Source: Verrucomicrobiaceae bacterium (GTDB taxonomy: Bacteria; Verrucomicrobiota; Verrucomicrobiia; Verrucomicrobiales; Verrucomicrobiaceae). From it: a stretch of DNA of 64,000 bases. The translations under genes and the position numbers were made by a program. Below are positions 1-64,000 of the stretch, piece after piece. Position 1 is the stretch's first letter, and each line of letters opens with the position of its first letter. The stretch is taken from contig CANGYJ010000002.1 of assembly GCA_947458455.1 (NCBI GenBank), positions 124,001-188,000 on the forward strand. The letters are read 5' to 3'. Below the pieces are notes generated by a model that saw only the letters and a list, made by a program, of their open reading frames with translations, made no database searches and had not been told where the DNA came from.

Positions 1-976
1 TGCCAAAGCTGGGATAGCAGGCTCCGCGAATGAGCTGATACACGGGTGAGCTATGGCAGTCGGCGCTGTAGAGATTGCCGTAGCGGTCCCACGCGAGGCC
101 GAAGGGATTGACCTGGCCGCTGGTGTAGCGTTCGACCTTGGAGCCATCGGGACGAAAACGAAACACGTTGCCGGATTGGAGTTCGAGACGGCGGCCAGGA
201 ATGTCGAATGACGAATGCGGAATGACGAATGAATGACGAGGCTCGAATGACGAATCGCTGGATTTCGGGTTTGGGGCATTCGGGCTTCTTTCGTCATTCG
301 GAATTCGTTCATTCGTTATTTTCCCATCGTCTCGCCATCGATCGGCGCGGACTTCAAACCGGCTGGTGTTGTTAAAGCCGTGCGTGGCATAGACCCAGCC
401 GTCGAGGCCGAGGCGGAAGCTGCTGCACATGCCGTGGGTGTCTTTTTCGTAGCCAAGCGGGCCGAAGAGGACTTCGCGGAGGTCGGCGCGGTCGTCGCCG
501 TCGGTGTCGGCGAAGTACCAGATGTTGGGGATGCTGAAGGCGATGCAGCCAGCCTTGTGCTCGGGCTTGTGCCAGGGGAGGACGCCGGTGGGGATGTTTA
601 AGGCGTCGGCGAAGACGGTGACTTTGTCGGCGCGACCGTCGCCATCGGTGTCTTCGAGGATCTTGATGGCATCGCGGCTGTCTTGGACGCGAGTGCCTTG
701 AGGGTCGGACCAGCGTTTCTTGTCGGCGGCGTAGGGATACTCGACGGTGGAGGAGACCCAGAGTCGGCCTTTGGCGTCGAAGGCGAGGTTGATGGGTTTG
801 TTGATTTGCGGCTCGGCGGCGAAGAGCTGGACGTCGAAGCCTTCGGGGACGTGTAGCGCGGCGCGTTCGGCCTCGGGTGAAAGCGCGGGTGTTTCGCGGA
901 TGAGGCGGTCCTTGGGCTCGGCGGCGAAGAGGGGAAGTGCCAGAATGAGGAAGAAAAGATGACGCACGCTTTTCAT
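1..976 (-). CDS. PVC-type membrane-bound dehydrogenase (sorbosone-dehydrogenase-like), C-terminus off window
   Basis: The frame is open from an ATG at 976 down to base 1, giving 325 residues of a longer protein whose C-terminus lies outside the window. Residues 1-19 form a signal peptide, so export is expected. The body matches the N-terminal beta-propeller of the putative membrane-bound dehydrogenase family common in Planctomycetes and Verrucomicrobia: EGFDVQLFAAEP near 45, two DTDGDxRAD calcium-type loops near 109 and 158, and the GQVNPFG and YSADCH motifs near 287 and 304. Substrate is unknown. Residues of about 213-260 are odd: they are translated from a heptad-phased repeat tract of the intergenic type, inserted without breaking the frame. 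Confidence 0.82.
   Translation of the reverse strand, partial: MKSVRHLFFLILALPLFAAEPKDRLIRETPALSPEAERAALHVPEGFDVQLFAAEPQINKPINLAFDAKGRLWVSSTVEYPYAADKKRWSDPQGTRVQDSRDAIKILEDTDGDGRADKVTVFADALNIPTGVLPWHKPEHKAGCIAFSIPNIWYFADTDGDDRADLREVLFGPLGYEKDTHGMCSSFRLGLDGWVYATHGFNNTSRFEVRADRWRDDGKITNERIPNDERSPNAPNPKSSDSSFEPRHSFVIPHSSFDIPGRRLELQSGNVFRFRPDGSKVERYTSGQVNPFGLAWDRYGNLYSADCHSSPVYQLIRGACYPSFG
200..323. repeat. Heptad-phased GAATGAC repeat tract inside a gene
   Basis: About 124 bp built from GAATGAC, GAATGCG and GAATCGC units on the plus strand, with an oppositely oriented TTCGTCATTCG part at 290-315. It looks like an intergenic short tandem repeat but sits inside the dehydrogenase frame, where it encodes a low-complexity Asn/Ser/Pro-rich stretch. 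Confidence 0.8.
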
Positions 977-996
977 TAGGTTCGGAATCGAGTGGG

Positions 997-1983
997 TTAG
1001 CGTGGCGGCGGAATGTCGATGGCCGATTGCTGATTGCTGATGGTTGAAGGGAAGAACAGGGAGGCGATGAAGCCGGTGAAAAGCACGGTGGCGAAGGGAG
1101 CGAGGCCGATTTTGAGGTTGGTGCCGATCCAGGGGAGGGTTTCGCCACGGTTGAGGGCCTCGGAGGTGAGGGTGAGGGCGGTGAAGTATTTCAAACCGAA
1201 CACCCAGCCGGCATGCAGGCCGATGGGGAGCCACAAACGACCGGTGCGGAGTCGCGTGAAGGCCAGGACGGCGCCGACAGCGGTCAGCGTGAGGAATTCG
1301 GCGAGGAAGATACGGAGGTCTCCAAAGCCGCTGAAGAGTCGCACGAGCACGGCGAAGCCGCTGTGCCAGCGGACGTCGGCATCGGCGAGCTGCCAGTCGC
1401 CGGGTGGTCGTAGGAAGTGGACGATGGCGAAGATGAAGGTGCACCAGATGAAGGCGGTTTTGGGCTTCATGGTGCGCAGGAGGATGCCGAGGAGGGCTCC
1501 GCGAAAAAACAGCTCTTCGATGATGCCGGCACCAAAGGCAGCGGTGAGGTGCGAGGAGACGCGAAACCATGCCGCGTCGGGTTTGAGCGTGTAGATGCCG
1601 TTTTGGATGAAAAGCAGGCCGAGGCCGAAAAGGAGTCCGGCGGCCAAAAGGAAGCCGGTGAGGCCTTGTTTGAGGCCGGAGGCGGCGGGCGCGAAAGCGG
1701 GCAGAACGCTGCGATCGAGCCGGATGGCCTTCAACAGCGGCCAGATGAGCACGATGGCGAGGACGAGGACGGCGCGGTTGAAGTAGCGAGTGAAGTGGGC
1801 GCGTTCGATCTCGCTGAGGAGCCACTTTACGATGCCCCAATTGTGCATGGAGGAGGCGGTGAGCCAGCTTTGCGCCCATTTGCCGAGGTCGAAGAGGATC
1901 GGCGCGAGCAGGGCACCGCCCACCAGCACGGCGGCGAGGTAGGCGAAGAGCGGCGGCAAAGCGGAGCGTGTGTGGGGTTGCAT
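997..1983 (-). CDS. CPBP family intramembrane metalloprotease
   Basis: A 328-residue polytopic membrane protein of the CPBP (Abi/Rce1-like) glutamic protease family. The EELFFRG motif in mid-protein supplies the catalytic glutamates, and the downstream FIFAIVHF and LHAGWVFG segments supply the conserved histidines. At least eight hydrophobic segments are visible. ATG at 1983 is chosen because the longer frame runs through the divergent gene at 2023. The last residues (ISNQQSAIDIPPPR) come from a heptad repeat that supplies the stop codon. The family trims prenylated proteins or acts in immunity to bacteriocins; the target here is unknown. Confidence 0.85.
   Translation of the reverse strand: MQPHTRSALPPLFAYLAAVLVGGALLAPILFDLGKWAQSWLTASSMHNWGIVKWLLSEIERAHFTRYFNRAVLVLAIVLIWPLLKAIRLDRSVLPAFAPAASGLKQGLTGFLLAAGLLFGLGLLFIQNGIYTLKPDAAWFRVSSHLTAAFGAGIIEELFFRGALLGILLRTMKPKTAFIWCTFIFAIVHFLRPPGDWQLADADVRWHSGFAVLVRLFSGFGDLRIFLAEFLTLTAVGAVLAFTRLRTGRLWLPIGLHAGWVFGLKYFTALTLTSEALNRGETLPWIGTNLKIGLAPFATVLFTGFIASLFFPSTISNQQSAIDIPPPR
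1011..1045. repeat. Heptad-phased repeat at the 3' end of the CPBP gene
   Basis: On the minus strand the tract reads as TCAGCAA, TCAGCAA, TCGGCCA, TCGACAT, a 7-bp phased array. It encodes the last residues of the CPBP protease and lies just outside the start of the dehydrogenase gene. Confidence 0.65.
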
Positions 1984-2022
1984 GCGCAGGCGGACGATTG
2001 CATGCTGGCTGCACACGAATCC

Positions 2023-2325
2023 ATGAAAAAGAACCAGGCGCATGAATGGCACGAGCAAATCGAACCCCGCAGAAAGCGCTATGTGCGTGCCTACTGGGAC
2101 TTCCGGAACTGGGTTTGGCATTACCTGATCGAACCGGAGATGCCAGGCTGGGAACCTTTGGAAAATCCGACGGACGATGACTGGCTGGCGCTGCGGGATC
2201 TGATGTTTCGCAAGTATCAGCGGAAGAAGTATCCTCTGAAGTACATCGAGATGGTGGACAAGGTGCTGAAGGAAAAGGGCCTGAAGGGTGATGAGCCTTC
2301 GAGCGAGCAGTTGCGGCGGGATTGA
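2023..2325 (+). CDS. Hypothetical protein, 100 aa
   Basis: Small soluble protein rich in Trp, Tyr, Lys and Arg (NWVWHYLIEPEMPGW near residues 29-43; YQRKKYPLKYIEMVDKVLKEKG towards the C-terminus). The aromatic/basic composition and mixed helices look like a real protein rather than a shadow frame, and the gene is divergent from the CPBP gene with 39 bp between the starts. I do not recognise the family. An upstream extension of the frame runs antisense through the CPBP gene and is rejected. Confidence 0.62.
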   Translation: MKKNQAHEWHEQIEPRRKRYVRAYWDFRNWVWHYLIEPEMPGWEPLENPTDDDWLALRDLMFRKYQRKKYPLKYIEMVDKVLKEKGLKGDEPSSEQLRRD

Positions 2326-2365
2326 TGGAGTGTTGGAATCGTGGAGTGATGGAGGATTGGGAAGG
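2324..2365. repeat. 8-bp phased TGGANNNN repeat tract
   Basis: Consecutive octads TGGAGTGT, TGGAATCG, TGGAGTGA, TGGAGGAT and TGGGAAGG fill the gap between two convergent genes. Unlike the other tracts here the period is 8 rather than 7. Confidence 0.6.
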
Positions 2366-2381
2366 CATCACTCCCGATTGG

Positions 2382-3137
2382 CTATCTCGCTGGTGGCTGT
2401 GTGCGAATTTCCGCGATGAGACCTCCACCGAAGGGGGCGCCAAAGCGAGTGCTGACACTGACATCGGGGAAGCTGAGCTGCTCACCGCCGGTGTGGCTGC
2501 TGGCGCGTGAGATGATGCCGAGGATGGCGGCGACAAGGGCACCGCCGAGTAGAACGGCGAGGAGGAGGAGGGTGGAACCGCGTTCTTCCTTCGGAAACCA
2601 CACGGATTGTTTGAGGCGTACGGTTTCGAGCTCTCGCAACTGCTTGGCGACCTGATGGACGATGGTGGTGAGGCGCTCTTCGAGGGTGAGCTGGGTGTTG
2701 GCGATGGTGCGGTTCACCTCAAGGCCGAGCGTGGCGAGGGATGAGGCGGGGTAGCGATTCCAGAGGTCGGGAGAGAGGGAGAAGGCGAGGACATTCGCGG
2801 CGCGGTCGTAACCGAGCAGGATGGCCGCTTTGTCCCCGCTCCAGCGGATACGTGTGGCCTGCGCCTGGCGACGCGGGGTGAGGCCGCCGGTGGAGAAGCT
2901 GGTGGCGGTGAGCCAGACATCGCACTTCAAATCGGTGACGAGGGAGCGAATCTCCTGCGCGAGGGTTTGACGGGAGGCATCGCTCAGGGCGCGGGTGTCG
3001 TCGTAGATGCCATCGGCCGGGGCGGGGATGCTTTCGATGGCGGCGGAGGTCCAAGAGGTGAGGAGGACCAGGCACACGAGGGCTTTCCAGAGGCTGGAAA
3101 GAGGGGCTGATAGGGCGTGAAAGGTCTGACGGGCCAT
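2382..3137 (-). CDS. TPM domain protein, exported and membrane-anchored
   Basis: 251 residues. An N-terminal signal peptide (ALVCLVLLTSWTSA) is followed by a TPM fold: DDTRALSDASRQTLAQEI near residue 45, DVWLTATSF, and the strand AILLGYDRAANVLAFSLS. A single transmembrane helix (LLLLAVLLGGALVAAILGII) lies near residue 205 and a short glycine-rich tail follows. TPM proteins are linked to membrane-protein and photosystem II repair or to phosphatase activity; the role here is unknown. ATG at 3137 is chosen because it starts the signal peptide; the frame upstream runs into the nuoD promoter region. It is divergent from nuoD. Confidence 0.75.
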   Translation of the reverse strand: MARQTFHALSAPLSSLWKALVCLVLLTSWTSAAIESIPAPADGIYDDTRALSDASRQTLAQEIRSLVTDLKCDVWLTATSFSTGGLTPRRQAQATRIRWSGDKAAILLGYDRAANVLAFSLSPDLWNRYPASSLATLGLEVNRTIANTQLTLEERLTTIVHQVAKQLRELETVRLKQSVWFPKEERGSTLLLLAVLLGGALVAAILGIISRASSHTGGEQLSFPDVSVSTRFGAPFGGGLIAEIRTQPPAR

Positions 3138-3201
3138 GCGTGCGCCTACTATAGAGAGGGAGAGGGGTTGGCGAGGGCGGATTGTGGGTGGGGCGGGGAG
3201 C

Positions 3202-3219
3202 TTGTGAAACTTTTCACAA
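3202..3219. promoter_or_regulatory. CRP/FNR-like palindromic operator upstream of nuoD
   Basis: A perfect inverted repeat, TTGTGAAA-CT-TTTCACAA, contains the CRP consensus TGTGA-N6-TCACA at 3203-3218. It lies 64 bp before the nuoD start and 65 bp before the divergent TPM gene, so it could control either. A Crp/Fnr-family regulator is inferred only from the site. Confidence 0.6.
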
Positions 3220-3282
3220 AATCGTGTTGCCGCTCTTTCGTGGGCGACGAATAAGTCGCGCACTTCCCCACTTTCCGAACGC

Positions 3283-4542
3283 ATGCCCACTGTCACCCGA
3301 GAATACGAGGCTCCCGATACCGCCGCCAAGGCCGCCCGGCATCTCGAATCCGTGGAAGAGACCACGACGGACATCGTGGGCGAGAAATTGGTCCTCAACA
3401 TGGGCCCCAGCCATCCGGCGACGCACGGCGTGCTGCGCCTAATCCTCGAACTGGACGGTGAAATCATCACGAGGGCCGATCCCGATGTGGGCTTCCTGCA
3501 TCGCGGTGATGAGAAGATCGCCGAGAACATGCACTACAACCAGTTCGTGCCTTACACGGACCGCTTGGACTATCTCGCGCCGCTGGCGAACAACGTGGCC
3601 TATGCGCTGGCGGTGGAAAAGCTGATGGGATGGGAGTTGCCGGAGCGTGGCAAGGCTATCCGCGTGCTCTGCTGCGAGCTGGCCCGCATTTCGGCGCACA
3701 TGCTGGGTGTCGGGGTCTTCGCGATGGATGTGGGCGCGATGACGGTCTTCCTCTACACCTTCACGGAGCGTGAGAAGATCTACAATCTGTGCGAACAACT
3801 CACCGGCGCACGCTTCACGACGAGCTACACCCGCGTGGGTGGCCAGACGCGTGACCTGCCAGCAGGGTTTGAGGCTGCGGTGACGACTTTCTTGAACGAG
3901 CTGGAGCCGGTGATCGATGAGATCGACAAGCTGCTCTCCCGGAACGCGATTTTCATTCAGCGCACGCAGGACATCGGCGTCATCTCGCGGGATGAAGCCA
4001 TCGCGTATGGCATCACCGGGCCGAATCTGCGCGGTTCAGGTGTGGAGTTCGATGTGCGGAAGGCGCACCCCTACCTCGACTACGAGAAGTATGAGTTCGA
4101 CATCCCGGTGGGCACGAAGGGCGATTGCTATGATCGCTACCTCGTTCGTATGGAAGAGATGCGCCAGAGCGTGCGCATCCTTCGCCAGGTGCTGAAGAAT
4201 CTGCCCGGCGGTGCGATCAATGTGGCTGAAGCGAAGGGCTTGCTACCGAAGAAGGAGAAGGTCCTCATGAAGATGGAGGAGCTGATCCACCACTTCATCA
4301 TCGCCACGCAGGGCATCGACGCTCCGGCAGGTGAAGTTTATTTCTCCGCCGAAAATCCGAAGGGCGAGCTGGGCTTCTATATCAACAGCACCGGTGGCGG
4401 TGTGCCGCATCGCCTGAAGATCCGCAGCCCCTCCTTCCTGAATCTCTGCATTCTTTCCAAGCTGCTGCCTGGCCACATGATCAGCGACGTGCCTGCCGTG
4501 CTCGGCAGCCTCGACTTCGTCATGGGCGAGTGCGACCGCTGA
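3283..4542 (+). CDS. nuoD: NADH-quinone oxidoreductase subunit D
   Basis: A 419-residue 49-kDa-type subunit of respiratory complex I, in the peripheral arm close to the quinone site. Typical family blocks are visible: LNMGPSHPATHGVLRL near residue 50, DPDVGFLHRGDEKIAE near 82, the YNQFVPYTDRLDYLAPLANN block that includes quinone-site residues, and the C-terminal GSLDFVMGECDR. Length is normal. Only nuoE follows; nuoA-C and nuoF-N are not in the window, so the complex I genes are split in this genome. A CRP-like palindrome lies upstream. Confidence 0.97.
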   Translation: MPTVTREYEAPDTAAKAARHLESVEETTTDIVGEKLVLNMGPSHPATHGVLRLILELDGEIITRADPDVGFLHRGDEKIAENMHYNQFVPYTDRLDYLAPLANNVAYALAVEKLMGWELPERGKAIRVLCCELARISAHMLGVGVFAMDVGAMTVFLYTFTEREKIYNLCEQLTGARFTTSYTRVGGQTRDLPAGFEAAVTTFLNELEPVIDEIDKLLSRNAIFIQRTQDIGVISRDEAIAYGITGPNLRGSGVEFDVRKAHPYLDYEKYEFDIPVGTKGDCYDRYLVRMEEMRQSVRILRQVLKNLPGGAINVAEAKGLLPKKEKVLMKMEELIHHFIIATQGIDAPAGEVYFSAENPKGELGFYINSTGGGVPHRLKIRSPSFLNLCILSKLLPGHMISDVPAVLGSLDFVMGECDR

Positions 4543-4577
4543 TTTTTTACCCTCAACCGATTTTGACCGACCCACGC

Positions 4578-5078
4578 ATGGCCTTTGAAGTTTCAGCAGA
4601 ATTGGAGAAGCAGATGGATGAGGCCATCTCGCACTATCCGGTGTCGAAACGCAGTGCGGTGCTGCCGCTGCTGCATCTCATGCAGCATCATTTCCGCTAC
4701 ATCAGCGAGGAGGTGGTGAACTGGGTGTCCGCAAAACTCGGCCTGGAGCCGATTCAGGTGCTCGAAGTGGTCACTTTCTATCCCGGCTTCCGTCAAAGCG
4801 CTCCGGGCAAGTATCACATCCGCGTCTGCCGTACGCTTTCCTGTGCCATGGCGGGCAGCTACGAGCTGATGGAGTCTTTCTGCAAAACGGCGAACATCGA
4901 CCGCTCGCACATCGATCACCATCACCCGATCGCGGTGAGTGCCGACGGCAAATACAGCATCGAATTCGCCGAATGCCTCGCGAGCTGCGGCTTTGGCCCG
5001 GTTTGCATGGTGGAGGACGATTTCTTCGAGAAGGTCGATCCGGCGAAGACGGCTGATTTGCTCGCGCAATACGCGTGA
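4578..5078 (+). CDS. nuoE: NADH-quinone oxidoreductase subunit E
   Basis: 166-residue thioredoxin-like 2Fe-2S subunit of complex I, part of the NADH-oxidising module with NuoF. The cluster ligands are visible as C-x4-C in RVCRTLSCAM and C-x3-C in AECLASCGFGPVC. ATG at 4578 starts a family-like N-terminus (MAFEVSAELEKQ); an alternative GTG at 4530 would overlap the end of nuoD by 13 bp. It follows nuoD by 35 bp and is surely co-transcribed. No nuoF follows, since the next gene is convergent. Confidence 0.95.
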   Translation: MAFEVSAELEKQMDEAISHYPVSKRSAVLPLLHLMQHHFRYISEEVVNWVSAKLGLEPIQVLEVVTFYPGFRQSAPGKYHIRVCRTLSCAMAGSYELMESFCKTANIDRSHIDHHHPIAVSADGKYSIEFAECLASCGFGPVCMVEDDFFEKVDPAKTADLLAQYA

Positions 5079-5087
5079 GCATGAAAA

Positions 5088-5116
5088 AGCGGCGGTTCCG
5101 CATGGAGACCGCCGCT
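5088..5116 (-). terminator. Rho-independent terminator of the pseudopilin gene
   Basis: AGCGGCGGT and ACCGCCGCT arms enclose an 11-nt loop. Read on the minus strand the stem is followed by TTTTT, so it ends the pseudopilin transcript and may also stop nuoDE read-through. Confidence 0.75.
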
Positions 5117-5136
5117 GAAGGGGTGACGATAGAATT

Positions 5137-5796
5137 TTACTCGCGCCAGGAGGCAACATCGTCACCGGTCAATTGAACGAGGTCTTTGCCGATGCTATAG
5201 ATCGCCACGTCCGTGGGAAGGAACTGCGGTGGCGGGCTGACTTGGCTTTGGGAAATCTTAGGGTCTTGATTCATGACATCAGGGTTCTCAAGCTTCCGGT
5301 CCAAGTTGGTATCGAGCAGCACATAAAAAGGAGAGCCCCACATATCGAGCAGGCTGAAAGGCGACTGAGTACCCACCAATCCATTGCGGCCATTCTTCGC
5401 CACTTTGAAGGTCACAAACTCGATGCCCTTTGGGTTGAGATTGATACTGCCGCCACTGCTTCCGCTGGCGGCGCCCGGCTGCTGAGCCGCGTCACCCATC
5501 AAGGTGTCAACGATGGTGGAGTTTTGATCTGTCAAAATCGGCTGGGCATCATCACCGCCACCGCTGGCGAGTAGAGCCGGGTCGATTGGGTAACGGTTGT
5601 ATTCGACCTGATAGTTGCTGATACCTGTCTTGAGACTGATGATCGCATTGCGAACCTCAAGCTTGCGGGCGTCTTCCATCATCTTTGGGGCCTGCGAGAT
5701 GACGAGGCCCGCGAGAACGGCGATGATGGTGATGACGACCAGGAGTTCAATGAGGGTGAAGCCTCGCCGGGAGGAGATGTGAGCTGGAGTTTTCAT
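5137..5796 (-). CDS. Type II secretion/type IV pilin-like prepilin (GspG-like)
   Basis: 219 residues. The N-terminus carries a class III prepilin signal, RRGFTLIELLVVITIIAVLAG: cleavage by prepilin peptidase after Gly, Glu at +5 of the mature protein, then a hydrophobic helix. The following helix (MMEDARKLEVRNAIISLKTGISNYQVEYNRYP) and the WGSPFYVLLD motif match GspG-type major pseudopilins, which form a periplasmic pseudopilus or an adhesive filament. A Gly/Ser-rich loop lies near residues 78-112. No secretion genes are adjacent. ATG at 5796 is preferred to a TTG six bases upstream. Confidence 0.85.
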   Translation of the reverse strand: MKTPAHISSRRGFTLIELLVVITIIAVLAGLVISQAPKMMEDARKLEVRNAIISLKTGISNYQVEYNRYPIDPALLASGGGDDAQPILTDQNSTIVDTLMGDAAQQPGAASGSSGGSINLNPKGIEFVTFKVAKNGRNGLVGTQSPFSLLDMWGSPFYVLLDTNLDRKLENPDVMNQDPKISQSQVSPPPQFLPTDVAIYSIGKDLVQLTGDDVASWRE

Positions 5797-5971
5797 GAGC
5801 AATGGGCGGTTTGAGTTGGTGGCGTCATGCTGACATGGAGTTGGGATACCTTCGACGCATGTGATGACGAATAGCTTTTATCAGGAAAAGAATCCGTACG
5901 TCAATAGCCGTGTCTGAATGTCTCGCGCTGGTTCATCACGGTGGTGTTGTGATGCGACACTGAAGTTTTCA

Positions 5972-5999
5972 TTGTCAACAAACGCTTGCATCATATAAT
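5972..5999 (+). promoter_or_regulatory. Sigma-70-type promoter of ppdK
   Basis: TTGTCA at 5972-5977 and TATAAT at 5994-5999 are separated by 16 bp, close to the housekeeping consensus. It sits in an AT-rich stretch (5870-6080) unlike its surroundings. The start of transcription would be near 6006, leaving a leader of about 75 nt before the ppdK ATG. No strong Shine-Dalgarno site is visible there. Confidence 0.72.
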
Positions 6000-6081
6000 C
6001 CATCAATATAAATCGCCGATTCAATCCCACTCAAACATCGACAACACACTCGGATCACATTGATCGACCGAAATTAAAACC

Positions 6082-9042
6082 ATGGCTAAACAAGCAACCA
6101 GCAGCGCAAAGAAAGTAAAATACGTTTATTCCTTCGGAGCAGGAAAAGCGGACGGTGACGGCTCCATGAAAGCGCTTCTCGGCGGCAAAGGAGCAAACCT
6201 TGCGGAGATGAGCCGCATCGGTCTTCCTGTGCCTCCCGGGTTCACCATCAGCACGGAAGTCTGCACTTACTTCTACGCCAACAAGAAGAGCTACCCTGCC
6301 GAACTTCAGAAGCAGATGGAAGTCGGCGTCGCAGCCATGGAAAAAATCATGGACGCCAAATTCGGTGATGCCAAAGGCATGCCGCTTCTCGTCGCGGTGC
6401 GCTCCGGTGCCCGTGACTCCATGCCAGGCATGATGGACACCATCTTGAACCTCGGCCTCAATGACCAGACGGTTCTTTCTCTCGCTGCCGCGACCAAGAA
6501 TGAGCGTTTCGCTTGGGATTGCTATCGCCGCTTCATTCAGATGTATGGTGATGTTGTTCTCGGCGTTCAGAAGACTGAAGGCGAAGATCATGAGCCTTTC
6601 GAAGTCGTCATCGAAGGCTTCAAACACAAGAAGTACCACAAAGACATCGTCGATAGCGACCTGACCGCTGACGACCAAAAAGAACTCGTCCGCCTCTTCA
6701 AGCAGCTCGTCAAAGAGCGCACAGGCAAAGTTTTCCCAAATGACCCATGGGATCAGCTTCGCGGTGCCGCTGGTGCTGTGTTCGGTTCTTGGATGAATGA
6801 CCGTGCGATCGTGTATCGCCGCAAATACAACATTCCCGCCGAGTGGGGCACTGCCGTCAACGTGCAGGCGATGGTCTATGGCAACACGGGTGACGACTCC
6901 GGCTCTGGCGTGGCGTTCACTCGCAATCCTGCCAACGGCGTCAATGAATTCTACGGTGAGTTCCTCATCAATGCACAGGGTGAAGACGTCGTTGCCGGCG
7001 TCCGCACGCCTGAGCCAGTGATCGAACTCAAGAAGGCTATGCCGAAGCCTTACGCTGAGCTTCTCAAAGTTCGTCAGATCCTCGAAAAGCACTTCAAAGA
7101 CGTGCAGGACGTGGAGTTCACCATCCAGCAGGGTAAGCTGTTCATGCTTCAGACCCGCAATGGCAAGCGCACCGCCGCTGCCGCGCTGAAGTTCTCCATG
7201 GACATGGTGAAGGAAAAGCTCATCGACTGGGAAACCGCCATCCTGCGCAATCCTGCCGACCAGCTCGAGCAGCTCCTGGCCCCTGACTTCGATCTCAGCG
7301 AGATCAAGAAAGCCAAGGAACTCGCTAAAGGCCTTCCTGCCGGCCCTGGTGCTGCCTCCGGCACCATCTACCTCAATGCCAACCGGGCAGCTGCAGCCGC
7401 AGAAGCCGGTGAGACTGTTCTCCTCGTCCGCAATGAAACTTCCCCGGAAGACCTTCGTGGTATGATCGCTGCCGCTGGCATCCTCACCGCCAAAGGTGGT
7501 GTCTCTAGCCACGCCGCGCTCGTCGCCCGCCAGATGGGCAAAGTTTGCATCTGCGGTGCTTCCGCCGTCGAGATCGACTACGACAAGAAGACCGTCACCA
7601 TCGCGGGTGAAGTCTTCCACGAAGGCAAAGACAGCCTCAGCATCGACGGCACCGCCGGCACGATCTATGGCGGCAAAATCAAAACCGGACCGTCTTCCAT
7701 CGTCACGGGTGCTCTTCACGGCGACAAGGCCGCGCAGGGCACCGAGAAGTTCAAAAACTTCCAACAGCTCATGGCATGGTGCGGCAAAGCTGCCCGCCTC
7801 CAGGTCCGCACGAACGCCGACAATCCTGAGCAAACCGAAAACGCCATCGCGTTCGGTGCTCAGGGCATTGGCCTCACCCGCACGGAGCACATGTTCTTTG
7901 AAGGTGACCGCATCGACGCCGTCCGTGAGATGATCCTCGCTGACAACGTCGCTGATCGCGAAAAAGCCCTCGCGAAGCTACTTCCTTATCAGCGTGAAGA
8001 CTTCACCGGCATCTTTGAATCCCTCAAAGGCCTGCCTGCGACCATCCGTCTTCTCGACCCACCCCTTCACGAATTCGTTCCGCATGAAGAAGCCGCTCAG
8101 GCCGACCTTGCGAAGAAAATGGGCGTCTCTGTCGAAAAAGTGAAGTCCCGCGTCGCTGCTCTGCATGAGTTCAACCCCATGCTCGGTCACCGTGGCTGCC
8201 GTCTCGGCATCGCTTACCCGGAAATCACCGCCATGCAAGCCCGCGCCATCTTCGAAGCCGCCGCTGACGTGGCGAAGAAGAAGATCAAGGTGAAGCCCGA
8301 GGTCATGGTTCCGCTTGTCGGCTTCAAGAAGGAGCTCGACCTTCAGGTGGCGATCATTCACAACGTCGCCAAGGCCGTCATGGCCGAGAAAAAGATCAAA
8401 TTCGCCTACATGGTCGGCACCATGATCGAAGTCCCTCGCGGTGCTCTCACCGCTGACGAGATCGCGCAGACTGCGGAGTTCTTCTCCTTCGGCACGAACG
8501 ACCTCACCCAGACCGCCCTCGGCATCAGCCGTGACGACATGGGTTCGTTTCTCATGCCCTACACGGAGAACGAGATCTTCAAAAAGAACCCCTTCGCTAC
8601 GCTCGACGTCACTGGTGTCGGCCAGCTTATCCAGACCGCCATCACCAAAGGCCGCAGCACCCGCCCCGACATCAAGTTGGGCATCTGCGGTGAACACGGT
8701 GGCGATCCTGACTCCGTGAAGTTCTGCCACAAGGTGGGCCTGAGCTACGTCAGTTGCAGTCCTTTCCGAGTTCCCGTCGCCCGCCTCGCTGCTGCGCAGG
8801 CTGCCATCGAGGAAAAGCGCGCCGCCGCCCAGGCTGCCACCGGTAAAAATGTCCGTGGTTCCAGTTCCGCTGGTGCCTCGGCAAAACAAAACAACAAAGC
8901 AACCAACAACACCAAGAGGACAAACACTATGGCTAAGAAAGCTGCAAAGAAAGCCGCCAAGAAGGCTGCCAAGAAGGCCCCTGCTAAGAAAGTCGCCAAG
9001 AAGGCTGCCAAGAAGGCCGCCAAGAAGGCTGCCAAGAAGTAA
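6082..9042 (+). CDS. ppdK: Pyruvate, phosphate dikinase with a Lys/Ala-rich C-terminal tail
   Basis: 986 residues. The enzyme interconverts pyruvate, ATP and phosphate with phosphoenolpyruvate, AMP and pyrophosphate. The N-terminal ATP-grasp domain ([24 protein letters not shown] near 36), the phosphohistidine domain ([16 protein letters not shown] near 475) and the PEP-binding barrel ([20 protein letters not shown] near 805, [10 protein letters not shown] near 870) are all present. The family is normally about 870-910 residues; the extra C-terminus is a Ser/Asn/Lys linker followed by repeated KKAAKK units like bacterial histone H1-like proteins. An ATG with a good ribosome site lies at 8929 in the same frame. 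A strong promoter precedes the gene and terminators follow. Confidence 0.95.
8929..9042 (+). other. Possible internal start for a 37-aa histone-H1-like peptide
   Basis: An ATG at 8929, in frame with ppdK, is preceded by AAGAGGA at 8914-8920, a good Shine-Dalgarno spacing. From it the frame would give a free 37-residue peptide made of KKAAKK repeats with one KKAPAKKV unit, like nucleoid-binding Hc2/H1-like proteins. Either the peptide is translated separately as well as fused to PPDK, or two formerly separate genes were joined by loss of a stop. Sequence alone does not decide. Confidence 0.4.
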
Positions 9043-9086
9043 CTACACGGCGGCTTTAGCCGCTGTAACGGATTAACCTCCGTGAA

Positions 9087-9124
9087 CAAAAGCCCTGTGG
9101 GGGAAACCTCACAGGGCTTTTTGT
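9087..9124 (+). terminator. Rho-independent terminator after ppdK
   Basis: AAAAGCCCTGTG and CACAGGGCTTTT arms enclose a GGGGAAACCT loop and are followed by a T run. A second hairpin (ACGGCGGCT/AGCCGCTGT at 9047-9066) lies between the stop codon and this one. Confidence 0.9.
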
Positions 9125-9196
9125 ATTCGGATGGGAGCATCCTCAATGAGACGCTCCCGGCATGGACAAGCCTGCGCCGCTGAACTAGAGCGCATC

Positions 9197-10084
9197 GTGT
9201 CTCCCGCCGCTGCTACCACGATCTTCCCGTTCCTCGCTGCCCTTCTTTATGCCTTTGGAGCCTTGGTGTTGAAGCGCTCCAGCGATCTCGGCGTCGGTTT
9301 ATGGCGCACCACTTTTATGGCGAACCTCATCGTCGCGGCGCTGTTTTCATTGCTCTGGTTGCTTGGCGGGCCGCCGGTGGAAAAAGAGCTGCTGTGGCAG
9401 CCGGGCATCATCGCGATGTGCCTCTTCGTTGGGCAGCTCTCGCAGTTTCTGGCTTTGGAAAAAGGCGATGTCTCCGTGGCGGTGCCGGTGTTTGGCCTCA
9501 AAGTCATCTTCGTGGCCTTCCTCACGCCTTTTTTAATCGACGAAGCCGTTGGCGTGAAGCTCTGGATCGCGGCCTTCCTGAGCGTTTTGGGCATTACCTG
9601 CCTCAATCGCAAGGATGCAGAAAACCCGCCACGCAATCTCCTCATCACGTTCATTGCTGGCGGCATCGGTGCGGTAGCCTTCGCGGTCTTTGATGTGCTG
9701 GTGCAGAAGTGGGGGCCATCCTGGGGAGCGGGTCGGCTGCTTCCATGCATCTTTTGGATCAATGCCATCCTCTCCTTCGGTCTCATCTTCCGTTTCTCCG
9801 CGCCGCTCAGCCGCATTCCTGGCAAAGCCTGGCCCTGGCTGTTAGGTGGCTCCACGTTGCTAGGGGTGCAGAGCATCACGTTTGTGAGCACCCTGGCCGT
9901 GTTTGGGAAAGCGACGAACGCGAACATCATTTACGCATCACGCGGTCTGCTCAGTGTGCTGCTCGTTTGGATGATCGGGCACTGGTTCCAGAACGCCGAG
10001 CAACATCTGGGGCCAAAGGTAATGCGTTGGCGGCTTATTGGCACACTGCTGATGATGAGCGCCATCGTGCTTGTGATCGTTTGA
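9197..10084 (+). CDS. DMT-superfamily (EamA-like) transporter
   Basis: A 295-residue membrane protein with about ten hydrophobic segments arranged as two EamA-like halves (first helix FPFLAALLYAFGALVL; second half starts near LLITFIAGGIGAVAFAVFDVLVQKWG). The GDVSVAVPVFGLKVIFVAF and YASRGLLSVLLVW segments correspond to the conserved helix ends of drug/metabolite exporters. The substrate cannot be read from sequence. A GTG at 9197 is chosen because the first membrane segment follows at once; an in-frame ATG at 9131 would add 22 residues of doubtful, non-hydrophobic sequence just after the ppdK terminator. Confidence 0.72.
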   Translation: MSPAAATTIFPFLAALLYAFGALVLKRSSDLGVGLWRTTFMANLIVAALFSLLWLLGGPPVEKELLWQPGIIAMCLFVGQLSQFLALEKGDVSVAVPVFGLKVIFVAFLTPFLIDEAVGVKLWIAAFLSVLGITCLNRKDAENPPRNLLITFIAGGIGAVAFAVFDVLVQKWGPSWGAGRLLPCIFWINAILSFGLIFRFSAPLSRIPGKAWPWLLGGSTLLGVQSITFVSTLAVFGKATNANIIYASRGLLSVLLVWMIGHWFQNAEQHLGPKVMRWRLIGTLLMMSAIVLVIV

Positions 10085-10132
10085 TGCCATCCAGCCGTCA
10101 GAAAGGGCGCTGCCGCATCGTTCCCCAACGCC

Positions 10133-12517
10133 ATGAAAAGCCTCGGAGCACTATTCATCTCCTGTCACGTTGCCTGCGGTGCCGTTCCGGCGTTGCAGCC
10201 GTTTTTCGACACGCATTGCATGGATTGCCATGATGCGGAGACGAAGAAAGGCGGGCTCGATCTGGCTGCCGTCTCCACCGCTGGCACAGATGCGGTCGCA
10301 TTGAAAAAGTGGATTCGGGTGTTTGATCGCGTGGCGGCGGGTGAGATGCCACCCGCGAAAAAGAAGCGCCAGCCAAGCCTGGACGAGGTGCAGGACTTCA
10401 TGGCCGCTCTCGGTGCTGATCTCGTGGCAAAATCCAAGGCGCAAAAAGGCACTGTGCTGCGTCGCTTGAATCGCCGTGAGTATCAAAACACCCTCGATGA
10501 CCTCCTCGGAGTGAAGGTGAATGTCATCGACATGCTGCCGGAGGACGGACGTGCCGCAGGTTTCGACAACATCGGCGAAGCGCTCTCCATCTCCGGTATC
10601 CAGATGCAGCGCTACATGGAAGCCGCCGAACTAGCGATCAATGCCGCCCTCTTCGCCGATCAGCAGCCGGAAAGGATCACGCAGACCGCCACCCTCGAAA
10701 GCGACCGCAACAAGGAAGCCATTGGTAAGCATTGGCTGAAACGCGGCGACGGCGCGATCGTCGTTTTCAACGAAGGCGGATTTCCCAGCACCGTCATCCC
10801 GAACGTCCGCGCCAAAACCTCCGGCATCTACAAAGTGCGAGTCACTGGCTACGGTTATCAAATCGAGGAGCCAGTCGTCTTGGCGCTCATCACGGGCAGC
10901 TTCAACTTCCGCAATGCCGATAACATCACACACAGCTACCACGAGCTGCCGGCGGGAAAGCCCGGCACCGTCGAGATCACCCTGCATCTCGATGCAGGCA
11001 AAGGCCTCTGGATCAGTCCACAGGGTCTCAATGGTCCAGATGGACATTCGCCCGTCAAAGACGGCCCGGATAAATATCCCGGCGAAGGTCTCGCGTTGAT
11101 GAAGGTGGAGCTCGAAGGCCCCTTCATCACCGAATGGCCGCCTCGTGGTCAAAAGAGACTTCTGGGCGATGCCAAGCTCCGCGAGCTGGCACCTGAAAAA
11201 CCATGGATGAAGGGCAAAGCAGGTTACAAGCCCAGCTTCACGGCTGACACAGCCGATCCGGCCACGGATGCTCGAAAGCTTCTCCCTGCCTTTGCCAGCA
11301 CCGCGTTTCGCCGACCCGTCACGGCGGAGGAAGTGGAGCCGTATGTGAAACTCTTCGAGGCGGAGTTCGCGGAGGGAAAAGATTTCCTTATTGCCATGCG
11401 AGCTGCGGCGGTGGCGATGCTGTGCTCACCGGAGTTTTTGTTTCTCAAGGAGCCTGCGGGCAAACTCAGCGACCTCCAGCTCGCCACACGGCTGAGCTAC
11501 TTTCTCACTCGCAGCATGCCGGATGAGGCGCTGCACATTGCGAAGCTCACCCAGCCGGAGGTCTTGCATATGGAAACCGAGCGCTTGCTCAAGGCGGATA
11601 CGCTCGAACGCTTCGTGGCCGATTTCACCGATGGCTGGCTTAACCTCCGCGAGATCGAATTCACCACGCCGGATAAGCAGCTCTATCCCGAGTATGACGG
11701 CCTGCTGCTCGATAGCATGCTGCGTGAGACCCGCAGCTTCATCACGCATCTCATCGAGGAAAATCTGAGCCTTGATCACATCATCCAAAGCGATTTTGCG
11801 ATGCTCAATCATCGTCTTGGCAAGCACTACGGCATTCCCGGCGTGAGCGGCGTGGATTTGCAAAAGATCAAACTGCCTGCGGAGAGTCATCGCGGAGGTG
11901 TTTTGACACAGGCGAGCATTTTAAAGGTCAGCGCCAACGGCACGAATACCTCGCCCGTGGTGCGTGGCATCTTCGTGATGGATCGGATTCTCGGCATGGA
12001 GCCGCCACCACCGCCACCCGGTATCCCAGGCGTGGAGCCGGACATTCGCGGAGCTGCCACGCTTCGCGAGCAACTGGCGAAGCATAGCGAAATGGAAAGC
12101 TGCCAAGGTTGCCATCGCGTGATCGACCCACCAGGCTTCGCACTCGAGAATTACGATGTCATCGGCGGGTGGCGGGAGCGCTTTCGCAGCCTCGGCGAAG
12201 GTGAAAAGGTCGATTTGAAGGTCGAAGGCCGCAAGGTGCGCTACCGGCTCGGCCAGCCTGTCGATGCCGCAGGCGTGCTCACCGATGGCAAAACTTTCCA
12301 AAACCTCGCCGACCTCAAAAACCTGCTCCTCGCCGATCAGGACAAGGTGGCCCGCTGTGTCATCGAAAAGCTCCTCACCTTCTCCACCGGCCGCCCGATG
12401 GGTTTCTCTGACCGTAGCGAGATCGACCGCCTCGTGGCTCAATCCAAAACCCAGGGCCATGCCATGCGGGATCTGATTTACGCCATCGTGCAGAGTGAGA
12501 TTTTTCAGAGTAAGTGA
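10133..12517 (+). CDS. Planctomycete-type cytochrome c protein (DUF1587/1595/1592/1588/1585)
   Basis: A 794-residue exported protein. After a signal peptide comes a c-type haem motif (CMDCH near residues 30-34), then the DUF1587 block LRRLNRREYQNTLDDLLGV near 105, a carbohydrate-binding-like beta region, DUF1595 (FRRPVTAEEVEPYVKLF), DUF1592 (LATRLSYFLTRSMPDEAL), DUF1588 with SCQGCHRVIDPPGFALENYD, and DUF1585 at the end. This order is characteristic of PVC bacteria, where such proteins are usually paired with a DUF1552 protein; none follows here. A periplasmic redox role, perhaps in polysaccharide oxidation, is inferred and unproven. Confidence 0.9.
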   Translation: MKSLGALFISCHVACGAVPALQPFFDTHCMDCHDAETKKGGLDLAAVSTAGTDAVALKKWIRVFDRVAAGEMPPAKKKRQPSLDEVQDFMAALGADLVAKSKAQKGTVLRRLNRREYQNTLDDLLGVKVNVIDMLPEDGRAAGFDNIGEALSISGIQMQRYMEAAELAINAALFADQQPERITQTATLESDRNKEAIGKHWLKRGDGAIVVFNEGGFPSTVIPNVRAKTSGIYKVRVTGYGYQIEEPVVLALITGSFNFRNADNITHSYHELPAGKPGTVEITLHLDAGKGLWISPQGLNGPDGHSPVKDGPDKYPGEGLALMKVELEGPFITEWPPRGQKRLLGDAKLRELAPEKPWMKGKAGYKPSFTADTADPATDARKLLPAFASTAFRRPVTAEEVEPYVKLFEAEFAEGKDFLIAMRAAAVAMLCSPEFLFLKEPAGKLSDLQLATRLSYFLTRSMPDEALHIAKLTQPEVLHMETERLLKADTLERFVADFTDGWLNLREIEFTTPDKQLYPEYDGLLLDSMLRETRSFITHLIEENLSLDHIIQSDFAMLNHRLGKHYGIPGVSGVDLQKIKLPAESHRGGVLTQASILKVSANGTNTSPVVRGIFVMDRILGMEPPPPPPGIPGVEPDIRGAATLREQLAKHSEMESCQGCHRVIDPPGFALENYDVIGGWRERFRSLGEGEKVDLKVEGRKVRYRLGQPVDAAGVLTDGKTFQNLADLKNLLLADQDKVARCVIEKLLTFSTGRPMGFSDRSEIDRLVAQSKTQGHAMRDLIYAIVQSEIFQSK

Positions 12518-12594
12518 AGCCGCCGCAGGGTGATTCCTTGCTGGCCTTTCGCTCTCCTTGCGCTAGCCTCCAATCCCTTTCGCTCTTCTCGGGC

Positions 12595-13434
12595 ATGCCT
12601 CACCTCGCCAAAACCAACCACCAACCCGCCCGCTGTCTCCTGTTGGCCATGCTCTGCCTGCTGGCGGCTACCGTGCAGGGCTTTGCGCAGGCCGGCAGCA
12701 CCCTGCGAGTGCGTCTCGCGGATGGCTTTGACTTCCCTGTGGGCAAGCCGGATGCCGCTGGCTATCACAAAGCCCGTGGCTACTTCCCCAACGGTCACCT
12801 CGGCGAAGACTGGAATGGCAATGGTGGTGGTGATAGCGATCTGGGTGCTCCCATCTACTCATGCGCCCGTGGCGTGGTGATCTTCTCAGCAAACATCGGC
12901 GTGGGTTGGGGAAACTGCATCATCGTCCGCCACGTCTATCGTGAGATCGATGGGCGCATCGCCATGGTCGATTCGCTCTATGCGCACCTTCACCAGCGGG
13001 TCGCGAAGCTGCACGATCTCGTCGAGAAAGGCCAGCTCGTCGGCACCATGGGTGGAAACAACGGCATGTACTTCGTCCATCTGCACTTCGAGATGCGCAA
13101 AGATCTCTGCGTGGGCATGAACCGCTCCCAGTTTGCCCGTGACAACAGCGTCTATTACTCGCCGACGGCTTTCATCAACACCCGCCGCAAGTTAGCGGTG
13201 GATTCACGCAAGTATGACGTGCCCGTGAACAACTTCGCCGCCTACGGCGGTTCGCTTTCCGATTCACGCAGCGATGGCGGTGAGGCCAAGCCACCCACCG
13301 TGCCAAAGATCGAGAACAAACCTAGCGAGGTGCGCAAACCGGAACTCAATCCCGAGGATGACGACTTCTGGTCTCGCCTGAAGGCAAAAATCCGCAGTGG
13401 GCAGGTGACGCCCGGCACGGAAGGGAATCGCTGA
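12595..13434 (+). CDS. Exported M23-family peptidase
   Basis: 279 residues with a signal peptide (residues about 12-36). The LytM/M23 core is visible: HLGEDWN supplies the HxxxD zinc ligands near residue 68 and HLHFEM the HxH near 162, around a beta fold (GAPIYSCARGVVIFSANI, GNCIIVRHVY). These enzymes cut peptide cross-bridges in peptidoglycan or act as scaffolds. The C-terminal 70 residues are a Pro/Lys/Glu-rich tail. ATG at 12595 fits the signal peptide; the frame opens upstream, but that part has no signal-like N-terminus. Follows the cytochrome gene on the same strand. Confidence 0.85.
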   Translation: MPHLAKTNHQPARCLLLAMLCLLAATVQGFAQAGSTLRVRLADGFDFPVGKPDAAGYHKARGYFPNGHLGEDWNGNGGGDSDLGAPIYSCARGVVIFSANIGVGWGNCIIVRHVYREIDGRIAMVDSLYAHLHQRVAKLHDLVEKGQLVGTMGGNNGMYFVHLHFEMRKDLCVGMNRSQFARDNSVYYSPTAFINTRRKLAVDSRKYDVPVNNFAAYGGSLSDSRSDGGEAKPPTVPKIENKPSEVRKPELNPEDDDFWSRLKAKIRSGQVTPGTEGNR

Positions 13435-13436
13435 GT

Positions 13437-14279
13437 TTACTTTAGGCTGCTCAGCCGAAGCATTTCGGCTCTGAGCTGCGGTTGAAGGTGCAGCAGCACG
13501 TCATTGTGACCACCGGGCACGGGATGGAAGGTGACTTTGCCCGGATGTGCCGCCGCCAGCTTGGCGCTCATTCGGGAGGGAATGAGGTCATCGCCTGTGC
13601 CGTGGTAGAGGGTGAAAAAGGCATCGGGGTGCTGACAGATAGCGGAGAGCGTTTGGCGATTATCAAAGCGGTGCATGTTCAGGTAGCAGAGCGGCCAGCC
13701 GAGCACCTCGCGGCCCATGTCCGTCATGCTGGTGAAAGGGGAAATAAGGATGCCACGATGGATGCCGAGGTCCTCGGCGGTCATGAGAGCGGCCGCCGCG
13801 CCGAGCGAGTGCCCGATGACAAGGCTGCGGGAGGTTAAGACCTCACGCGAGATCTTTAACCGCACCGCGAGCTGCTCGAGCGCGGCCACGCTGCTCTGGC
13901 GAATGGCTTTTGGCGTGGGCTGGCCCTCGCATTCGCCATAGCCGGGGTAATCAATCATCAGCCAAGCAAAGCGCCCATCGGCGATGCCGGCGAGATACAT
14001 CCAATCGAGAGCCAATGAGCCATTCCCAGCAAAAGCGATCCATAGCGGCGCGGTGGCCTCATCGCCGCGATACGGTGGCCGATACCAAGCCGTCTGCATG
14101 CCTTGTGAAGTGCGGTAGGTGATGCGCTCTCCACGATTGTTTTCCAAGTGCTCCGTCATGCCGGGCTCATTCGGCCGTGGGTGGTAGATGAGCGAGGACT
14201 GGCAGCTCAGCAGAAAGATGACCGGCGTGAGCATGGCGATGATCGCCAGGCGCAGGAGGCGTTTCAAAAGCGGCTTCAT
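13437..14279 (-). CDS. Alpha/beta hydrolase, membrane- or lipid-anchored
   Basis: 280 residues. A hydrophobic N-terminus ends in LLSCQSS, a possible lipobox. The fold is an alpha/beta hydrolase like the BEM46/ABHD13 type: the oxyanion strand FAGNGS, the nucleophile elbow GHSLGAAAAL (Ser), the acid in YHGTGDDLIP and the histidine in PGGHND. The substrate is unknown; esterase or thioesterase chemistry is likely. It begins directly after the stop codon of the upstream membrane-protein gene, so the two are translationally coupled. Confidence 0.85.
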   Translation of the reverse strand: MKPLLKRLLRLAIIAMLTPVIFLLSCQSSLIYHPRPNEPGMTEHLENNRGERITYRTSQGMQTAWYRPPYRGDEATAPLWIAFAGNGSLALDWMYLAGIADGRFAWLMIDYPGYGECEGQPTPKAIRQSSVAALEQLAVRLKISREVLTSRSLVIGHSLGAAAALMTAEDLGIHRGILISPFTSMTDMGREVLGWPLCYLNMHRFDNRQTLSAICQHPDAFFTLYHGTGDDLIPSRMSAKLAAAHPGKVTFHPVPGGHNDVLLHLQPQLRAEMLRLSSLK

Positions 14280-14720
14280 TCAATCTGGCGAGTAAGTTTT
14301 GGCGGCCACGAGGTCGTTATCGAGTTTCAAAAGGATGCCTTCGCAATTCGGCTCCGTCCGGCCCGTCTCGGGGTGCATGAAGAAATTCAGACTGTCCTCA
14401 TCTTCGAGGAAGACGATGGGCCGTGAGCGTGCGCCGCCTTCGGGATAGTGTTTTTCCAAAAGCACCTTCACCTCAATCCGTGACATGCCCGGCTGGATCG
14501 CCGCGAAGAAATCCTTGTACACACGAAAACGCGGATCAACCCACTCCGGGTAGCTGACGAGCACCACCAGCCCGGCTGGCATGGCCGAGACGCAGGCCAA
14601 CATCACGAGCAACACCTTAAAAACGCTGCCACGACATCGAAAAGCGCCCACGAGCAGTACCACGGCGACCACCAGCCCAAAAAGAGCCAGCCAGTGAATG
14701 GGGTGGAGGTGGATGCTCAT
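14280..14720 (-). CDS. Membrane protein with BamE/SmpA-like motif
   Basis: 146 residues. Two hydrophobic helices (WLALFGLVVAVVLLVGAF and VFKVLLVMLACVSAMPAGLVVLV) are followed by an exposed domain starting FFAAIQPGMSRIEVKVLLEKHYP, which resembles the IxxGMsxxeVxxllG motif of BamE/SmpA-type folds. No lipobox is present, so a BAM role is not claimed. Its stop abuts the start of the hydrolase gene at 14279, suggesting a joint function. Confidence 0.7.
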   Translation of the reverse strand: MSIHLHPIHWLALFGLVVAVVLLVGAFRCRGSVFKVLLVMLACVSAMPAGLVVLVSYPEWVDPRFRVYKDFFAAIQPGMSRIEVKVLLEKHYPEGGARSRPIVFLEDEDSLNFFMHPETGRTEPNCEGILLKLDNDLVAAKTYSPD

Positions 14721-14743
14721 GCTTGTGAAGGAAGCTCACGCAT

Positions 14744-15367
14744 TCACACGGTCCCAAAGTAACGATCACCGGCATCGCCGAGGCCAGGGACGATGTAGCT
14801 GCGATCGTTGAGTCCGTCGTCGATGGCGGCGGTCACGATGCAGACATCGGGATGGGCTTTGGAGAGCGCGGCGATGCCTTCGGGGCAGCTCACCACGCAG
14901 AGCATTGTGATGCGGGAAGCACCCGCCGTCTTCAACTGGCGCACCGCCTCCACCGCACTGCCACCCGTGGCCAGCATGGGATCGAGCAGGAACACATCCG
15001 CCTCAGCGATCACGGGCGGGAGGTTCGTGTAGTAAGGCTGTGGCAGGGCAGTCTCCTCGTTCCGCTTGATGCCCACATGCGCCACCGTGGCATCCGGCGC
15101 GAGCGAGAGGATGCCATCGAGCAAACCGAGGCCCGCACGCAGGATCGGCACGAAGACCATCGGGCGGGCAAACTTCACCCCGCTCGTTTCCTGAAGCGGC
15201 GTCCGCACGCGGATGGGCGCAACGGGCAGATCACGCGTGGATTCGAGGAACAGCATGCGCCCGAGCAGGTTCAGATGCCTGCGGAAACGATGCGGCGGCG
15301 TGGCGGCATCACGCATTTCGGTGAGATGGCATTGAGCGAGCGGATGAGAGACGACGACGGGCTGCAT
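14744..15367 (-). CDS. upp: Uracil phosphoribosyltransferase
   Basis: 207 residues, the usual length. The enzyme makes UMP from uracil and PRPP in pyrimidine salvage. Visible blocks are VFVPILRAGLGLLDG near 80, the PRPP loop DPMLATGGSAVEAVRQLK near 127, and the uracil-binding C-terminus YIVPGLGDAGDRYFGT. ATG at 15367 is chosen over an upstream alternative at 15394 because it matches the family start. It stands apart, just upstream of a two-gene membrane/hydrolase unit on the same strand. Confidence 0.96.
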   Translation of the reverse strand: MQPVVVSHPLAQCHLTEMRDAATPPHRFRRHLNLLGRMLFLESTRDLPVAPIRVRTPLQETSGVKFARPMVFVPILRAGLGLLDGILSLAPDATVAHVGIKRNEETALPQPYYTNLPPVIAEADVFLLDPMLATGGSAVEAVRQLKTAGASRITMLCVVSCPEGIAALSKAHPDVCIVTAAIDDGLNDRSYIVPGLGDAGDRYFGTV

Positions 15368-15425
15368 GCGCCCATCGTGACAAAGAATTCTCAACGCGAC
15401 AAGGCCTGCATGTTACTATCGAGGC

Positions 15426-15830
15426 ATGAAAACACTGAAAATCGTGCTTCTGCTCGCCACGGCGGCCATCCTTTCCTCCTGTGAAACCACCAATCCAGAG
15501 GGAGGCGCAGGCAGTTTTCAGCTCTCCGAGGCGGATCGTGCTCGCCACGCCGAGCGTGAGGCACGCCGGGCCGAAGAAAATGCCGCCGCGATGGGGCAGC
15601 CCGGCGGCACGATGATGTATCATCAGAACGAATCCGGCCCCTTCGGCAACCGCAGCTCCAGTGGCGTCATCCGCTCCACCGGCGGCGTGCAGAGCTATCA
15701 AAGCATCGGCGGCCAGCCCGTGCATCCTGGCACGATCGTTCCTGGCTACAACTATCCCGCGCCATCCGTCAATGGCGGTCCCGGCACTTACATCGATGCC
15801 AGGACGGGGCAGATGATGTACCGGAGGTGA
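15426..15830 (+). CDS. Small lipoprotein of unknown function
   Basis: 134 residues with a lipoprotein signal (LLLATAAILSSC, lipobox Cys at 19). A charged segment (SEADRARHAEREARRAEENAAA) is followed by a Gly/Ser/Pro/Tyr-rich C-terminus ending TYIDARTGQMMYRR. No known domain is recognised. The low-complexity tail suggests an outer-membrane-linked or surface lipoprotein. It is divergent from upp with a 58-bp gap. Confidence 0.75.
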   Translation: MKTLKIVLLLATAAILSSCETTNPEGGAGSFQLSEADRARHAEREARRAEENAAAMGQPGGTMMYHQNESGPFGNRSSSGVIRSTGGVQSYQSIGGQPVHPGTIVPGYNYPAPSVNGGPGTYIDARTGQMMYRR

Positions 15831-15935
15831 GAGGCAAAAGTGCCTCTGTGTGAAGAATGATGCGCGGACTGTCCTTTGCGTTGGCAGTTTCCTCCTCCGC
15901 GCCTAGTCTGCCCGCCCTTCACTCACCGCCCGCGC

Positions 15936-16910
15936 ATGGTTCGGCTCATCACGCAACAAGGACAGCTCATCGACTGGAACGACGAAAAAATTCGTCCGTT
16001 CCCGGACAACCTTGTCTTCCTCGATTTGATGAACCCGGCACGTGCGGAGGAATTAGAGGCGGAAAAGTGGCTCGAATACCAGCTCCCCACGCGTGAGGAA
16101 ATGCAGGAGATCGAGGAATCCAGCCGACTCTACGCGGAGAAGGGTGCCCTCTACATGACGGCGTGGATTCCCGTGGGTCTCGATACCACCGAGCCGGAGA
16201 GCACCTCTATTTCCTTCGTTATTGCGCCGGATTGCCTCACCACCGTCCGCTATGCCGATCCGCTGGCCTTTCGTGTGCTGCTCGATCAGGTGCGGCGGCA
16301 GTGTACGATGCCTGTCTCCAGTGATGCGGTGTTTCTATTGCTCATGGAGCTCTTCGTGGCCCGCATCGCGGATGCCTTGCAGATCGTGGAAGGTGATTTG
16401 AAGAAAATCTGCCACGAGATTTTCTCCCGCAGCACGCAGAAGACGGATGCGGGTGTGGAAAAAGACCTCGCCGAGGTCGTGAAGCTGCTCGGCCGCCGCA
16501 GCGCCCTCGTGGCGAACCTGCGGGAGAGCCTGCTCAGCCTCAGCCGCATGCTCCAGTTCTTCCTCAACAACGCCGCCACCTGGATGCGGGGTGATCTGGC
16601 GGCGCAGTTCCGCAGCGTGATGCGAGACATCAAAAGCCTCGACGAATACACCAATCAGCAGACGCAGGAGATGACCTTCCTTCTGGAATCCACGTTGGGC
16701 CTCATCAACATCCAGCAGAACCAGATCATCAAGATTTTCACCGTGGCCAGCGTGCTCTTCATGCCGCCCACGCTCATCGCCAGCATCTACGGCATGAATG
16801 TGAAGCTCCCCGCGCAGGAGAACCCCTTCGCCTTCCTCCTCGTGATGGTCACCATCATCCTCTCCGCCATCGTACCCATCGTGTACTTCAAGCGGAAGAA
16901 GCTGCTCTGA
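15936..16910 (+). CDS. CorA-type divalent cation transporter
   Basis: 324 residues. A large cytosolic N-domain and a long helix precede two C-terminal membrane helices; the first ends in the selectivity motif GMN within IYGMNVKLPAQENPF, and the protein ends with a basic KRKKLL tail. This is the CorA/Mrs2 layout for Mg2+, Co2+ or Ni2+ passage. ATG at 15936 gives the family-like start MVRLITQQGQL; the frame upstream (from 15876) codes an improbable Pro-rich extension. Confidence 0.9.
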   Translation: MVRLITQQGQLIDWNDEKIRPFPDNLVFLDLMNPARAEELEAEKWLEYQLPTREEMQEIEESSRLYAEKGALYMTAWIPVGLDTTEPESTSISFVIAPDCLTTVRYADPLAFRVLLDQVRRQCTMPVSSDAVFLLLMELFVARIADALQIVEGDLKKICHEIFSRSTQKTDAGVEKDLAEVVKLLGRRSALVANLRESLLSLSRMLQFFLNNAATWMRGDLAAQFRSVMRDIKSLDEYTNQQTQEMTFLLESTLGLINIQQNQIIKIFTVASVLFMPPTLIASIYGMNVKLPAQENPFAFLLVMVTIILSAIVPIVYFKRKKLL

Positions 16911-17003
16911 GGATTGGGTTCTCGTTCCTCGCTTGCTACGGCTCGGAGCCGAATCACTCAAAGCCACCGGCCGAGTTGAAAAGTCCAAAGCCAAAAAGAA
17001 GTC

Positions 17004-17966
17004 ATGAAAGCCCTTCTATTTATTCTCCTCGTCGTTGTCGGAGCTCTCACCGAGGCGGAAAAACAGCATCTGACCGAGGTCGAGTTGGCGGCGAAGCGCA
17101 CGCCAGCGATGCGGGAGGCGGCGAAGATCTACAGTGAAGCTCGGACGGCTTACTCAGAGGATCGGAAGAAGTTCGCGGCGGATCGCGACAAGAATGCGGG
17201 GAAGGCTTTTCGCAAGGCGACGGCGGTTTATGAGGCGACGCTGAAGAAGGCCATGCTGGGCATGGATCCGGCCTTGGAGCCGCTTTTGGCGAAGAAAGCC
17301 GAATTGAAGAAGCTGGGGCTCGACAAGGTGAACGAGGGCGAAAGCGCTGCGGACTCGGATTCCAAGGGAAACGATGCGATGAGGCCGGTGAAGGACGATC
17401 CAAAGCTGCCACGCGTGCTTTTGATCGGCGATTCGATCTCCATCGGTTACACAGTGGCGGTGCGAGAGAGGCTGAAGGGAAAAGCGAACGTGCATCGCAT
17501 CCCGCAAAACGGCGGCGCGACGGAGGTGGGCCTCGACAAGATGACGGCGTGGCTCGGCAAGGGGAAGTGGGACGTGATCCACTTCAACTTCGGCCTCCAC
17601 GACGCGAAGTACACCTCCGAGACGACGCAGCGTGCCACGCGTGAGCAATACATCGAGAATCTGAGGAAGCTGATCACGCAGATGAAGGCCACGGGCGCGA
17701 AGCTGGTGTTTGCCACCACCACGCCGGTGCCGATGGACGGCGTGCTCTCGCCGACGCGGAAGTTCGATAGCGTCGAGGAGCGCAACAAGCTTGCCGTGCA
17801 GCTCATGCAGTCGAGTGATGTGGCTATCGATGACCTTTACGGCACGGCGAAGCCGATCATGGAGAAACATGGCCGCCCGAATGACGTTCACTTCACCCCC
17901 GAAGGCTACCAAGTGCTCGCTGAAGCTGTCGCTGCGAGCATTGAGACGGCTTTGACGAACAAATGA
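17004..17966 (+). CDS. Exported SGNH/GDSL-type hydrolase
   Basis: 320 residues with a signal peptide. Residues of about 20-125 form a charged helical region; the catalytic domain follows. SGNH blocks are in order: [12 protein letters not shown] (Ser), the Gly of QNGGAT, the FGLHDAKY block in the Asn position (note HD in place of the usual ND), and DVHFTPEGY with the Asp-His pair. It is likely an esterase acting on acylated sugars. Its last four bases overlap the start of the sulfatase gene, so the pair may act on one sulfated, acetylated polysaccharide. Confidence 0.85.
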
Positions 17967-19495
17967 AGCTCATGAAACACCTGATCGCCCTGCTCACCCT
18001 CTGCTCGTCGCTTCACTCCGCGACTCCGAACATCCTTTTCGCCATCGCGGATGATTGGGGTCCTCACGCGAGCGCCTACGGCACCCCCTGGGTGAAGACA
18101 CCGAGCTTTGACCGCGTGGCGAAAGAGGGCCTGCTCTTTCGTCATGCCTACACGCCGAATGCGAAGTGCGCCCCATCGCGTGCCTGCATCCTCACGGGGC
18201 GGAATTCGTGGCAGCTCAAGGAGGCGGCGAACCACATCTGCTACTTCCCGCCGGAATTCAAAGGCTGGGGCGAAGCACTGGCGGAGAAGGGGTGGAACGT
18301 CGGTCACACGACCAAAGGCTGGGGACCTGGCTCGGCGAAGGATGCCGATGGCAAGCCGCGTGAGATGACGGGCAAGGCCTGGAACAAAAAGAAGCAAAAG
18401 CCCGCCACCGACGAGATCAGCAACTGCGACTACGCGGCGAACTTCACCGACTTCCTCGATGCCGCGCCGGCGGAAAAGCCGTGGTGCTTCTGGTATGGGG
18501 CCATCGAACCGCATCGCGGTTATGAATTCGGCAGCGGCGTGAAAAAGGGCGGCAAGAAGCTCAGTGATGTCGATCATGTGCCTGCCTATTGGCCGGACAA
18601 CGAGGTCGTTCGGAATGACATCCTCGACTATGCCTTTGAAGTCGAGCATTTCGACACGCACCTTGGCCGCATGCTGGCGGAGCTGGAAAAACGCGGCCTG
18701 CTTGAAAACACGCTCGTGGTCGTTACCGCTGATCACGGCATGCCGTTCCCGCGCAGCAAGGGGAACTCCAATGTGCAGGCGAATCATGTGCCGCTGGCCG
18801 TGATGTGGAAGAAGGGCATCACCGCGCCGGGTCGTGTGATGGAGGATTTTGTGAGCTTCATCGACCTCGCACCGACCTTGATCGAGGTGGCTGGAATTCC
18901 ATGGAGCGAGACAGGCATGGCAGAGAGCCCTGGCCGCAGCCTGATGGATCTTTTCGCCAATGCGCCGAAGCACACGCGTGATCATGTGCTCCTCGGCCGC
19001 GAGCGCACCGATGTGGGCCGCCCGAATGACTGGGGCTATCCGATTCGTGCGCTGGTGACGAAGGACAGCGTGCTCATCGAGAACTTCGAGCCGAGTCGCT
19101 GGCCCGGTGGCAATCCTGAAACCGGCTACATGGACTGCGATGCCGGGGCGACGAAGAGTTTTATCCTCGACGCTCATCGGAAGAACCCGAACGATCCCTT
19201 CTGGCAGCTTTGTTTCGGCCTGCGTCCAAGTCTTGAGTTCTATGATTTGAAGAACGATCCCGACTTCGTGAAGAACCGGCCCGCTGATCCGCGTGCGGCT
19301 GCATTGAAGGATCAACTTCACGCCGAGCTGAAAGCCCAAGGTGATCCTCGCATGGAGGGCAAGGGCGGCCTCTTCGACCAGTATGAGCACGCCTCGAAGG
19401 GCAATGTGGGCTTCTACGAGAAATTCATGCGCGGCGAACCGGTGAAGGCCGGTTGGATTAACCCGACGGACATCGAGCCGAAGCCGATGCCGTGA
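17963..19495 (+). CDS. Secreted formylglycine-dependent sulfatase
   Basis: 510 residues with a signal peptide. The sulfatase signature [12 protein letters not shown] starts at Cys69, which would be converted to formylglycine. Metal ligands are visible in FAIADDWG (Asp30, Asp31) and TADHGMPF. The protein belongs to the arylsulfatase A/heparan N-sulfatase-like group typical of PVC polysaccharide degraders. It overlaps the SGNH hydrolase by four bases (ATGA). A maturase is not encoded in the window. Confidence 0.92.
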
Positions 19496-19507
19496 GAATT
19501 GACGCGA

Positions 19508-19602
19508 AGCGTTTTGGATTGCGCCGGGCCTCCGGCGCTTTCGTGGGCCGGGCGACGTTCGAAAAGCTCCAGAGGGCTGGAGCACTCCAGGACGCTGTCG
19601 CG
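19508..19602 (+). repeat. REP-like 95-bp repeat, copy 1
   Basis: A 95-bp module with a GCGCCGG-GCCT-CCGGCGC hairpin and a CTCCAG-AGGG-CTGGAG hairpin. It matches copy 2 at 20213-20307 in the same orientation with three differences counted by eye. It lies 10 bp beyond the stop of the transposase gene. Confidence 0.9.
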
Positions 19603-19612
19603 ATGCTCGCGA

Positions 19613-20170
19613 TTACCAGTCGGGATCGATGTCGAAATCGTCTTCGACTTTGACCTTGTCGGTCTTGAAGCGGCGGATGGACTTCACCATCGCGGGGCTG
19701 GTGGTTTCTTCGAACCATGCGGCTGAGCACCATGGGTAATCACTGGCGACAGGCACCAAGCCATGATGAACGGCATTTCCATGCGTGTAGTTCAACCTGG
19801 CGAAGTAAGAGGTCGGGTGTGTGAGCTGAGTCTCGCGGAAGTTATGCCACACGTTTCTGCCTGGCGTCTTGTCGAGGCGGTTCACCCAGCCACTAAGCTT
19901 CACGTGAAGCTCCTTGAGCATGGTTTGAAGGTTGGCGGGATCGTCCGGTGACTTGGCAACGAAGTGGTAGTGGTTCGAGAAGACGGCCCATGCCTCCAAA
20001 TCCCAGCCGTAGTCTTTGGCGACAGTCAGCAGACCTCGTTGAAGGATTTCAAGCCGCTGTGGGCTGCGAAAGTGATGTGCCTTCAGGTAGGTCGAGGCTG
20101 TCACGAAGTAGGTCCCGCGTTCCGTCAGTCGATGTGGAGGCGCGTGAGGCCAGTCGATGATTCTTGGCAT
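19613..20170 (-). CDS. REP-associated tyrosine transposase (RAYT)
   Basis: 185 residues of the IS200/IS605 Y1 transposase superfamily. The HUH motif is visible as FSNHYHFV near residue 65, and the candidate catalytic Tyr lies in ARLNYTHGNAVHHGLV, followed by the DYPWCSAAWF block typical of RAYT proteins. The N-terminus RLTERGTYFVTASTY is also typical. ATG at 20170 is chosen; the frame continues upstream only through the repeat. These single-strand endonucleases act on REP hairpins, and such hairpins flank this gene. Confidence 0.88.
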   Translation of the reverse strand: MPRIIDWPHAPPHRLTERGTYFVTASTYLKAHHFRSPQRLEILQRGLLTVAKDYGWDLEAWAVFSNHYHFVAKSPDDPANLQTMLKELHVKLSGWVNRLDKTPGRNVWHNFRETQLTHPTSYFARLNYTHGNAVHHGLVPVASDYPWCSAAWFEETTSPAMVKSIRRFKTDKVKVEDDFDIDPDW

Positions 20171-20212
20171 GGGGCAAGTTTGTCGAAAGCTGAGGAACTT
20201 GACAAGCGCGGC

Positions 20213-20307
20213 AGCGTTCTGGACTGCGCCGGGCCTCCGGCGCTTTCGTGGGCCGGGTGACGTTCGAAAAGCTCCAGAGGGCTGGAGCACTCCAGGACGC
20301 TGTCGCG
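20213..20307 (+). repeat. REP-like 95-bp repeat, copy 2
   Basis: Second copy of the 95-bp hairpin module, starting 43 bp upstream of the transposase start. It ends 38 bp before the oxidoreductase gene at 20346. Confidence 0.9.
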
Positions 20308-20345
20308 TGAGAGAGCATGCCATAAGGTGACGTTCACCCAGCCTC

Positions 20346-21710
20346 ATGAACCGCCGCTCCTTTCTCAAACACACTGCCGCTTATGTTTCCGCGCCTGCCA
20401 TTTTGAGCGCGAGGTCGCCGAACTCGATGTTTCAGGTGGCGTCGATTGGGGTGGGTGGGATGGGGGCAGTGACGATGATGAGCGTGCTCCAGCATCCGAA
20501 GGTGCGGATCGTGGGGATGTGTGATGTCGATGCGAAGACGCTGGAGCTGGCGACGAAGGGCATGTCGTCGCGGCGGAAGGAGCTGCAGGACCCGGCGGCG
20601 AAGGAGCGGCTCGAAGGCACGGCGACGTTTCGGGATTACCGCGAGATGATCGCGAAGCTGGGTGATTCGGTCGATGCGGTGACGATCGGCACGCCGGATC
20701 ACATGCATGCAGCGCAGGCGGTGACGGCGCTGCGGGCCAAGAAGCATGTGTACCTTCAAAAACCGCTCACGCATCATTTGCACGAGGCGCGGATTTTGAG
20801 CGCGGAGGCCGCGAAGGCGGGTGTGACGACGCAGATGGGCACGCAGGGGCATTCGAGCATCGAAACCTCGCTGGCGGTCGATTTGATCAAGAGCGGTGCC
20901 ATCGGCAAGGTGAAGGAGGTGATCTGCTGGGAGAACAAGAAGGCAAGCTGGTGGCCGAAGGTCACGCAGCGCAAGGCGGAGGCCGATCCGGTGCCGGCGA
21001 ATGTGGATTGGAACCTGTGGCTCGGTGTCGCGAACGAGGTGCCGTTTCTCGAAGGCGCGTATCATCCTTCGATGTGGCGCTCGTGGGTGGATTTTGGTGT
21101 CGGCATGATGGGTGACATGGGCTGCCATTACTTCGACGTGGTGTTTGCGTGTCTTGGACTCGCCGCACCGAAACGCGTGCGCTGCCTCGATGAGGGCAGC
21201 AAGGGTGATTTGTATGCGATGAAGCGCCATCTGGAGCTCGAATTCCCCGGCACGGCGCTCACGGCGGGCGACACGATCAAGATGACCTGGACGGATGGTG
21301 GTTACGACTATGACAAGCGTGTCATCAAGCCTTCCGTGCTCACCAAGGACACGCCGAGCGGCATTTTCTTCATCGGCGATAACGGCGGCATCTTTAAACC
21401 GCACAGCCAGCGCCCCTGGCTGGTGCCGGAGGCGAATTTCACGGGCTTCACCTACCCGAAGACACGGATCGCGAATCATTACACCGACTGGGTGGATGCC
21501 TGCATGAAGGGCGAAAAAGCCGCCACCGACCTGCCGAGCTATGGCTGCCCGGTCACGGAGGCCGTTTTGCTTGGCGTACTCTCCGAGCGGAATCCGGGTG
21601 ACTGGATCGAATGGGATGCCGCCACGGGCAAAATCGCCAACAGGCCCGAATTGAATGCCCAGCTCACGCGGACATATCGCGATGGCTGGAGTGTGGCGGG
21701 GCTTGGTTGA
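20346..21710 (+). CDS. Tat-exported Gfo/Idh/MocA family oxidoreductase
   Basis: 454 residues. The N-terminus MNRRSFLKHTAAYVSAPA is a twin-arginine signal. The nucleotide-binding fold follows with GVGGMGAVTM near residue 36, the acidic CDVD at the end of strand two, and YLQKPLTHHLHEA with the conserved Lys-Pro near 138. The second domain carries DMGCHYFDVVFACLG. NAD(P)-dependent sugar or inositol dehydrogenases of this type are greatly expanded in PVC bacteria; the substrate is unknown. Confidence 0.9.
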   Translation: MNRRSFLKHTAAYVSAPAILSARSPNSMFQVASIGVGGMGAVTMMSVLQHPKVRIVGMCDVDAKTLELATKGMSSRRKELQDPAAKERLEGTATFRDYREMIAKLGDSVDAVTIGTPDHMHAAQAVTALRAKKHVYLQKPLTHHLHEARILSAEAAKAGVTTQMGTQGHSSIETSLAVDLIKSGAIGKVKEVICWENKKASWWPKVTQRKAEADPVPANVDWNLWLGVANEVPFLEGAYHPSMWRSWVDFGVGMMGDMGCHYFDVVFACLGLAAPKRVRCLDEGSKGDLYAMKRHLELEFPGTALTAGDTIKMTWTDGGYDYDKRVIKPSVLTKDTPSGIFFIGDNGGIFKPHSQRPWLVPEANFTGFTYPKTRIANHYTDWVDACMKGEKAATDLPSYGCPVTEAVLLGVLSERNPGDWIEWDAATGKIANRPELNAQLTRTYRDGWSVAGLG

Positions 21711-21801
21711 TTAACTTTCACGAAGCAAGGCCCAAAACTTGCGTCGTGATGATGCCGGGAGTTGCGCGAACGTGAGACCGTCGTAGCATCCGATCATCCA
21801 A

Positions 21802-22038
21802 ATGAGCACCGTCCTGGACAACACTGAATCGCGCATCAAGCAGGCCGAGAAAATCGCCTCGCATCCGGAGCAGTATAAAGTCTGCGAAGGTTGCGGTTCG
21901 ATCGTGGTGATGCGTGCGGTGACCTGCCCGAGCTGCCACGCCTATCGTTTCGATACCACGGCTCTGCGGGTCGTGGCGCAGGCGAAGGATCTGGCCATGC
22001 GTGCGGCGAATTCGGTGCTGGCGACGGATTTGTCCTGA
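21802..22038 (+). CDS. Small zinc-ribbon protein
   Basis: 78 residues. Two CxxC knuckles (CEGCGS and CPSCHAYRF) about 14 residues apart predict one zinc ribbon in the middle of the protein, followed by a helix (RVVAQAKDLAMRAAN). A helical N-terminus precedes. The function is unknown; a nucleic-acid or protein contact role is a guess. Its stop lies only a few bases from the convergent DUF5615 gene. Confidence 0.75.
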   Translation: MSTVLDNTESRIKQAEKIASHPEQYKVCEGCGSIVVMRAVTCPSCHAYRFDTTALRVVAQAKDLAMRAANSVLATDLS

Positions 22039-22042
22039 CGGT

Positions 22043-22384
22043 TTAGGGGCCGCAGATCTCCACGAGATCATCGGTGCCGGAGAGAAGGCTGATTGCAGTT
22101 TGAAGATGTTTCACAAGGATCACCTGCAACGCTTGTTCGGACGTATTGCCGCAAGTCAGCCAGATGATTTGCGGCGGGCTGCCCAGACGTGCCTGGAGAT
22201 CGACAAAGTCGCGGTCCTTTGTCATCACGATCACTCCAGCGGAGCGTGCCTGTTGGAAGATCTCCGAGTCATCGGCGTCTCGCAGCCCCAGATCACGCAG
22301 GGCGCTGGCCGTCACGCCTGGAAACTGCTGGTTGATCCAGCGTGCCAGCCTCGGGGAAAGCTGCGCATCGAGCCAGAGGTTCAT
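22043..22384 (-). CDS. DUF5615 PIN-like toxin
   Basis: 113 residues. WLDAQLSPRLARWI, the mid-protein VIVMTKDRDFVDL and PPQIIWLTCGN are the conserved blocks of DUF5615, a PIN-like nuclease family with acidic residues at Asp6, Asp57 and Asp59 or nearby. It overlaps the upstream DUF433 gene by four bases. The pair is a recognised toxin-antitoxin-like module; RNase activity is expected from the fold and has not been shown here. Confidence 0.85.
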   Translation of the reverse strand: MNLWLDAQLSPRLARWINQQFPGVTASALRDLGLRDADDSEIFQQARSAGVIVMTKDRDFVDLQARLGSPPQIIWLTCGNTSEQALQVILVKHLQTAISLLSGTDDLVEICGP

Positions 22385-22608
22385 GCGGCGGCGAGCACGG
22401 GGTGGTCCACACGCTGCCGCGCATAGGCCACCGCAGCCTTGATGTCATCGGCTTCCAGATCGGGCATCTCATCGAGGATTTCCGCCTGGCCGAGGCCGTT
22501 ACTGAGAAGGTCCAGCACATCCGTCACCCGGATGCGCATCCCGCGAATGCACGGGCGGCCGCCGCACTGCTTCGGGTTGACGGTGATTCGCGAATGAAGG
22601 TGAGTCAT
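22381..22608 (-). CDS. DUF433 antitoxin
   Basis: 75 residues. The DUF433 signature is clear: ITVNPKQCGGRPCIRGMRIRVTDVLDLLSNG, then EILDEMPDLEADDIKAAVAYA. The fold is a winged-helix-like DNA-binding domain, so self-regulation of the operon is likely. It is the first gene of the pair, coupled to the DUF5615 toxin. Confidence 0.87.
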   Translation of the reverse strand: MTHLHSRITVNPKQCGGRPCIRGMRIRVTDVLDLLSNGLGQAEILDEMPDLEADDIKAAVAYARQRVDHPVLAAA

Positions 22609-22724
22609 GCGCGGAAGTTACCTCCCGCGTTGCTGTTATCAACACCCCAAATCCAGGCGGCAGCTTGCATTCGAGGCCGTTTCATCGTTTATGGCGGCTT
22701 CAACTCTCAACCTGAAGACACAAC

Positions 22725-23441
22725 ATGGGCGCACAATGGAAGCAAAAATGGCGGGAACTGGCCGCGGATCAAAAAGGCAAGATCGTGGGCAAGCTGGTCC
22801 GCGAAATTCAGGTCTCGGTGAGGCTGGGCGGAGCTCATCCCGAGTTTAATCCGCGTCTGGCGGCGGCCTTGGTGAATGCCCGCAAGCAGAGTGTGTCGAA
22901 GGACACCATCGAGCGTGCCATCGCGAAGGGCAGCGGCACCGGAGCGGATGCGGTGCAGTATGAGACGGTGATTTATGAAGGCTTCACGCCGCATCGTGTG
23001 CCGGTGATCGTGGAATGCCTCACGGAGAACAACAACCGCACCTCTTCCGAAGTGCGTGTGCTTTTCCGGGCGGGCAGCATGGGGAAGGTGGCGTGGATGT
23101 TTGACCACTGCGGCCTCATCGAGGCGCATCACGCGGACAAGTCCCTCGACATCGAGGAGGCTGCGCTCGAAGCCGAGGCGGAAAACGTCGAGCCGATGGA
23201 AATCGAGGACGAGGAGCACGCGGGCCATGTGGGCGCTCGTTTTTTCACGCAAATGACCACGCTGGATGCGGTGACGAAGGCGCTGAAGGCGGCTGGCTGG
23301 CAGATCACCAGCTCGGAACTTGGCTACCAGCCGAAGGAATACCCCGAGATCACGGATGAGCAGCGTGAGGAGGTGACGAACTTCCTCCAGGCCCTCGACG
23401 GGCATGACGATGTGCATCGCGTGTATGCGGCGTTGAAGTAA
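22725..23441 (+). CDS. YebC/PmpR (TACO1) family protein
   Basis: 238 residues, family length. The N-terminus KGKIVGKLVREIQVSVRLGGAHPEFNPRLAAAL and SKDTIERAIAKGSG match YebC-family domain 1; YEGFTPHRVPVIVECLTENNNRT and the acidic middle (EEAALEAEAENVEPMEIEDEEH) match domains 2-3. Members act as transcription regulators or relieve ribosome stalling at proline runs. The usual MSGHSKW start is replaced by MGAQWKQKW. Confidence 0.9.
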   Translation: MGAQWKQKWRELAADQKGKIVGKLVREIQVSVRLGGAHPEFNPRLAAALVNARKQSVSKDTIERAIAKGSGTGADAVQYETVIYEGFTPHRVPVIVECLTENNNRTSSEVRVLFRAGSMGKVAWMFDHCGLIEAHHADKSLDIEEAALEAEAENVEPMEIEDEEHAGHVGARFFTQMTTLDAVTKALKAAGWQITSSELGYQPKEYPEITDEQREEVTNFLQALDGHDDVHRVYAALK

Positions 23442-23446
23442 AACGA

Positions 23447-24304
23447 TCAGTAGAGATCGAGAGCCAAATCGAGAGCCCTGGCTGAGTGCGTGAGGGCCCC
23501 CACGGAGATGGCGTTGACGCCGGTGGCTGCTACATCGCGGATGGTGTCGAGAGTGATGCCGCCGCTGGCTTCGAGCCAGAGCTGGCGGTTCACGAGCTGC
23601 ACGGCCTCGCGGAGTTGCGGCACGCTCATGTTGTCGAGCAGGAGCATGTCCACGCCTTCGAGGGTGAGGAAATCACGCACCTGCTGGAGGCTGGCCGCTT
23701 CGAGCTGCACGCGAACGCCGGGGCGTTCGGCGCGGAGGCGGCGAATGTTGGTTTGCAGAGCTTCGAGGCTGGGATTGGCAGCGTGGTGGTTGTCTTTGAC
23801 CATCGCGTGATCGTAGAGGCCCATGCGGTGATTGGTGGCTCCACCGCACTTCACGGCGGCTTTTTCGAGCAGGCGCCAGCCAGGCGTGGTTTTGCGAGTG
23901 TCCCAAACCTCCACCGGATGCGGTTTCACGGCTTCGACATAGCGCCGGGCCTGCGTGGCGACGCCGCAGAGGCGTTGGAGAAAATTCAGCGCCGTGCGTT
24001 CGGCGGTTAATAGCGATCTCGTGGAGCCTTGGGCCTCCAAAAGAATGCTCTTCGGCTCAAACGGCTGGCCGTCGGCGATGAGGACTTTGACCTCGATTTG
24101 AGGATCAATCTCCCGAAACACCGCTTCGACGACTTCCATGCCGGCGACGACGCCTGGCTCCCGGGCGACGATTTCCGCCCGGGAGCGGGAATCGGCCGGG
24201 ATGAAGTATTCGGAGGTCACATCGCCAGAGCCGATGTCCTCGGCGATGGCGGCACGGATGAGAGCGAGGGTGCTGGGGTGCATCAGAAGGGGAGAATAGG
24301 CCAT
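23447..24304 (-). CDS. nadC: Nicotinate-nucleotide pyrophosphorylase (carboxylating)
   Basis: 285 residues. Quinolinate phosphoribosyltransferase of de novo NAD synthesis. Visible blocks are AEDIGSGDVTSEY near 21, ERTALNFLQRLCGVAT, the active-site DTRKTTPGWRLLEKAAVKCGGATNHRMGLYD, MVKDNH, and ASGGITLDTIRDVAATGVNAISVG. ATG at 24304 follows the ABC gene by 3 bp; an internal ATG at 24283 (MHPSTLALI) is equally possible. nadA and nadB are absent here. Confidence 0.95.
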   Translation of the reverse strand: MAYSPLLMHPSTLALIRAAIAEDIGSGDVTSEYFIPADSRSRAEIVAREPGVVAGMEVVEAVFREIDPQIEVKVLIADGQPFEPKSILLEAQGSTRSLLTAERTALNFLQRLCGVATQARRYVEAVKPHPVEVWDTRKTTPGWRLLEKAAVKCGGATNHRMGLYDHAMVKDNHHAANPSLEALQTNIRRLRAERPGVRVQLEAASLQQVRDFLTLEGVDMLLLDNMSVPQLREAVQLVNRQLWLEASGGITLDTIRDVAATGVNAISVGALTHSARALDLALDLY

Positions 24305-24307
24305 GCT

Positions 24308-25198
24308 TCAACGTGCGGAAAGGCCCATGTAGAGTTCTTCCAGCGTGCGGCGGTGAGGCTGCCAGGCACTCACGGGCACGCCACCGCGAACGAGAGCGGC
24401 CACGAGATCGTGCGGCTCCATGGTGAGAGGCACCTCGACGATGCCTTGTTTGTCCATTTTGGCTCCGGCGCGGTCCATGACCTCGCGGGCGAGGCCCATA
24501 TCAGAGGTTTCGAGCTGGAACATGCGACGGGTTTTTTCCTGCGAGGGCAGGGGACCTTCGAAGACGTTTTGGCCGTCTTTGATGATGACGCAGCGGTCGC
24601 ACATCTGCTCCACTTCACCGAGGAGATGGGAATTGAGCATGATGGTGAGGCCGTGGTGTTGGCGGAGGTGGAGGATGAGCTCGCGAAACTCGCGGATGCC
24701 TTCGGGATCGAGGCCATCGGTGGGTTCATCGAGCAGCAGCAGGCGTGGCTCCGGCAGCAGCGCCTGGGCGAGGGCGAGGCGCTGGCGCATGCCGTGGCTG
24801 TAGGTGGCGGTTTTTTGCTGGATGGCACGGGTGAGGTTCACCATTTGCACGACGCGTTTTACTTCTGCCTCATCCCACCAGCCGGAGAGAGAGCAGAAGA
24901 CGCGGAGATTCTGCCAGCCGCTGAGGTAGTCGTAAAAGTGGGCAGCTTCATAAATGGCACCGATCTGGCGGAGGGCGGTGGAGCGGTCTTTTTGCACGCT
25001 GCGGCCGCCGATGCGCACTTCGCCGATGTCAGGCCGCACCATGCCGAGGGTGATGCCCATGATGGTGCTTTTGCCCGCGCCGTTGTGGCCGAGCAGGCCA
25101 AGGATTTCACCCTCTTTGACCTCGAAGCTCACGTCATCGAGCGCCAGACGGCCGGTGGGCCAGCGCTTGGTGAGGTGTCGAACTTCGAGGAGGGCCAT
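24308..25198 (-). CDS. ABC transporter ATP-binding protein
   Basis: 296 residues. Walker A GHNGAGKST near residue 37, signature YSHGMRQRLALAQ near 134, Walker B LLLLDEPTDGLDP, and switch His in LNSHLLGEVE. The CcmA/NatA-type layout with a C-terminal extension suggests an ABC-2 exporter. No permease is adjacent; the downstream gene is nadC, three bases away. The partner must be encoded elsewhere. Confidence 0.9.
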   Translation of the reverse strand: MALLEVRHLTKRWPTGRLALDDVSFEVKEGEILGLLGHNGAGKSTIMGITLGMVRPDIGEVRIGGRSVQKDRSTALRQIGAIYEAAHFYDYLSGWQNLRVFCSLSGWWDEAEVKRVVQMVNLTRAIQQKTATYSHGMRQRLALAQALLPEPRLLLLDEPTDGLDPEGIREFRELILHLRQHHGLTIMLNSHLLGEVEQMCDRCVIIKDGQNVFEGPLPSQEKTRRMFQLETSDMGLAREVMDRAGAKMDKQGIVEVPLTMEPHDLVAALVRGGVPVSAWQPHRRTLEELYMGLSAR

Positions 25199-25348
25199 GT
25201 GGGAGCGATTGTGGGAGATTCATGGCATTCCGCCAGCGGATTGAGTGTTCGCGACACTTTTGGGGCGAAAAACGCATTTGCCCTCACTGCCGCAAGCATG
25301 CATCACTGGGCCGGTTTTCCGCCTTTCCCCTCTCCCGCACCGCCCGCC

Positions 25349-26071
25349 ATGCAGTTCTACTTCCCCACCTCCCTGAACCTCGGCCAAGAGAACAGCGAAG
25401 GCTTCCATCAGGAGCTTCTCCGCGGTCTCACGCACAAGCTGAACAACCTCCTCGCCGTCATCCAAGGCTTCAGCAGCCTCATTTTGATGACGGAGGACCT
25501 CGATCCGAGCGTCACCGAAAACATGCAGCACATCCGCGAGGCCAGTGTGGGCGTGACGAACCTCAGCGAACGCATCCGTGCTGCGGGTGGCTGTGCCAAG
25601 CTGAGCCCGCAGGCGCTGAATTTGAACGAATACCTTGGCCTCATCGAAGGCAGCGTGATGGAGCCTTTCCAAAAGGCCGGCGTGCAGCTCGAGGCGGATG
25701 TGCAGCAGGGCCTCCCCGCGGCTTTGGTGGACCCGAGCAAGTTCAAGGAGCTGCTCGTGGAGCTGCTCAAAAACGCCGCCGAAGCCGCTCAGAAGGGCGG
25801 TGGCCGCTGTGCCCTGAAAATCTGCGGTCCAGGCGTCATCACTCCGGCCGATCAGCGCCGCGTGGACGTGCTCGTGAGCAACACCGGATCACAAATCGCC
25901 CCGGAGAAGATACAGGAGGTCTTCCGCCCTTTCCACGGTTCGAAAAACAGCAATCACCTCGGTCTCGGCCTCACCATCGCCGCCATGTTGGCCCACCAGA
26001 TGGGTATTCAGCTCGGCGTGGCTTCGGAGAACAACACGACGACCTTCTGGCTGAGCTGCCCCATGGCTTGA
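25349..26071 (+). CDS. Sensor-less histidine-kinase-like protein
   Basis: 240 residues. A dimerisation/phosphoacceptor-like helix (HQELLRGLTHKLNNLLAVIQGFSSLI, His near residue 28) is followed by a HATPase domain: N-box LLVELLKNAAEAA near 140, a degenerate G1 motif VSNTGSQI in place of DNG, and G2 GLGLTIAAMLA. No sensory or receiver domain is present and no regulator is adjacent. It may be a soluble kinase or a phosphotransfer scaffold. ATG at 25349 is preferred; an in-frame ATG at 25298 would add a Pro-rich leader. Confidence 0.75.
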   Translation: MQFYFPTSLNLGQENSEGFHQELLRGLTHKLNNLLAVIQGFSSLILMTEDLDPSVTENMQHIREASVGVTNLSERIRAAGGCAKLSPQALNLNEYLGLIEGSVMEPFQKAGVQLEADVQQGLPAALVDPSKFKELLVELLKNAAEAAQKGGGRCALKICGPGVITPADQRRVDVLVSNTGSQIAPEKIQEVFRPFHGSKNSNHLGLGLTIAAMLAHQMGIQLGVASENNTTTFWLSCPMA

Positions 26072-26214
26072 GCGAGGCTGCTTTGAGCAGATGGCGTGGC
26101 CTGAGTGTCAATCCCGCCTGATTTCTTCGCCATAATTTTGCGCCAATGCCGCGTTAGACGCCTCCGCGTCCGTCCCGGAACATGCGCGGCATTCATCTCT
26201 GGAGGCTTTCGCTT

Positions 26215-26967
26215 ATGAAATACTCGTCGCTCCTCACTCTCGCGGCCCTAGCCGCATTCACCGCCGCTGCGGCGGCAGATACCATCACCACGCTGCGTGG
26301 CAAAACCTTCCGCGACTGCAAAATCGCCCAGGTGCATCCCGATGGCATTTCCTTCACTCACCGCAGTGGTGCAGCAAAAATCCTCTTCACCGATCTACCA
26401 GCCTCCCTGCGCTCGAAGTATGGTTACGACCGCAAAAAGGCCGATGCGTATGCGAAGAAGATCGTCGAGGCACGGAAGGAACGGGAGAAGCGCACTCAGG
26501 AGTATCTCGCTCGTGAGCAGGAGGCCATCGAGGCCGCGAATTTCGTGAACACCATGCGCACGATGCAGGCGCAGACGCAGATGATGCTCGATCAGTCGAG
26601 GGGTTATCCGAACTATGGACCCGCCATCTTTAACGGCGTGGCGGTGAACCCGATCCACGGCCCCGCCGTGAACGGTCACGGCTACCGCCTGCGCTCCTGG
26701 GATGGCGTCGGCATCGCGCCGCTGGTGCCCGGCAGCGGCGGCCTCTACGTCCCACCGAGCGGTGGCTATGCCTTTTACCCGCCGGTTTATCCGTCACTCG
26801 GCTACGCCCGGCCCGGCTATCAGATCAACGGCAGCTTCAACCTCGGGCGCAATGTCCGCGTCGGTGTAGGGCTTGGGCATGTCCCCGGCATCGGGCCGAA
26901 TTTCGTCGCACCACCTGCGCCGATGATCAGCTCGCCCGGCAGTGCCACGATCACCATTGGTCGGTGA
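26215..26967 (+). CDS. Exported protein with Gly/Pro/Tyr-rich C-terminus
   Basis: 250 residues. A signal peptide is followed by a small beta domain (TLRGKTFRDCKIAQVHPDGISFTHRSGAAKILFTDLP) seen in many Verrucomicrobia exported proteins, a charged coiled region (KKADAYAKKIVEARKEREKRTQEYLAREQEAIEAA), and a low-complexity Gly/Pro/Tyr half. GGAGG at 26201-26205 sits nine bases before ATG 26215 and fixes the start. Function is unknown; an envelope role is likely. Confidence 0.78.
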   Translation: MKYSSLLTLAALAAFTAAAAADTITTLRGKTFRDCKIAQVHPDGISFTHRSGAAKILFTDLPASLRSKYGYDRKKADAYAKKIVEARKEREKRTQEYLAREQEAIEAANFVNTMRTMQAQTQMMLDQSRGYPNYGPAIFNGVAVNPIHGPAVNGHGYRLRSWDGVGIAPLVPGSGGLYVPPSGGYAFYPPVYPSLGYARPGYQINGSFNLGRNVRVGVGLGHVPGIGPNFVAPPAPMISSPGSATITIGR

Positions 26968-26983
26968 TCGCGGAGACAGTGGA

Positions 26984-28558
26984 TCAATGCGCCGTCGCTT
27001 TCTCCGAGCCGAGGCCGGTGTGAGCACGCACCCTGAGTTCGGCAAATTTGGCTTCGGCCTCAAGATCGCGAGCGGTGAGCAGAGTGCCGAGCCAAGCTGC
27101 CAGAAAGCCGAGCGGGATGCTCACGATGCCTGGGTTTTCGAGTGGGAAGAGGGCCCCGGCCTTGCCGAACATGCCATTCGGACTCAGCAGGATCAGCACG
27201 ATGGAGGAGACGAGGCCCACGCTGAGGCCGCAGACGGCCCCGGTGGTATTGAAGCGCTTCCAGAACACGCTTAGCACGATCACCGGCAGGTTCGCCGAGG
27301 CGGCGACGGCGAAGGCGAGACCGACGAGGAAGGCCGCGTTCACGCTGGGGCCGAGGTAGATGGCGATGCCGATGCTCACTGCGCCCACGCAGAAGGCGGT
27401 GATGCGGGCCACCTTCACTTCCTGGCCGGGGCGGTTTTCTTTGCCGTGATGGAGCACGTTCGAGTAAAAATCATGCGCAAAGCTGGCGCTGGCACTCATC
27501 GTGAGACCGGCGACGACCGCGAGGATCGTCGCGAAGGCCACCGCGCTGATGAAGGCAAAGAACAGCTCGCCACCGAGCACTTGAGCCAGAATCGGAGCCA
27601 CCATGTTCGTATCCGGTTTGCCATCCACCGTGGTGATGAGGGCTTTCTTGAGGATCGTGGCGGCTCCAAAGCCGAAGAACGTCGTCATGATGTAGAAGAG
27701 GCCGATGATCGCCATCGCCCACACCACGCTGGAGCGGGCGGTTTTCGCATCCGGCACGGTGTAAAAGCGCACGAGGATGTGTGGCAGGCCAGCCGTGCCC
27801 AGCACGAGACCCAAACCAAGTGAGACCAGATCCAGCGGTCCCCACGGACCCGCCACGGCGACGCCGTATTTGAGGCCGGGTTCGAGCAGGTTTTTCGGCT
27901 CGGCGGTGCCGGCGTAGTCGGCTTTGGAGACGGCCTCAAAGAACGCCGTGAAGCTGTAGTGGTGAAATTTGAGCACCAGATAGCTCAGCAGCATGGCACC
28001 AGCCATCAGCAGCAGCGCCTTGATGATCTGCACCCACGTCGTCGCCAGCATGCCGCCAAAGACGACATACACCAGCATCAGCAAACCCACACCGATCACC
28101 GCCGGGGCGAAATCGAGGCCGATGAGACGCTTGATGATCACCCCTGCGCCCACCATCTGGGCGATCATGTAGAAGGTGGAGACGGTGAGCGTGCTCAGCG
28201 AGGCCAGCGCCCGCACCGGGCGGGGTTTGAGACGGTAGGCCAGCAGATCGGCCATGGTGTATTTGCCCGCATTGCGAAGCGGCTCGGCCACGACGAGCAA
28301 AACCGTGATGTAAGCCACGAGGAAGCCCACCGAGTACATGAAGCCATCGTAGCCGCTGAAGCAGATCATGCCGGAGATGCCGAGGAAACTGGCTGCGCTC
28401 ATGTAATCACCCGCCACCGCGAGGCCATTCTGCCAGCCGGTGATGCTGCGCCCAGCGGCGAAGTAGGCGCTGGCACCGGTGTTTTTCTTGGCTGCCCAGA
28501 AGGTGATGAGCAGCGTGAGCGCCACGAAGGCGAGGAACATGATGAGAGGGACGGACAT
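26984..28558 (-). CDS. actP: Sodium:solute symporter, acetate permease type
   Basis: 524 residues with about 13 membrane helices. The SSS family is clear from YFAAGRSITGWQNGLAVAGDYMSAASFLG near residue 32, GGMLATTWVQIIKALLLM, and SAVAFATILAVVAGLTMSASASFAHDFY. Together with the upstream DUF485 partner this matches the YjcG/ActP acetate-glycolate permease pair. The 51-bp gap to the DUF485 gene is filled by a heptad repeat tract rather than an obvious ribosome site. Confidence 0.88.
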   Translation of the reverse strand: MSVPLIMFLAFVALTLLITFWAAKKNTGASAYFAAGRSITGWQNGLAVAGDYMSAASFLGISGMICFSGYDGFMYSVGFLVAYITVLLVVAEPLRNAGKYTMADLLAYRLKPRPVRALASLSTLTVSTFYMIAQMVGAGVIIKRLIGLDFAPAVIGVGLLMLVYVVFGGMLATTWVQIIKALLLMAGAMLLSYLVLKFHHYSFTAFFEAVSKADYAGTAEPKNLLEPGLKYGVAVAGPWGPLDLVSLGLGLVLGTAGLPHILVRFYTVPDAKTARSSVVWAMAIIGLFYIMTTFFGFGAATILKKALITTVDGKPDTNMVAPILAQVLGGELFFAFISAVAFATILAVVAGLTMSASASFAHDFYSNVLHHGKENRPGQEVKVARITAFCVGAVSIGIAIYLGPSVNAAFLVGLAFAVAASANLPVIVLSVFWKRFNTTGAVCGLSVGLVSSIVLILLSPNGMFGKAGALFPLENPGIVSIPLGFLAAWLGTLLTARDLEAEAKFAELRVRAHTGLGSEKATAH

Positions 28559-28566
28559 GGGAGGAG

Positions 28567-28611
28567 AAAGGAACGAGTGACGAAATCAGAAGGACGAACG
28601 AAGAGCGGATC
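28567..28611. repeat. Heptad-phased TCGTNNN tract between DUF485 and actP
   Basis: On the minus strand the gap reads as TCTTCGT, TCGTCCT, TCTGATT, TCGTCAC, TCGTTCC. It resembles the tract inside the dehydrogenase at 200-323. Confidence 0.6.
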
Positions 28612-28915
28612 AATGCCCGTGGATGATGGCGGCGGCTTCTTTGTCCCATTTCGCGGCCACGCGGACGTAGATGAAGGCCACGATCCAGGCCATGAAGAAC
28701 TGCGAGAGAGCGAAGACGTAGGCGATGTTCACCTTGCCCCAGACCTGCTTCTTCATCAGATCCGGCCAGTAGCCGACGAGAATTGGCAGAGCGAGGTAGT
28801 AGGCGAGGAAGAAGATCGTGGCGGTCACGATGAACTTCGCCTTGCGTCCCAAAAGGCTTCGGAAGGCGGGTTTGGCCTCGATTTCGGCCCAGTTCACGTT
28901 GGATTTTTCGGTCAT
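28610..28915 (-). CDS. DUF485 membrane protein (YjcH-like), partner of the acetate permease
   Basis: 101 residues with two membrane helices (FIVTATIFFLAYYLALPILVG and VNIAYVFALSQFFMAWIVAFIYV), preceded by KPAFRSLLGRKAKF, the DUF485 start block. YjcH-type proteins are encoded just before ActP in many bacteria. ATG at 28915 gives the family-like length; the frame upstream has no support. Confidence 0.88.
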   Translation of the reverse strand: MTEKSNVNWAEIEAKPAFRSLLGRKAKFIVTATIFFLAYYLALPILVGYWPDLMKKQVWGKVNIAYVFALSQFFMAWIVAFIYVRVAAKWDKEAAAIIHGH

Positions 28916-29015
28916 AAGGGGCGCGAGGTTAGGGACTCGGCCCCGGTTTGGCAAGGGAAGGTTCACCGGGCGGCCCGCATTGACTTTCGAGACGGCGGCG
29001 GCAGCCTCGCGGCGC

Positions 29016-29534
29016 ATGCTCCGCCTCGTTTTGATTCTTCTCGCCCTCGGATTCACCTCCGCAGGCTTGCAGGCGCATTCGATTCACCAATCGAGCGGTG
29101 AGATGGAATGGAACGCAGCCACGCAGAAGCTCGAAGTGAGCCTCACGCTCTTCGTGAACGACCTCGAACTGGCCCTCATCCGCCACACCGAGCGGGAGCT
29201 GCGCTTCGAGAAGACGCCGCCGGAGGTGCTCGATGCGCAGATCCGCCAGTATCTGGCGAAGACCTTCGTTGTCAGCACGGCGGCTGATCAAAAAGCCGAG
29301 CTGACTTGGGTCGGGCGTGAACTGGATGCGGACACTCAAAAGAGCGACGAACCGACGGTGACGCTCTTTTTCGAACTCAGCCTACCCGAGGGCCTGAAAG
29401 GCTCCACGCTGCACATGACGCTCTTCACGGAGCTTTTCGCCGATCAGCTTCATCTGATGACTTTCCGCCGTGGTGAGCAGAAGACTTCATGGCAGTTCAA
29501 GAAGGGTGATGGAGCGAAAAAGCTCGATGACTAG
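29016..29534 (+). CDS. Exported DUF6702-like protein
   Basis: 172 residues with a signal peptide ending near LQAHS. The mature part HSIHQSSGEMEWNAATQKLEVSLTLFVNDLELAL matches the DUF6702 pattern (H-x3-S-x-x-E-hydrophobic, then a strand and DDLE) found in secreted proteins of Bacteroidetes and PVC bacteria. The rest is beta-rich and ends in a charged tail. Function is unknown. It is convergent with the isomerase gene and overlaps it by four bases. Confidence 0.72.
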   Translation: MLRLVLILLALGFTSAGLQAHSIHQSSGEMEWNAATQKLEVSLTLFVNDLELALIRHTERELRFEKTPPEVLDAQIRQYLAKTFVVSTAADQKAELTWVGRELDADTQKSDEPTVTLFFELSLPEGLKGSTLHMTLFTELFADQLHLMTFRRGEQKTSWQFKKGDGAKKLDD

Positions 29535-30445
29535 CCAAAGTAGGGTGCCAGCACATTGCGGGCGACTTTGAGAGCCTTCATGCGGCCTTCGAGCGTTTTG
29601 CCGAAGGTATCGTCTTCCACCTCGATGCACACGGGGCCGTCGTAGCCTGTGCGCATGAGCGCGGCCATGAACTTGGCCCAATCGATCTCGCCATACCCAG
29701 GGATGCGCGGCTGGTGCCAGCGCAGCGGGAAATCAAAGCGGCCCACCTCGTTCAAAGCGGCGCGGTCGATCTTCACATCTTTGGCGTGGAGGTGGAAGAG
29801 CTTGGATTTGAACTCCGCTAGCGGGCTGAGCGGGTCCATATCTTGAAGGATGAAGTGGCTGGGGTCGTAGTTGAGGCCGAAATTGGGCGAGTCGATGTCG
29901 CTGAAAGCCCGGCGCCAGATGGCCGGGGTGGTGAGCAGGTTCTTGCCGCCGGGCCATTCGTCCCGCGTGAAGGACATGGGGCAGTTCTCGATGCCGATTT
30001 TCACACCATGATCCTCCGCGAGGGCGATGAGCGGCTTCCACGTTTTCAAAAAGCGCGGCCAGTTCTCATCGACGGATTGGGTCCAGTCACGACCGACAAA
30101 GCCATTCACATTCGCCAGCCCCAGCTTCGGTGCCGCGGTGATGACCTTCTTGAAATGCGCCACCGCCACGCGGGCGGTTTCCGGGTCTGGATCGAGCATG
30201 TTCGGGTAGTAACCGAGGGCGCTGAGGCCCACGCCTTGGTCCTGGCACTTCGCCAGGATGTCCTCCGCTTTCGTTTGGGTGAGCGTGGTCACATCAATGT
30301 GCGTGACACCCGCGTATTTGCGCTCCGCCCGGCCTACTGGCCAGCACATGACCTCGATGACGGGGAGGTTTTCATGCCGAGCAAAGGCGAGGACTTCCTC
30401 CAGCGAGAGCTCGGGAAGGATGGCGGTGACGAAGCCGAGTTTCAT
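29531..30445 (-). CDS. Sugar phosphate isomerase/epimerase family TIM barrel
   Basis: 304 residues of the xylose-isomerase-like AP endonuclease 2 superfamily. Metal-ligand blocks are visible: VIEVMCWP (Glu), KIGIENCPM (Glu), NYDPSHF (Asp, His), FHLHAKD (His), and CIEVEDDTF (Glu). ATG at 30445 gives MKLGFVTAILPELS, a normal strand-one start. It is divergent from a LysR-type regulator gene 137 bp away, which is a likely controller. The substrate is not known. Confidence 0.88.
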   Translation of the reverse strand: MKLGFVTAILPELSLEEVLAFARHENLPVIEVMCWPVGRAERKYAGVTHIDVTTLTQTKAEDILAKCQDQGVGLSALGYYPNMLDPDPETARVAVAHFKKVITAAPKLGLANVNGFVGRDWTQSVDENWPRFLKTWKPLIALAEDHGVKIGIENCPMSFTRDEWPGGKNLLTTPAIWRRAFSDIDSPNFGLNYDPSHFILQDMDPLSPLAEFKSKLFHLHAKDVKIDRAALNEVGRFDFPLRWHQPRIPGYGEIDWAKFMAALMRTGYDGPVCIEVEDDTFGKTLEGRMKALKVARNVLAPYFG

Positions 30446-30582
30446 AAGGCTGCGTCTATACCTGCGTCGTGCGGTGGCAGGCAAGGTGATCTTGCGATGA
30501 ATGCCAAAAGCCCTCGCAGACAGGTTGCTCGCGGCGGCATGAAGGCTACTCGTTGCACCGCCGCAACCGACGGGTCCCGCCC

Positions 30583-31530
30583 ATGAGCGAAAAACACTCT
30601 CCTGCCTTCAAAGAGCCGCGTATTCAGCAGTTCCGCGCTCTCATCCACATCGCTCGTCATGGCAGCTTTGTGAATGCCGGCGATGCCGCTGGCATGGCCC
30701 GCTCCTCCATCTGGCGGCAGATCCGGGCGCTGGAGCGGGACACGGACGGCAAGCTCATTGAGGTGCAGGGCCGTAAGGTGCGCCTCACGCCGGATGGGGC
30801 CCTGCTCGCTGAAATCGTGGAGCCGATGATCGAGGATTTTGAAAAGGTGATCCCGGAGTTTTCACGGCGGAAGGATGAGGCACACCGCACCCTGCGCATC
30901 GCCGCGCCGCCGCAGGTGCTCGCTCATGAGCTGCCGCATGCCCTTGGCGAGATGCGTCGCCGCCATCCGGATGTGCGCATCGTGATCACCAGCGTCACCT
31001 CCGGCACCGCCATTGAGCAGCTCGTGCAGGACGAGGCGGATGTGGCGCTCGTCGGCCACATGGATCGGCTCAGTGACGAGGCGGGTAAACTGCACGCTGT
31101 GCCGATGACCACCTTTCCCATCGTGGCGCTGCTGCCGCCGAAGCATCCGCTCATCAAAAAGAAGCGGCTCACGCTGCGTGATCTCGTCTCCGAGCCTCTG
31201 CTCCTGCCACCGCAGCGCTCGAGCTCTCGCCCGCAGATCGACGCCGTCTTTTCTCGCCATGGGCTGCTCTCGGAACTCAACGTCACGCTCGAGGCAAACG
31301 TCTTCAACGTCGTCCTCCCCTACGTGGCCCTCGGTTTTGGCACCGCCATCCTCGGTGCCAGCCGGAACTACATGGAAGGCGAACTCAAAAGCATGGCCAA
31401 ACGTGGTGAAATTGGCCTCAGCGATGTGTCTCATCTCTTCGGCGATGAAAAAGTCTTCTTCCTCAGCCGCCGCACCCGCGTTCGCCAGCCACACATCGAT
31501 GAGTTGCGGCGTTTGTTGTGCGGACGTTGA
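30583..31530 (+). CDS. LysR-family transcriptional regulator
   Basis: 315 residues. The N-terminal winged helix is clear: IQQFRALIHIARHGSFVNAGDAAGMARSSIWRQIRALERD near residues 14-53, then the linker helix, then a periplasmic-binding-like effector domain (DVALVGHMDRL, PPKHPLIKKKRLTLRDLVSEPLLLPP). The layout is like CysB/Cbl relatives. It is divergent from the isomerase gene and upstream of the nitrilase gene. Confidence 0.9.
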   Translation: MSEKHSPAFKEPRIQQFRALIHIARHGSFVNAGDAAGMARSSIWRQIRALERDTDGKLIEVQGRKVRLTPDGALLAEIVEPMIEDFEKVIPEFSRRKDEAHRTLRIAAPPQVLAHELPHALGEMRRRHPDVRIVITSVTSGTAIEQLVQDEADVALVGHMDRLSDEAGKLHAVPMTTFPIVALLPPKHPLIKKKRLTLRDLVSEPLLLPPQRSSSRPQIDAVFSRHGLLSELNVTLEANVFNVVLPYVALGFGTAILGASRNYMEGELKSMAKRGEIGLSDVSHLFGDEKVFFLSRRTRVRQPHIDELRRLLCGR

Positions 31531-31573
31531 GCGTCATTGCCCAATGACATCTTGATCCACTCACCCCATAACC

Positions 31574-32878
31574 ATGAAACTCTTCCTCTACCTGCTCAGC
31601 GCCGCCGCTCTCCACGCTGCTGATTTTCACGGTTGGACTGCCGAGAGTCCACGCGATGAAATCCGCCCGCAGTTCAGCAGTGGTGCGGAAAACACGCTCA
31701 CCATCACCCACGATCCGCGTGAAGGTCTCGATGGCTGGTTTCAAAAGAGCTTCGTGGTGAAGGGCGGCACGTTTTATCGCTTCCAGGTGCAGCGGAAGAC
31801 CACCGGCATCGCCAACCTGCGCCAGAGCTGCCTTGTGCGCCTTCTTTGGCAGGATGCCAATGGCCAAGGCGTGAAGCTCGATGCCGCGCCTGAGTATCTC
31901 AACCCCGGCCTGCCCATGCCCAGTGCCGAGCCCGAGTATCCCACCGATGGCTCCACCGATGCCGAAGGCTGGACGAGCGTGACCGGCGTGTATCGGGTGC
32001 CCTCGAAAGCCACCCAAGCCATCGTCGAGCTGCATTTACAGTGGGCACCGGGAGGCCGCGTCGAGTGGCATGGAGCCGATCTCGCGCCCACCGAGGCTCC
32101 CGCACCGCGCAAAGTGCGCCTCGCCACGGTGCATCACAAACCAAGCGGCAAATCCCCACGTGAAAACTGCGCTGAGTTTGCCCCGCTCATCGCCGAAGCC
32201 GCGGAGAAGCATGCCGACCTCGTCGTGCTCGGCGAGACCATCCCCAGTGCGAGTTTAAAGGCGAAACCAGAGGAGATTGCCGAGTCCATCCCCGGCCCTT
32301 CGACCTCGTATTTCGCTGAACTTGCCAAGCAGCACCGCCTTCACCTCGTGCTCAGCCTTTACGAGCGTGAGGCCCACCTCATCTACAACTCCGCCGTGCT
32401 CCTCGGCCCCGATGGCTCGCTCATCGGCAAGTATCGCAAAGTCTCCCTCCCGCCTGGCGAGGCCGCGAAAGGCATCTCACCTGGCAAGGACTATCCCGTC
32501 TTCGACACCGCCTTTGGCAAAGTCGGTCTCATGGTTTGCTACGACGGCTTCTTCCCCGAGGTGGCCCGTGAACTCACCAAGAATGGCGCGGAAGTGATCG
32601 CCTGGCCCGTTTGGGGCTGTAATCCGCTGCTCGCTCAGGCTCGTGCGTGTGAAAACCACGTCTTCGTCGTCAGCAGCACCTTCATGAAGCCCGAGGATGG
32701 CTGGATGTACTCGGCCATCTACGATCAAGGAGGCCGTCCGCTCACTCGCGGTGAGAAATGGGGCACCGTGGCCATCACCGAAGTCGATCTGAGCCAGCCC
32801 TACTACGGCCCTTACAACCTCGGAGACTTCCATTCCATGATCGCCCGGCATCGTCCGCCAGTGCCAGCAGAGAAATAA
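31574..32878 (+). CDS. Exported carbon-nitrogen hydrolase with N-terminal beta domain
   Basis: 434 residues. A signal peptide precedes a 170-residue beta-rich domain like a carbohydrate-binding module (FYRFQVQRKTT, GWTSVTGVYRVPSKATQAIVELHLQW). The nitrilase-superfamily domain starts at KVRLATVHHKP and has the full triad: Glu in VVLGETIP, Lys in KYRKVSLPPGE and Cys in MVCYDGFFPEVA. It hydrolyses an amide or nitrile outside the cytoplasm, perhaps an N-acyl sugar. It lies upstream of a sulfatase on the same strand. Confidence 0.88.
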   Translation: MKLFLYLLSAAALHAADFHGWTAESPRDEIRPQFSSGAENTLTITHDPREGLDGWFQKSFVVKGGTFYRFQVQRKTTGIANLRQSCLVRLLWQDANGQGVKLDAAPEYLNPGLPMPSAEPEYPTDGSTDAEGWTSVTGVYRVPSKATQAIVELHLQWAPGGRVEWHGADLAPTEAPAPRKVRLATVHHKPSGKSPRENCAEFAPLIAEAAEKHADLVVLGETIPSASLKAKPEEIAESIPGPSTSYFAELAKQHRLHLVLSLYEREAHLIYNSAVLLGPDGSLIGKYRKVSLPPGEAAKGISPGKDYPVFDTAFGKVGLMVCYDGFFPEVARELTKNGAEVIAWPVWGCNPLLAQARACENHVFVVSSTFMKPEDGWMYSAIYDQGGRPLTRGEKWGTVAITEVDLSQPYYGPYNLGDFHSMIARHRPPVPAEK

Positions 32879-32925
32879 AGCATCACGCAGATGCCTGTGC
32901 AATGCGGCTGCAGCCAGTGCGTTTC

Positions 32926-34338
32926 ATGCGCATGCTTCGAGTGCTTTTCATCCTTCTCTTCGCCCTTTGCTCTTCGCTTTACGCGGCGCAGCCAAACCTC
33001 GTCATGGTCTTCATCGACGACATGGGCTGGGGAGACTTCTCCTGCTTTGGAAATCAGGACGCGAAGACGCCGAATATAGACCGCCTCGCGACGGAAGGGA
33101 TTCGCTTCGAGCAGTTTCATGTGAACTCGCCCATCTGCTCGCCGTCGAGGTGTGCGCTGACGACCGGGCAGTATCCACAGCGCTGGCGCATCCATTCCTA
33201 CCTCAACAACCGGGCAGACAACGAGCGACGCGGCTGTGCCCAGTGGCTCGATCCGAAGGCCCCCACGCTCGCCCGCCTGCTTCAGCAGAGCGGCTATGCC
33301 ACCGGCCACTTCGGCAAATGGCATCTCGGAGGTCAGCGGGATGTGGATGATGCCCCGCCGATCACCGCGTATGGCTTTGATGAGTCACTCACGAACTTCG
33401 AAGGCATGGGCGCGAAGCTTTTGCCCATGACGATGAAGCCCGGCGATGCGGAACCCGGCAAAATCTGGGCCGATGCCGAGCGCCTCGGCCAGCCAGTGAC
33501 GTGGATGCAGCGCTCCAAAATCACCACCGGCTTCATCGCCGCCGCGATCCCGTTCATCGACAAAGCCACGAAGGCAAACAAGCCCTTCTTCGTCAATCTC
33601 TGGCCGGATGATGTCCATGGTCCCTGGTGGCCGCCGGTTGAAAAATGGGCTGCTGGCAAGCGTGGCCTCTACCTCTCCGTCTTGGAAGAAATGGACCGCC
33701 AGTTGGGCCGGCTCTTCGATCATCTGCGCTCCGATGCCGCTCTTCGTGACAACACGCTGCTGCTCATCTGCTCGGACAACGGCCCCGAGCCGGGTGCCGG
33801 TAGCGCAGGCCCCTTTCGCGGCTCGAAGACCACGCTTTATGAGGGTGGCACGCGTTCTCCGCTGATCGTTTGGGGCCCCGGTTGGGTCGAAAAAGCCAAG
33901 GCAGGCAGCGTGAATACCAAATCCATCTTCGCCGCTTTTGACCTCGCTCCCTCGCTGCTGTCCATCGCGGGCATTGAGGCCAAAGAAATCGCCTTTGATG
34001 GTGAAAACATCGCTCCGGCGCTGCTCGGCAAAAACGAGGTTTCACGCACAGCCCCCATCTTTTGGCGTCGCCCGCCGGATCGCAAGACGGTGAGTGAAAA
34101 GCTCACCGAACGCCTGCCGGATCTCGCCATGCGTGACGGGCACTGGAAGCTGCTTTGCGAGTATGACGGCACTCAACCGCAACTTTATGACCTCGCCAAC
34201 GATCGCGGAGAAACCACCAACCTCGCCGCGAAGCATGCCGACATCGTCGAGCGGATGTACAAAGCCTTGCTGGCATGGCATGCCTCCATGCCAGCAGACA
34301 ACGGACCCGCGCTGGGAGCCGTGAAAACGCCCAAGTGA
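32926..34338 (+). CDS. Secreted formylglycine-dependent sulfatase
   Basis: 470 residues. The signature CSPSRCALTTGQ starts at Cys71; metal ligands lie in VFIDDMGWGD and CSDNGPEPG; GHFGKWHLGG carries the conserved Lys and His. ATG at 32926 directly precedes a signal peptide (VLFILLFALCSSLYAA); an in-frame ATG at 32902 is possible. The signal peptide codons coincide with a heptad repeat (TTCGCCC, TTTGCTC, TTCGCTT). It probably works with the nitrilase upstream on a sulfated, acylated glycan. Confidence 0.92.
   Translation: MRMLRVLFILLFALCSSLYAAQPNLVMVFIDDMGWGDFSCFGNQDAKTPNIDRLATEGIRFEQFHVNSPICSPSRCALTTGQYPQRWRIHSYLNNRADNERRGCAQWLDPKAPTLARLLQQSGYATGHFGKWHLGGQRDVDDAPPITAYGFDESLTNFEGMGAKLLPMTMKPGDAEPGKIWADAERLGQPVTWMQRSKITTGFIAAAIPFIDKATKANKPFFVNLWPDDVHGPWWPPVEKWAAGKRGLYLSVLEEMDRQLGRLFDHLRSDAALRDNTLLLICSDNGPEPGAGSAGPFRGSKTTLYEGGTRSPLIVWGPGWVEKAKAGSVNTKSIFAAFDLAPSLLSIAGIEAKEIAFDGENIAPALLGKNEVSRTAPIFWRRPPDRKTVSEKLTERLPDLAMRDGHWKLLCEYDGTQPQLYDLANDRGETTNLAAKHADIVERMYKALLAWHASMPADNGPALGAVKTPK
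32952..32986. repeat. Heptad-phased tract in a sulfatase signal-peptide region
   Basis: Units TTCGCCC, TTTGCTC, TTCGCTT and TACGCGG occur in phase at 32959-32986 and code part of the signal peptide. Nearly the same units occur in the tract at 40742-40769. Confidence 0.45.
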
Positions 34339-34341
34339 ACT

Positions 34342-35535
34342 TCAACGAGTCGCCGAGAGCTCGATGTCCTTGGCTTCTTCGATCACTTCAAAGCTCCATT
34401 CACCTGCGCCGGGCTTCTGTTCCTTCGTGGTCACCGTGCCATCCGCCGTTTCGAGTCCGGGCACATCCGCCGCGCTGTAGCTGACGGTGAGTTTGACCTT
34501 ACCGACCACCGGGCCGGACTTGTCATCGAGCTTGAATTTGCCGCCCATCACGCGAGCGCAGGCGACGGGCGCGGAGGGATCTTCGGAGGCGAAGATCACG
34601 CTGCCCCAGCTCACGGGCTTGCCATTGATGCTGACTTTGCCGTTGATGGCGGTGCGCTTCATCGGCTTGAGGAAGCCCTGGTTGCGCAGCCAGTCGCGTA
34701 GATGACCGCTCCAGCTTCCGAGCACGGGATCGCCGAGATAAAGGCCCACGCCGTGCAGCCCGGGTTTGTAGATGTGCAGCTCGGCGGGCACCTTGTGCTT
34801 CCGGCAGGCGAGGTAAAAGGCCACCGGATTTTCCGCAGGCACCACGGTGTCGTCATCGGTGTGGAAGATGAAGATCGGCGGCGTGTTCGCGGTCACGCGC
34901 AGCTCGGTGCTGACATGCTTCGCCAGCTCGTCGTTGTCATTCGGGCCGAGCAGATTCTTCCGCGAGCCTTTGTGGCCGTAGTCCTCGATCATCGAGATCA
35001 CCGGATACGTCGGCGCAGCCACGGTGGGACGGGCGCTCACCTGATCCACGGCATCATTCGTCATGCCTGCGGGCTTTTCGTCAAACATCGTCGCCGCCAT
35101 CGAGGTGAGATGACCACCTGCGCTGAAGCCGATGATGCCGATGCGCTCCGGGTCGATGCCATACTCCTTCGCATTCGCCCGCACATGGCGGATGGCCCGC
35201 TGCACGTCGATGAGCTGCGTGGGAAAGTGGTAGCCGCTCGTGCCGAGGCGGTAATGCAGCACAAAGGCGGACACGCCGATGCCATTGAACCACTTTGCCA
35301 CCTGCACGCCCTCGTGATCCGCCGCCAACCCGCCATAACCACCGCCAGGACACACCACAAAAGCCGCGCCATTCGCCTTCTCCTTCGACGCCGCCCACAC
35401 GTTGATGAAGGGCTGGTCTTTATCCGTGTCTCCTTTCGCCAGCGGCGCCCCCTCCGGCCAGAGTTTGACTTTCACAGGCTCCGCGTGGGCGAGGGAGCTG
35501 AAAAACAGGGCGGCGAGGAGGAGGCGGGACTTCAT
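34342..35535 (-). CDS. Exported alpha/beta hydrolase (acetyl-xylan-esterase-like) with C-terminal beta domain
   Basis: 397 residues. After a signal peptide the BD-FAE/esterase fold is clear: VVCPGGGYGGLAADHEG with the oxyanion glycines, nucleophile GFSAGGHLTS, Asp in FHTDDDTVVP and His in PGLHGVGLY. A C-terminal domain of about 90 residues (AINGKVSINGKPVSWGSVIF) looks like a carboxypeptidase-regulatory-like beta domain. Its start overlaps the stop of the antitoxin gene (ATGA at 35532-35535), so it is translationally coupled to a toxin-antitoxin pair. Confidence 0.87.
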   Translation of the reverse strand: MKSRLLLAALFFSSLAHAEPVKVKLWPEGAPLAKGDTDKDQPFINVWAASKEKANGAAFVVCPGGGYGGLAADHEGVQVAKWFNGIGVSAFVLHYRLGTSGYHFPTQLIDVQRAIRHVRANAKEYGIDPERIGIIGFSAGGHLTSMAATMFDEKPAGMTNDAVDQVSARPTVAAPTYPVISMIEDYGHKGSRKNLLGPNDNDELAKHVSTELRVTANTPPIFIFHTDDDTVVPAENPVAFYLACRKHKVPAELHIYKPGLHGVGLYLGDPVLGSWSGHLRDWLRNQGFLKPMKRTAINGKVSINGKPVSWGSVIFASEDPSAPVACARVMGGKFKLDDKSGPVVGKVKLTVSYSAADVPGLETADGTVTTKEQKPGAGEWSFEVIEEAKDIELSATR

Positions 35536-35861
35536 GCGCTGAGCTTGGTGATGAGTTCGGGATTCTTTCTGACGATCTGGAGCAAACGGAGGGCCGCGCC
35601 GCTGGGAGATCGCTGTCCACGTTCCCAACTCGCAGCGGTCACGACCGGCACATTCAGCACGGCAGCAAAATCGGCCTGACTGACCTTCAGTCGTGAGCGA
35701 ATGGCTCTGACCTGTGCTGGTGTCACCGATGGTGCAGGCTTCGTGGCGGTGACTCGCGAGACACGCAGCTTCACACGGCTCTTTCCAGAGGCATGATCTG
35801 CCACGGCCTCGACGGCCCGCACTAGCTCTTCGGCGTTGAATTCGATGTCACGGTTTTTCAT
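35532..35861 (-). CDS. HigA/NadS-like antitoxin with Xre-type HTH
   Basis: 109 residues. A C-terminal helix-turn-helix is visible in PAQVRAIRSRLKVSQADFAAVLNVPVVTAASWERGQRSPSGAALRLLQIV, which is the NadS/HigA pattern. It overlaps the upstream toxin gene by 14 bases and the downstream esterase by four. It presumably neutralises the toxin and represses the operon. Confidence 0.86.
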   Translation of the reverse strand: MKNRDIEFNAEELVRAVEAVADHASGKSRVKLRVSRVTATKPAPSVTPAQVRAIRSRLKVSQADFAAVLNVPVVTAASWERGQRSPSGAALRLLQIVRKNPELITKLSA

Positions 35862-36183
35862 AGTGCTTCTTGATGGTATCGACGGCGGTCAGGAGCCGCT
35901 TCTTTTGTTCGGGGGATAAATCGGCGATGTCGTTCTTCGTGTAAATCGCGAATAGAAAGATGATTCCGGCCTTGGGAAGGTGCAGGTAGATTATACGAGC
36001 ACCGCCTCGTTTGCCCCGCCCTTTGACTGCGACACGAATTTTCCTCAACCCGCGAAGGCCGGGGATCACATCGCCAGCCTCAGGCATCGAGGACAAATAT
36101 CCTTGAAACCGCCTGTACTCCTCGTCGGAAAGCACGTCGGGTAGGTGGTCGGTGAAGGACGGGGCTTCAACGAAGGTGAACAT
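35848..36183 (-). CDS. RelE/HigB-type toxin
   Basis: 111 residues. LSDEEYRRFQGYLSSMPEAGDVIPGLRGLRKIRVAVKGRGKRGGARIIYLHL is the signature region of the HigB-2/RelE toxins, followed by IFLFAIYTKNDIADLS. Such toxins cut mRNA at the ribosome. The toxin-first order with the antitoxin second is typical of higBA. Start ATG at 36183 is divergent from the Tat TIM-barrel gene. Confidence 0.87.
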   Translation of the reverse strand: MFTFVEAPSFTDHLPDVLSDEEYRRFQGYLSSMPEAGDVIPGLRGLRKIRVAVKGRGKRGGARIIYLHLPKAGIIFLFAIYTKNDIADLSPEQKKRLLTAVDTIKKHYEKP

Positions 36184-36266
36184 GCCTCAGAATGTGCGCT
36201 AAAAGCCCAGCGATGCCAAGTTTCCGTTTGCCGCGTCGTTTAAGTAGCCTCCCATCCAGCCCCGCC

Positions 36267-37181
36267 ATGATCTCCCGTCGTCATTTCCTTTCCACCAGCC
36301 TCGGTGCGCTCACCGTCACCTCCCTTCCGGCGATCGAGCCGATCCAGCGCCCCGGCAAAAGCCGCATGCAGCTCGGTGTCGCGGCGTATTCCTTCCGCGA
36401 ATACTTCCAGTGGATGCGTGACAAGCCGCAGAAGCCCAAAGGCGACCGCACGCCGTGGAGCATCCTCGATTTCATCGACTGGTGCGGCGACAACAACATC
36501 CCTGGAGCCGAGCTGACGAGCTACTTTTTCCCGCCGGAAGTCGATGAGGCTTTCCTGCTCGAAGTGAAACGCCGCGCCTACCTGCGTGGCGTGCAGATCG
36601 CGGGCACGGCTGTGGGCAATAACTTCGCGCTGCCAAAGGGTGACAAGCTCAGCGAGCAGATCGCCTACACGAAGAAGTGGATCGACCACTCCGCCGTGAT
36701 GGGGGCACCGCACATCCGCGTGTTTGCCGGAGCGAAGGAGAAAAGCATGAGTGAGGAAGAAGCCGTGGCGAACTGCCTCGCCTCTTATCAAGAGTGTCTC
36801 GACTACGCGGGCAAGAAGGGCGTCTTCCTTGGTCTGGAGAACCACGGCGGCATCGTGGCCCTGCCAGACAATCTCGTGAAGATGGTGCAGGCCGCGAACA
36901 GCCCCTGGGCTGGCATCAATCTCGACAGCGGCAATTTCCACACCGCCGATCCTTATGCCGATCTCGCCAAGATCGCGCCTTACGCCGTCAACGTGCAGCT
37001 CAAGATGGAGATCAAACGTGAAGGAGCCAAGGAGGCCGAGGCCAGCGATGTGAAGCGCGTGATCCAGATCATGCGCGATGCGAATTACCAAGGCTGGTTC
37101 ACGCTGGAGTTCGAGACGAAAGAAGATCCCTTCGTGAAGGTGCCGGAGATCTGCGACATGCTTAGGCCGCTGCTGGCTTGA
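36267..37181 (+). CDS. Tat-exported sugar phosphate isomerase/epimerase-like protein
   Basis: 304 residues. MISRRHFLSTSLGALTVTSLPA is a twin-arginine signal. The TIM-barrel blocks follow: LGVAAYSFREYF, GAELTSYFFP, VFLGLENHGG (Glu) and INLDSGNF (Asp); the last part WFTLEFETKEDP supplies another Glu. Secreted members of this family are abundant in PVC bacteria. The substrate is unknown. ATG at 36267 is set by the signal peptide. Confidence 0.88.
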   Translation: MISRRHFLSTSLGALTVTSLPAIEPIQRPGKSRMQLGVAAYSFREYFQWMRDKPQKPKGDRTPWSILDFIDWCGDNNIPGAELTSYFFPPEVDEAFLLEVKRRAYLRGVQIAGTAVGNNFALPKGDKLSEQIAYTKKWIDHSAVMGAPHIRVFAGAKEKSMSEEEAVANCLASYQECLDYAGKKGVFLGLENHGGIVALPDNLVKMVQAANSPWAGINLDSGNFHTADPYADLAKIAPYAVNVQLKMEIKREGAKEAEASDVKRVIQIMRDANYQGWFTLEFETKEDPFVKVPEICDMLRPLLA

Positions 37182-37196
37182 GGTGTTTCTGGGTAC

Positions 37197-37255
37197 GTTG
37201 TTCACGCTTTAGCGTGTTCCCCGTTCCCCCCCGGACACGCTAAAGCGTGAACAAC
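37197..37255. repeat. Long perfect inverted repeat (21-bp arms)
   Basis: TTGTTCACGCTTTAGCGTGT at 37198-37217 pairs perfectly with 37235-37254, plus one more G-C pair outside. Each arm is itself nearly palindromic. It lies between convergent genes and could act as a bidirectional terminator, though no U run follows; it may instead be a dispersed repeat. Confidence 0.8.
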
Positions 37256-37289
37256 ATACAAATACGTCCTTCCGGCGACGCATCCGTTT

Positions 37290-38666
37290 TCACCGCTCCT
37301 TCTTCGGTCCCTTGCCCCTCACGCTCATGCGGAAGGGCACGCCGGGGGCGGGCCATTCATCGCGGATGACTTTTTCGAGATAGCGGGTGTAGCCCTCGGT
37401 GAGCCTGGAGGCGCGGTTGGCGAAGAGGACGAAGTGCGGGATGGGGATGGCGAAATCGGCGGCCTCGTTTACCTGCGTGGCGTAGAGGAGCTTGAAGCTG
37501 TGTGTGCTGCGGCCGAGGGCACCGGGGGTGTTTTCGATGGCTTGACCGAGCAGGCGGTTCAAAGCGCCGGTACTGATGCGGTTCTGAGCTCCCTGGCGCA
37601 CCTTTTCGACCTGCACGAAGAGCTTGCCGATGTGCTCCTTGTTCTTCGCGGAGATGGCGATGAGCGGGGCATAGCTGAGGAAGAAGAATTCGCGGCGCAT
37701 CATCTCCTCCAGGTGCTCGACGCGGTCTTTTTGCTTCCCGCTGGGGTGGAAGAGGTCCCACTTGTTCATGACGAGGATGCAGGGCTTGCGCGTTTCCATG
37801 ATGATCTGGGCGATCTTGCGGTCTTGCATCTTCGCGCCGTCGGCGCAATCGACCACGAGCAGCACGAGATCCGCCCGCTTGATGCTTTGGATACTGCGAT
37901 CGACGCTGGAGATCTCCACAAAGCTATCGAGCTTGGCCCGGCGGCGGATGCCGGCGGTGTCGATGAGCTGGTAGCGCTTGCCGTTGTAGGTGGCCTCAAG
38001 GTCCAGCGCATCTCGCGTGGTGCCAGCCACCTCGCTTACGATGGCTCGGTCCTCGCCGAGCACGGCGTTCACAAGCGAGGATTTGCCCGCGTTCGGCCGG
38101 CCAACGATGGCGAGCTTCAAGGGGCGCACGTTGTCACCGGCGATGGCGTCCGCTGTTTCGGTCGATTCCTTCAAATCGAGCTTTTCGGCGATCATCGCGA
38201 TGAGGTCGTCGATGCCTTTGCCATGCGCGGCGCTGACTTCGACATAGCTCTCGAAGCCGAGGCGGGCAAATTCGCCCGAGTGAAGCTTCCGCGAAGGTGA
38301 ATCGGCCTTGTTGCAGACGAGGATGACGGGCTTCGTGGTGCGGCGCAGCTCGCGGGCGAGCGTGGCATCGATGGTGGTGACGCCGTCCATGATATCGACG
38401 ACAAAGAGGAGCAGGTCCGCCACATCCAGAGCGATGGAGGCCTCCGTCTGCACCTGATCGGTCAGCACATCCTCGGTGTTCGCACCGATACCGCCGGTGT
38501 CCATGATCTCGAACCACGCGGGGCCTTTGCGGCACTGGGCGGTGATGCGGTCACGGGTGACGCCGGCCAGGTCATGGACGATGGAGATGTTTTTGCCCGC
38601 GAGGCGGTTAAAAAGCGCGGATTTGCCGACGTTGGGTCGGCCGACGATGGCGACGGTTTTGAGCAT
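37290..38666 (-). CDS. der: Ribosome-associated GTPase Der (EngA)
   Basis: 458 residues with two GTPase domains in tandem and a C-terminal KH-like domain, used in 50S subunit assembly. First domain: GRPNVGKSALFNRL, DTGG, NKAD. Second domain: GRPNAGKSSLVNAV, DTAG, NKWD. The C-terminus (STGALNRLLGQAIE, FVLFANRASRLTEGYTRYLEKVIRD) matches the KH-like part. Length is typical. It lies 29 bp downstream of pgsA on the same strand. Confidence 0.97.
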   Translation of the reverse strand: MLKTVAIVGRPNVGKSALFNRLAGKNISIVHDLAGVTRDRITAQCRKGPAWFEIMDTGGIGANTEDVLTDQVQTEASIALDVADLLLFVVDIMDGVTTIDATLARELRRTTKPVILVCNKADSPSRKLHSGEFARLGFESYVEVSAAHGKGIDDLIAMIAEKLDLKESTETADAIAGDNVRPLKLAIVGRPNAGKSSLVNAVLGEDRAIVSEVAGTTRDALDLEATYNGKRYQLIDTAGIRRRAKLDSFVEISSVDRSIQSIKRADLVLLVVDCADGAKMQDRKIAQIIMETRKPCILVMNKWDLFHPSGKQKDRVEHLEEMMRREFFFLSYAPLIAISAKNKEHIGKLFVQVEKVRQGAQNRISTGALNRLLGQAIENTPGALGRSTHSFKLLYATQVNEAADFAIPIPHFVLFANRASRLTEGYTRYLEKVIRDEWPAPGVPFRMSVRGKGPKKER

Positions 38667-38677
38667 CGTTCACAGAG

Positions 38678-38693
38678 CATGCCGCGAGGCATG
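38678..38693. other. Short hairpin between pgsA and der
   Basis: CATGCC-GCGA-GGCATG lies in the 29-bp gap between the pgsA stop and the der start. The stem is only six pairs and has no U run, so attenuation or mRNA processing is possible but weakly supported. Confidence 0.3.
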
Positions 38694-38695
38694 AG

Positions 38696-39268
38696 TCAAT
38701 CCTGCCCGGCGGCTTTAACCTGCCGCACACCATCTGCGAGGTAGAGGAAGCCCGAAATGACCGTGAACAAGGTCGCCAGCGCCGTGGGCCACACGCGGTC
38801 CACGAACCTCACATCGAGCAAAACCCACGAAATGGCCGTGATTTGGAAAAAGGTGGCCACTTTGCCGGTCCAGTGCGGCTTCACGACGCATTTGCCCGCG
38901 AAATGATCCACGAGGAAGGCCCCGCCGATGGACGCCATGTCGCGAAAGATGACGATGACCGGGAACCAGAGCGGGAAATGCTGCGGCCAGGAGGTGAAGC
39001 TGAGCGTGACGATGGCTGCGAGCATGAGCAGCTTGTCCGCCAGCGGATCGAGGAGGGTGCCGAGGCGGGTGATTTGATTGAAACGCCGGGCGATCCAGCC
39101 GTCGATGGCATCGCTGATGGCCGCGATGCCGAAGACCGCCGCCGCCCAATGCCGCAGCGATTCATTCGCCGCGCCCTCGCGGACGCTTTCGCCATAGTAG
39201 ATCACCAGCCCGATGAACACCGGGATGAGCAGGATGCGCAAAATCGTGATCTGGAGGGCGAGGTTCAT
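38696..39268 (-). CDS. pgsA: CDP-diacylglycerol-glycerol-3-phosphate 3-phosphatidyltransferase
   Basis: 190 residues with four or more membrane helices. The CDP-alcohol phosphatidyltransferase signature is complete: D-x2-D-G-x2-A-R-x8-G-x3-D-x3-D in SDAIDGWIARRF then LGTLLDPLADK. The enzyme makes phosphatidylglycerol phosphate at the inner membrane. The start MNLALQITILRILLIPVFIG is typical. Its promoter region is shared with the divergent aat gene and consists almost wholly of a heptad repeat. Confidence 0.92.
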   Translation of the reverse strand: MNLALQITILRILLIPVFIGLVIYYGESVREGAANESLRHWAAAVFGIAAISDAIDGWIARRFNQITRLGTLLDPLADKLLMLAAIVTLSFTSWPQHFPLWFPVIVIFRDMASIGGAFLVDHFAGKCVVKPHWTGKVATFFQITAISWVLLDVRFVDRVWPTALATLFTVISGFLYLADGVRQVKAAGQD

Positions 39269-39277
39269 TCGGGGAGT

Positions 39278-39353
39278 AGTTTCAAGTTCCAGGTTTCAAG
39301 TTGCATGCATCGTGAACTAACCTGAAACCTGAAACTTGGAACCTGAAACTCCC
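39278..39353. repeat. Inverted pair of heptad-phased TTTCAAG/TTTCAGG tracts
   Basis: Plus-strand units TTTCAAG, TTCCAGG, TTTCAAG at 39280-39300 face minus-strand units TTTCAGG, TTCCAAG, TTTCAGG, TTTCAGG at 39318-39351. The array fills most of the 87 bp between pgsA and aat, which are divergent, and could fold into a long imperfect hairpin. Confidence 0.75.
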
Positions 39354-39355
39354 GA

Positions 39356-39964
39356 ATGCCGCAAATCGAACCGCTCGACCTCCTCAACGCCTACTGTGAA
39401 GGCGTGTTCCCGATGGGGGACGATGATGGGTCGGTTTCGTGGTATCGGCCGAAGATGCGCGGCATCCTCCCCATCGCGGATTTTCACCTGCCGACCCGGT
39501 TTGAGCGCTACTTCAAAAACCACCCCTTCGAGGTGCGCTGGAACACGGCCTTTGGCGATGTCGTGCGTGCCTGTGCGGACCGCCCATCGACGTGGATCAA
39601 TGAAACGATCCTCGATACCTACGAGGAGCTGCACCGCATCGGTCACGCGCACAGCGCGGAGGTGTGGCGTGAAGGTCGCCTCGTGGGCGGCGTGTATGGC
39701 GTGAGCATCGGCGCGGCGTTTTTTGGCGAGTCGATGTTCAGCCGCGAGACGCAGGCCTCCAAAGTGGCCCTCACCTGCCTCCAGCGCCGCCTGCACGAGC
39801 GCGGCTTTATCGTTCACGACACCCAGTGGACCACGCCCCACCTCGCCATGTTCGGCGGCCGCGAAATCCCCTGCGCCCAATATTTGAAACTCCTCCACCG
39901 AGCCATCCAGATGCCCGCCACCTTCGTGGACGGCCAGCAGAAGTCCGTGCTGGTGTTTCGGTGA
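39356..39964 (+). CDS. aat: Leucyl/phenylalanyl-tRNA-protein transferase
   Basis: 202 residues. The enzyme adds Leu or Phe to N-terminal Lys/Arg of proteins as part of the N-end rule. Family blocks: GVFPMGDDDGSVSWYRPKMRGILP near 16, FGDVVRACA, TWINETILDTYEELHRIGHAHSAEVW, GGVYGVSIGAAFFGESMFSRETQASKVAL. Length is normal. The last bases of the gene (39946-39962) are duplicated at 40655-40671, marking an insertion just after the stop. Confidence 0.96.
   Translation: MPQIEPLDLLNAYCEGVFPMGDDDGSVSWYRPKMRGILPIADFHLPTRFERYFKNHPFEVRWNTAFGDVVRACADRPSTWINETILDTYEELHRIGHAHSAEVWREGRLVGGVYGVSIGAAFFGESMFSRETQASKVALTCLQRRLHERGFIVHDTQWTTPHLAMFGGREIPCAQYLKLLHRAIQMPATFVDGQQKSVLVFR
39946..39962 (+). repeat. 17-bp direct repeat, left copy (end of aat)
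   Basis: CGTGCTGGTGTTTCGGT, the codons for the last residues of Aat and the first base of its stop codon. An exact copy occurs at 40655-40671 in the same orientation. The pair brackets an AT-rich segment of about 690 bp. Confidence 0.8.
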
Positions 39965-40021
39965 GGCACTATTTGCCAGGCTACTTTTCACTTTTCTTGA
40001 CTGGTGACCTTTTGACCTTTT

Positions 40022-40450
40022 ATGACAAAAAAACAGCTAGCCGTGCTCCAAATATTGGACGCAAAGGACTATTCAAAAGCACTTCAAGACATTGAAATCC
40101 TGAGTGATGAAGAAAAAAAACATGGTCGAATAATTATCGCTAAGGCCGATGCTTTTTACGAACTAAACAAAGATATTGATGCTCTCAGGGAGTACATTGA
40201 ATACTGCAAGAATTACCCGAGTGGACGTGGCCTTGGCTTTGCGCTTTTTGGGGCTGCAATGTGTTTGAAGAATCTAGACTTGCAGGATGAGGCGTTATTG
40301 ATTTTGCAGCTCGTCCCTCCTGATCACTTCGGCTTACAGGCTGAGGTTGAGGATTCTCAAGCGTTACTAAAGAGGCAATCAGATGCTCGTGACCTGCTAA
40401 AATCGTGGGGCGGGTTGAAGTCAGAATTTGATAAAAGCACTGTTTTATAG
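40022..40450 (+). CDS. AT-rich hypothetical protein, helical-repeat-like
   Basis: 142 residues, all helical in appearance (AKDYSKALQDIEILSDEEKK, AKADAFYELNKDIDALREYIEYCKN, GAAMCLKNLDLQDEALLILQLV), like two or three TPR units. Codon use differs sharply from the neighbours: many A/T third positions and AAA-rich runs. It lies inside the segment bounded by the 17-bp direct repeat, so recent acquisition is likely. No family is recognised. Confidence 0.68.
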   Translation: MTKKQLAVLQILDAKDYSKALQDIEILSDEEKKHGRIIIAKADAFYELNKDIDALREYIEYCKNYPSGRGLGFALFGAAMCLKNLDLQDEALLILQLVPPDHFGLQAEVEDSQALLKRQSDARDLLKSWGGLKSEFDKSTVL

Positions 40451-40654
40451 CTGGTACTGCGAGGAAATGGTGTCAGCGCCAAGAAAACTGACAGGAGGTG
40501 ATTGAGAAAAGAGCCGAGCAAATTGTCCGAATCTTGGGCCTTCATTTTCAATGTATCTGTCATGCCAAGCAACGTGAAGCTATAGTAGATAACAAGTGTC
40601 GTAGCCCTAGAGCTACGGCACTCAGGGACAGGAGCCCAGCGAAGGCAGCCATTT

Positions 40655-40671
40655 CGTGCTGGTGTTTCGGT
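40655..40671 (+). repeat. 17-bp direct repeat, right copy
   Basis: Exact copy of the last 17 bp before the aat stop is complete (CGTGCTGGTGTTTCGGT). It is followed by AG, so the copied codons would also run into a stop (TAG). This marks the right edge of the AT-rich segment. Confidence 0.8.
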
Positions 40672-40675
40672 AGGA

Positions 40676-40769
40676 ACGCAAAGAGCGTAGAACCAAGGGC
40701 AAAGAGTCATTTCAAGGCATGCGAAGTCCTATCGGCGGCTCTACGCCCTTCGCTCTTTGCTCTTCGCAT
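40676..40769. repeat. Inverted pair of heptad-phased TTTGCTC tracts
   Basis: At 40742-40769 the plus strand reads TACGCCC, TTCGCTC, TTTGCTC, TTCGCAT. At 40676-40706 the minus strand reads TTTGCCC, TTGGTTC, TACGCTC, TTTGCG. The two tracts face each other across about 35 bp, as in the pgsA-aat gap. Confidence 0.7.
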
Positions 40770-40777
40770 AGGCCGTT

Positions 40778-42712
40778 TCAGCTCTCGAAGTAAGTGTACC
40801 CACGCAGTCCGGCCTCGAACACGTCCATGATCTCGCGTCGCTCGGTGGCGGTGATGCGCTTGGTGGCGACGGCGTTTTCGGCGAGGTGGCGGAAGCGGGT
40901 GACCATGTCCTTTGGCTCGTATTCGACGTAGGTGAGCACTTCGGCGACGCTGTCGCCTTCGAGTTCACTGTATTTGACCTTGCCGTTCTCGACGTGGACG
41001 GAGACGACGTTGGTATCGCCGAGGAGGTTGTGCAGATCGCCGAGGGTTTCCTGGTAGGCACCGACGAGGAAGATGCCGAGCATGTATTCGTGGCCTTTTT
41101 CGATCTCAGGATCGTGAAGCGGCAGGCTGCGGCTGATGCCGTCGGCAAGGGCGAATTTGTCGATCTTGCCGTCGCTATCGCAGGTGATGTCGGAGAGCAC
41201 GGCATTGCGTGTGGGCTTCTCCTTGAGGCGATGGATCGGCATCACGGGGAAAATTTGATCGATGGCCCAAAGGTCAGGCAGGCTCTGGAAGACGCTGAAA
41301 TTGCCGTAGTAGTAATCGGTGAGGATGGTTTCGAGGCGCTCCATCTGGGAGCCGTCGTGCTCGCACTGCTCCCGCATGTCGGAGACCCACTTCAAGATGT
41401 CCCAGTAGAGCTCCTCGCCATGGGCACGCTGGCGGAGGTTCACTTTGCCATAGTTGAACTCGCTGCGGAGCTTGTCGCGGTAATAGACGGCGTCGTTGTA
41501 GATCTCCTGAAGGCGGTCGCGGCCGGTCTTGGCGGCGTTGCGGGTGCTTTCGACACGCAGCTCGTGCAGATTGCGCAGGAGGGCGGGGGAATCCTTGCTG
41601 ATCTGGATCTCGCTGATGTCGGAGCGGGATTCAAAGCGGTTGATGTCGAGGATGTTGATCACCAGCACGCTGTAGTAGGCCACGATGGCGCGACCGGATT
41701 CGGTGATGATGTCCGGGTGCGGCACGCCGGCCTCGGCGGTGACTTCGGTGATCGCTTCGATGATGTCGGCGCAGTATTCCTTGGTGCCGTAGTTGCTGCT
41801 GGCGGCGCTGGCGCCTTTTTGACCGTCGTAACTGATGGCGAGACCGCCGCCGAGATCGAGGATGCCCATGCGAGCACCTTCATGGACGAGGCCGCAATAC
41901 ACGCGGGTGGCTTCCGTCACCGCCTGGCGGATGGCGCGGATGTTGGGGATCTGCGAGCCTTGATGATAATGAAGCATGCGCAGGCAATCGAGCATGCCCT
42001 GCTCACGCAGGTGATCGACGACGTGCATGAGCTGGGAGATATTGAGGCCAAAGACGCTCGAATCGCCACCGCTGCCGCTCCAGTGACCGGCGCTCTCGGC
42101 GCTGAGGCGGAAGCGCACGCCGAGCGTGGGACGCACGCCCATCTTTTTGCAGCGTTCGAGGATCAAATCGAGCTCGGTGGGCATTTCGAGCACCAAGATG
42201 ACCTGCAGGCCCATCTTTTGCGCATACAGCGCCAGATCGATGAACTCCTCGTCCTTGTAGCCATTGCACACGATGTAGGCCTGCGGGTCGTGCATGTAGG
42301 CCAGCGCGGCGATGAGTTCCGGCTTGCTGCCAGCCTCAAGGCCGTAGTGATATTTGCGGCCATAGCGGGTGATCTCTTCGATCACTTCCTGCTGCTGGTT
42401 TACTTTGATGGGATACACGCCGCGATAGACGCCCTGGTATTTTCCTTCCGCGATGGCGGAGGCAAAGCCTTCGTTCAGCTCGTCGATGCGGCCACGCAGC
42501 AAATCGCCAAAGCGCACCAACAGCGGGAGCTGCGTGCCGCGTTCCCGCAGATCGCGAACGATGGAGGCGAGCGAGACGGCTTTCGTCTTCGTCTTGTCCT
42601 TCAAATTCACGATCACATCGCCCGCTCTGGAAATATCAAAGTAGCCATGCCCCCATTCGCGGATGCCGTAGAGATCAGCGGAGTCTTCAATGGACCAGGC
42701 GGGAGCTTTCAT
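40778..42712 (-). CDS. speA: Biosynthetic arginine decarboxylase
   Basis: 644 residues, near the usual 630-660. The PLP-dependent fold-III enzyme turns arginine into agmatine, the first step of a putrescine/spermidine route. The PLP lysine lies in GVYPIKVNQQQEVIEEI near residue 102; GLEAGSKPELIAALA, MLHYHQGSQIPNIRAI, GILDLGGGLAISYDG and ITESGRAIVAYYSVLV are the expected phosphate- and substrate-binding blocks. speB is not in the window. Confidence 0.96.
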   Translation of the reverse strand: MKAPAWSIEDSADLYGIREWGHGYFDISRAGDVIVNLKDKTKTKAVSLASIVRDLRERGTQLPLLVRFGDLLRGRIDELNEGFASAIAEGKYQGVYRGVYPIKVNQQQEVIEEITRYGRKYHYGLEAGSKPELIAALAYMHDPQAYIVCNGYKDEEFIDLALYAQKMGLQVILVLEMPTELDLILERCKKMGVRPTLGVRFRLSAESAGHWSGSGGDSSVFGLNISQLMHVVDHLREQGMLDCLRMLHYHQGSQIPNIRAIRQAVTEATRVYCGLVHEGARMGILDLGGGLAISYDGQKGASAASSNYGTKEYCADIIEAITEVTAEAGVPHPDIITESGRAIVAYYSVLVINILDINRFESRSDISEIQISKDSPALLRNLHELRVESTRNAAKTGRDRLQEIYNDAVYYRDKLRSEFNYGKVNLRQRAHGEELYWDILKWVSDMREQCEHDGSQMERLETILTDYYYGNFSVFQSLPDLWAIDQIFPVMPIHRLKEKPTRNAVLSDITCDSDGKIDKFALADGISRSLPLHDPEIEKGHEYMLGIFLVGAYQETLGDLHNLLGDTNVVSVHVENGKVKYSELEGDSVAEVLTYVEYEPKDMVTRFRHLAENAVATKRITATERREIMDVFEAGLRGYTYFES

Positions 42713-42789
42713 TTCGGTGGGGCGTGCGTTGCGGGTTTGGATTTGGGGCGGCGATTATCAGGTCGATTTGGGAAATGCAAAGCGACATC

Positions 42790-43461
42790 TCAGCCTTTGC
42801 GGCGGACGGCAAAAGGCAGGTGGAGCAACGTGTAAACGGCCAGGCCAAGCGCCATCGCGGAGACATTGTGCCAGGGAACGGGGCCGAGATGATCGAACAG
42901 GCTGGCCTGCGGCGGCTTCTGGCATTGGAAAGCGTAGTTCGTGCCGAGCGTGAGATTCACCAGCGCCGTCACCGCATACCAGGCGAGCGAAAAGCTCATC
43001 ACCCGCCGCACCGCGCCCGCCTGCGGCCGCTGCCGCATGGCGCTGACGACGTAAAGCGAGGTCACCGGCACGCCGCCATGCATCACGAAGAACAGGAAGA
43101 AGCGTGGATCAGGAAAGTCATACACCAGCGCCGGGGTGAGCAGCCCCTGGAGCGTGCCGGCGATGCCGAAAAAGTACACCACCTCGCACCAAAACGCCCG
43201 CCGCGTCCAAAGAGCCAGCCCACCCGCGATCGTGGCAATGTCACAGTATTGTAGCGGCAGCATGGTCTGCGCCGTGAGGGAGCCGCACAGACCATGGACG
43301 ATGAGCCCAACGGGATACAGCGCGAGAAGCATCGTGCCGAGCGCCCGCTCCGCGAGGCTGGCGAAACGCGTGCGTGCCAGCACGAGCAGCGTGATCAGGA
43401 AGAGGCCCACCACAGCGAGCACGATTTGATGCGAGGTTCCCCAAGGATGAAATGAAGGCAT
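42790..43461 (-). CDS. TIGR02206/YwaF-like membrane protein
   Basis: 223 residues with about seven membrane helices. WGTSHQIVLAVVGLF at the start, LPLQYCDIATIAGGLALWTRR with conserved small polar residues, and YDFPDPRFFLFFVMHGGV are features of the TIGR02206/YwaF family. Function is unknown. ATG at 43461 or 43473 could be used. Confidence 0.82.
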   Translation of the reverse strand: MPSFHPWGTSHQIVLAVVGLFLITLLVLARTRFASLAERALGTMLLALYPVGLIVHGLCGSLTAQTMLPLQYCDIATIAGGLALWTRRAFWCEVVYFFGIAGTLQGLLTPALVYDFPDPRFFLFFVMHGGVPVTSLYVVSAMRQRPQAGAVRRVMSFSLAWYAVTALVNLTLGTNYAFQCQKPPQASLFDHLGPVPWHNVSAMALGLAVYTLLHLPFAVRRKG

Positions 43462-43529
43462 AGCGGGAGGCATGCGCGGAGAATACGCGGCTCTTGCGTG
43501 TGTCAGGCGCTTTGTGCGAGAGTCTGGGC

Positions 43530-45323
43530 ATGGCGGAAATCACACGACATCAGGCAGGAAGCGCGGCGGCGGGTCTCGGCGGAGGCTTCGCGGCGTTGTT
43601 TGGCTCCATCTTCATCTTGGCGGGCATGGGGATCGGCCTGTTTCTCTACTTTCCGGCGATCACTGGCTGGTGGGTGGCGCGTTCGTGGGAGGAAGTGCCT
43701 TGCCAGATCGAATCGGCGGAGCTGGCGGCCTCGTACGGTGATGACAGCACGACCTACGAAGCCAAGGCAAGCTACCGCTACGATTACCAAGGGCGCAGCT
43801 TCCGTAGCGAGCAGGTGAGCCTGATAGGCGGCGGCGATAACTTTGGCGACTTCCAGCAGCGTCACTACGACGAGCTGCGCCTCGCCCGCGAGCAGGACCG
43901 TCCCTTCCGCTGCCTCGTGAACCCCGCCCAGCCCGGTGAGGCTATTCTCTTCAACGATTTGCGCTGGGGGCTGCTCTTGATGATGTCGCTCTTTCCCACG
44001 CTGTTTCCGCTGGCGGGAGGTTTCGTGGCAGTGGGTGGCATCGGGATGGCCCGCGAAGGGATCAAGATCATGGCGCGGCAGCAAAAGTATCCGGGTGAGC
44101 CTTGGAACTGGAAGCTCGAGTGGACGGATGGAAAGGTCACGGCGAGCGGGGATGGCTCGAAGGCCCTGCTGGCCGTGGCAGCATGGATCATGCTCGTGCA
44201 GGCTCCGCTCGCGGCGGCGGTGATCGTCAGCGGCGTGCTCAAGGAATCGCTGATGGCCTTGCTGGCGTTCTTGCCGCTCGCCATCGCCTTTTTCCCACTT
44301 CGAGCGGTGTGGAGTCGGATGAAGACGAAGCGCCTGATCGGCGTGGTGACCCTGGAGCCGCGCTCATGGCCGCTGCATCCGGGCGATGTGCTGGAGGGTC
44401 GGCTGCGCTTCTCGCGGTTACTGAGTCCTCTCCTGCCGCTCTCCGTGCGCACGCGGGCGATTCGCAAAGTCACTCGCGGCAGTGGCAAAAGCAGCTCCAC
44501 GAGCGAAGAGACACTGTGGGAGCACACCGAAACACTTTCCGCGAGCGAGGCGCAGCGCGAGGACCGCGGCTGCAGCCTGCCTTTGCGCCTCGAACTGCCT
44601 TCCGAACCGCCCGGCACCAGCACCGGGCCTCTCATCACGGTCTCGCATGAGCGCAGCGAGCATCTCTGGACGATGGAAGTCATCGCCGGAGAGGGAACCA
44701 AGCCCGTGACCCTGCCTCTGCCGGTCTTTGGCGATGCTCGTGAAGAAATGCGCATGACTGCGGCGGCAACGGCAGTGGCAAAGCCCGTCGTCGAAGAAGA
44801 CCTCACCGAGCAGCTCCTCGCCCGCCTCCAGGCACGCGGCATTCAGGCGAGCTTCACCGCCGAGGGCACGCCCGAGTCCCTCACCTGCCCGCCGGGCCGG
44901 AATCGCGGCATCGCGATCTTCCTGTTCTTCTTCGGCACGATCTGGATGGGAGCCATGATCATGATCTTTGCGCAAAACGCCCCCCTCATCTTCAAGCTCG
45001 TCTGGGGCCTAACCGCCCCGGCGATCCTGCTGCTGGCCGTGTATCTGCTCCTCCATTCGCGTCGCCTGCAACTCAGCGGCAGCACGATGACCCTCACCCA
45101 TCGAGTCGGCCCCTTTTTCTCCAAAACCGAGACCTTCGAGCCGCGGCACATCGTGCAGTTCATGCACGATAACTACATGCGCTCCGGCAACGTCCACTTC
45201 TACCGCCTGCGTCTTGAGACCACCTTCGGCAAGAAGCTCACCCTCGCCGACGGCCTCACCGAAGAAGCCACCGCCCAAAAGCTGGCGAACCGGCTCATGA
45301 AGTGGAAGCGGGCGATGGAGTGA
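43530..45323 (+). CDS. DUF3592-type membrane protein, 597 aa
   Basis: A helix near residues 20-45 is followed by a DUF3592 domain (WEEVPCQIESAELAAS, YEAKASYRYDYQGRSFRSEQV, YDELRLAREQDRPFRCLVNPAQPGEAIL) and a second helix pair, then a long soluble middle (residues about 230-460) and two more helices near 465-515. The C-terminal part resembles a plasma-membrane PH-like domain. Family members are of unknown function. It stands directly upstream of the EF-hand gene on the same strand. Confidence 0.78.
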   Translation: MAEITRHQAGSAAAGLGGGFAALFGSIFILAGMGIGLFLYFPAITGWWVARSWEEVPCQIESAELAASYGDDSTTYEAKASYRYDYQGRSFRSEQVSLIGGGDNFGDFQQRHYDELRLAREQDRPFRCLVNPAQPGEAILFNDLRWGLLLMMSLFPTLFPLAGGFVAVGGIGMAREGIKIMARQQKYPGEPWNWKLEWTDGKVTASGDGSKALLAVAAWIMLVQAPLAAAVIVSGVLKESLMALLAFLPLAIAFFPLRAVWSRMKTKRLIGVVTLEPRSWPLHPGDVLEGRLRFSRLLSPLLPLSVRTRAIRKVTRGSGKSSSTSEETLWEHTETLSASEAQREDRGCSLPLRLELPSEPPGTSTGPLITVSHERSEHLWTMEVIAGEGTKPVTLPLPVFGDAREEMRMTAAATAVAKPVVEEDLTEQLLARLQARGIQASFTAEGTPESLTCPPGRNRGIAIFLFFFGTIWMGAMIMIFAQNAPLIFKLVWGLTAPAILLLAVYLLLHSRRLQLSGSTMTLTHRVGPFFSKTETFEPRHIVQFMHDNYMRSGNVHFYRLRLETTFGKKLTLADGLTEEATAQKLANRLMKWKRAME

Positions 45324-45331
45324 TCACTCAG

Positions 45332-46006
45332 ATGCGACTTCCACCACCTCTCTCGATTCCTTGGCTGGCGGTGATGCTCATGGGCGCATCCGCCCAGGCT
45401 CATCCGGCGGATCAAAGCGAGATGCAGGCGAAGCTTACGCCGCATGCGCTGGAGGTACGCTTCACCTTCAATCTGCTCACGGTGACCAAATGCGTGCGGG
45501 TGGATGCCGATGGCGATCAAAAGCTCAGTGTGGACGAGCTGAAGGCCGCGGAACCTGTTTTCACAAAGTACCTCAACGAGCACATCCACCTGGAGGTGAA
45601 TCAAAAACCGGTCGCCTGGGGTGAAAAAGCCGCGTTCAGCTACTTGTGGCCGAACTTCGCCAAAACACCGCCCATGCCGGAGATCGAGTATGCGGCGCGG
45701 AATGTGGATGTGACCTTCGTTTTGCCGCAGAAGGCGGTGCTGGAGGATTTCTGGATCGAATTCGCCTTCTTCGACCAAACCGGGCCGATGCAGACCATTC
45801 GCGGCGTGTATGAGCAGGACGGGCAGATCATGGAGGTGCCCTTCAGCTTTCAGGAGCCGGAGTACACGTATGATACCGGTTTCGCGGAGGATCCCTTTGT
45901 GCAGCAGGAGGAGGCCAAACGTGACGAAGGCTGGAGTTGGGCTTGGGTAGTCGTGCTCGGAGCACTGCTCATGGCTGGGCTGGCGTGGCGTTACGTGCGG
46001 CGATGA
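45332..46006 (+). CDS. Exported EF-hand protein with C-terminal anchor
   Basis: 224 residues. A signal peptide (WLAVMLMGASAQAHP) is followed by a beta-rich domain and an EF-hand loop DADGDQKLSVDE near residues 58-69, a predicted calcium site. The protein ends with one membrane helix (WAWVVVLGALLMAGLAWRYV). It begins 8 bp after the DUF3592 gene and its 3' end overlaps the convergent permease gene by 38 bp, so expression of the two may interfere. Confidence 0.77.
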   Translation: MRLPPPLSIPWLAVMLMGASAQAHPADQSEMQAKLTPHALEVRFTFNLLTVTKCVRVDADGDQKLSVDELKAAEPVFTKYLNEHIHLEVNQKPVAWGEKAAFSYLWPNFAKTPPMPEIEYAARNVDVTFVLPQKAVLEDFWIEFAFFDQTGPMQTIRGVYEQDGQIMEVPFSFQEPEYTYDTGFAEDPFVQQEEAKRDEGWSWAWVVVLGALLMAGLAWRYVRR

Positions 46007-47138
46007 ACTGCCACGCCATGCTCAGCAAATGCAGCACGAACGAGGCACCGAGAAGCACGAGGCCGGCGTTTAGGATGCGGGTGGGATCGGCGAGCGTTTG
46101 GGCGGCCTGGGCGGGCGTGGTGATCAACAGCGGTTGGAAGGTGCGCATGACGCCGCCAGTGAGCGGTTGCGGATGCAGCGTGGCGATGGCGGCCAGCCAC
46201 ACGACGAGCTGCGAGAGTGTCTCGAAGCTCCAAGAGGCCAGATGAAAGGTCTGCTGTGCTGTTGGCTGTCCGCGTAGCTTGGCAAAGCACAACGGAAAGC
46301 TTATCACGCCGATCACCAGCCACATGATGAGCCACAAAAACTGCTGTGAGGCGAGGCTTACACTCAGCGCCAGCACCCACAGCGGCCAGGGCAGCCAACT
46401 GATCGTGGCGAGAGGTCCCGCGCCGGTGCTTTGGTTCGCGGGCAAGGCATTCAGCAGCGTGCAAAACACCGCGGAGAGCCAGGCGATCATCGCCACCCCA
46501 GCGGCCACGTTCGCGGCTTCACCGGCGCGGATGGCCTGCGCCATCCAGCCGCCCCAGCCCATGAAGTGCAGCACATCCTCGATGAGGATCAGCCAGGCGA
46601 TGCCGTGCAGGCAGAGCGATTGCAAACGTGCTCGCAGCGGCTTGCCAACACCGCCGAGCACCTCGCCAAACAATGGCACGGCGAGCACCAGCGCGGGCGC
46701 GAGGTATTCCCAAAGCTCCGCGCCAAACATCAAGCGCCAGTCATTCAGTTCCGCGCCGAGCTGGAAGGGCATCAAGGTCTCCACCGGCTTGCCGAGCGCT
46801 CCGATCCACCAGCCCACGAGACTCCACGCGAGGGCCGTGACGGGAAAAAGGGCCACCGCACGTCCCAGCATGGCCACGATGCTCGTCACCACATGTCCGC
46901 CAGATTCCGCCAGCCATGAGAGCGTGTAGCCTGCGCTGGCTGAGGTGAGCAGAGCGATGGCGAAAACGATCGCGCTGCGTCCGCCGCGTGCGAGCAGAGC
47001 GGGATCGAAAAGCCCTGACCATGCGGCAAAGCAGCCCGCACCACCGCTCAGGGCGATCACGCATGCCGCGAGCATGCCACCGAGCACGATGCGCACCGGA
47101 AGCCAGCGTGGCGGATTCGGCAGGGCGGTGGAGATCAT
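45969..47138 (-). CDS. Divergent Opp/Dpp-type ABC permease-like protein
   Basis: 389 residues with nine or more hydrophobic segments. The middle follows the OppB/OppC plan: FAIALLTSASAGYTLSWLAES, a stretch ending WEYLAPALVLAVPLFGEVL, and ILIEDVLHFMGWGGWMAQAI, which matches the conserved vEtvF..pGlG region of dipeptide permeases. The usual EAA loop for ATPase docking is poorly conserved. Extra C-terminal helices extend beyond the family. It overlaps the upstream binding-protein gene by four bases (ATGA), so the two proteins probably form a complex. No ATPase gene is nearby. Confidence 0.62.
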   Translation of the reverse strand: MISTALPNPPRWLPVRIVLGGMLAACVIALSGGAGCFAAWSGLFDPALLARGGRSAIVFAIALLTSASAGYTLSWLAESGGHVVTSIVAMLGRAVALFPVTALAWSLVGWWIGALGKPVETLMPFQLGAELNDWRLMFGAELWEYLAPALVLAVPLFGEVLGGVGKPLRARLQSLCLHGIAWLILIEDVLHFMGWGGWMAQAIRAGEAANVAAGVAMIAWLSAVFCTLLNALPANQSTGAGPLATISWLPWPLWVLALSVSLASQQFLWLIMWLVIGVISFPLCFAKLRGQPTAQQTFHLASWSFETLSQLVVWLAAIATLHPQPLTGGVMRTFQPLLITTPAQAAQTLADPTRILNAGLVLLGASFVLHLLSMAWQFIAARNATPAQP

Positions 47139-50100
47139 TCGTCAGGCAGCTTCAATTCGAGCGTGGAGGGCGTGCGGGAAGGTGTTTTCGATTTGAAGGC
47201 CAGCTCGCGCAGCGTCCATGAGGTGCGTGGCTTGTTCGCCGCCAGCGTGGCATTCACGGCAGCATGATCGACGGTGTGAAAAAGCGGCAGCATGGCCTGC
47301 AGCGGCAGCAAACGGCCTTCGAGCTGCCTCACGCGTTCACCGGCTGCGGCGGGTTCAAACTCGGTGGCGAGTGCTTCGAGTAGCAAATCCGTCTGCGGGT
47401 CCGCGATGCCGGCGAAATTGGTTCCGCCCGGTTTGGCCTGCGAGGAGTGCCACCAGGGAAATTGATCCCACGAAACCTCGAACCTTTGTTCGAGCATCAC
47501 CGCGTCGAATTCACGGCTCGCGAGACGACCCGCGAGCAGATCAGCGGAGGCGAGCGTCTCCACGCGGATGCTCGCGCCGAGTTCACGCCACTGCGCGGCG
47601 AGTTGATGCGCCGTTTGCGAGACGACGGGATCACCGGCCACGAGCAGCAGGGCGAATTCAAATTTGTGCCCCGCGTTTCTTCCGATGCCATCCACACCCG
47701 GCAGCCAGCCAGCCTCGGCCAGCACACGTTTGGCTTTCGCGGCGCTCCACGGCACGCGTGGTGCCTTCGTGTGCAGCCACATGCCGGGTGGGAAGAGGCT
47801 GCCATCGGAGAGGGTATGCTTTCCCGGCAGCGCGGCAGTGATCGAGGCCACATCGGTGATCGTGGCCAGCGCCTCACGCGTGCGCACATCGGCCAGCACG
47901 GGGCTTTTCGTGTTCCAAAGCACCACGAGGCGGCGATGCGGTGGCGTGAGGCAGGCGAGGAGATCGTCATGGTTTCCCGCGATGGTTGCCGGCCACACGA
48001 GGTTCGTGGTTTTGGTGCCGAGGCCGACTTCCGTCATCAGCGGCGAGGCATTGAAGTGAAACAAAAAGCGCGGTGACTCCTGCTGCGTGCTCACCGGCGT
48101 GAGCGAGAGCGTGCGTGCATCGAGATGGGTGAGGCGGAACGAGCCTGCGCCAGGCGGCGGCGAGAGGGTGAAGGCCTTGTCATCATCCTGCTCATGCGCC
48201 TTCCACCATGAGGCGGGCAGCACCGGCAGACCCGCCCACACGCAGAGCGCGGGACCGTAGCGGCTGCGGAAGGTCACGCGGAGTTGGTTCCCGCCGTTTT
48301 GAATCTCCATGTCCTGGATGTGGCGCAGCGCCTCGCGGTTCGGCAGCAGCCACGGGCGGCGGCTCACCTGCTCGATGGTGGTCTTCACATCCCACGCGGT
48401 CACCGGCGTGCCATCATGCCAGGTTTGGCCTTGGCGCATGTCGAGATCGAGCACGGGCTCGCTGAGCGCGGAAACCTCGCCCATCAGGCTGATGCGCACC
48501 TCGGTGGGCACTCTCGCGGCGAGGTGGCTGCGAAACTCATCCAGCAAGCGCTGCGCCGGCCCGACGGTGACGATCTCAAAGACATTGTCGCGATCAAACC
48601 ACATGCGGCGGATCTGCTTGGCGAGCGGCGAGCTGTTGAAAAAGCTCGCCGCGAGCTCTTTGAGCGGCTGCTGGCATTCGATGCGCCAGAAGGCGACGGT
48701 TTGCGGCTGGAGATCGCCGATGACTTCGAGCGCTTTCGGGGTGCCAGCGTGTGTGGCGTCATTGAAATTGAGCACGAGGCTGTTTGCCGCGAGGCGCACG
48801 GCACTCAGCCGCCATTCCGCCCAGCGATTGCTCTCGCCGATTTGTGCCTGAAGACGCTCCTGCGCCTGCTTCGCGATCTTTTCATCGGCAAACCAGCACG
48901 TCACATCCTGCGACCAGCGCCATAGCTCGGCGAGCGCGGGTTGCAGCGTGCCATCACCTCCCACGCGCATGAGCGGCTCGTGGACGAGATCAATGATCTG
49001 CCGCTCCGCCTCCGTGCGTGGCGCGTAGGGATGCATCGCGGGCTTTGGATCGCTGAGCATGGCCACCACGCCCTCACCGCGCATCGCCCGCACCGTGCGT
49101 GATTGCTCGGAGGCCCATGAGGCCAGCCCGAGCACCGCGAAGGGCACGAGCATCAAAAACAAACGCAGCGTGATGGTGGTGCGGGAGGTCTGCGGTTTGA
49201 GCGTGTGCGTTTCGCTCTCCTGCTTTTCCACGACGAGCTTGGATTGAGCGACCTCGAGCTGCGAGCGAACCTCCGAGAGCTCGGCTTTCTCCTCCTCCAG
49301 CGTGCGGCGGGCGGAGGTGAGTTGCTCTTCTGCGGTGGTGAGCTTTCGCTTGAGATCACGAAGAGAGGTCTCGATCTTGCTTTGTTGATTTGCCCGATCG
49401 TTTTCAGCGACTTCGAGGTCTTTTTGAACCTGCTTGAGCTGCGTGGTTTTGGCGGTGAGATCGGCTTCAAGGCTGGCGAGGCTCGTGGAATGCTCTTTCT
49501 GCTTCTGCGAGGTTTTCAGCTCGAGATCACGAAGACGGGCGGTGGCCTCATTTTCGCGGGCTTGAAGCTCATCGAGGCGTTTTTGAGCGGCTTGAAGGCC
49601 GGTCGTTTTTTGATCGTACTGCGAGTTGAGGGCATCGAGAGCGACTTGGCGTTCTTTTTGCCAGGCTTCGGACTTCGCCGCCGCTGCTTGAAGCTTCGAA
49701 AGGGATTCCTCCGCGATGCGGGCCTGATCGCGGAGCTTCGCGGATTCCGAGCGTGCGGCATCCAACTCACGGCGAGCGGCTTCCGCTTGCGCTGTATCTT
49801 CGGCTTTGCGCTTGGAAAGGGCCTCCAGGAGCTGCTGAGCTTCCGCTGCCTCGCTCGTGATCTTCGCTAGTGATGCGGTCTTTTGCTCCTGCTGGGCGGA
49901 GAGCATGGCGATGACCTGCTCAGTTTTGACCGTGGTGTCTTGCAGGCGGTTCAGCGTCTCCTGGCTGATGCGGATCTGGCCTTCGTGCTGTTTGAGGGCT
50001 GTTTGGCGCTCCTGCAGCTGCGCTTCCGATTTGCTGAGCTGCTGTCGAAGGGCATCGAGGCGTGCGTTTTCCTGCGCGGTGGCCTCGCGAGTCTGCTGGA

Positions 50101-50962
50101 GATGCTTTTCTTCCTCGGCGTGAAGCGCGGTGAGTTGATCGAGCTTGGATTGAGCGGCCTGGGCTTCGCCGGTGAACTGATCGAGTCGATTTTGTGCCTT
50201 GGCGGTGGCGGCGGCGAGGAGATCAAAGCTGGCCTGAGCTTTGGCGGCGTCTGCTTTGATCTGATCGAGCTTGGATTTAGCGGTGGAAGTTTCCGCTGTG
50301 AGCTGGCTGAGCTTCGTTTCAGCTTCGGTGGTAGCGGTCGTGAGCTGCTCGAGCTTTGACTGAGCGGTGGAGGCCTGGATGGTGAGCTGAGTGAGCTTGG
50401 ATTGAGCTTCGACGGCGCTGGCGTTGAGCTGGTCTAGCTTTGACTGAGCGGCGGAGGTCTGAGTGGTGAGTTGATCGAGCTTGGCTTTTGCCTTGGCAGC
50501 GTCTGTGGTGAGCTGGGTGAGCTTCGCTTGAGCCTTATCGCCCTCGGCGGTGAGTTGATCGAGTTCGGCGGCTTTCGCGGCGTGGCTGGCTTTGATGGCA
50601 TCCAGTGCAGCCTGGGCTTCACGCTGGGCGGTGTCGTTGCGGAGAGGGATGCGGGTGGTGACGGTGGTCGGGGCTTTTTTGAGACGGAAGACGACATGCA
50701 GCGGACCGAAGGAGAGGCGATCTCCATCCCGAAGGATCTGGCTGTTCACCCGCTGGTTATTGATGAAGGTGCCGGTGCGGGAACCGCGATCCCGCACCTC
50801 GGCGGTGCCATCGGCATGCAGAATGATCTCGCCATGATGGCGGGACATCTCGGCGTCATCGACGATGACGTTGTTGTCCTCCGCCCGGCCGATGGTGAGG
50901 CGCTCAGGACCGGAGAATGCCATCTCTTGTCCGTCTTCAAAGATGATGGTGGGGGTGGCCAT
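47135..50962 (-). CDS. FHA-coiled coil-TM-SBP_bac_5 fusion protein, 1275 aa
   Basis: Four parts are visible. Residues 5-93 are an FHA domain (TIGRAEDNNVIVDD, MSRHHGEI, GSRTGTFINNQ), which binds phosphothreonine peptides. Residues 112-585 are a long coiled coil; 133-286 consist of eleven 14-residue repeats of the type KLDQLTTQTSAAQS. Residues 597-616 form one membrane helix. From about 645 to 1265 lies a peptide-binding domain of the SBP_bac_5 family (LVHEPLMRVGGDGTLQPALAE, WHDGTPVTAWDV, WHSSQAKPGGTNFAGIADPQTD). FHA and coiled coil would be cytoplasmic and the binding domain periplasmic. The permease gene follows with a four-base overlap. I know of no described protein with this order; signalling or division-site transport are open guesses. 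Confidence 0.88.
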   Translation of the reverse strand: MATPTIIFEDGQEMAFSGPERLTIGRAEDNNVIVDDAEMSRHHGEIILHADGTAEVRDRGSRTGTFINNQRVNSQILRDGDRLSFGPLHVVFRLKKAPTTVTTRIPLRNDTAQREAQAALDAIKASHAAKAAELDQLTAEGDKAQAKLTQLTTDAAKAKAKLDQLTTQTSAAQSKLDQLNASAVEAQSKLTQLTIQASTAQSKLEQLTTATTEAETKLSQLTAETSTAKSKLDQIKADAAKAQASFDLLAAATAKAQNRLDQFTGEAQAAQSKLDQLTALHAEEEKHLQQTREATAQENARLDALRQQLSKSEAQLQERQTALKQHEGQIRISQETLNRLQDTTVKTEQVIAMLSAQQEQKTASLAKITSEAAEAQQLLEALSKRKAEDTAQAEAARRELDAARSESAKLRDQARIAEESLSKLQAAAAKSEAWQKERQVALDALNSQYDQKTTGLQAAQKRLDELQARENEATARLRDLELKTSQKQKEHSTSLASLEADLTAKTTQLKQVQKDLEVAENDRANQQSKIETSLRDLKRKLTTAEEQLTSARRTLEEEKAELSEVRSQLEVAQSKLVVEKQESETHTLKPQTSRTTITLRLFLMLVPFAVLGLASWASEQSRTVRAMRGEGVVAMLSDPKPAMHPYAPRTEAERQIIDLVHEPLMRVGGDGTLQPALAELWRWSQDVTCWFADEKIAKQAQERLQAQIGESNRWAEWRLSAVRLAANSLVLNFNDATHAGTPKALEVIGDLQPQTVAFWRIECQQPLKELAASFFNSSPLAKQIRRMWFDRDNVFEIVTVGPAQRLLDEFRSHLAARVPTEVRISLMGEVSALSEPVLDLDMRQGQTWHDGTPVTAWDVKTTIEQVSRRPWLLPNREALRHIQDMEIQNGGNQLRVTFRSRYGPALCVWAGLPVLPASWWKAHEQDDDKAFTLSPPPGAGSFRLTHLDARTLSLTPVSTQQESPRFLFHFNASPLMTEVGLGTKTTNLVWPATIAGNHDDLLACLTPPHRRLVVLWNTKSPVLADVRTREALATITDVASITAALPGKHTLSDGSLFPPGMWLHTKAPRVPWSAAKAKRVLAEAGWLPGVDGIGRNAGHKFEFALLLVAGDPVVSQTAHQLAAQWRELGASIRVETLASADLLAGRLASREFDAVMLEQRFEVSWDQFPWWHSSQAKPGGTNFAGIADPQTDLLLEALATEFEPAAAGERVRQLEGRLLPLQAMLPLFHTVDHAAVNATLAANKPRTSWTLRELAFKSKTPSRTPSTLELKLPDE
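50105..50566 (-). repeat. Eleven 42-bp coding repeats (14-aa coiled-coil units)
   Basis: The segment codes eleven successive 14-residue units with the pattern KLxQLTxxxxxAxx. They are degenerate at DNA level and in frame throughout, as expected for a coiled coil that grew by duplication. Not a CRISPR array: there are no spacers. Confidence 0.85.
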
Positions 50963-51063
50963 GAGAGCGTGAAAGGAGGCGGAGAGGCTGAAAATCAAAA
51001 ATACAGGAGGCTGGAACAAGCCGCCAGTTTGAATTTCCCTTCGCTGGAACGTATTCGAGGCAC

Positions 51064-52284
51064 ATGAAAGCTCTTCTTTTCCTCCTCATCGCGATTTCGA
51101 TCTCGCAGGCCCAGGACTGGCCGCGCTGGCGTGGTCCCACGGCGGATGGGCGGTGGAATCCGAAGGGGCTGCCGGCGGATTTTGCGAAGAAGGAACCGCA
51201 GCGGCGGTGGAAGGCGGAGATCGGCGCGGGCTTTGGCGGGGTGACGGTGAGTGAAGGTCGCGTCTATCTGATGGATCGTCAGAAGTCGCCGAAGGAGGTG
51301 GAGCGCGTGCTGTGCTTCGATGCGGCGAGTGGAAAGCCGCTGTGGCAGCACGAGTGGGAAGTAAGCTACGGCGGGATGGATTACGGCACGGGACCGCGAG
51401 CCTCCGTGAACGTGAGCGAGGGCCGTGCCTATGCACTGGGAGCCACCGGCATGGCGTTGTGCCTCGACGCGGTGAGTGGCAAGGTGGTGTGGGAGGTGAA
51501 CGCGGTGGAAACCTGCGGCGCGAAGGTGCCGACGTGGGGCTTGGCGGCCTCGCCCGTGCTTGATGGGGGTCGCGTGCTGCTGCATGTGGGCGCGAAGAAC
51601 GGCAGTGTGATCGCTTTGGATGCCAAAACAGGCGCGGAAGTGTGGCGCGGCGGTCCTGATCCGGCGGGGTATTGCACGCCAGAGATCATCACGCACGAAG
51701 GCCAGCGCCAGCTCATTGCCTGGGGACCGGAAAACATCCAAAGCCTGAACCCGGACAGCGGCGCGGTGCTTTGGACCTACCCTTACAAGATCACCTACGG
51801 TGTGAGCATTGCCCAGCCGCTCTACCGCGATGGCGTGCTGCTCGTCTCCGGCTACTGGCATGGCACGAAGGCGCTGCGCCCGGATGCCGACGGCGCGAAG
51901 CTGCTGTGGGAAAACGAAACCGAGATCTGCGGCCTGATGTCCGCGCCGTTTTTCAAAGACGGCGTCGTTTACCTGCTCGATAAAAACCATGGCCTGCAAG
52001 CCTTTGAGCTGAAGACCGGCAAGATCCTCTGGAGCGATGACAACACGCTCACGCCGAAGGATCGCAATCCGCAGATGAGCCTCGTGTGGATGGACGAGCC
52101 GCAGAACCTCGCCGCGCTGCTCAACGCCAGCGGCGAACTCGTTTATGTGAAGCTCATGCCCGAAAAACGCGAGGAACTCGCCCGCTGGCAGATCATCGGC
52201 AAGACGTGGGCGCATCCGGCTTTCGCGGGTTCGATGCTGTTTGCGAGGGATGACAAGGTGCTGGTGGCCTTGAGGTTGTGGTAA
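51064..52284 (+). CDS. Exported PQQ-like beta-propeller protein
   Basis: 406 residues with a signal peptide (ALLFLLIAISISQAQ). The mature start DWPRWRGPTADGRWNPKGLP is typical of PVC WD40/PQQ-like outer-membrane or periplasmic proteins. Repeated blades carry the DAASGKPLWQ, DAVSGKVVWE, DAKTGAEVWR and ELKTGKILWS motifs. No catalytic residues of a true quinoprotein are obvious, so a binding or scaffold role is as likely. It is divergent from the FHA fusion gene. Confidence 0.86.
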   Translation: MKALLFLLIAISISQAQDWPRWRGPTADGRWNPKGLPADFAKKEPQRRWKAEIGAGFGGVTVSEGRVYLMDRQKSPKEVERVLCFDAASGKPLWQHEWEVSYGGMDYGTGPRASVNVSEGRAYALGATGMALCLDAVSGKVVWEVNAVETCGAKVPTWGLAASPVLDGGRVLLHVGAKNGSVIALDAKTGAEVWRGGPDPAGYCTPEIITHEGQRQLIAWGPENIQSLNPDSGAVLWTYPYKITYGVSIAQPLYRDGVLLVSGYWHGTKALRPDADGAKLLWENETEICGLMSAPFFKDGVVYLLDKNHGLQAFELKTGKILWSDDNTLTPKDRNPQMSLVWMDEPQNLAALLNASGELVYVKLMPEKREELARWQIIGKTWAHPAFAGSMLFARDDKVLVALRLW

Positions 52285-52342
52285 GGGGGTGTCCGATCAC
52301 TTTTGTTCGCCAAACCGAACGTAACAGGCCAGCATGCCAAGC

Positions 52343-52810
52343 ATGAGAAAGCTCTATATCGACACTTCCGTGATCGGCGGGTATCACGATCCGCTGTGGA
52401 TGGCCGACACGCGCCTGCTGTGGCAGCAGGCCGAAGCCGGTCACTGGCAATTGATGACCTCCATCGTGGCCGAGGCGGAGGTGAAGAACGCACCGCCCCA
52501 GGTGCGCCAGGTTTTTGCCGACACTTTTAATGCTGCCAACATCCTCGACACCAGTGACGAAGTCGAAGAGCTGGCAGAAGCCTACATGCAGGCCGCCGTC
52601 GTGCCGCCCAAGTTCGCAGATGATGCGTTGCACGTGGCGATGGCCGCGGTTCACGGCATCCGTTTGATCGTGAGCTGGAACTTCAAGCATCTGGTCAACG
52701 TGCGTCGCGAGGATGGATTCAATGCGGTGAACGTGTTGCGCGGCCTGCCAATCATCCGTATCGTCAGCCCCAAGGAGATCATTTATGCAGACCAAGAACA
52801 GCCAGAATGA
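52343..52810 (+). CDS. PIN-domain toxin
   Basis: 155 residues. The PIN fold is supported by KLYIDTSVIGGYHD (first Asp), the Glu cluster in SIVAEAEVKNAP, KFADDALHVAMAAVHG (second acidic pair) and LIVSWNFKHLVN. Such proteins are Mg-dependent RNases. The following small gene overlaps by 26 bp and may encode its antidote. ATG at 52334 is an alternative start. Confidence 0.86.
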   Translation: MRKLYIDTSVIGGYHDPLWMADTRLLWQQAEAGHWQLMTSIVAEAEVKNAPPQVRQVFADTFNAANILDTSDEVEELAEAYMQAAVVPPKFADDALHVAMAAVHGIRLIVSWNFKHLVNVRREDGFNAVNVLRGLPIIRIVSPKEIIYADQEQPE

Positions 52811-52982
52811 GGCCACGCCGTTTGACGCCGTGGCTGAGAGCCGGAAGTGGAAAGAGGCCGTGGCCGATAGCACCGCAGGCATGAGCATTGCCGAGCGCAT
52901 GGCCTGGTTCCGCAGTCAGTCGAGCGTGCCGGCCATCCGTGATCGGGCCAAGACAGGCAAGCCTTCCAAAGCCTTCGCTTAA
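52785..52982 (+). CDS. Small protein partner of the PIN toxin (possible antitoxin)
   Basis: 65 residues, hydrophilic. It carries FDAVAESRKWKEAVADSTAGMSIAERMAWFRSQ, a pattern seen in small genes that follow PIN genes. It has no obvious DNA-binding motif. Position and overlap with the PIN gene are the main evidence for an antitoxin role. Its stop overlaps the convergent MetE-like gene by four bases. Confidence 0.66.
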   Translation: MQTKNSQNEATPFDAVAESRKWKEAVADSTAGMSIAERMAWFRSQSSVPAIRDRAKTGKPSKAFA

Positions 52983-53971
52983 CGCCCCTCAAACCGATCC
53001 CGCCCCTTCGCCAGCGCTTCGATTTTTCGATCGGCGATGCTGCGTTTCAGCATCCAGAAGCCGCAGTCGGGATGGATGAACTTCACGCGGCCTGCGCCGA
53101 GCTTCTTTTCCGCAGCCTCAATGCGACAGGCGATCTCGTCGGCGGTTTCGATGTGGTTCACCTTGATGTCCACGACGCCGAGACCGACGCCGATTTTCGG
53201 ATCGAGTTCTTTGAGGGCATCGAGATCGGCCGGCGGACGATGCGCGAGCTCGAGCACGAGGTGGTCGGCATGCAGTGAGTTCAAGAAGGCGAGGAGCGTG
53301 GCCCATTCGCCTTTTTGGATCGTCTGGCCGCCGTAGTTGCCAAAGCAGAAGTGAACGGCTTTGCGGCCTTTCACGGCATCGAGCACGCGGTTGATGCCCG
53401 CAGCGGCGAGGGGGGCATCGGCGGGGTTGCCGGGGATGTTGGCTTCATCGACTTGAACGCAGTCGCACTGCAAATTGGCGACCTGCGCGGCCAGGGCATC
53501 GGCGATGGCCATGTTCAGGGCGGCGAAGTCGTGGTAATGCGCATCCAGCAGCGTGCGTGCGAGCATGTAGGGGCTGGTGAGCGTGAATTTGAAGGCCCCA
53601 CCGGCCACCTTCGCGGCGCGGGCGCAGTCTTCGGGCAAATTGAGCACGCCCTCGGTGATCGGCCCACGCACGACGGCGGCAGGTTTGTTGCGAAAGGCCA
53701 TCTCGTGCTTGGCACGAAACGCCGCCGTATCCGCCCGGCCCACGCGGCGGTCGATGCCGCCGAGCTTGTGGACGAAGTACTCGATCATGCCGTTCGTGTC
53801 GGGATGGTTCACATCGAAGCGGTAAAGCTCGCCGTCGGTGGGCAGGTCGATCCCGGCCTGGCGTTGCGTGTCGAAGACGACGCGGGTGGCATCCATGACG
53901 GCCTGCTCGCTGGGCAGGGCGGCGAGCCATTCGGGGATGGGATAGGAGCCGACGGTGGTGGTCTGGATCAT
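52979..53971 (-). CDS. Core MetE-like methionine synthase/methyltransferase
   Basis: 330 residues, equal to the C-terminal catalytic barrel of cobalamin-independent methionine synthase without the N-terminal folate domain. TTTVGSYPIPEW at the start, the substrate block CVQVDEANI, the zinc-type HFCFGNYGG (His-x-Cys), and HPDCGFWML (Cys) correspond to the metal site. Core-only enzymes of this kind may take methyl groups from a corrinoid protein; the substrate here is unknown. It is convergent with the PIN pair. Confidence 0.85.
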   Translation of the reverse strand: MIQTTTVGSYPIPEWLAALPSEQAVMDATRVVFDTQRQAGIDLPTDGELYRFDVNHPDTNGMIEYFVHKLGGIDRRVGRADTAAFRAKHEMAFRNKPAAVVRGPITEGVLNLPEDCARAAKVAGGAFKFTLTSPYMLARTLLDAHYHDFAALNMAIADALAAQVANLQCDCVQVDEANIPGNPADAPLAAAGINRVLDAVKGRKAVHFCFGNYGGQTIQKGEWATLLAFLNSLHADHLVLELAHRPPADLDALKELDPKIGVGLGVVDIKVNHIETADEIACRIEAAEKKLGAGRVKFIHPDCGFWMLKRSIADRKIEALAKGRDRFEGR

Positions 53972-54102
53972 GGCCCGCTATGAACGCGGCAGAGGGGATC
54001 TAGACGCGGCAGGGTTTGATTGTCCAAAGCCAAGCATGATTCGGCCATGCGAGCATGCTCGGCACTTGCATGGAGGTGGAAACGGCGTTTTCACTGCCCG
54101 CC

Positions 54103-55413
54103 ATGTCCCATCCCGCCCCCGCGCCCACGAAGATCGATCTGAGCAGCTTTGGCGAGCCCGTCTATCGCGGCTCCGTGCAGAATCTCCACGCCGCTCCCGG
54201 CCATCCCGGCTTTGTGGTGTGCGAGACGACGGAGGCCGGCTCTGTCTTCGACGTGGGCTCCATTTTCAGAATCGAGGGCAATGACCTCAATCGCGCCATC
54301 TTTCGCCACGCGATGTATTCCCGCCTCGCCCAGCCGGAAACGTGGAAACGCGTGAAAGCGGCCATCGAGGCCTCCTCAATGGCCCCCGAACTGCGCGAGG
54401 AACTGCTCACGGGGCCTTTTGAAAAGATGCTGGAGCAGGGTGCGGTGACGCATCACATCGGCATGGTGGATGCGGTGACGGGCGCGGTTGTCCGCGAGGG
54501 CATGCCGGAGCATCCGAGCTGCTTCAATGTGGTGCGCCGCTTCCCCGTGATGCATCCGCCGCAGCGCCAGATGCTCGGCACGTTTGTTTTTGATTACGCC
54601 CAGTTCCACCAGAGCAGCAGCTACGTCATTCCGCTGGAGTACATCGTGCGCTTTGGCGTGACGAGCGGCTCCTCCATCTTCAAAAAGTATCAAAGCCTCG
54701 GTGACGCCGCGAAGCGTGCCTACGAGCAGGAGATGGGCCTCACAAAGCCGATGAAGGTCTGGGAGATGCTGGAGCGCCCCGTGTATGATCTCACGAGCAA
54801 ATACGAGCCGGAAGATCGAGCCGTGAGCAAGCAAGAAGCCCTCATCATGAGCGGCCTCAGCAGCCAGGACTTCCTCGATACGATCAAGATGTCCATCCTT
54901 GGCGGCTGGGCGGTGCGTGAGCTGCTGGAGACCGCCGGTCTGCTGCTGTGGGATTTGAAGTGGGAATTCGCCGTCGATGGCGAGGACCTGCTCTTCGTCG
55001 ATACCATCGACGCCGACTCCTTCCGCGGCACCTCCTTCATTGAGGTGGAGGGCCGGAAGCTCGTGGTCCACTTCAACAAGCAGGCCATGCGGGACTACTA
55101 CCGCCTCGTCGAGCCGGAATGGTTCGCCGGCATCAACGATGCCAAACAGCACGCGCAAAAGATCGGCCAGCCCTTCAAGCAGGTGCTCCGGGAAGGTCAG
55201 GCCGCGGGCAAATGGCCCGCCACGCCGGTCGTCGATCCCACCTTCCTCGATCTCCAGGCCCGCAAAACGGCCCTCATCCGCGAACACGTCCAGGCCGCCC
55301 GCCCCGCCGCTGCTATCCGGGCGGATCTCGAAGCCGCCGGCGCTGCCGAAGTGGAGTTTTACCGTTCCAAAGGCTTCGTGAAGGCCCTTCTCGACATGAA
55401 CGCGGTGGCCTGA
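54103..55413 (+). CDS. SAICAR synthetase-like protein (PurC family, long form)
   Basis: 436 residues against 230-300 for usual PurC. The PurC plan can be followed: PVYRGSVQNLHAAPGHPGFVVCETTEAGSVFDVGSIFRIEG, PLEYIVRFGVTSGSSIFKKYQ, LLWDLKWEFAVDGEDLLFVDTIDADSFR. The normal role is ligation of aspartate to CAIR in purine synthesis. The extra length lies in the middle and in a C-terminal helical tail. It may be a paralogue with another substrate; no other pur gene is adjacent. ATG at 54103 is chosen for homology; ORF opens at 54055. Confidence 0.72.
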   Translation: MSHPAPAPTKIDLSSFGEPVYRGSVQNLHAAPGHPGFVVCETTEAGSVFDVGSIFRIEGNDLNRAIFRHAMYSRLAQPETWKRVKAAIEASSMAPELREELLTGPFEKMLEQGAVTHHIGMVDAVTGAVVREGMPEHPSCFNVVRRFPVMHPPQRQMLGTFVFDYAQFHQSSSYVIPLEYIVRFGVTSGSSIFKKYQSLGDAAKRAYEQEMGLTKPMKVWEMLERPVYDLTSKYEPEDRAVSKQEALIMSGLSSQDFLDTIKMSILGGWAVRELLETAGLLLWDLKWEFAVDGEDLLFVDTIDADSFRGTSFIEVEGRKLVVHFNKQAMRDYYRLVEPEWFAGINDAKQHAQKIGQPFKQVLREGQAAGKWPATPVVDPTFLDLQARKTALIREHVQAARPAAAIRADLEAAGAAEVEFYRSKGFVKALLDMNAVA

Positions 55414-55543
55414 AAAGGCTCTCCAGCCGTCCTTTGACCTCGCGGGCCAAGGTCGAGGGGAACAAAACCCTTGCGTCCAAGCTGGTCGCGGTTAGTCTCC
55501 GCGCCCTTTTTCAGCCCACCCCCTTCTTACCCCGTTCACCGTC

Positions 55544-55696
55544 ATGTCACAGCATCGCAGCCTCAAGACCTCCGGCTCCGTCGGCACCAAGCGCAGCGTT
55601 TTGAAACGCGGCGAACGCATCAAACTCCTGAAGTCCCGTGGGCTTTGGAAGGAAGGCCGCCTTCCCACCAACCTGCCAAAGACCAAGTCGGAGTAA
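55544..55696 (+). CDS. Small basic protein (TIGR04137-like)
   Basis: 50 residues from ATG 55544 to TAA 55694-55696. MSQHRSLKTSGSVGTKRSVL, then a basic middle RGERIKLLKSRGLWKEGR and the end LPTNLPKTKSE match the small basic protein family TIGR04137, which is confined to Planctomycetes, Verrucomicrobia and relatives. Function is unknown; the basic charge and conservation suggest a ribosome or nucleic-acid contact. It precedes rluB-like on the same strand. Confidence 0.88.
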   Translation: MSQHRSLKTSGSVGTKRSVLKRGERIKLLKSRGLWKEGRLPTNLPKTKSE

Positions 55697-55752
55697 GCCA
55701 TCGCGCCTGCCTTGTGGCGGCGCGATCCTGACCCCGCCAGCCCTGCTTTCTC

Positions 55753-56646
55753 GTGCGCCTAAACCGCTACCTCAGCCAGTGCGGCGTCGCCTCCCGACGC
55801 GGAGCCGAGCAGATCGTCCTCGAAGGACGAGTCTCCATCAACGGCCACGTCATTAAGAACCTCGCCACGCAGGTGTCCCCCGAGGACAAAGTCGTGGTCG
55901 ATGGCAGACCCGTCCAGGCAGAGATGCCCATCGTCATCGCCATCAACAAGCCCCGCGGCTATATTTGTTCGCATGGCGACACGCACGAGCGCATGACGAT
56001 CTACGATCTCCTGCCGCTGAAATATCAAAACCTGCATCATGTGGGCCGGCTCGATAAGGAGAGCGAAGGCCTCATCCTCATGACGAACCGTGGGGATCTC
56101 TCCCACCGTCTCATGCACCCCAGCATGGGGGCGGAAAAAGAATACGAGGTGGTCGTGGACCAGCCGCTGAACCCCGAGGTGCTCTCCAAGCTCATCAAGG
56201 GCATGCTCACTGAGGAAGGTCACGCCCGCGCTGAGCGTGCCTGGCTGGAAAAGCCAAACAAAGCACATGTGGTGCTCAAGCAGGGCCTCAAGCGCCAGAT
56301 CCGCCTGATGTTTTACCACCTCGGCTACGAGGTCGAGCGTCTCACCCGCATCCGCATCGGCTGGCTGCAACTGCGCGGCCTTCAGCTCGGTGGGTGGAAG
56401 GAATTGAAGCCTGCTGATGTGGAGCGTTTCTTCAAAGAAACCGCTGCCGCACCTCGCGAACGTGCTCGTCCTACGACCGCTCGCAAACCGGCCGTCCAAG
56501 ACGATTCGGATACCTTCGCGCCCTCCAAAAAAGTCGCCAAAAAGGCGGCCCCACGCCGCCCTCGCCCGGCTGGTCCAAAGCGGACGGAGAAGCCCGAACG
56601 CCCCAAGCGTCGCTCGGCCTTCAGCAAGACACGTCGGCCTCGCTGA
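55753..56646 (+). CDS. rluB: RluB/RsuA-family pseudouridine synthase
   Basis: 297 residues from a GTG start. An S4 domain (LNRYLSQCGVASRRGAEQIVLEGRVSINGHV) is followed by the catalytic domain with the GRLDKESEGLILMTN motif carrying the catalytic Asp, and LKQGLKRQIRLMFYHLGYEVERLTRIRIGWLQL. The enzyme modifies 23S or 16S rRNA. The C-terminal 60 residues form a disordered basic tail ([17 protein letters not shown]), which recalls the tail of PPDK. Confidence 0.88.
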   Translation: MRLNRYLSQCGVASRRGAEQIVLEGRVSINGHVIKNLATQVSPEDKVVVDGRPVQAEMPIVIAINKPRGYICSHGDTHERMTIYDLLPLKYQNLHHVGRLDKESEGLILMTNRGDLSHRLMHPSMGAEKEYEVVVDQPLNPEVLSKLIKGMLTEEGHARAERAWLEKPNKAHVVLKQGLKRQIRLMFYHLGYEVERLTRIRIGWLQLRGLQLGGWKELKPADVERFFKETAAAPRERARPTTARKPAVQDDSDTFAPSKKVAKKAAPRRPRPAGPKRTEKPERPKRRSAFSKTRRPR

Positions 56647-56672
56647 GCTGCTGAAGCGGCAAGAGGTTGATC

Positions 56673-58028
56673 TTACTTTTTCGTGTTCCCGAGCATCTCC
56701 AGGTGCTTTGCGTGCAGGAAAGTCTCCAGCTCCTTTTGAGACGGCAGCTCCACGGCGTATTTGGAAACGAAGAGTTTATTGTCCACGCTCGCCGTGGCGT
56801 AACGCACCAGCGCGTGGTCCTTGTCCGTGCAAAGCAGCAGGCCGATGGGTGGATTGTCCCCCGGCGACATCATGTGCTCGCGATACCATGTGACGTAGGT
56901 GTTGAGCTGACCGAGGTGCTCGTGCGTGAAGGGTTCGATCTTCAGCTCCGCCAGCACATGGCACTTCAGGATGCGGTGATAAAAGACCAGATCGACAAAC
57001 CCGCGCGTCTTGCCGATCACGATGCTCTTTTGCTGCGCCTCAAGGCAGAAGCCGTGGCCCAGCTCCAGCAAAAACTCCCGCATGTGCTCGATCAGCGCCG
57101 CCTCCAGATCGCTCTCCGCCACCGCGTCCTTCGCCCGCAGCCCCAGGAACTCAAAAACATACGGATCACGGATCGCCAGCTTCGGCTCCGCCGCCTCGAT
57201 GCCCTCGTTCACCATCTTCGAGAGCTTTTCCTTGTCCTTCGAAAGCCCCGAACGCTCAAAATACAACGACCCGATCTGCCTTTTCAAATCCCGCACCGAC
57301 CAGTTGCCGCGAATACACTCGATCTCGTAAAAGGCACGCTTGAGCGGCTGGTCGATGGAAACCAGAAGTTCAAAGTGGGAGAAGGACAGTCTTTCGATCA
57401 ATAGCTGTCCACCCGTGGTGAATTTAGAGGCCACTGGCTTCTGAATTTCCGCCAACCAGTGCCCAATAGAGTCTCCCGCGACTGTCTCCGCAGATTGTGC
57501 GGACAGTGTCCGCACTTTTTGGTTCTTCTCTGATTTCCCGGTTACTAAACGGAGATTTTCGTCTTTCCCAGATTGTTCGGTCACTGTCCGAACAATTGAG
57601 TTGGTAGATTGTGCGGACAGTGTCCGCACAATTGCAAATGGACTGTTTTCCACTCTAGACAGAGCGAAAAAGGATTGTGCGGTCACTGACTGCACAATCT
57701 GGGGATAGGTCCGGTAGAAGGTCACATAAAGGTAGAGCTGCCTCCGCCCGGCGTTGGTCACTTCGGTGGATTCGAGGCTTTTTGCCAAGGCATCGATCAA
57801 TCCCTCGCCATACTTCGCGCGGTCTTGTCCGTGCAGTTCATAATGGTGAATATAAGCCCCGATCACCCAGTTCCGCAGCGTGAGGGTCGTGTTGACCGTG
57901 CGGTTCACCACGGCGGCGCTTTCGGTGTGGACGTGCTGGATGGCGTCCACGAGCGATTTGAAGCTCATGGAAGCGTCCGGCTTGGTGCGGACGATGCGTT
58001 TGGCTTTTTTGGCAGCGGGCTTTTTCAT
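56673..58028 (-). CDS. DUF1016 (YhcG-like) PDDEXK nuclease with expanded linker repeats
   Basis: 451 residues. The N-terminal helical domain (VDAIQHVHTESAAVVNRTVNTTLTLRNWVIGAYI, YGEGLIDALAKSL, FYRTYPQIV) and the C-terminal PDDEXK domain (GFVDLVFYHRILKCHVLAELKIEPF, with the Asp and the ExK) define DUF1016. The linker at residues 111-179 carries four 9-residue units IVQSVTAQS, IVRTLSAQS, IVRTVTEQS and KVRTLSAQS, coded by palindromic DNA. YhcG-type nucleases are linked to genome defence or recombination. The start overlaps the stop of the upstream PQQ gene (TGATG). Confidence 0.88.
   Translation of the reverse strand: MKKPAAKKAKRIVRTKPDASMSFKSLVDAIQHVHTESAAVVNRTVNTTLTLRNWVIGAYIHHYELHGQDRAKYGEGLIDALAKSLESTEVTNAGRRQLYLYVTFYRTYPQIVQSVTAQSFFALSRVENSPFAIVRTLSAQSTNSIVRTVTEQSGKDENLRLVTGKSEKNQKVRTLSAQSAETVAGDSIGHWLAEIQKPVASKFTTGGQLLIERLSFSHFELLVSIDQPLKRAFYEIECIRGNWSVRDLKRQIGSLYFERSGLSKDKEKLSKMVNEGIEAAEPKLAIRDPYVFEFLGLRAKDAVAESDLEAALIEHMREFLLELGHGFCLEAQQKSIVIGKTRGFVDLVFYHRILKCHVLAELKIEPFTHEHLGQLNTYVTWYREHMMSPGDNPPIGLLLCTDKDHALVRYATASVDNKLFVSKYAVELPSQKELETFLHAKHLEMLGNTKK
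57493..57699 (-). repeat. Four in-frame 25-27-bp palindromic repeats within the DUF1016 gene
   Basis: Copies at 57493-57515, 57571-57597, 57607-57633 and 57673-57699 share GATTGTGCGG-WCAG/ACTGW-CCGCACAAT; each is nearly its own reverse complement. Their starts are 78, 36 and 66 bp apart, all multiples of three, so the reading frame is kept. Confidence 0.9.
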
Positions 58029-60313
58029 CACTGGGCCTTTCGCAGCACGCGGTAGCCGTGTTCGTTCAGCAGCGCAATCGTCCCGCGATCACTCGAATCA
58101 CGAGCGGCATCGGCGAGGGAATTGAGGGCGTTGTAGATGGACTCGACGGCGGCATCGAGGGACTCGGCGCGGGTCTCGTGGGCTTTGTAGAGGTTTTCGA
58201 GGCAGCTCGCGAAGTGGAAGGCGAACTCGAGCTTCTTGGCGTAGTAAAGTGTGAGCGTGCGGCTGCCTTCGCGGGCACGGGTGTTGGCGCGGTAGAACTC
58301 GCTCATCGCGGTGAGGTAGTGCGTTTTGAGCTGCGTGACCCACTCGGGCAGTGGGTCTTTGGAATCAAGATGACGCGTGAGCATGTCGGGCGATGGCTGG
58401 CCGAGTGTGGCGGCGTGTTTTTCGATCAAGGCGTTCGCTTTGGCGATCTCTTGGAAGCCCAGCCACAGGCGCTCGGCGACGCCTTCGCCGCACATCGGCG
58501 TGATGAGGTCGCTGAGGGATTTTTCATCGGTGAACTCCATCTGCGGCAAAAAAGTGCCGGGAAGCGGTTCGGCCTCGATGACCTCAAAACCCATCTTCGC
58601 GGCTTTTTCGCGGAAACGGGCCGTGATGGCGGCCACGCCGGCATTTTCGAAGGTTTTGGCACCTGCGAAGGCTTTGCGGCCGGCCGTGTCTCCATGGACG
58701 CGGATGGGTGAAAAGGGCTTCACGCTCTTCGGCACGGCCACGGCGGTGTAGTTGAGCACTTTGAGCTGCTGGAGGCGTTTTTCGAGCTCTTCATCGCTCC
58801 ATGACTCCTGGCCCATCGCGGTGCCGGTGTAGCCATTCCACACGCGAGAGCCGCTGACGGGTCGCGAGGCGAGTTCGAGCGTTTGGGGCTTCGATTCAGC
58901 CTTCGCGAGCGCGGAGCCGCCCTGAGCGATGCAGAGGAGATTTTCACGCGTGCGCACATAGATGCGGCCATCGGCGATGCTTGGTGTGGCGATGATTTCT
59001 TCACCAAGATCGTTTTTGCCGAGCACCTTCAATTCGGGGCCGTCTTCGAGCACGACGACGAAGCCGTTTTTGCCCGCGACATACACTTTGCCATCGGCAG
59101 CGACGGCGGAGGCAAAGTAGTCGCCGAAGTTGCCGAGGCGGCTGCGATCCCACAGCGACTTGCCGTCCTTGGCGTCATAGCAGCTCGACATGCCGCCGCT
59201 TTTCACGAGGTAGAGGCGGCCGTTGTAAAACAGCGGGCTGGAGATGTTCGAGGGCGTCTTGGGATCGATCGACCAGAGCAGATGTGTCTTCGTCACATCG
59301 CCGCTGCCGCCGCCACGGATGGCCTGGATGATGTTTCCACCAGCGGCCATGTTGTCGGGGCTTTGGAAGGCGGTGTCGATCTCGTCGGCATCAATGAGGC
59401 CGTTTTTGTTTTTGTCGGAAGCGTCAAAGCGCTCGTGGAATTCCTTCGGCGTCTCGTCGCGGGCGAGGATCTTGTCCTGATTGGTGTCGAGCCATTCGAG
59501 CAGCGCATGTTTGAGTGTGCGAGTGCTGTCGCCGTAGCTTTGCACGGCGATGTAGATGATGTCGTCCTGCACGACCGGCGTGACCATGATGGTGCGCAGG
59601 AGCGTGTTGCAGGTCCATTTCTCCACGCCGGTGGCGGGGTCATAGCCCTTCATCTTGCCGCTGCCGGCCACGACGATGTCGCCTTGGCAAATGACGGGCA
59701 CCGCATAGCCGGCGAGCATGTCCTTGCGCAGCGTCTTCCACTTTTCTTTTCCCGTTTTGGCATCCACGGCGACGAGGAAGGGCGCGAGGTCATCATCCTG
59801 ACAAAAGATGACCATGCCATCGTGCACAATAGGCGAGGACGCCGCGCCCCAGTCCATCAGGTAAGCCGGACGCGGCATCGAGTAGCGCCACGCTTCCTTG
59901 CCCGTGGCGCAATCAAACGCCAACAGGCCGATGGTGCTGAAATGGATGAAGACACGCTCGCCATCCGTGGCCGGCGTGGCGGCGGCGTGGCTGTTTGGCG
60001 GCGTGATGCGTGGCAGCGTGCCCGTTTCGAATTCCGTGCGCCATTTCGGAGCGCCGGTGGCGGCATCAAAGGCATGCATCGCGGCCTTTGAGTCGCCCGC
60101 CAGGCCGCTGGCATAGACGATGCCGTCTTTGATGATCGCCGAGCCCACGCCATCACCGAGCCGTGCCTTCCACGCGATGTTTTTGTCCGCGCTGAACTCC
60201 AGCGGCAGGTTTTTGGAGCTGGAGATGCCGCTCGCATTGGGGCCGCGGAACTGCGCCCAGTCCTCGGCATGGAGTGTGAAGGCGAGGAGGCAGAGCGCGG
60301 CGGTGAATTTCAT
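58028..60313 (-). CDS. Exported PQQ-like propeller with two EF-hands and unknown C-terminal module
   Basis: 761 residues with a signal peptide (FTAALCLLAFTLHA) and the start DWAQFRGPNASGISSSKNLP typical of PVC propellers. Blade motifs include DAATGAPKWR, DCATGKEAWR, DAKTGKEKWK and DPATGVEKWT. Two EF-hand loops (DTNQDKILARDE near 276 and DKNKNGLIDADE near 300) are inserted within the propeller. Residues from about 510 to the end form an unrecognised helical module. The stop overlaps the nuclease start, coupling a secreted protein with a cytoplasmic nuclease, which is unusual. Confidence 0.85.
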   Translation of the reverse strand: MKFTAALCLLAFTLHAEDWAQFRGPNASGISSSKNLPLEFSADKNIAWKARLGDGVGSAIIKDGIVYASGLAGDSKAAMHAFDAATGAPKWRTEFETGTLPRITPPNSHAAATPATDGERVFIHFSTIGLLAFDCATGKEAWRYSMPRPAYLMDWGAASSPIVHDGMVIFCQDDDLAPFLVAVDAKTGKEKWKTLRKDMLAGYAVPVICQGDIVVAGSGKMKGYDPATGVEKWTCNTLLRTIMVTPVVQDDIIYIAVQSYGDSTRTLKHALLEWLDTNQDKILARDETPKEFHERFDASDKNKNGLIDADEIDTAFQSPDNMAAGGNIIQAIRGGGSGDVTKTHLLWSIDPKTPSNISSPLFYNGRLYLVKSGGMSSCYDAKDGKSLWDRSRLGNFGDYFASAVAADGKVYVAGKNGFVVVLEDGPELKVLGKNDLGEEIIATPSIADGRIYVRTRENLLCIAQGGSALAKAESKPQTLELASRPVSGSRVWNGYTGTAMGQESWSDEELEKRLQQLKVLNYTAVAVPKSVKPFSPIRVHGDTAGRKAFAGAKTFENAGVAAITARFREKAAKMGFEVIEAEPLPGTFLPQMEFTDEKSLSDLITPMCGEGVAERLWLGFQEIAKANALIEKHAATLGQPSPDMLTRHLDSKDPLPEWVTQLKTHYLTAMSEFYRANTRAREGSRTLTLYYAKKLEFAFHFASCLENLYKAHETRAESLDAAVESIYNALNSLADAARDSSDRGTIALLNEHGYRVLRKAQ

Positions 60314-60391
60314 GCGCGAGGCATACGAGGCCGGGCCACCGCCTATATCATGGCTTGAACTCGCCCGTTTTGGACTGCATAAAATGCGGCG

Positions 60392-61030
60392 ATGAAACTC
60401 CGCGCCTGCCTCGCCAGCCTGCTGCTCGCCGCCTCGACCATGATGGCGGTGGAAATCGACGCGGAGACGTTTCTCAAAAGCCTTGATGGGGCCAAGGTGC
60501 TCAAGGGCCGTGCGATGGAGTATGAGCTCTCGGGCGCCAGCTACCGCACGTACCAGCCGGAGGTGTCTCCTTCGCCGGATGGCGGGTTGTTTGTCTCCCT
60601 CCGCATCGATCACATGCGCGGCTTCCTCGCGTCCGATGACCACGCCAGCCTAGAGGTTACGATTTCACCCGATGGAGCCATCGTGGCGGCGCAAAGCAGC
60701 ATCGCGCTGCAAGGCATCACCATCAGCAGTGATCTCATCAAAGGCACCGCCGCCGCTTCGACGACGGTGACCACGCCGTATGTGGATCGGGCGGTGAAGA
60801 TCGGCACGGACCTCGTGGCCGATCTGTCCTCGAAGTTGCTGCGCGAAAAAATTGTCGAGCCAGGCCGCGTGTCCTTTCCTGCGGCCATTCGTCATAACTA
60901 CAACCTGCTCTTCCAATCCGTGAAGAAGGCCGAGGTCACCGTGCGGCCCGCCGATGCGCCGAAGCCCGTCGCCGCACCGGAGGTAAAACCTTTCCAGCCT
61001 AATCAGCCTGCGGTGCCCCCGAAGAAGTAA
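60392..61030 (+). CDS. Exported hypothetical protein, 212 aa
   Basis: A signal peptide (LRACLASLLLAASTMMA) is followed by a mainly beta region (KGRAMEYELSGASYRTYQPEVSPSPDGGLFVSLRIDHMRG, ASLEVTISPDGAIVAAQSSIALQGITISSDLIKG), a helical part (YVDRAVKIGTDLVADLSSKLLRE) and a Pro/Ala-rich tail. No family is recognised. It is divergent from the PQQ/EF-hand gene with 78 bp between and convergent with the lactate permease gene. Confidence 0.72.
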   Translation: MKLRACLASLLLAASTMMAVEIDAETFLKSLDGAKVLKGRAMEYELSGASYRTYQPEVSPSPDGGLFVSLRIDHMRGFLASDDHASLEVTISPDGAIVAAQSSIALQGITISSDLIKGTAAASTTVTTPYVDRAVKIGTDLVADLSSKLLREKIVEPGRVSFPAAIRHNYNLLFQSVKKAEVTVRPADAPKPVAAPEVKPFQPNQPAVPPKK

Positions 61031-61036
61031 GCGGGA

Positions 61037-62641
61037 TCACTTCACGATCGTCCAGGACAGCCAGTAGGCCTGTGCCATGACGAGCAGGCCCATGAGCAGC
61101 GCCAGCGCGATGCTATGCCAGAAGACACTGCGAAGCACCGTGCCTGCATCGGGACTCTCGGGATGCCCGCCGGTCGCCACACTGGCCACGACGATGCTTT
61201 GCGCGTCGATCATTTTGCCCATCACCCCACCGCTGCTGTTCGCCGCAGCCATTTGAATGGGTGAGAGATGGAGCTGGTTCGCGGTGACCTGCTGGAGATT
61301 GCCAAAGAGCACATTAGAAGAGGTGTCGCTGCCGGTGAGAGCCACGCCGAGCCAACCGATGATCGGCGAGAAGAACGGAAACAACCATCCGGTCGAGGCC
61401 ATCATGAGCCCCATCGTCGTATCCGTGCCGCTGTATCGGGTCACATAGCCGAGGGCGAGCATCAGCGAGATGGTGAGCAGAGAGACACGCAGCTTCCAGA
61501 TGGTCTCGAAGTAGATTTTCACCACCCGTCCCGGCTTCAGGCCGAGACACAGGCCCGCCAGCAGGCCCGCGAGCATCGCGGCGGTGCCGGTGGCTGATAG
61601 TGCGTTGAATTTGAACACCGCCTTCTCGACCTCCGCGTGCATGACGACCGGCGGCACCTTCTCGATGGCCTTGTGCAGCAGCGGCACCTCGATCTCGCGA
61701 TTGAAGAGGCTGTTGAGGCCAGTCTTCACCTGCGGCATGCCCCAGAGGAACACGAAGGTCGTGAGGAATATCCACGGCAGCCAAGCCTTCCATGCGCCAG
61801 GAACTGCGGAGGCCTCCGCCGTCTTCGTTTTCGGCTTCCACACCTTCATGAAAAGCACGAGCGACACCATCGCCGCCACGGCGCTGACGATGTCCACTAG
61901 CCACGGGCCATGGTCGTTGCTCATCACGAACTGCATCACGCCAAAGCTCGCGCCGGTCACCAAGCACGCCGGCCACACGCCCAGCATGCCGCGCCATCCC
62001 GCTTGTGCCGCCACCAGCCAAAAGGGCACGATGAGCGAGAACAGCGGCAACTGCCGTCCCACCATCGCGCTGAGCGAAAGCAGATCTAGACCCGTGATGT
62101 CCGCCAGCGTCGTCAGTGGCGTGCCGAGCGAGCCAAAGGCCACCGGTGCCGTGTTGCCGATGAGCGCCAGTTTCGCGGCTTCGAGAGGTTTGAAGCCGAG
62201 GCCGATCATCAAAGCGCCCGTGATGGCCACCGGCGCTCCAAAACCCGCCGCGCCTTCGATGAAAGCCCCGAAACTGAACGCGATGAGCAGGGCTTGAATG
62301 CGTCGGTCACTCGAAAAGCCCGCAATTTGACGCTGCAGCACGGCGAACTGGCCGGTCTCGACACTCAGATTGTAAACGAACATCGCATTCAGCACGATCC
62401 AGCCGATGGGAAACAAGCCAAACACCGCGCCATTCACCGCGGCCATGCCTGCCAGTGGCGCGGGCATGTGATACACGAACACCGCAATCCCCAGCGCCGC
62501 GATCAAACCTGCCAGCGCCGCGAACTGCGCTCGCACATGCCAGAACGCCAGCAACCCCAGCAGCACCACCACCGGCACCGCCGCCACGAGCGAGGAGAGA
62601 ATTAGATGGCCGAGGGGATCGTAGTTTTGGGTCCAGTGCAT
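61037..62641 (-). CDS. lldP: L-lactate permease
   Basis: 534 residues with 12 or more membrane helices. The LctP family is evident from FGAFIEGAAGFGAPVAITGALMIGLGF near residue 129, LIGNTAPVAFGSLGTPLTTLADITG, and LTGSDTSSNVLFGNLQQVTANQL with SSGGVMGKMIDAQSIVVA near the C-terminus. It imports lactate or glycolate with protons. Lactate dehydrogenase genes are not adjacent. ATG at 62641 matches the family start MHWTQNYDPLG. Confidence 0.93.
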   Translation of the reverse strand: MHWTQNYDPLGHLILSSLVAAVPVVVLLGLLAFWHVRAQFAALAGLIAALGIAVFVYHMPAPLAGMAAVNGAVFGLFPIGWIVLNAMFVYNLSVETGQFAVLQRQIAGFSSDRRIQALLIAFSFGAFIEGAAGFGAPVAITGALMIGLGFKPLEAAKLALIGNTAPVAFGSLGTPLTTLADITGLDLLSLSAMVGRQLPLFSLIVPFWLVAAQAGWRGMLGVWPACLVTGASFGVMQFVMSNDHGPWLVDIVSAVAAMVSLVLFMKVWKPKTKTAEASAVPGAWKAWLPWIFLTTFVFLWGMPQVKTGLNSLFNREIEVPLLHKAIEKVPPVVMHAEVEKAVFKFNALSATGTAAMLAGLLAGLCLGLKPGRVVKIYFETIWKLRVSLLTISLMLALGYVTRYSGTDTTMGLMMASTGWLFPFFSPIIGWLGVALTGSDTSSNVLFGNLQQVTANQLHLSPIQMAAANSSGGVMGKMIDAQSIVVASVATGGHPESPDAGTVLRSVFWHSIALALLMGLLVMAQAYWLSWTIVK

Positions 62642-62684
62642 GCGAACACCCATTCAAAACGAAATCCACCCGCCAAGTCCAGCA

Positions 62685-63191
62685 TCATTGTTTCTTCCTC
62701 TGAAACGGATGCAAAAACTGCTGCCAGTAGCCTTTGGGCACGGGATGGCCGCCGATGCCGTAGCCCGAGGGCCAGCGGCCGTTTTCGGGCATGTGGTGGG
62801 TGCCGAAGATCTTGTCGAAGAGGGGGAAGTGGACGGCGAAATTCACGTCGATGGCCTCCTTTTCGATGCCGTCATGCCAATGATGGAAGCGTGGCGTGAC
62901 GAGCAACTTTTCGAGGAAGCCGAACTTCCAGCCGAGATTCGAGTGTACAAAGGCGGCGTAGAGGTAAACGACGAGGACGTAGGCATTCACGGCGCCTTGG
63001 CTAAAGCCGAGCACGATCATCGGAATGACGGTGGTGCTGCGTAGAGCCAGGATTTCGAAGAAATGCATCCGCGCCCCGGCGGTCCAGTCCATCGCCTGCG
63101 CCGAGTGATGCTCCGCATGGAAGCGCCATAGCGCCGGGATGCGGTGAACCCAGTATTTCTGCGGCCACCTGCGGCTTATAGTCTCCAGAAT
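62685..63191 (-). pseudogene. Sterol desaturase/fatty acid hydroxylase family, 5'-truncated
   Basis: The frame is open from a TAA at 63192-63194 to the stop at 62685, but has no good start before ATG 63092. It codes WRFHAEHHSAQAMDW (second histidine cluster), RFHHWH (third cluster), VNFAVHFPLFDKIFGTHHMP, all typical of sterol-desaturase-family membrane oxygenases. The N-terminal membrane helices and the first His motif are missing, and HRIPALWRFH looks shortened. The intact part from 63092 alone lacks the second cluster. A 5' deletion beside the RodZ-like promoter is the simplest reading. Confidence 0.68.
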
Positions 63192-63272
63192 TTAGTTGGT
63201 CATTTTCTGAAAAAAATTTCATCGCATCCCGCTCGTCAGCGTGTCAGATTCGACCCCGTCCAACAGACACTC

Positions 63273-63893
63273 ATGAACCTTACCTTAGGCCAGCGTCTCA
63301 AAGCCGCCCGCGAAGCTCGCGGGCTCTCGCTTGCAGATGCGGCGCATGAGACGCGGATCCCCTCACAGCGGCTGATCCATCTGGAGGCGGAAAATTACGC
63401 CTCCTTCGGCAGCATGACCTATGCCCGTTCGTTCCTGAAGCTTTACAGCGATTTTCTCGACGTGAATGCCGCCGAGGTGCTCGAAGAGCTGCCCTCTGCG
63501 GTGCTTGGCGGCCCGCAGGACTACCGTCACCTGGTGGACTCCTTTGGCCCCTGGCTCCGTGAAAAGCCGCAGCGCATGGAAAAACTCGCCGATCCGGTGG
63601 TGGGCCGACTGCAAACGATCAAATCTCCCGTTCCTGCCGCACTGGCTGTTTTTATCTGCGTGTTGGCGGCCAGCGGCATCTTTGGAAAGTATGAGATGGA
63701 TTCGCAGCGCACGCTCACGAAGCAGCAGACGGTGCAGGATCAAAAACTGCCTTCCGCTGTGGAGCAGCCGATGAACATGGCCAACGAGGCTCCGCTCAGA
63801 GAGCAGGTGCAGCTGGCGATTCCGGTGGATCCGATCACCCTTCAGCCGAAACCCCGCAGCTATACGGTGCTGCAACCCGGTGACGGCCTCTAA
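63273..63893 (+). CDS. RodZ-like HTH membrane protein
   Basis: 206 residues. The N-terminal HTH_25 domain is LGQRLKAAREARGLSLADAAHETRIPSQRLIHLEAENYASFGSMTYARSFLKLYSDFL, the pattern of RodZ and related proteins, followed by a linker and a single membrane helix (PAALAVFICVLAASGIFG). The C-terminal exported part is short and lacks the usual beta domain. RodZ links MreB to the cell wall machinery; here a truncated relative is likely. ATG at 63273 is chosen. The partial gene downstream is three bases away. Confidence 0.82.
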   Translation: MNLTLGQRLKAAREARGLSLADAAHETRIPSQRLIHLEAENYASFGSMTYARSFLKLYSDFLDVNAAEVLEELPSAVLGGPQDYRHLVDSFGPWLREKPQRMEKLADPVVGRLQTIKSPVPAALAVFICVLAASGIFGKYEMDSQRTLTKQQTVQDQKLPSAVEQPMNMANEAPLREQVQLAIPVDPITLQPKPRSYTVLQPGDGL

Positions 63894-63896
63894 GCC

Positions 63897-64000
63897 ATGA
63901 CTGCTCCCGCCGTTGAACGCCGCCGCTGGTGGATCACCCCGCTTCTTTGGTCGCTCGCCATTTTCGTCGGCCTCTACATCGCCTGCCGGGTGAATGAAAC
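63897..64000 (+). CDS. Membrane protein, N-terminus only
   Basis: ATG at 63897 opens a frame that runs off the window after 34 codons. It begins with a basic segment (VERRRWWITP) and a membrane helix (LLWSLAIFVGLYIACRV). It follows the RodZ-like gene by 3 bp and is likely in the same operon. No function can be assigned. Confidence 0.6.
   Translation, partial: MTAPAVERRRWWITPLLWSLAIFVGLYIACRVNE

Follow-up and report, generated by a model that had tools for sequence, protein, structure and literature searches.

In five Verrucomicrobiaceae genomes of one genus, a solute-binding receptor is fused to an N-terminal FHA domain and coiled coil, and in all five the permease encoded behind it lacks both EAA loops, which are present in 24 of 24 unfused permeases of the sister clade and other genera. 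This double loss is the new observation made here. Because the permease has lost both docking sites for the ATP motor and the receptor has been joined to an FHA domain, what was once an importer may now serve as a signal receptor or as an anchor. The window, which is the whole 64-kb stretch of DNA analysed, encodes these proteins as P0001 and P0002. We lean no further than halfway toward reading the pair as a putative peptide importer uncoupled from its motor, which would now act as a transmembrane receptor or anchor with a phosphothreonine-binding output.

Architecture and origin of the fusion protein

The features of the locus are collected in the table. A sequence-only reading had described P0001 as one polypeptide with an FHA domain, a coil, one helix and an SBP_bac_5 domain, and both the open reading frame, from an ATG at 50962 to a stop codon at 47135-47137, and the Pfam matches agree with it. 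The domain search that it had proposed finds both ends of the protein above the curated cut-offs, the FHA domain (PF00498) with an E-value of 1.6e-17 and 64.1 bits against a cut-off of 20.7, and SBP_bac_5 in two stretches with an E-value of 1.6e-28. Pfam gives no ABC_tran match in P0001, which contains no ATP-binding cassette. When solved structures were searched by sequence, the N-terminus matched the FHA domains of Rv1747 (3.4e-12) and OdhI/GarA (1.7e-8), and the C-terminal half matched AppA (1.3e-13).

Features of the P0001/P0002 locus, in window coordinates
Feature	Position	Strand	Residues	Basis or remark
P0001, FHA - coiled coil - membrane helix - solute-binding protein	47135..50962	-	1275 aa	
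FHA domain of P0001	50705..50896	-	23-86	Pfam
Coiled coil of P0001	49193..50623	-	~114-590	
14-residue repeats of P0001	50132..50524	-	147-277	
Single membrane helix of P0001	49112..49180	-	~595-617	
Solute-binding protein, family 5, of P0001	47138..49051	-	~638-1275	Pfam and solved-structure sequence search
~140-residue insert in solute-binding protein	48485..48907	-	~686-826	
P0002, probable eroded OppB-OppC-type permease	45969..47138	-	389 aa	ATG at 47138
Missing first EAA (ATPase-docking) loop of P0002	46632..46661	-		10 residues remain
Missing second EAA loop of P0002	46233..46319	-		29 residues remain
Rearrangement edge	46020..46029	.		DNA homology to L010 and L007 fusion loci ends

The possibility that two separate genes were joined by a sequencing error is ruled out. 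The fusion frame is open in 5 of 48 genus genomes that form a single clade (support 100/100), and it is therefore not an assembly error. In 32 other genus genomes the binding protein is preceded by a short anchor only. P0001 has one hydrophobic stretch, starting near residue 595, and this helix aligns with the N-terminal anchor of the unfused relatives, which locates the fusion joint at the helix. Judged from this anchor, the FHA half would be cytoplasmic and the binding domain periplasmic.

Among the canonical phosphothreonine-binding positions, G, R, S and H are kept in 5/5 fusions, and the fifth, Asn, is replaced by Thr or Ser in each. The coiled coil is fast evolving and variable in length. 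The claim that it is built on 14-residue repeats is borne out by an identity autocorrelation with peaks at 14, 42, 28 and 56 residues and the spacing, by multiples of 14, of nine KLxQL-type motifs from residue 147 to residue 273. The insert in the solute-binding protein has no Pfam match within it and is present, by eye, in the distant relative L081 too. AlphaFold2 models of P0002 and of the binding domain, each built from five sequences (window plus L007-L010), were set aside as unreliable, with pLDDT of 38 and 42. Family-5 binding proteins rank top in Foldseek with the poor binding-domain model, at query TM-scores of just 0.12-0.17, which is consistent with the assignment and no evidence for it. 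LpqW is among the fold matches of that model.

Several other identities and sources were considered. PADLOC returned 0 matches to anti-phage defence families among P0001 and P0002, and a defence-system identity was dropped. A PQQ-repeat gene adjoins both P0001 and the free FHA-coil gene L085, and for that reason duplication of an FHA-coil and PQQ gene pair was considered as the source of the fusion; it was rejected given that L085 and P0001 are just 29% identical and L008 has no PQQ neighbour. Four loci of the class (L136-L139) have long stop-to-stop frames, with binding proteins of 700, 711, 1033 and 686 aa from the first start, and the 1033 aa of L138 are by our reading an over-extended start. 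An FHA query matched no frame in the six class loci of this long-frame check, and L136-L139 gave no added fusion.

The loop-less permease and the detached ATPase

The claimed overlap of the P0001 stop codon with the start of a permease-like gene was confirmed, as ATGA at the ATG of P0002. The description of P0002 as permease-like holds by descent rather than by direct detection, as P0002 has no Pfam match and went undetected by a PF00528 scan of the genome. Profile comparison matches the fusion permeases to their unfused sisters (100%, E 1.7e-66) and to other-genus permeases (99.7%), and the latter to OppB (89.7%) and OppC (97.5%), whereas the fusion permeases matched directly reach just 1.6% for OppB and 0.2% for OppC. 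This chain of matches through relatives indicates that P0002 probably descends from a fused OppB-OppC permease. The degeneracy that had been claimed for it takes a specific form, the absence of both ATPase-docking loops. At the first site, 10 residues are found in 5/5 fusions, as compared to 43 in 17/17 unfused sisters and 44-45 in 7/7 other-genus sequences. At the second, 29 residues in 5/5 fusions compare to 52 in 24/24 unfused sister and other-genus sequences. In E. coli DppBCDF, every contact between TMD and NBD is described as mediated by EAA loops (PMC12136057).

Distant relatives have the gene order SBP - OppB - OppC - OppD, and in the tree the fusion clade is sister of a loop-bearing clade. 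The comparison shows that the permease fused and shrank, and that one clade both gained the FHA-coiled coil ahead of the receptor anchor and lost the two EAA loops. In an FHA-less lineage, the first EAA loop is lost in 4/4 short permeases and both loops in one of them, and two members have no permease adjoining the receptor gene. The permease is eroded here too, and FHA is therefore not a requirement for its erosion. A single genus contains versions with the loops, without the loops and without the permease, which makes the sequence of steps testable.

The earlier statement that no ATPase is present stands for the neighbourhood only. An OppD-type ATPase is absent within the window, where the best match is 27%, but an orthologue lies ~245 kb from the fusion gene in this genome. 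The ATPase gene is downstream in 22/22 other genomes examined, and in the four remaining fusion genomes it has kept its place behind the permease. The ATPase half of the locus resumes at G000:C2:415583, and the gene was detached from P0002 here by a rearrangement.

Selection and candidate functions

Purifying selection continues on both receptor and permease. The dN/dS of the loop-less fusion permease is 0.16-0.29 (six pairs) as compared to 0.18-0.33 for loop-bearing permeases (nine pairs), and that of the receptor is 0.04-0.19 in fusion pairs and 0.11-0.23 in loop-bearing pairs; the FHA domain gives 0.09-0.15. The ratio of permease dN to receptor dN is 1.0-1.8 in sister pairs but rises to 1.6-3.9 in fusion pairs, and therefore some relaxed constraint on the fusion permease may be present. 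This faster relative change of P0002, with the erosion in the unfused lineage, argues against a tight link.

In the reading that we prefer, the periplasmic domain of P0001 would bind a peptide-like ligand, and P0002 would be kept as the membrane protein that partners it, with no transport driven by ATP. The cytoplasmic FHA domain would recruit a phosphothreonine protein to the complex, to result in ligand-dependent signalling or positioning. The conserved OppD-type ATPase may persist by powering other OppBC pairs without an ATPase of their own. Putative ligand sensing across the membrane, as suggested by the sequence-only reading, fits the P0001 data. More tentatively, a loop-less importer joined to FHA could be a new route to a bacterial transmembrane receptor, in which periplasmic ligand occupancy is read by Ser/Thr-kinase signalling rather than by transport.

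The genome has 20 Pkinase matches, two of them below cut-off. The synteny with kinases that had been suggested is weak overall. A Pkinase and receiver protein lies ~2 to 4.4 kb past the ATPase, on the opposite strand, in 3/5 fusion genomes (in one, its end only, at a contig edge), but it was not found in the examined loci of the remaining two, and weaker kinase matches occur near the unfused loci L071 (43%) and L077 (33%). In this genome the protein adjoins the relocated ATPase, not the fusion gene. No PF00069 kinase was found beside free FHA-coil genes among ten proteins tested. FHA genes have an ABC1 atypical-kinase gene as a neighbour in L126 and, as judged by similarity, also in L120, L124 and L125.

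It is unlikely, though worth weighing, that the tethered binding domain delivers ligand to intact OppBC pairs sharing the OppD ATPase, with the FHA-coil placing or regulating it and P0002 an accessory. The five ATPase motifs are intact in 5/5 fusion genomes, with dN/dS of 0.06-0.09, and this genome has two OppBC pairs without an Opp-type ATPase nearby. In the relative L090 the receptor gene and the ATPase gene are kept but no permease separates them, and a genuine OppBC pair lies ~5 kb off. Multitask ATPases are described for sugar importers (PMC7658222). This proposal leaves unexplained why the loop-less P0002 is under purifying selection and ATGA-coupled to the receptor gene.

An envelope scaffold of GltG/YscD type, in which FHA, coil and helix connect the periplasm with an assembly in the cytoplasm while wall peptides or a protein are recognised by the binding fold, is improbable. 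The FHA region also passes the Pfam cut-off for the YscD-family cytoplasmic domain, and NCBIfam GltG matches the FHA-coil region at 44.6 bits, but this is far below the equivalog cut-off of 650 bits, and Pfam finds no TonB domain in P0001. The receptor half is also the more conserved by identity in four comparisons (receptor 74-92%, FHA 75-81%), except in L008 (FHA 80%, receptor 74%). That the permease is simply dying and the fusion accidental is very improbable: the second eroded lineage, the raised relative dN and the operon split here would suit decay, but the P0002 dN/dS is well below 1 and within the loop-bearing range, and the frames are open in 5/5.

If the receptor or anchor reading is true, P0001 and P0002 exemplify the conversion of an ATP-driven importer into a receptor, and the Ser/Thr kinase networks of these bacteria gain a defined extracytoplasmic input. 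It would also caution against assuming transport wherever a "permease" gene has been retained.

Comparison with known systems

In the literature searched, with subscription papers mostly outside it, no description was found of FHA with a substrate- or solute-binding protein, and nothing on Verrucomicrobia FHA domains with serine threonine kinases; judged by title, nothing related was found for SBP_bac_5 together with FHA. LpqW and SgrR are family-5 binding folds that serve regulation, not uptake, and neither is known to be an FHA-coiled coil-membrane fusion.

The Opp/Dpp importers (DppABCDF, YejABEF) share with this locus the family-5 binding protein, the apparently OppB-OppC-descended permease and, in the ancestral order, an OppD/YejF-like ATPase. 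They differ in that here the receptor is fused to an FHA-coiled coil, the permease is one polypeptide with neither EAA loop, and the ATPase gene is detached in this genome. Rv1747, the best solved-structure match of the P0001 N-terminus, also joins FHA to ABC-transporter parts, and is described as a putative exporter that binds a phosphothreonine partner (PMC5549992). Unlike Rv1747, P0001 belongs to a system of importer type, in which the periplasmic binding protein carries the FHA domain. In the Myxococcus gliding machinery, GltG is likewise described as a predicted transmembrane protein with an N-terminal FHA domain, but in that account it has a C-terminal TonB in place of the solute-binding protein, and other partners (PMC3169522).

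The fusion protein and FHA relatives

The genome under study (G000, 5.35 Mb), in which the window occupies G000:C2:124001-188000, has Verrucomicrobiaceae as its nearest named relatives, one of them labelled Prosthecobacter. P0001 has the layout that the sequence-only reading claimed, and the joining of FHA and binding domains is real: a P0001-type frame of 1233-1327 aa occurs in five of 48 genomes of the genus, G000 included, and a second search, which found the fusion also in four named records, agrees on the same five genomes. The binding protein is unfused in 32 of the 48 genomes, in a frame of 422-725 aa (shortest at contig ends), and its match to P0001 begins at residue 584-602, or 702 in one cut copy. 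A match at E 1e-100 is absent from 11 of the 48; six of these have clear weaker matches (E 7e-51 to 4e-96), three very weak matches only and two none. The short N-terminal anchor of the unfused proteins aligns with the P0001 membrane helix (15 compared), which indicates that FHA domain and coil were added ahead of the anchor. Given this placement, the FHA domain is predicted to lie inside and the binding domain outside. The solute-binding domain of P0001 also carries an insert of about 140 residues (about 686-826), seen by eye in distant relatives and with no Pfam match, for which a poor structure model hints at alpha-beta plaits.

The canonical residues G25, R26, S40 and H43 of the fused FHA are kept in all five proteins, and Thr or Ser stands where Asn is usual. 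FHA-coil proteins without a membrane helix occur across the genus, and the free one of G000 is matched in 61 of 66 genomes searched (its own included), often through the FHA domain alone. Three loci of the unfused sister clade (L120, L124, L126) have tandem FHA-coiled coil gene pairs, encoding proteins of about 540-580 aa and 800-880 aa and flanked by a DNA glycosylase/helicase pair on one side and an ABC1-kinase gene on the other.

Coordinates of features in the window and compared loci
Feature	Coordinates	Strand	Description
P0001	window 47135-50962	-	FHA domain, coiled coil, one membrane helix, family-5 solute-binding domain
P0001 insert	window 48485-48907		
P0002	window 45969-47138	-	ATGA overlap with P0001 gene
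Rearrangement edge	window 46020-46029		counterpart in L119 (G000:C2:405000-424000)
ATPase orthologue	G000:C2:415615-416475		ATP-binding cassette, OppD/YejF type
Kinase-receiver gene	L119:15862-17190; L010:15703-17103		Ser/Thr kinase fused to response-regulator receiver domain
TMEM164 family gene	window 42790-43473	-	bacterial family member, E 4e-37

Permease ancestry and loss of the docking loops

Of six regions sampled in other families of the class, four have adjacent genes for a binding protein, OppB, OppC and an OppD-like ATPase; at L136 and L139 the queries matched the binding protein only. Within the family both permeases form one polypeptide. Its length is 522-565 aa at six other-genus loci; the unfused sister clade has 435-471 aa, the fusion clade 384-396 aa, and four members of a further clade within the genus have 302-321 aa. 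Two BPD_transp_1 stretches are still present in one other-genus permease (L077). Profile comparison links fusion permeases with those of the sister clade (100%) and other genera (99.7%), and other-genus permeases with OppB (89.7%) and OppC (97.5%), whereas sister permeases reach 44.6% and 5.2%, and fusion permeases compared directly 1.6% and 0.2%. The predicted kinship of P0002 with permeases thus rests on a chain of such comparisons.

The central new point is the loss of loops in the fusion permeases. Loop length was taken in 33 permeases as the number of residues separating fixed anchors. The first cytoplasmic loop bears the EAA motif in relatives and measures 43 in all 17 sister, 44-45 in all seven other-genus and 10 in all five fusion permeases; the second measures 52 in 24 of 24 sister and other-genus permeases and 29 in the five. 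The count leaves out L065, L068 and L070, which are truncated copies of L077, L079 and L086, as well as the partial L063, L064 and L067 and any second locus from one genome; the loops were identified as EAA loops from profile alignment with OppB and OppC. Every contact that a membrane domain makes with an ATPase in E. coli DppBCDF goes through the EAA helix, as PMC12136057 describes, so P0002 lacks the known docking sites.

In a tree of 37 rows (L063, L064 and L067 dropped), the fusion clade has 100/100 support, and the 17 loop-bearing sequences form its sister clade, which places FHA gain and the disappearance of both loops on one branch. The tree label EAA2 was given by permease length; noperm, on L081 and L082, reflects no P0002 match, and both have BPD_transp_1 permeases. 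In the clade of the 302-321 aa permeases, which has no FHA, the first loop is missing from all four short permeases and a second EAA-like stretch is kept in three, while L069 (G045:C162) and L090 (G007:C6) keep the binding protein with no permease directly beside it. Loss of coupling is therefore a repeated trend for which FHA is not needed, which counts against a tight link between FHA and loop loss.

The displaced ATPase and a candidate kinase

No OppD-like gene lies in the 64-kb window, so the claim that no ATPase is present holds there, but it fails for the genome, where an orthologue 93% identical to the L010 ATPase was found; the two genes after it are 93% and 88% identical to those behind the L010 ATPase. 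DNA homology to L010 ends at window 46029 and restarts at G000:C2:415583, with about 30 L010 bases between, and the simplest reading is that one rearrangement would have split the operon, parting the permease gene from the ATPase gene. At this edge the final residues of P0002 are unlike those of its relatives. The search covered the window and 24 loci, of which L008 and L084 are one genome, and found an OppD-like gene in 23 of the 24 (22 genomes), the exception being a free FHA-coil locus, L085. In L079 a contig end truncates the gene; the L081 and L082 versions share just 35-39% identity, and in L090 the gene comes directly after that of the binding protein. Five ATPase motifs, searched as typed patterns, occur in five of five.

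About 2 to 4.4 kb past the ATPase, three fusion genomes (L010, L007, G000) carry the kinase-receiver gene, in L007 by its end only, at a contig edge; it is absent from loci L008 and L009, and weaker kinase matches lie near unfused L071 and L077. G000 has 20 PF00069 kinase matches, this kinase among them, and two of the 20 score below cut-off. The kinase-receiver protein is a weakly linked candidate partner of the fused FHA.

Selection and possible function

Permease pairwise dN/dS is 0.16-0.29 in six fusion pairs and 0.18-0.33 in nine sister pairs, with window-L008 at 0.31 in a slightly different alignment and a further pair (L077-L066) saturated; for the binding protein the values are 0.04-0.19 and 0.11-0.23. 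P0002 is not in free decay. Relative to the receptor, the permease has a higher dN in fusion pairs (ratio 1.6-3.9) than among sister pairs (1.0-1.8). Slower change of the receptor in the fusion pairs accounts for part of this, and constraint on P0002 may be somewhat relaxed. The coil is the most variable part of the fusion protein (0.31-0.41), and the FHA domain gives 0.09-0.15.

With anatomy, clade, loop loss and selection established, the best-supported reading, held with about as much belief as doubt, is that P0001 and P0002 serve as receptor or anchor. The main rival, that the binding protein delivers ligand to other permeases, seems rather unlikely. G000 has two OppBC pairs, a complete Opp set and a solitary OppF-like gene. 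No Opp-type ATPase is found among called genes in 16 kb around the two pairs, nor at four OppB-type loci of two relatives (9-16 kb each); OppB or OppBC genes stand without a nearby one in L129 and L130 (G000) and L132-L135 (relatives). This suggests that ATPases are shared in the genus, and sharing would account for the intact OppD-like gene. PMC7658222 describes multitask ATPases of sugar importers.
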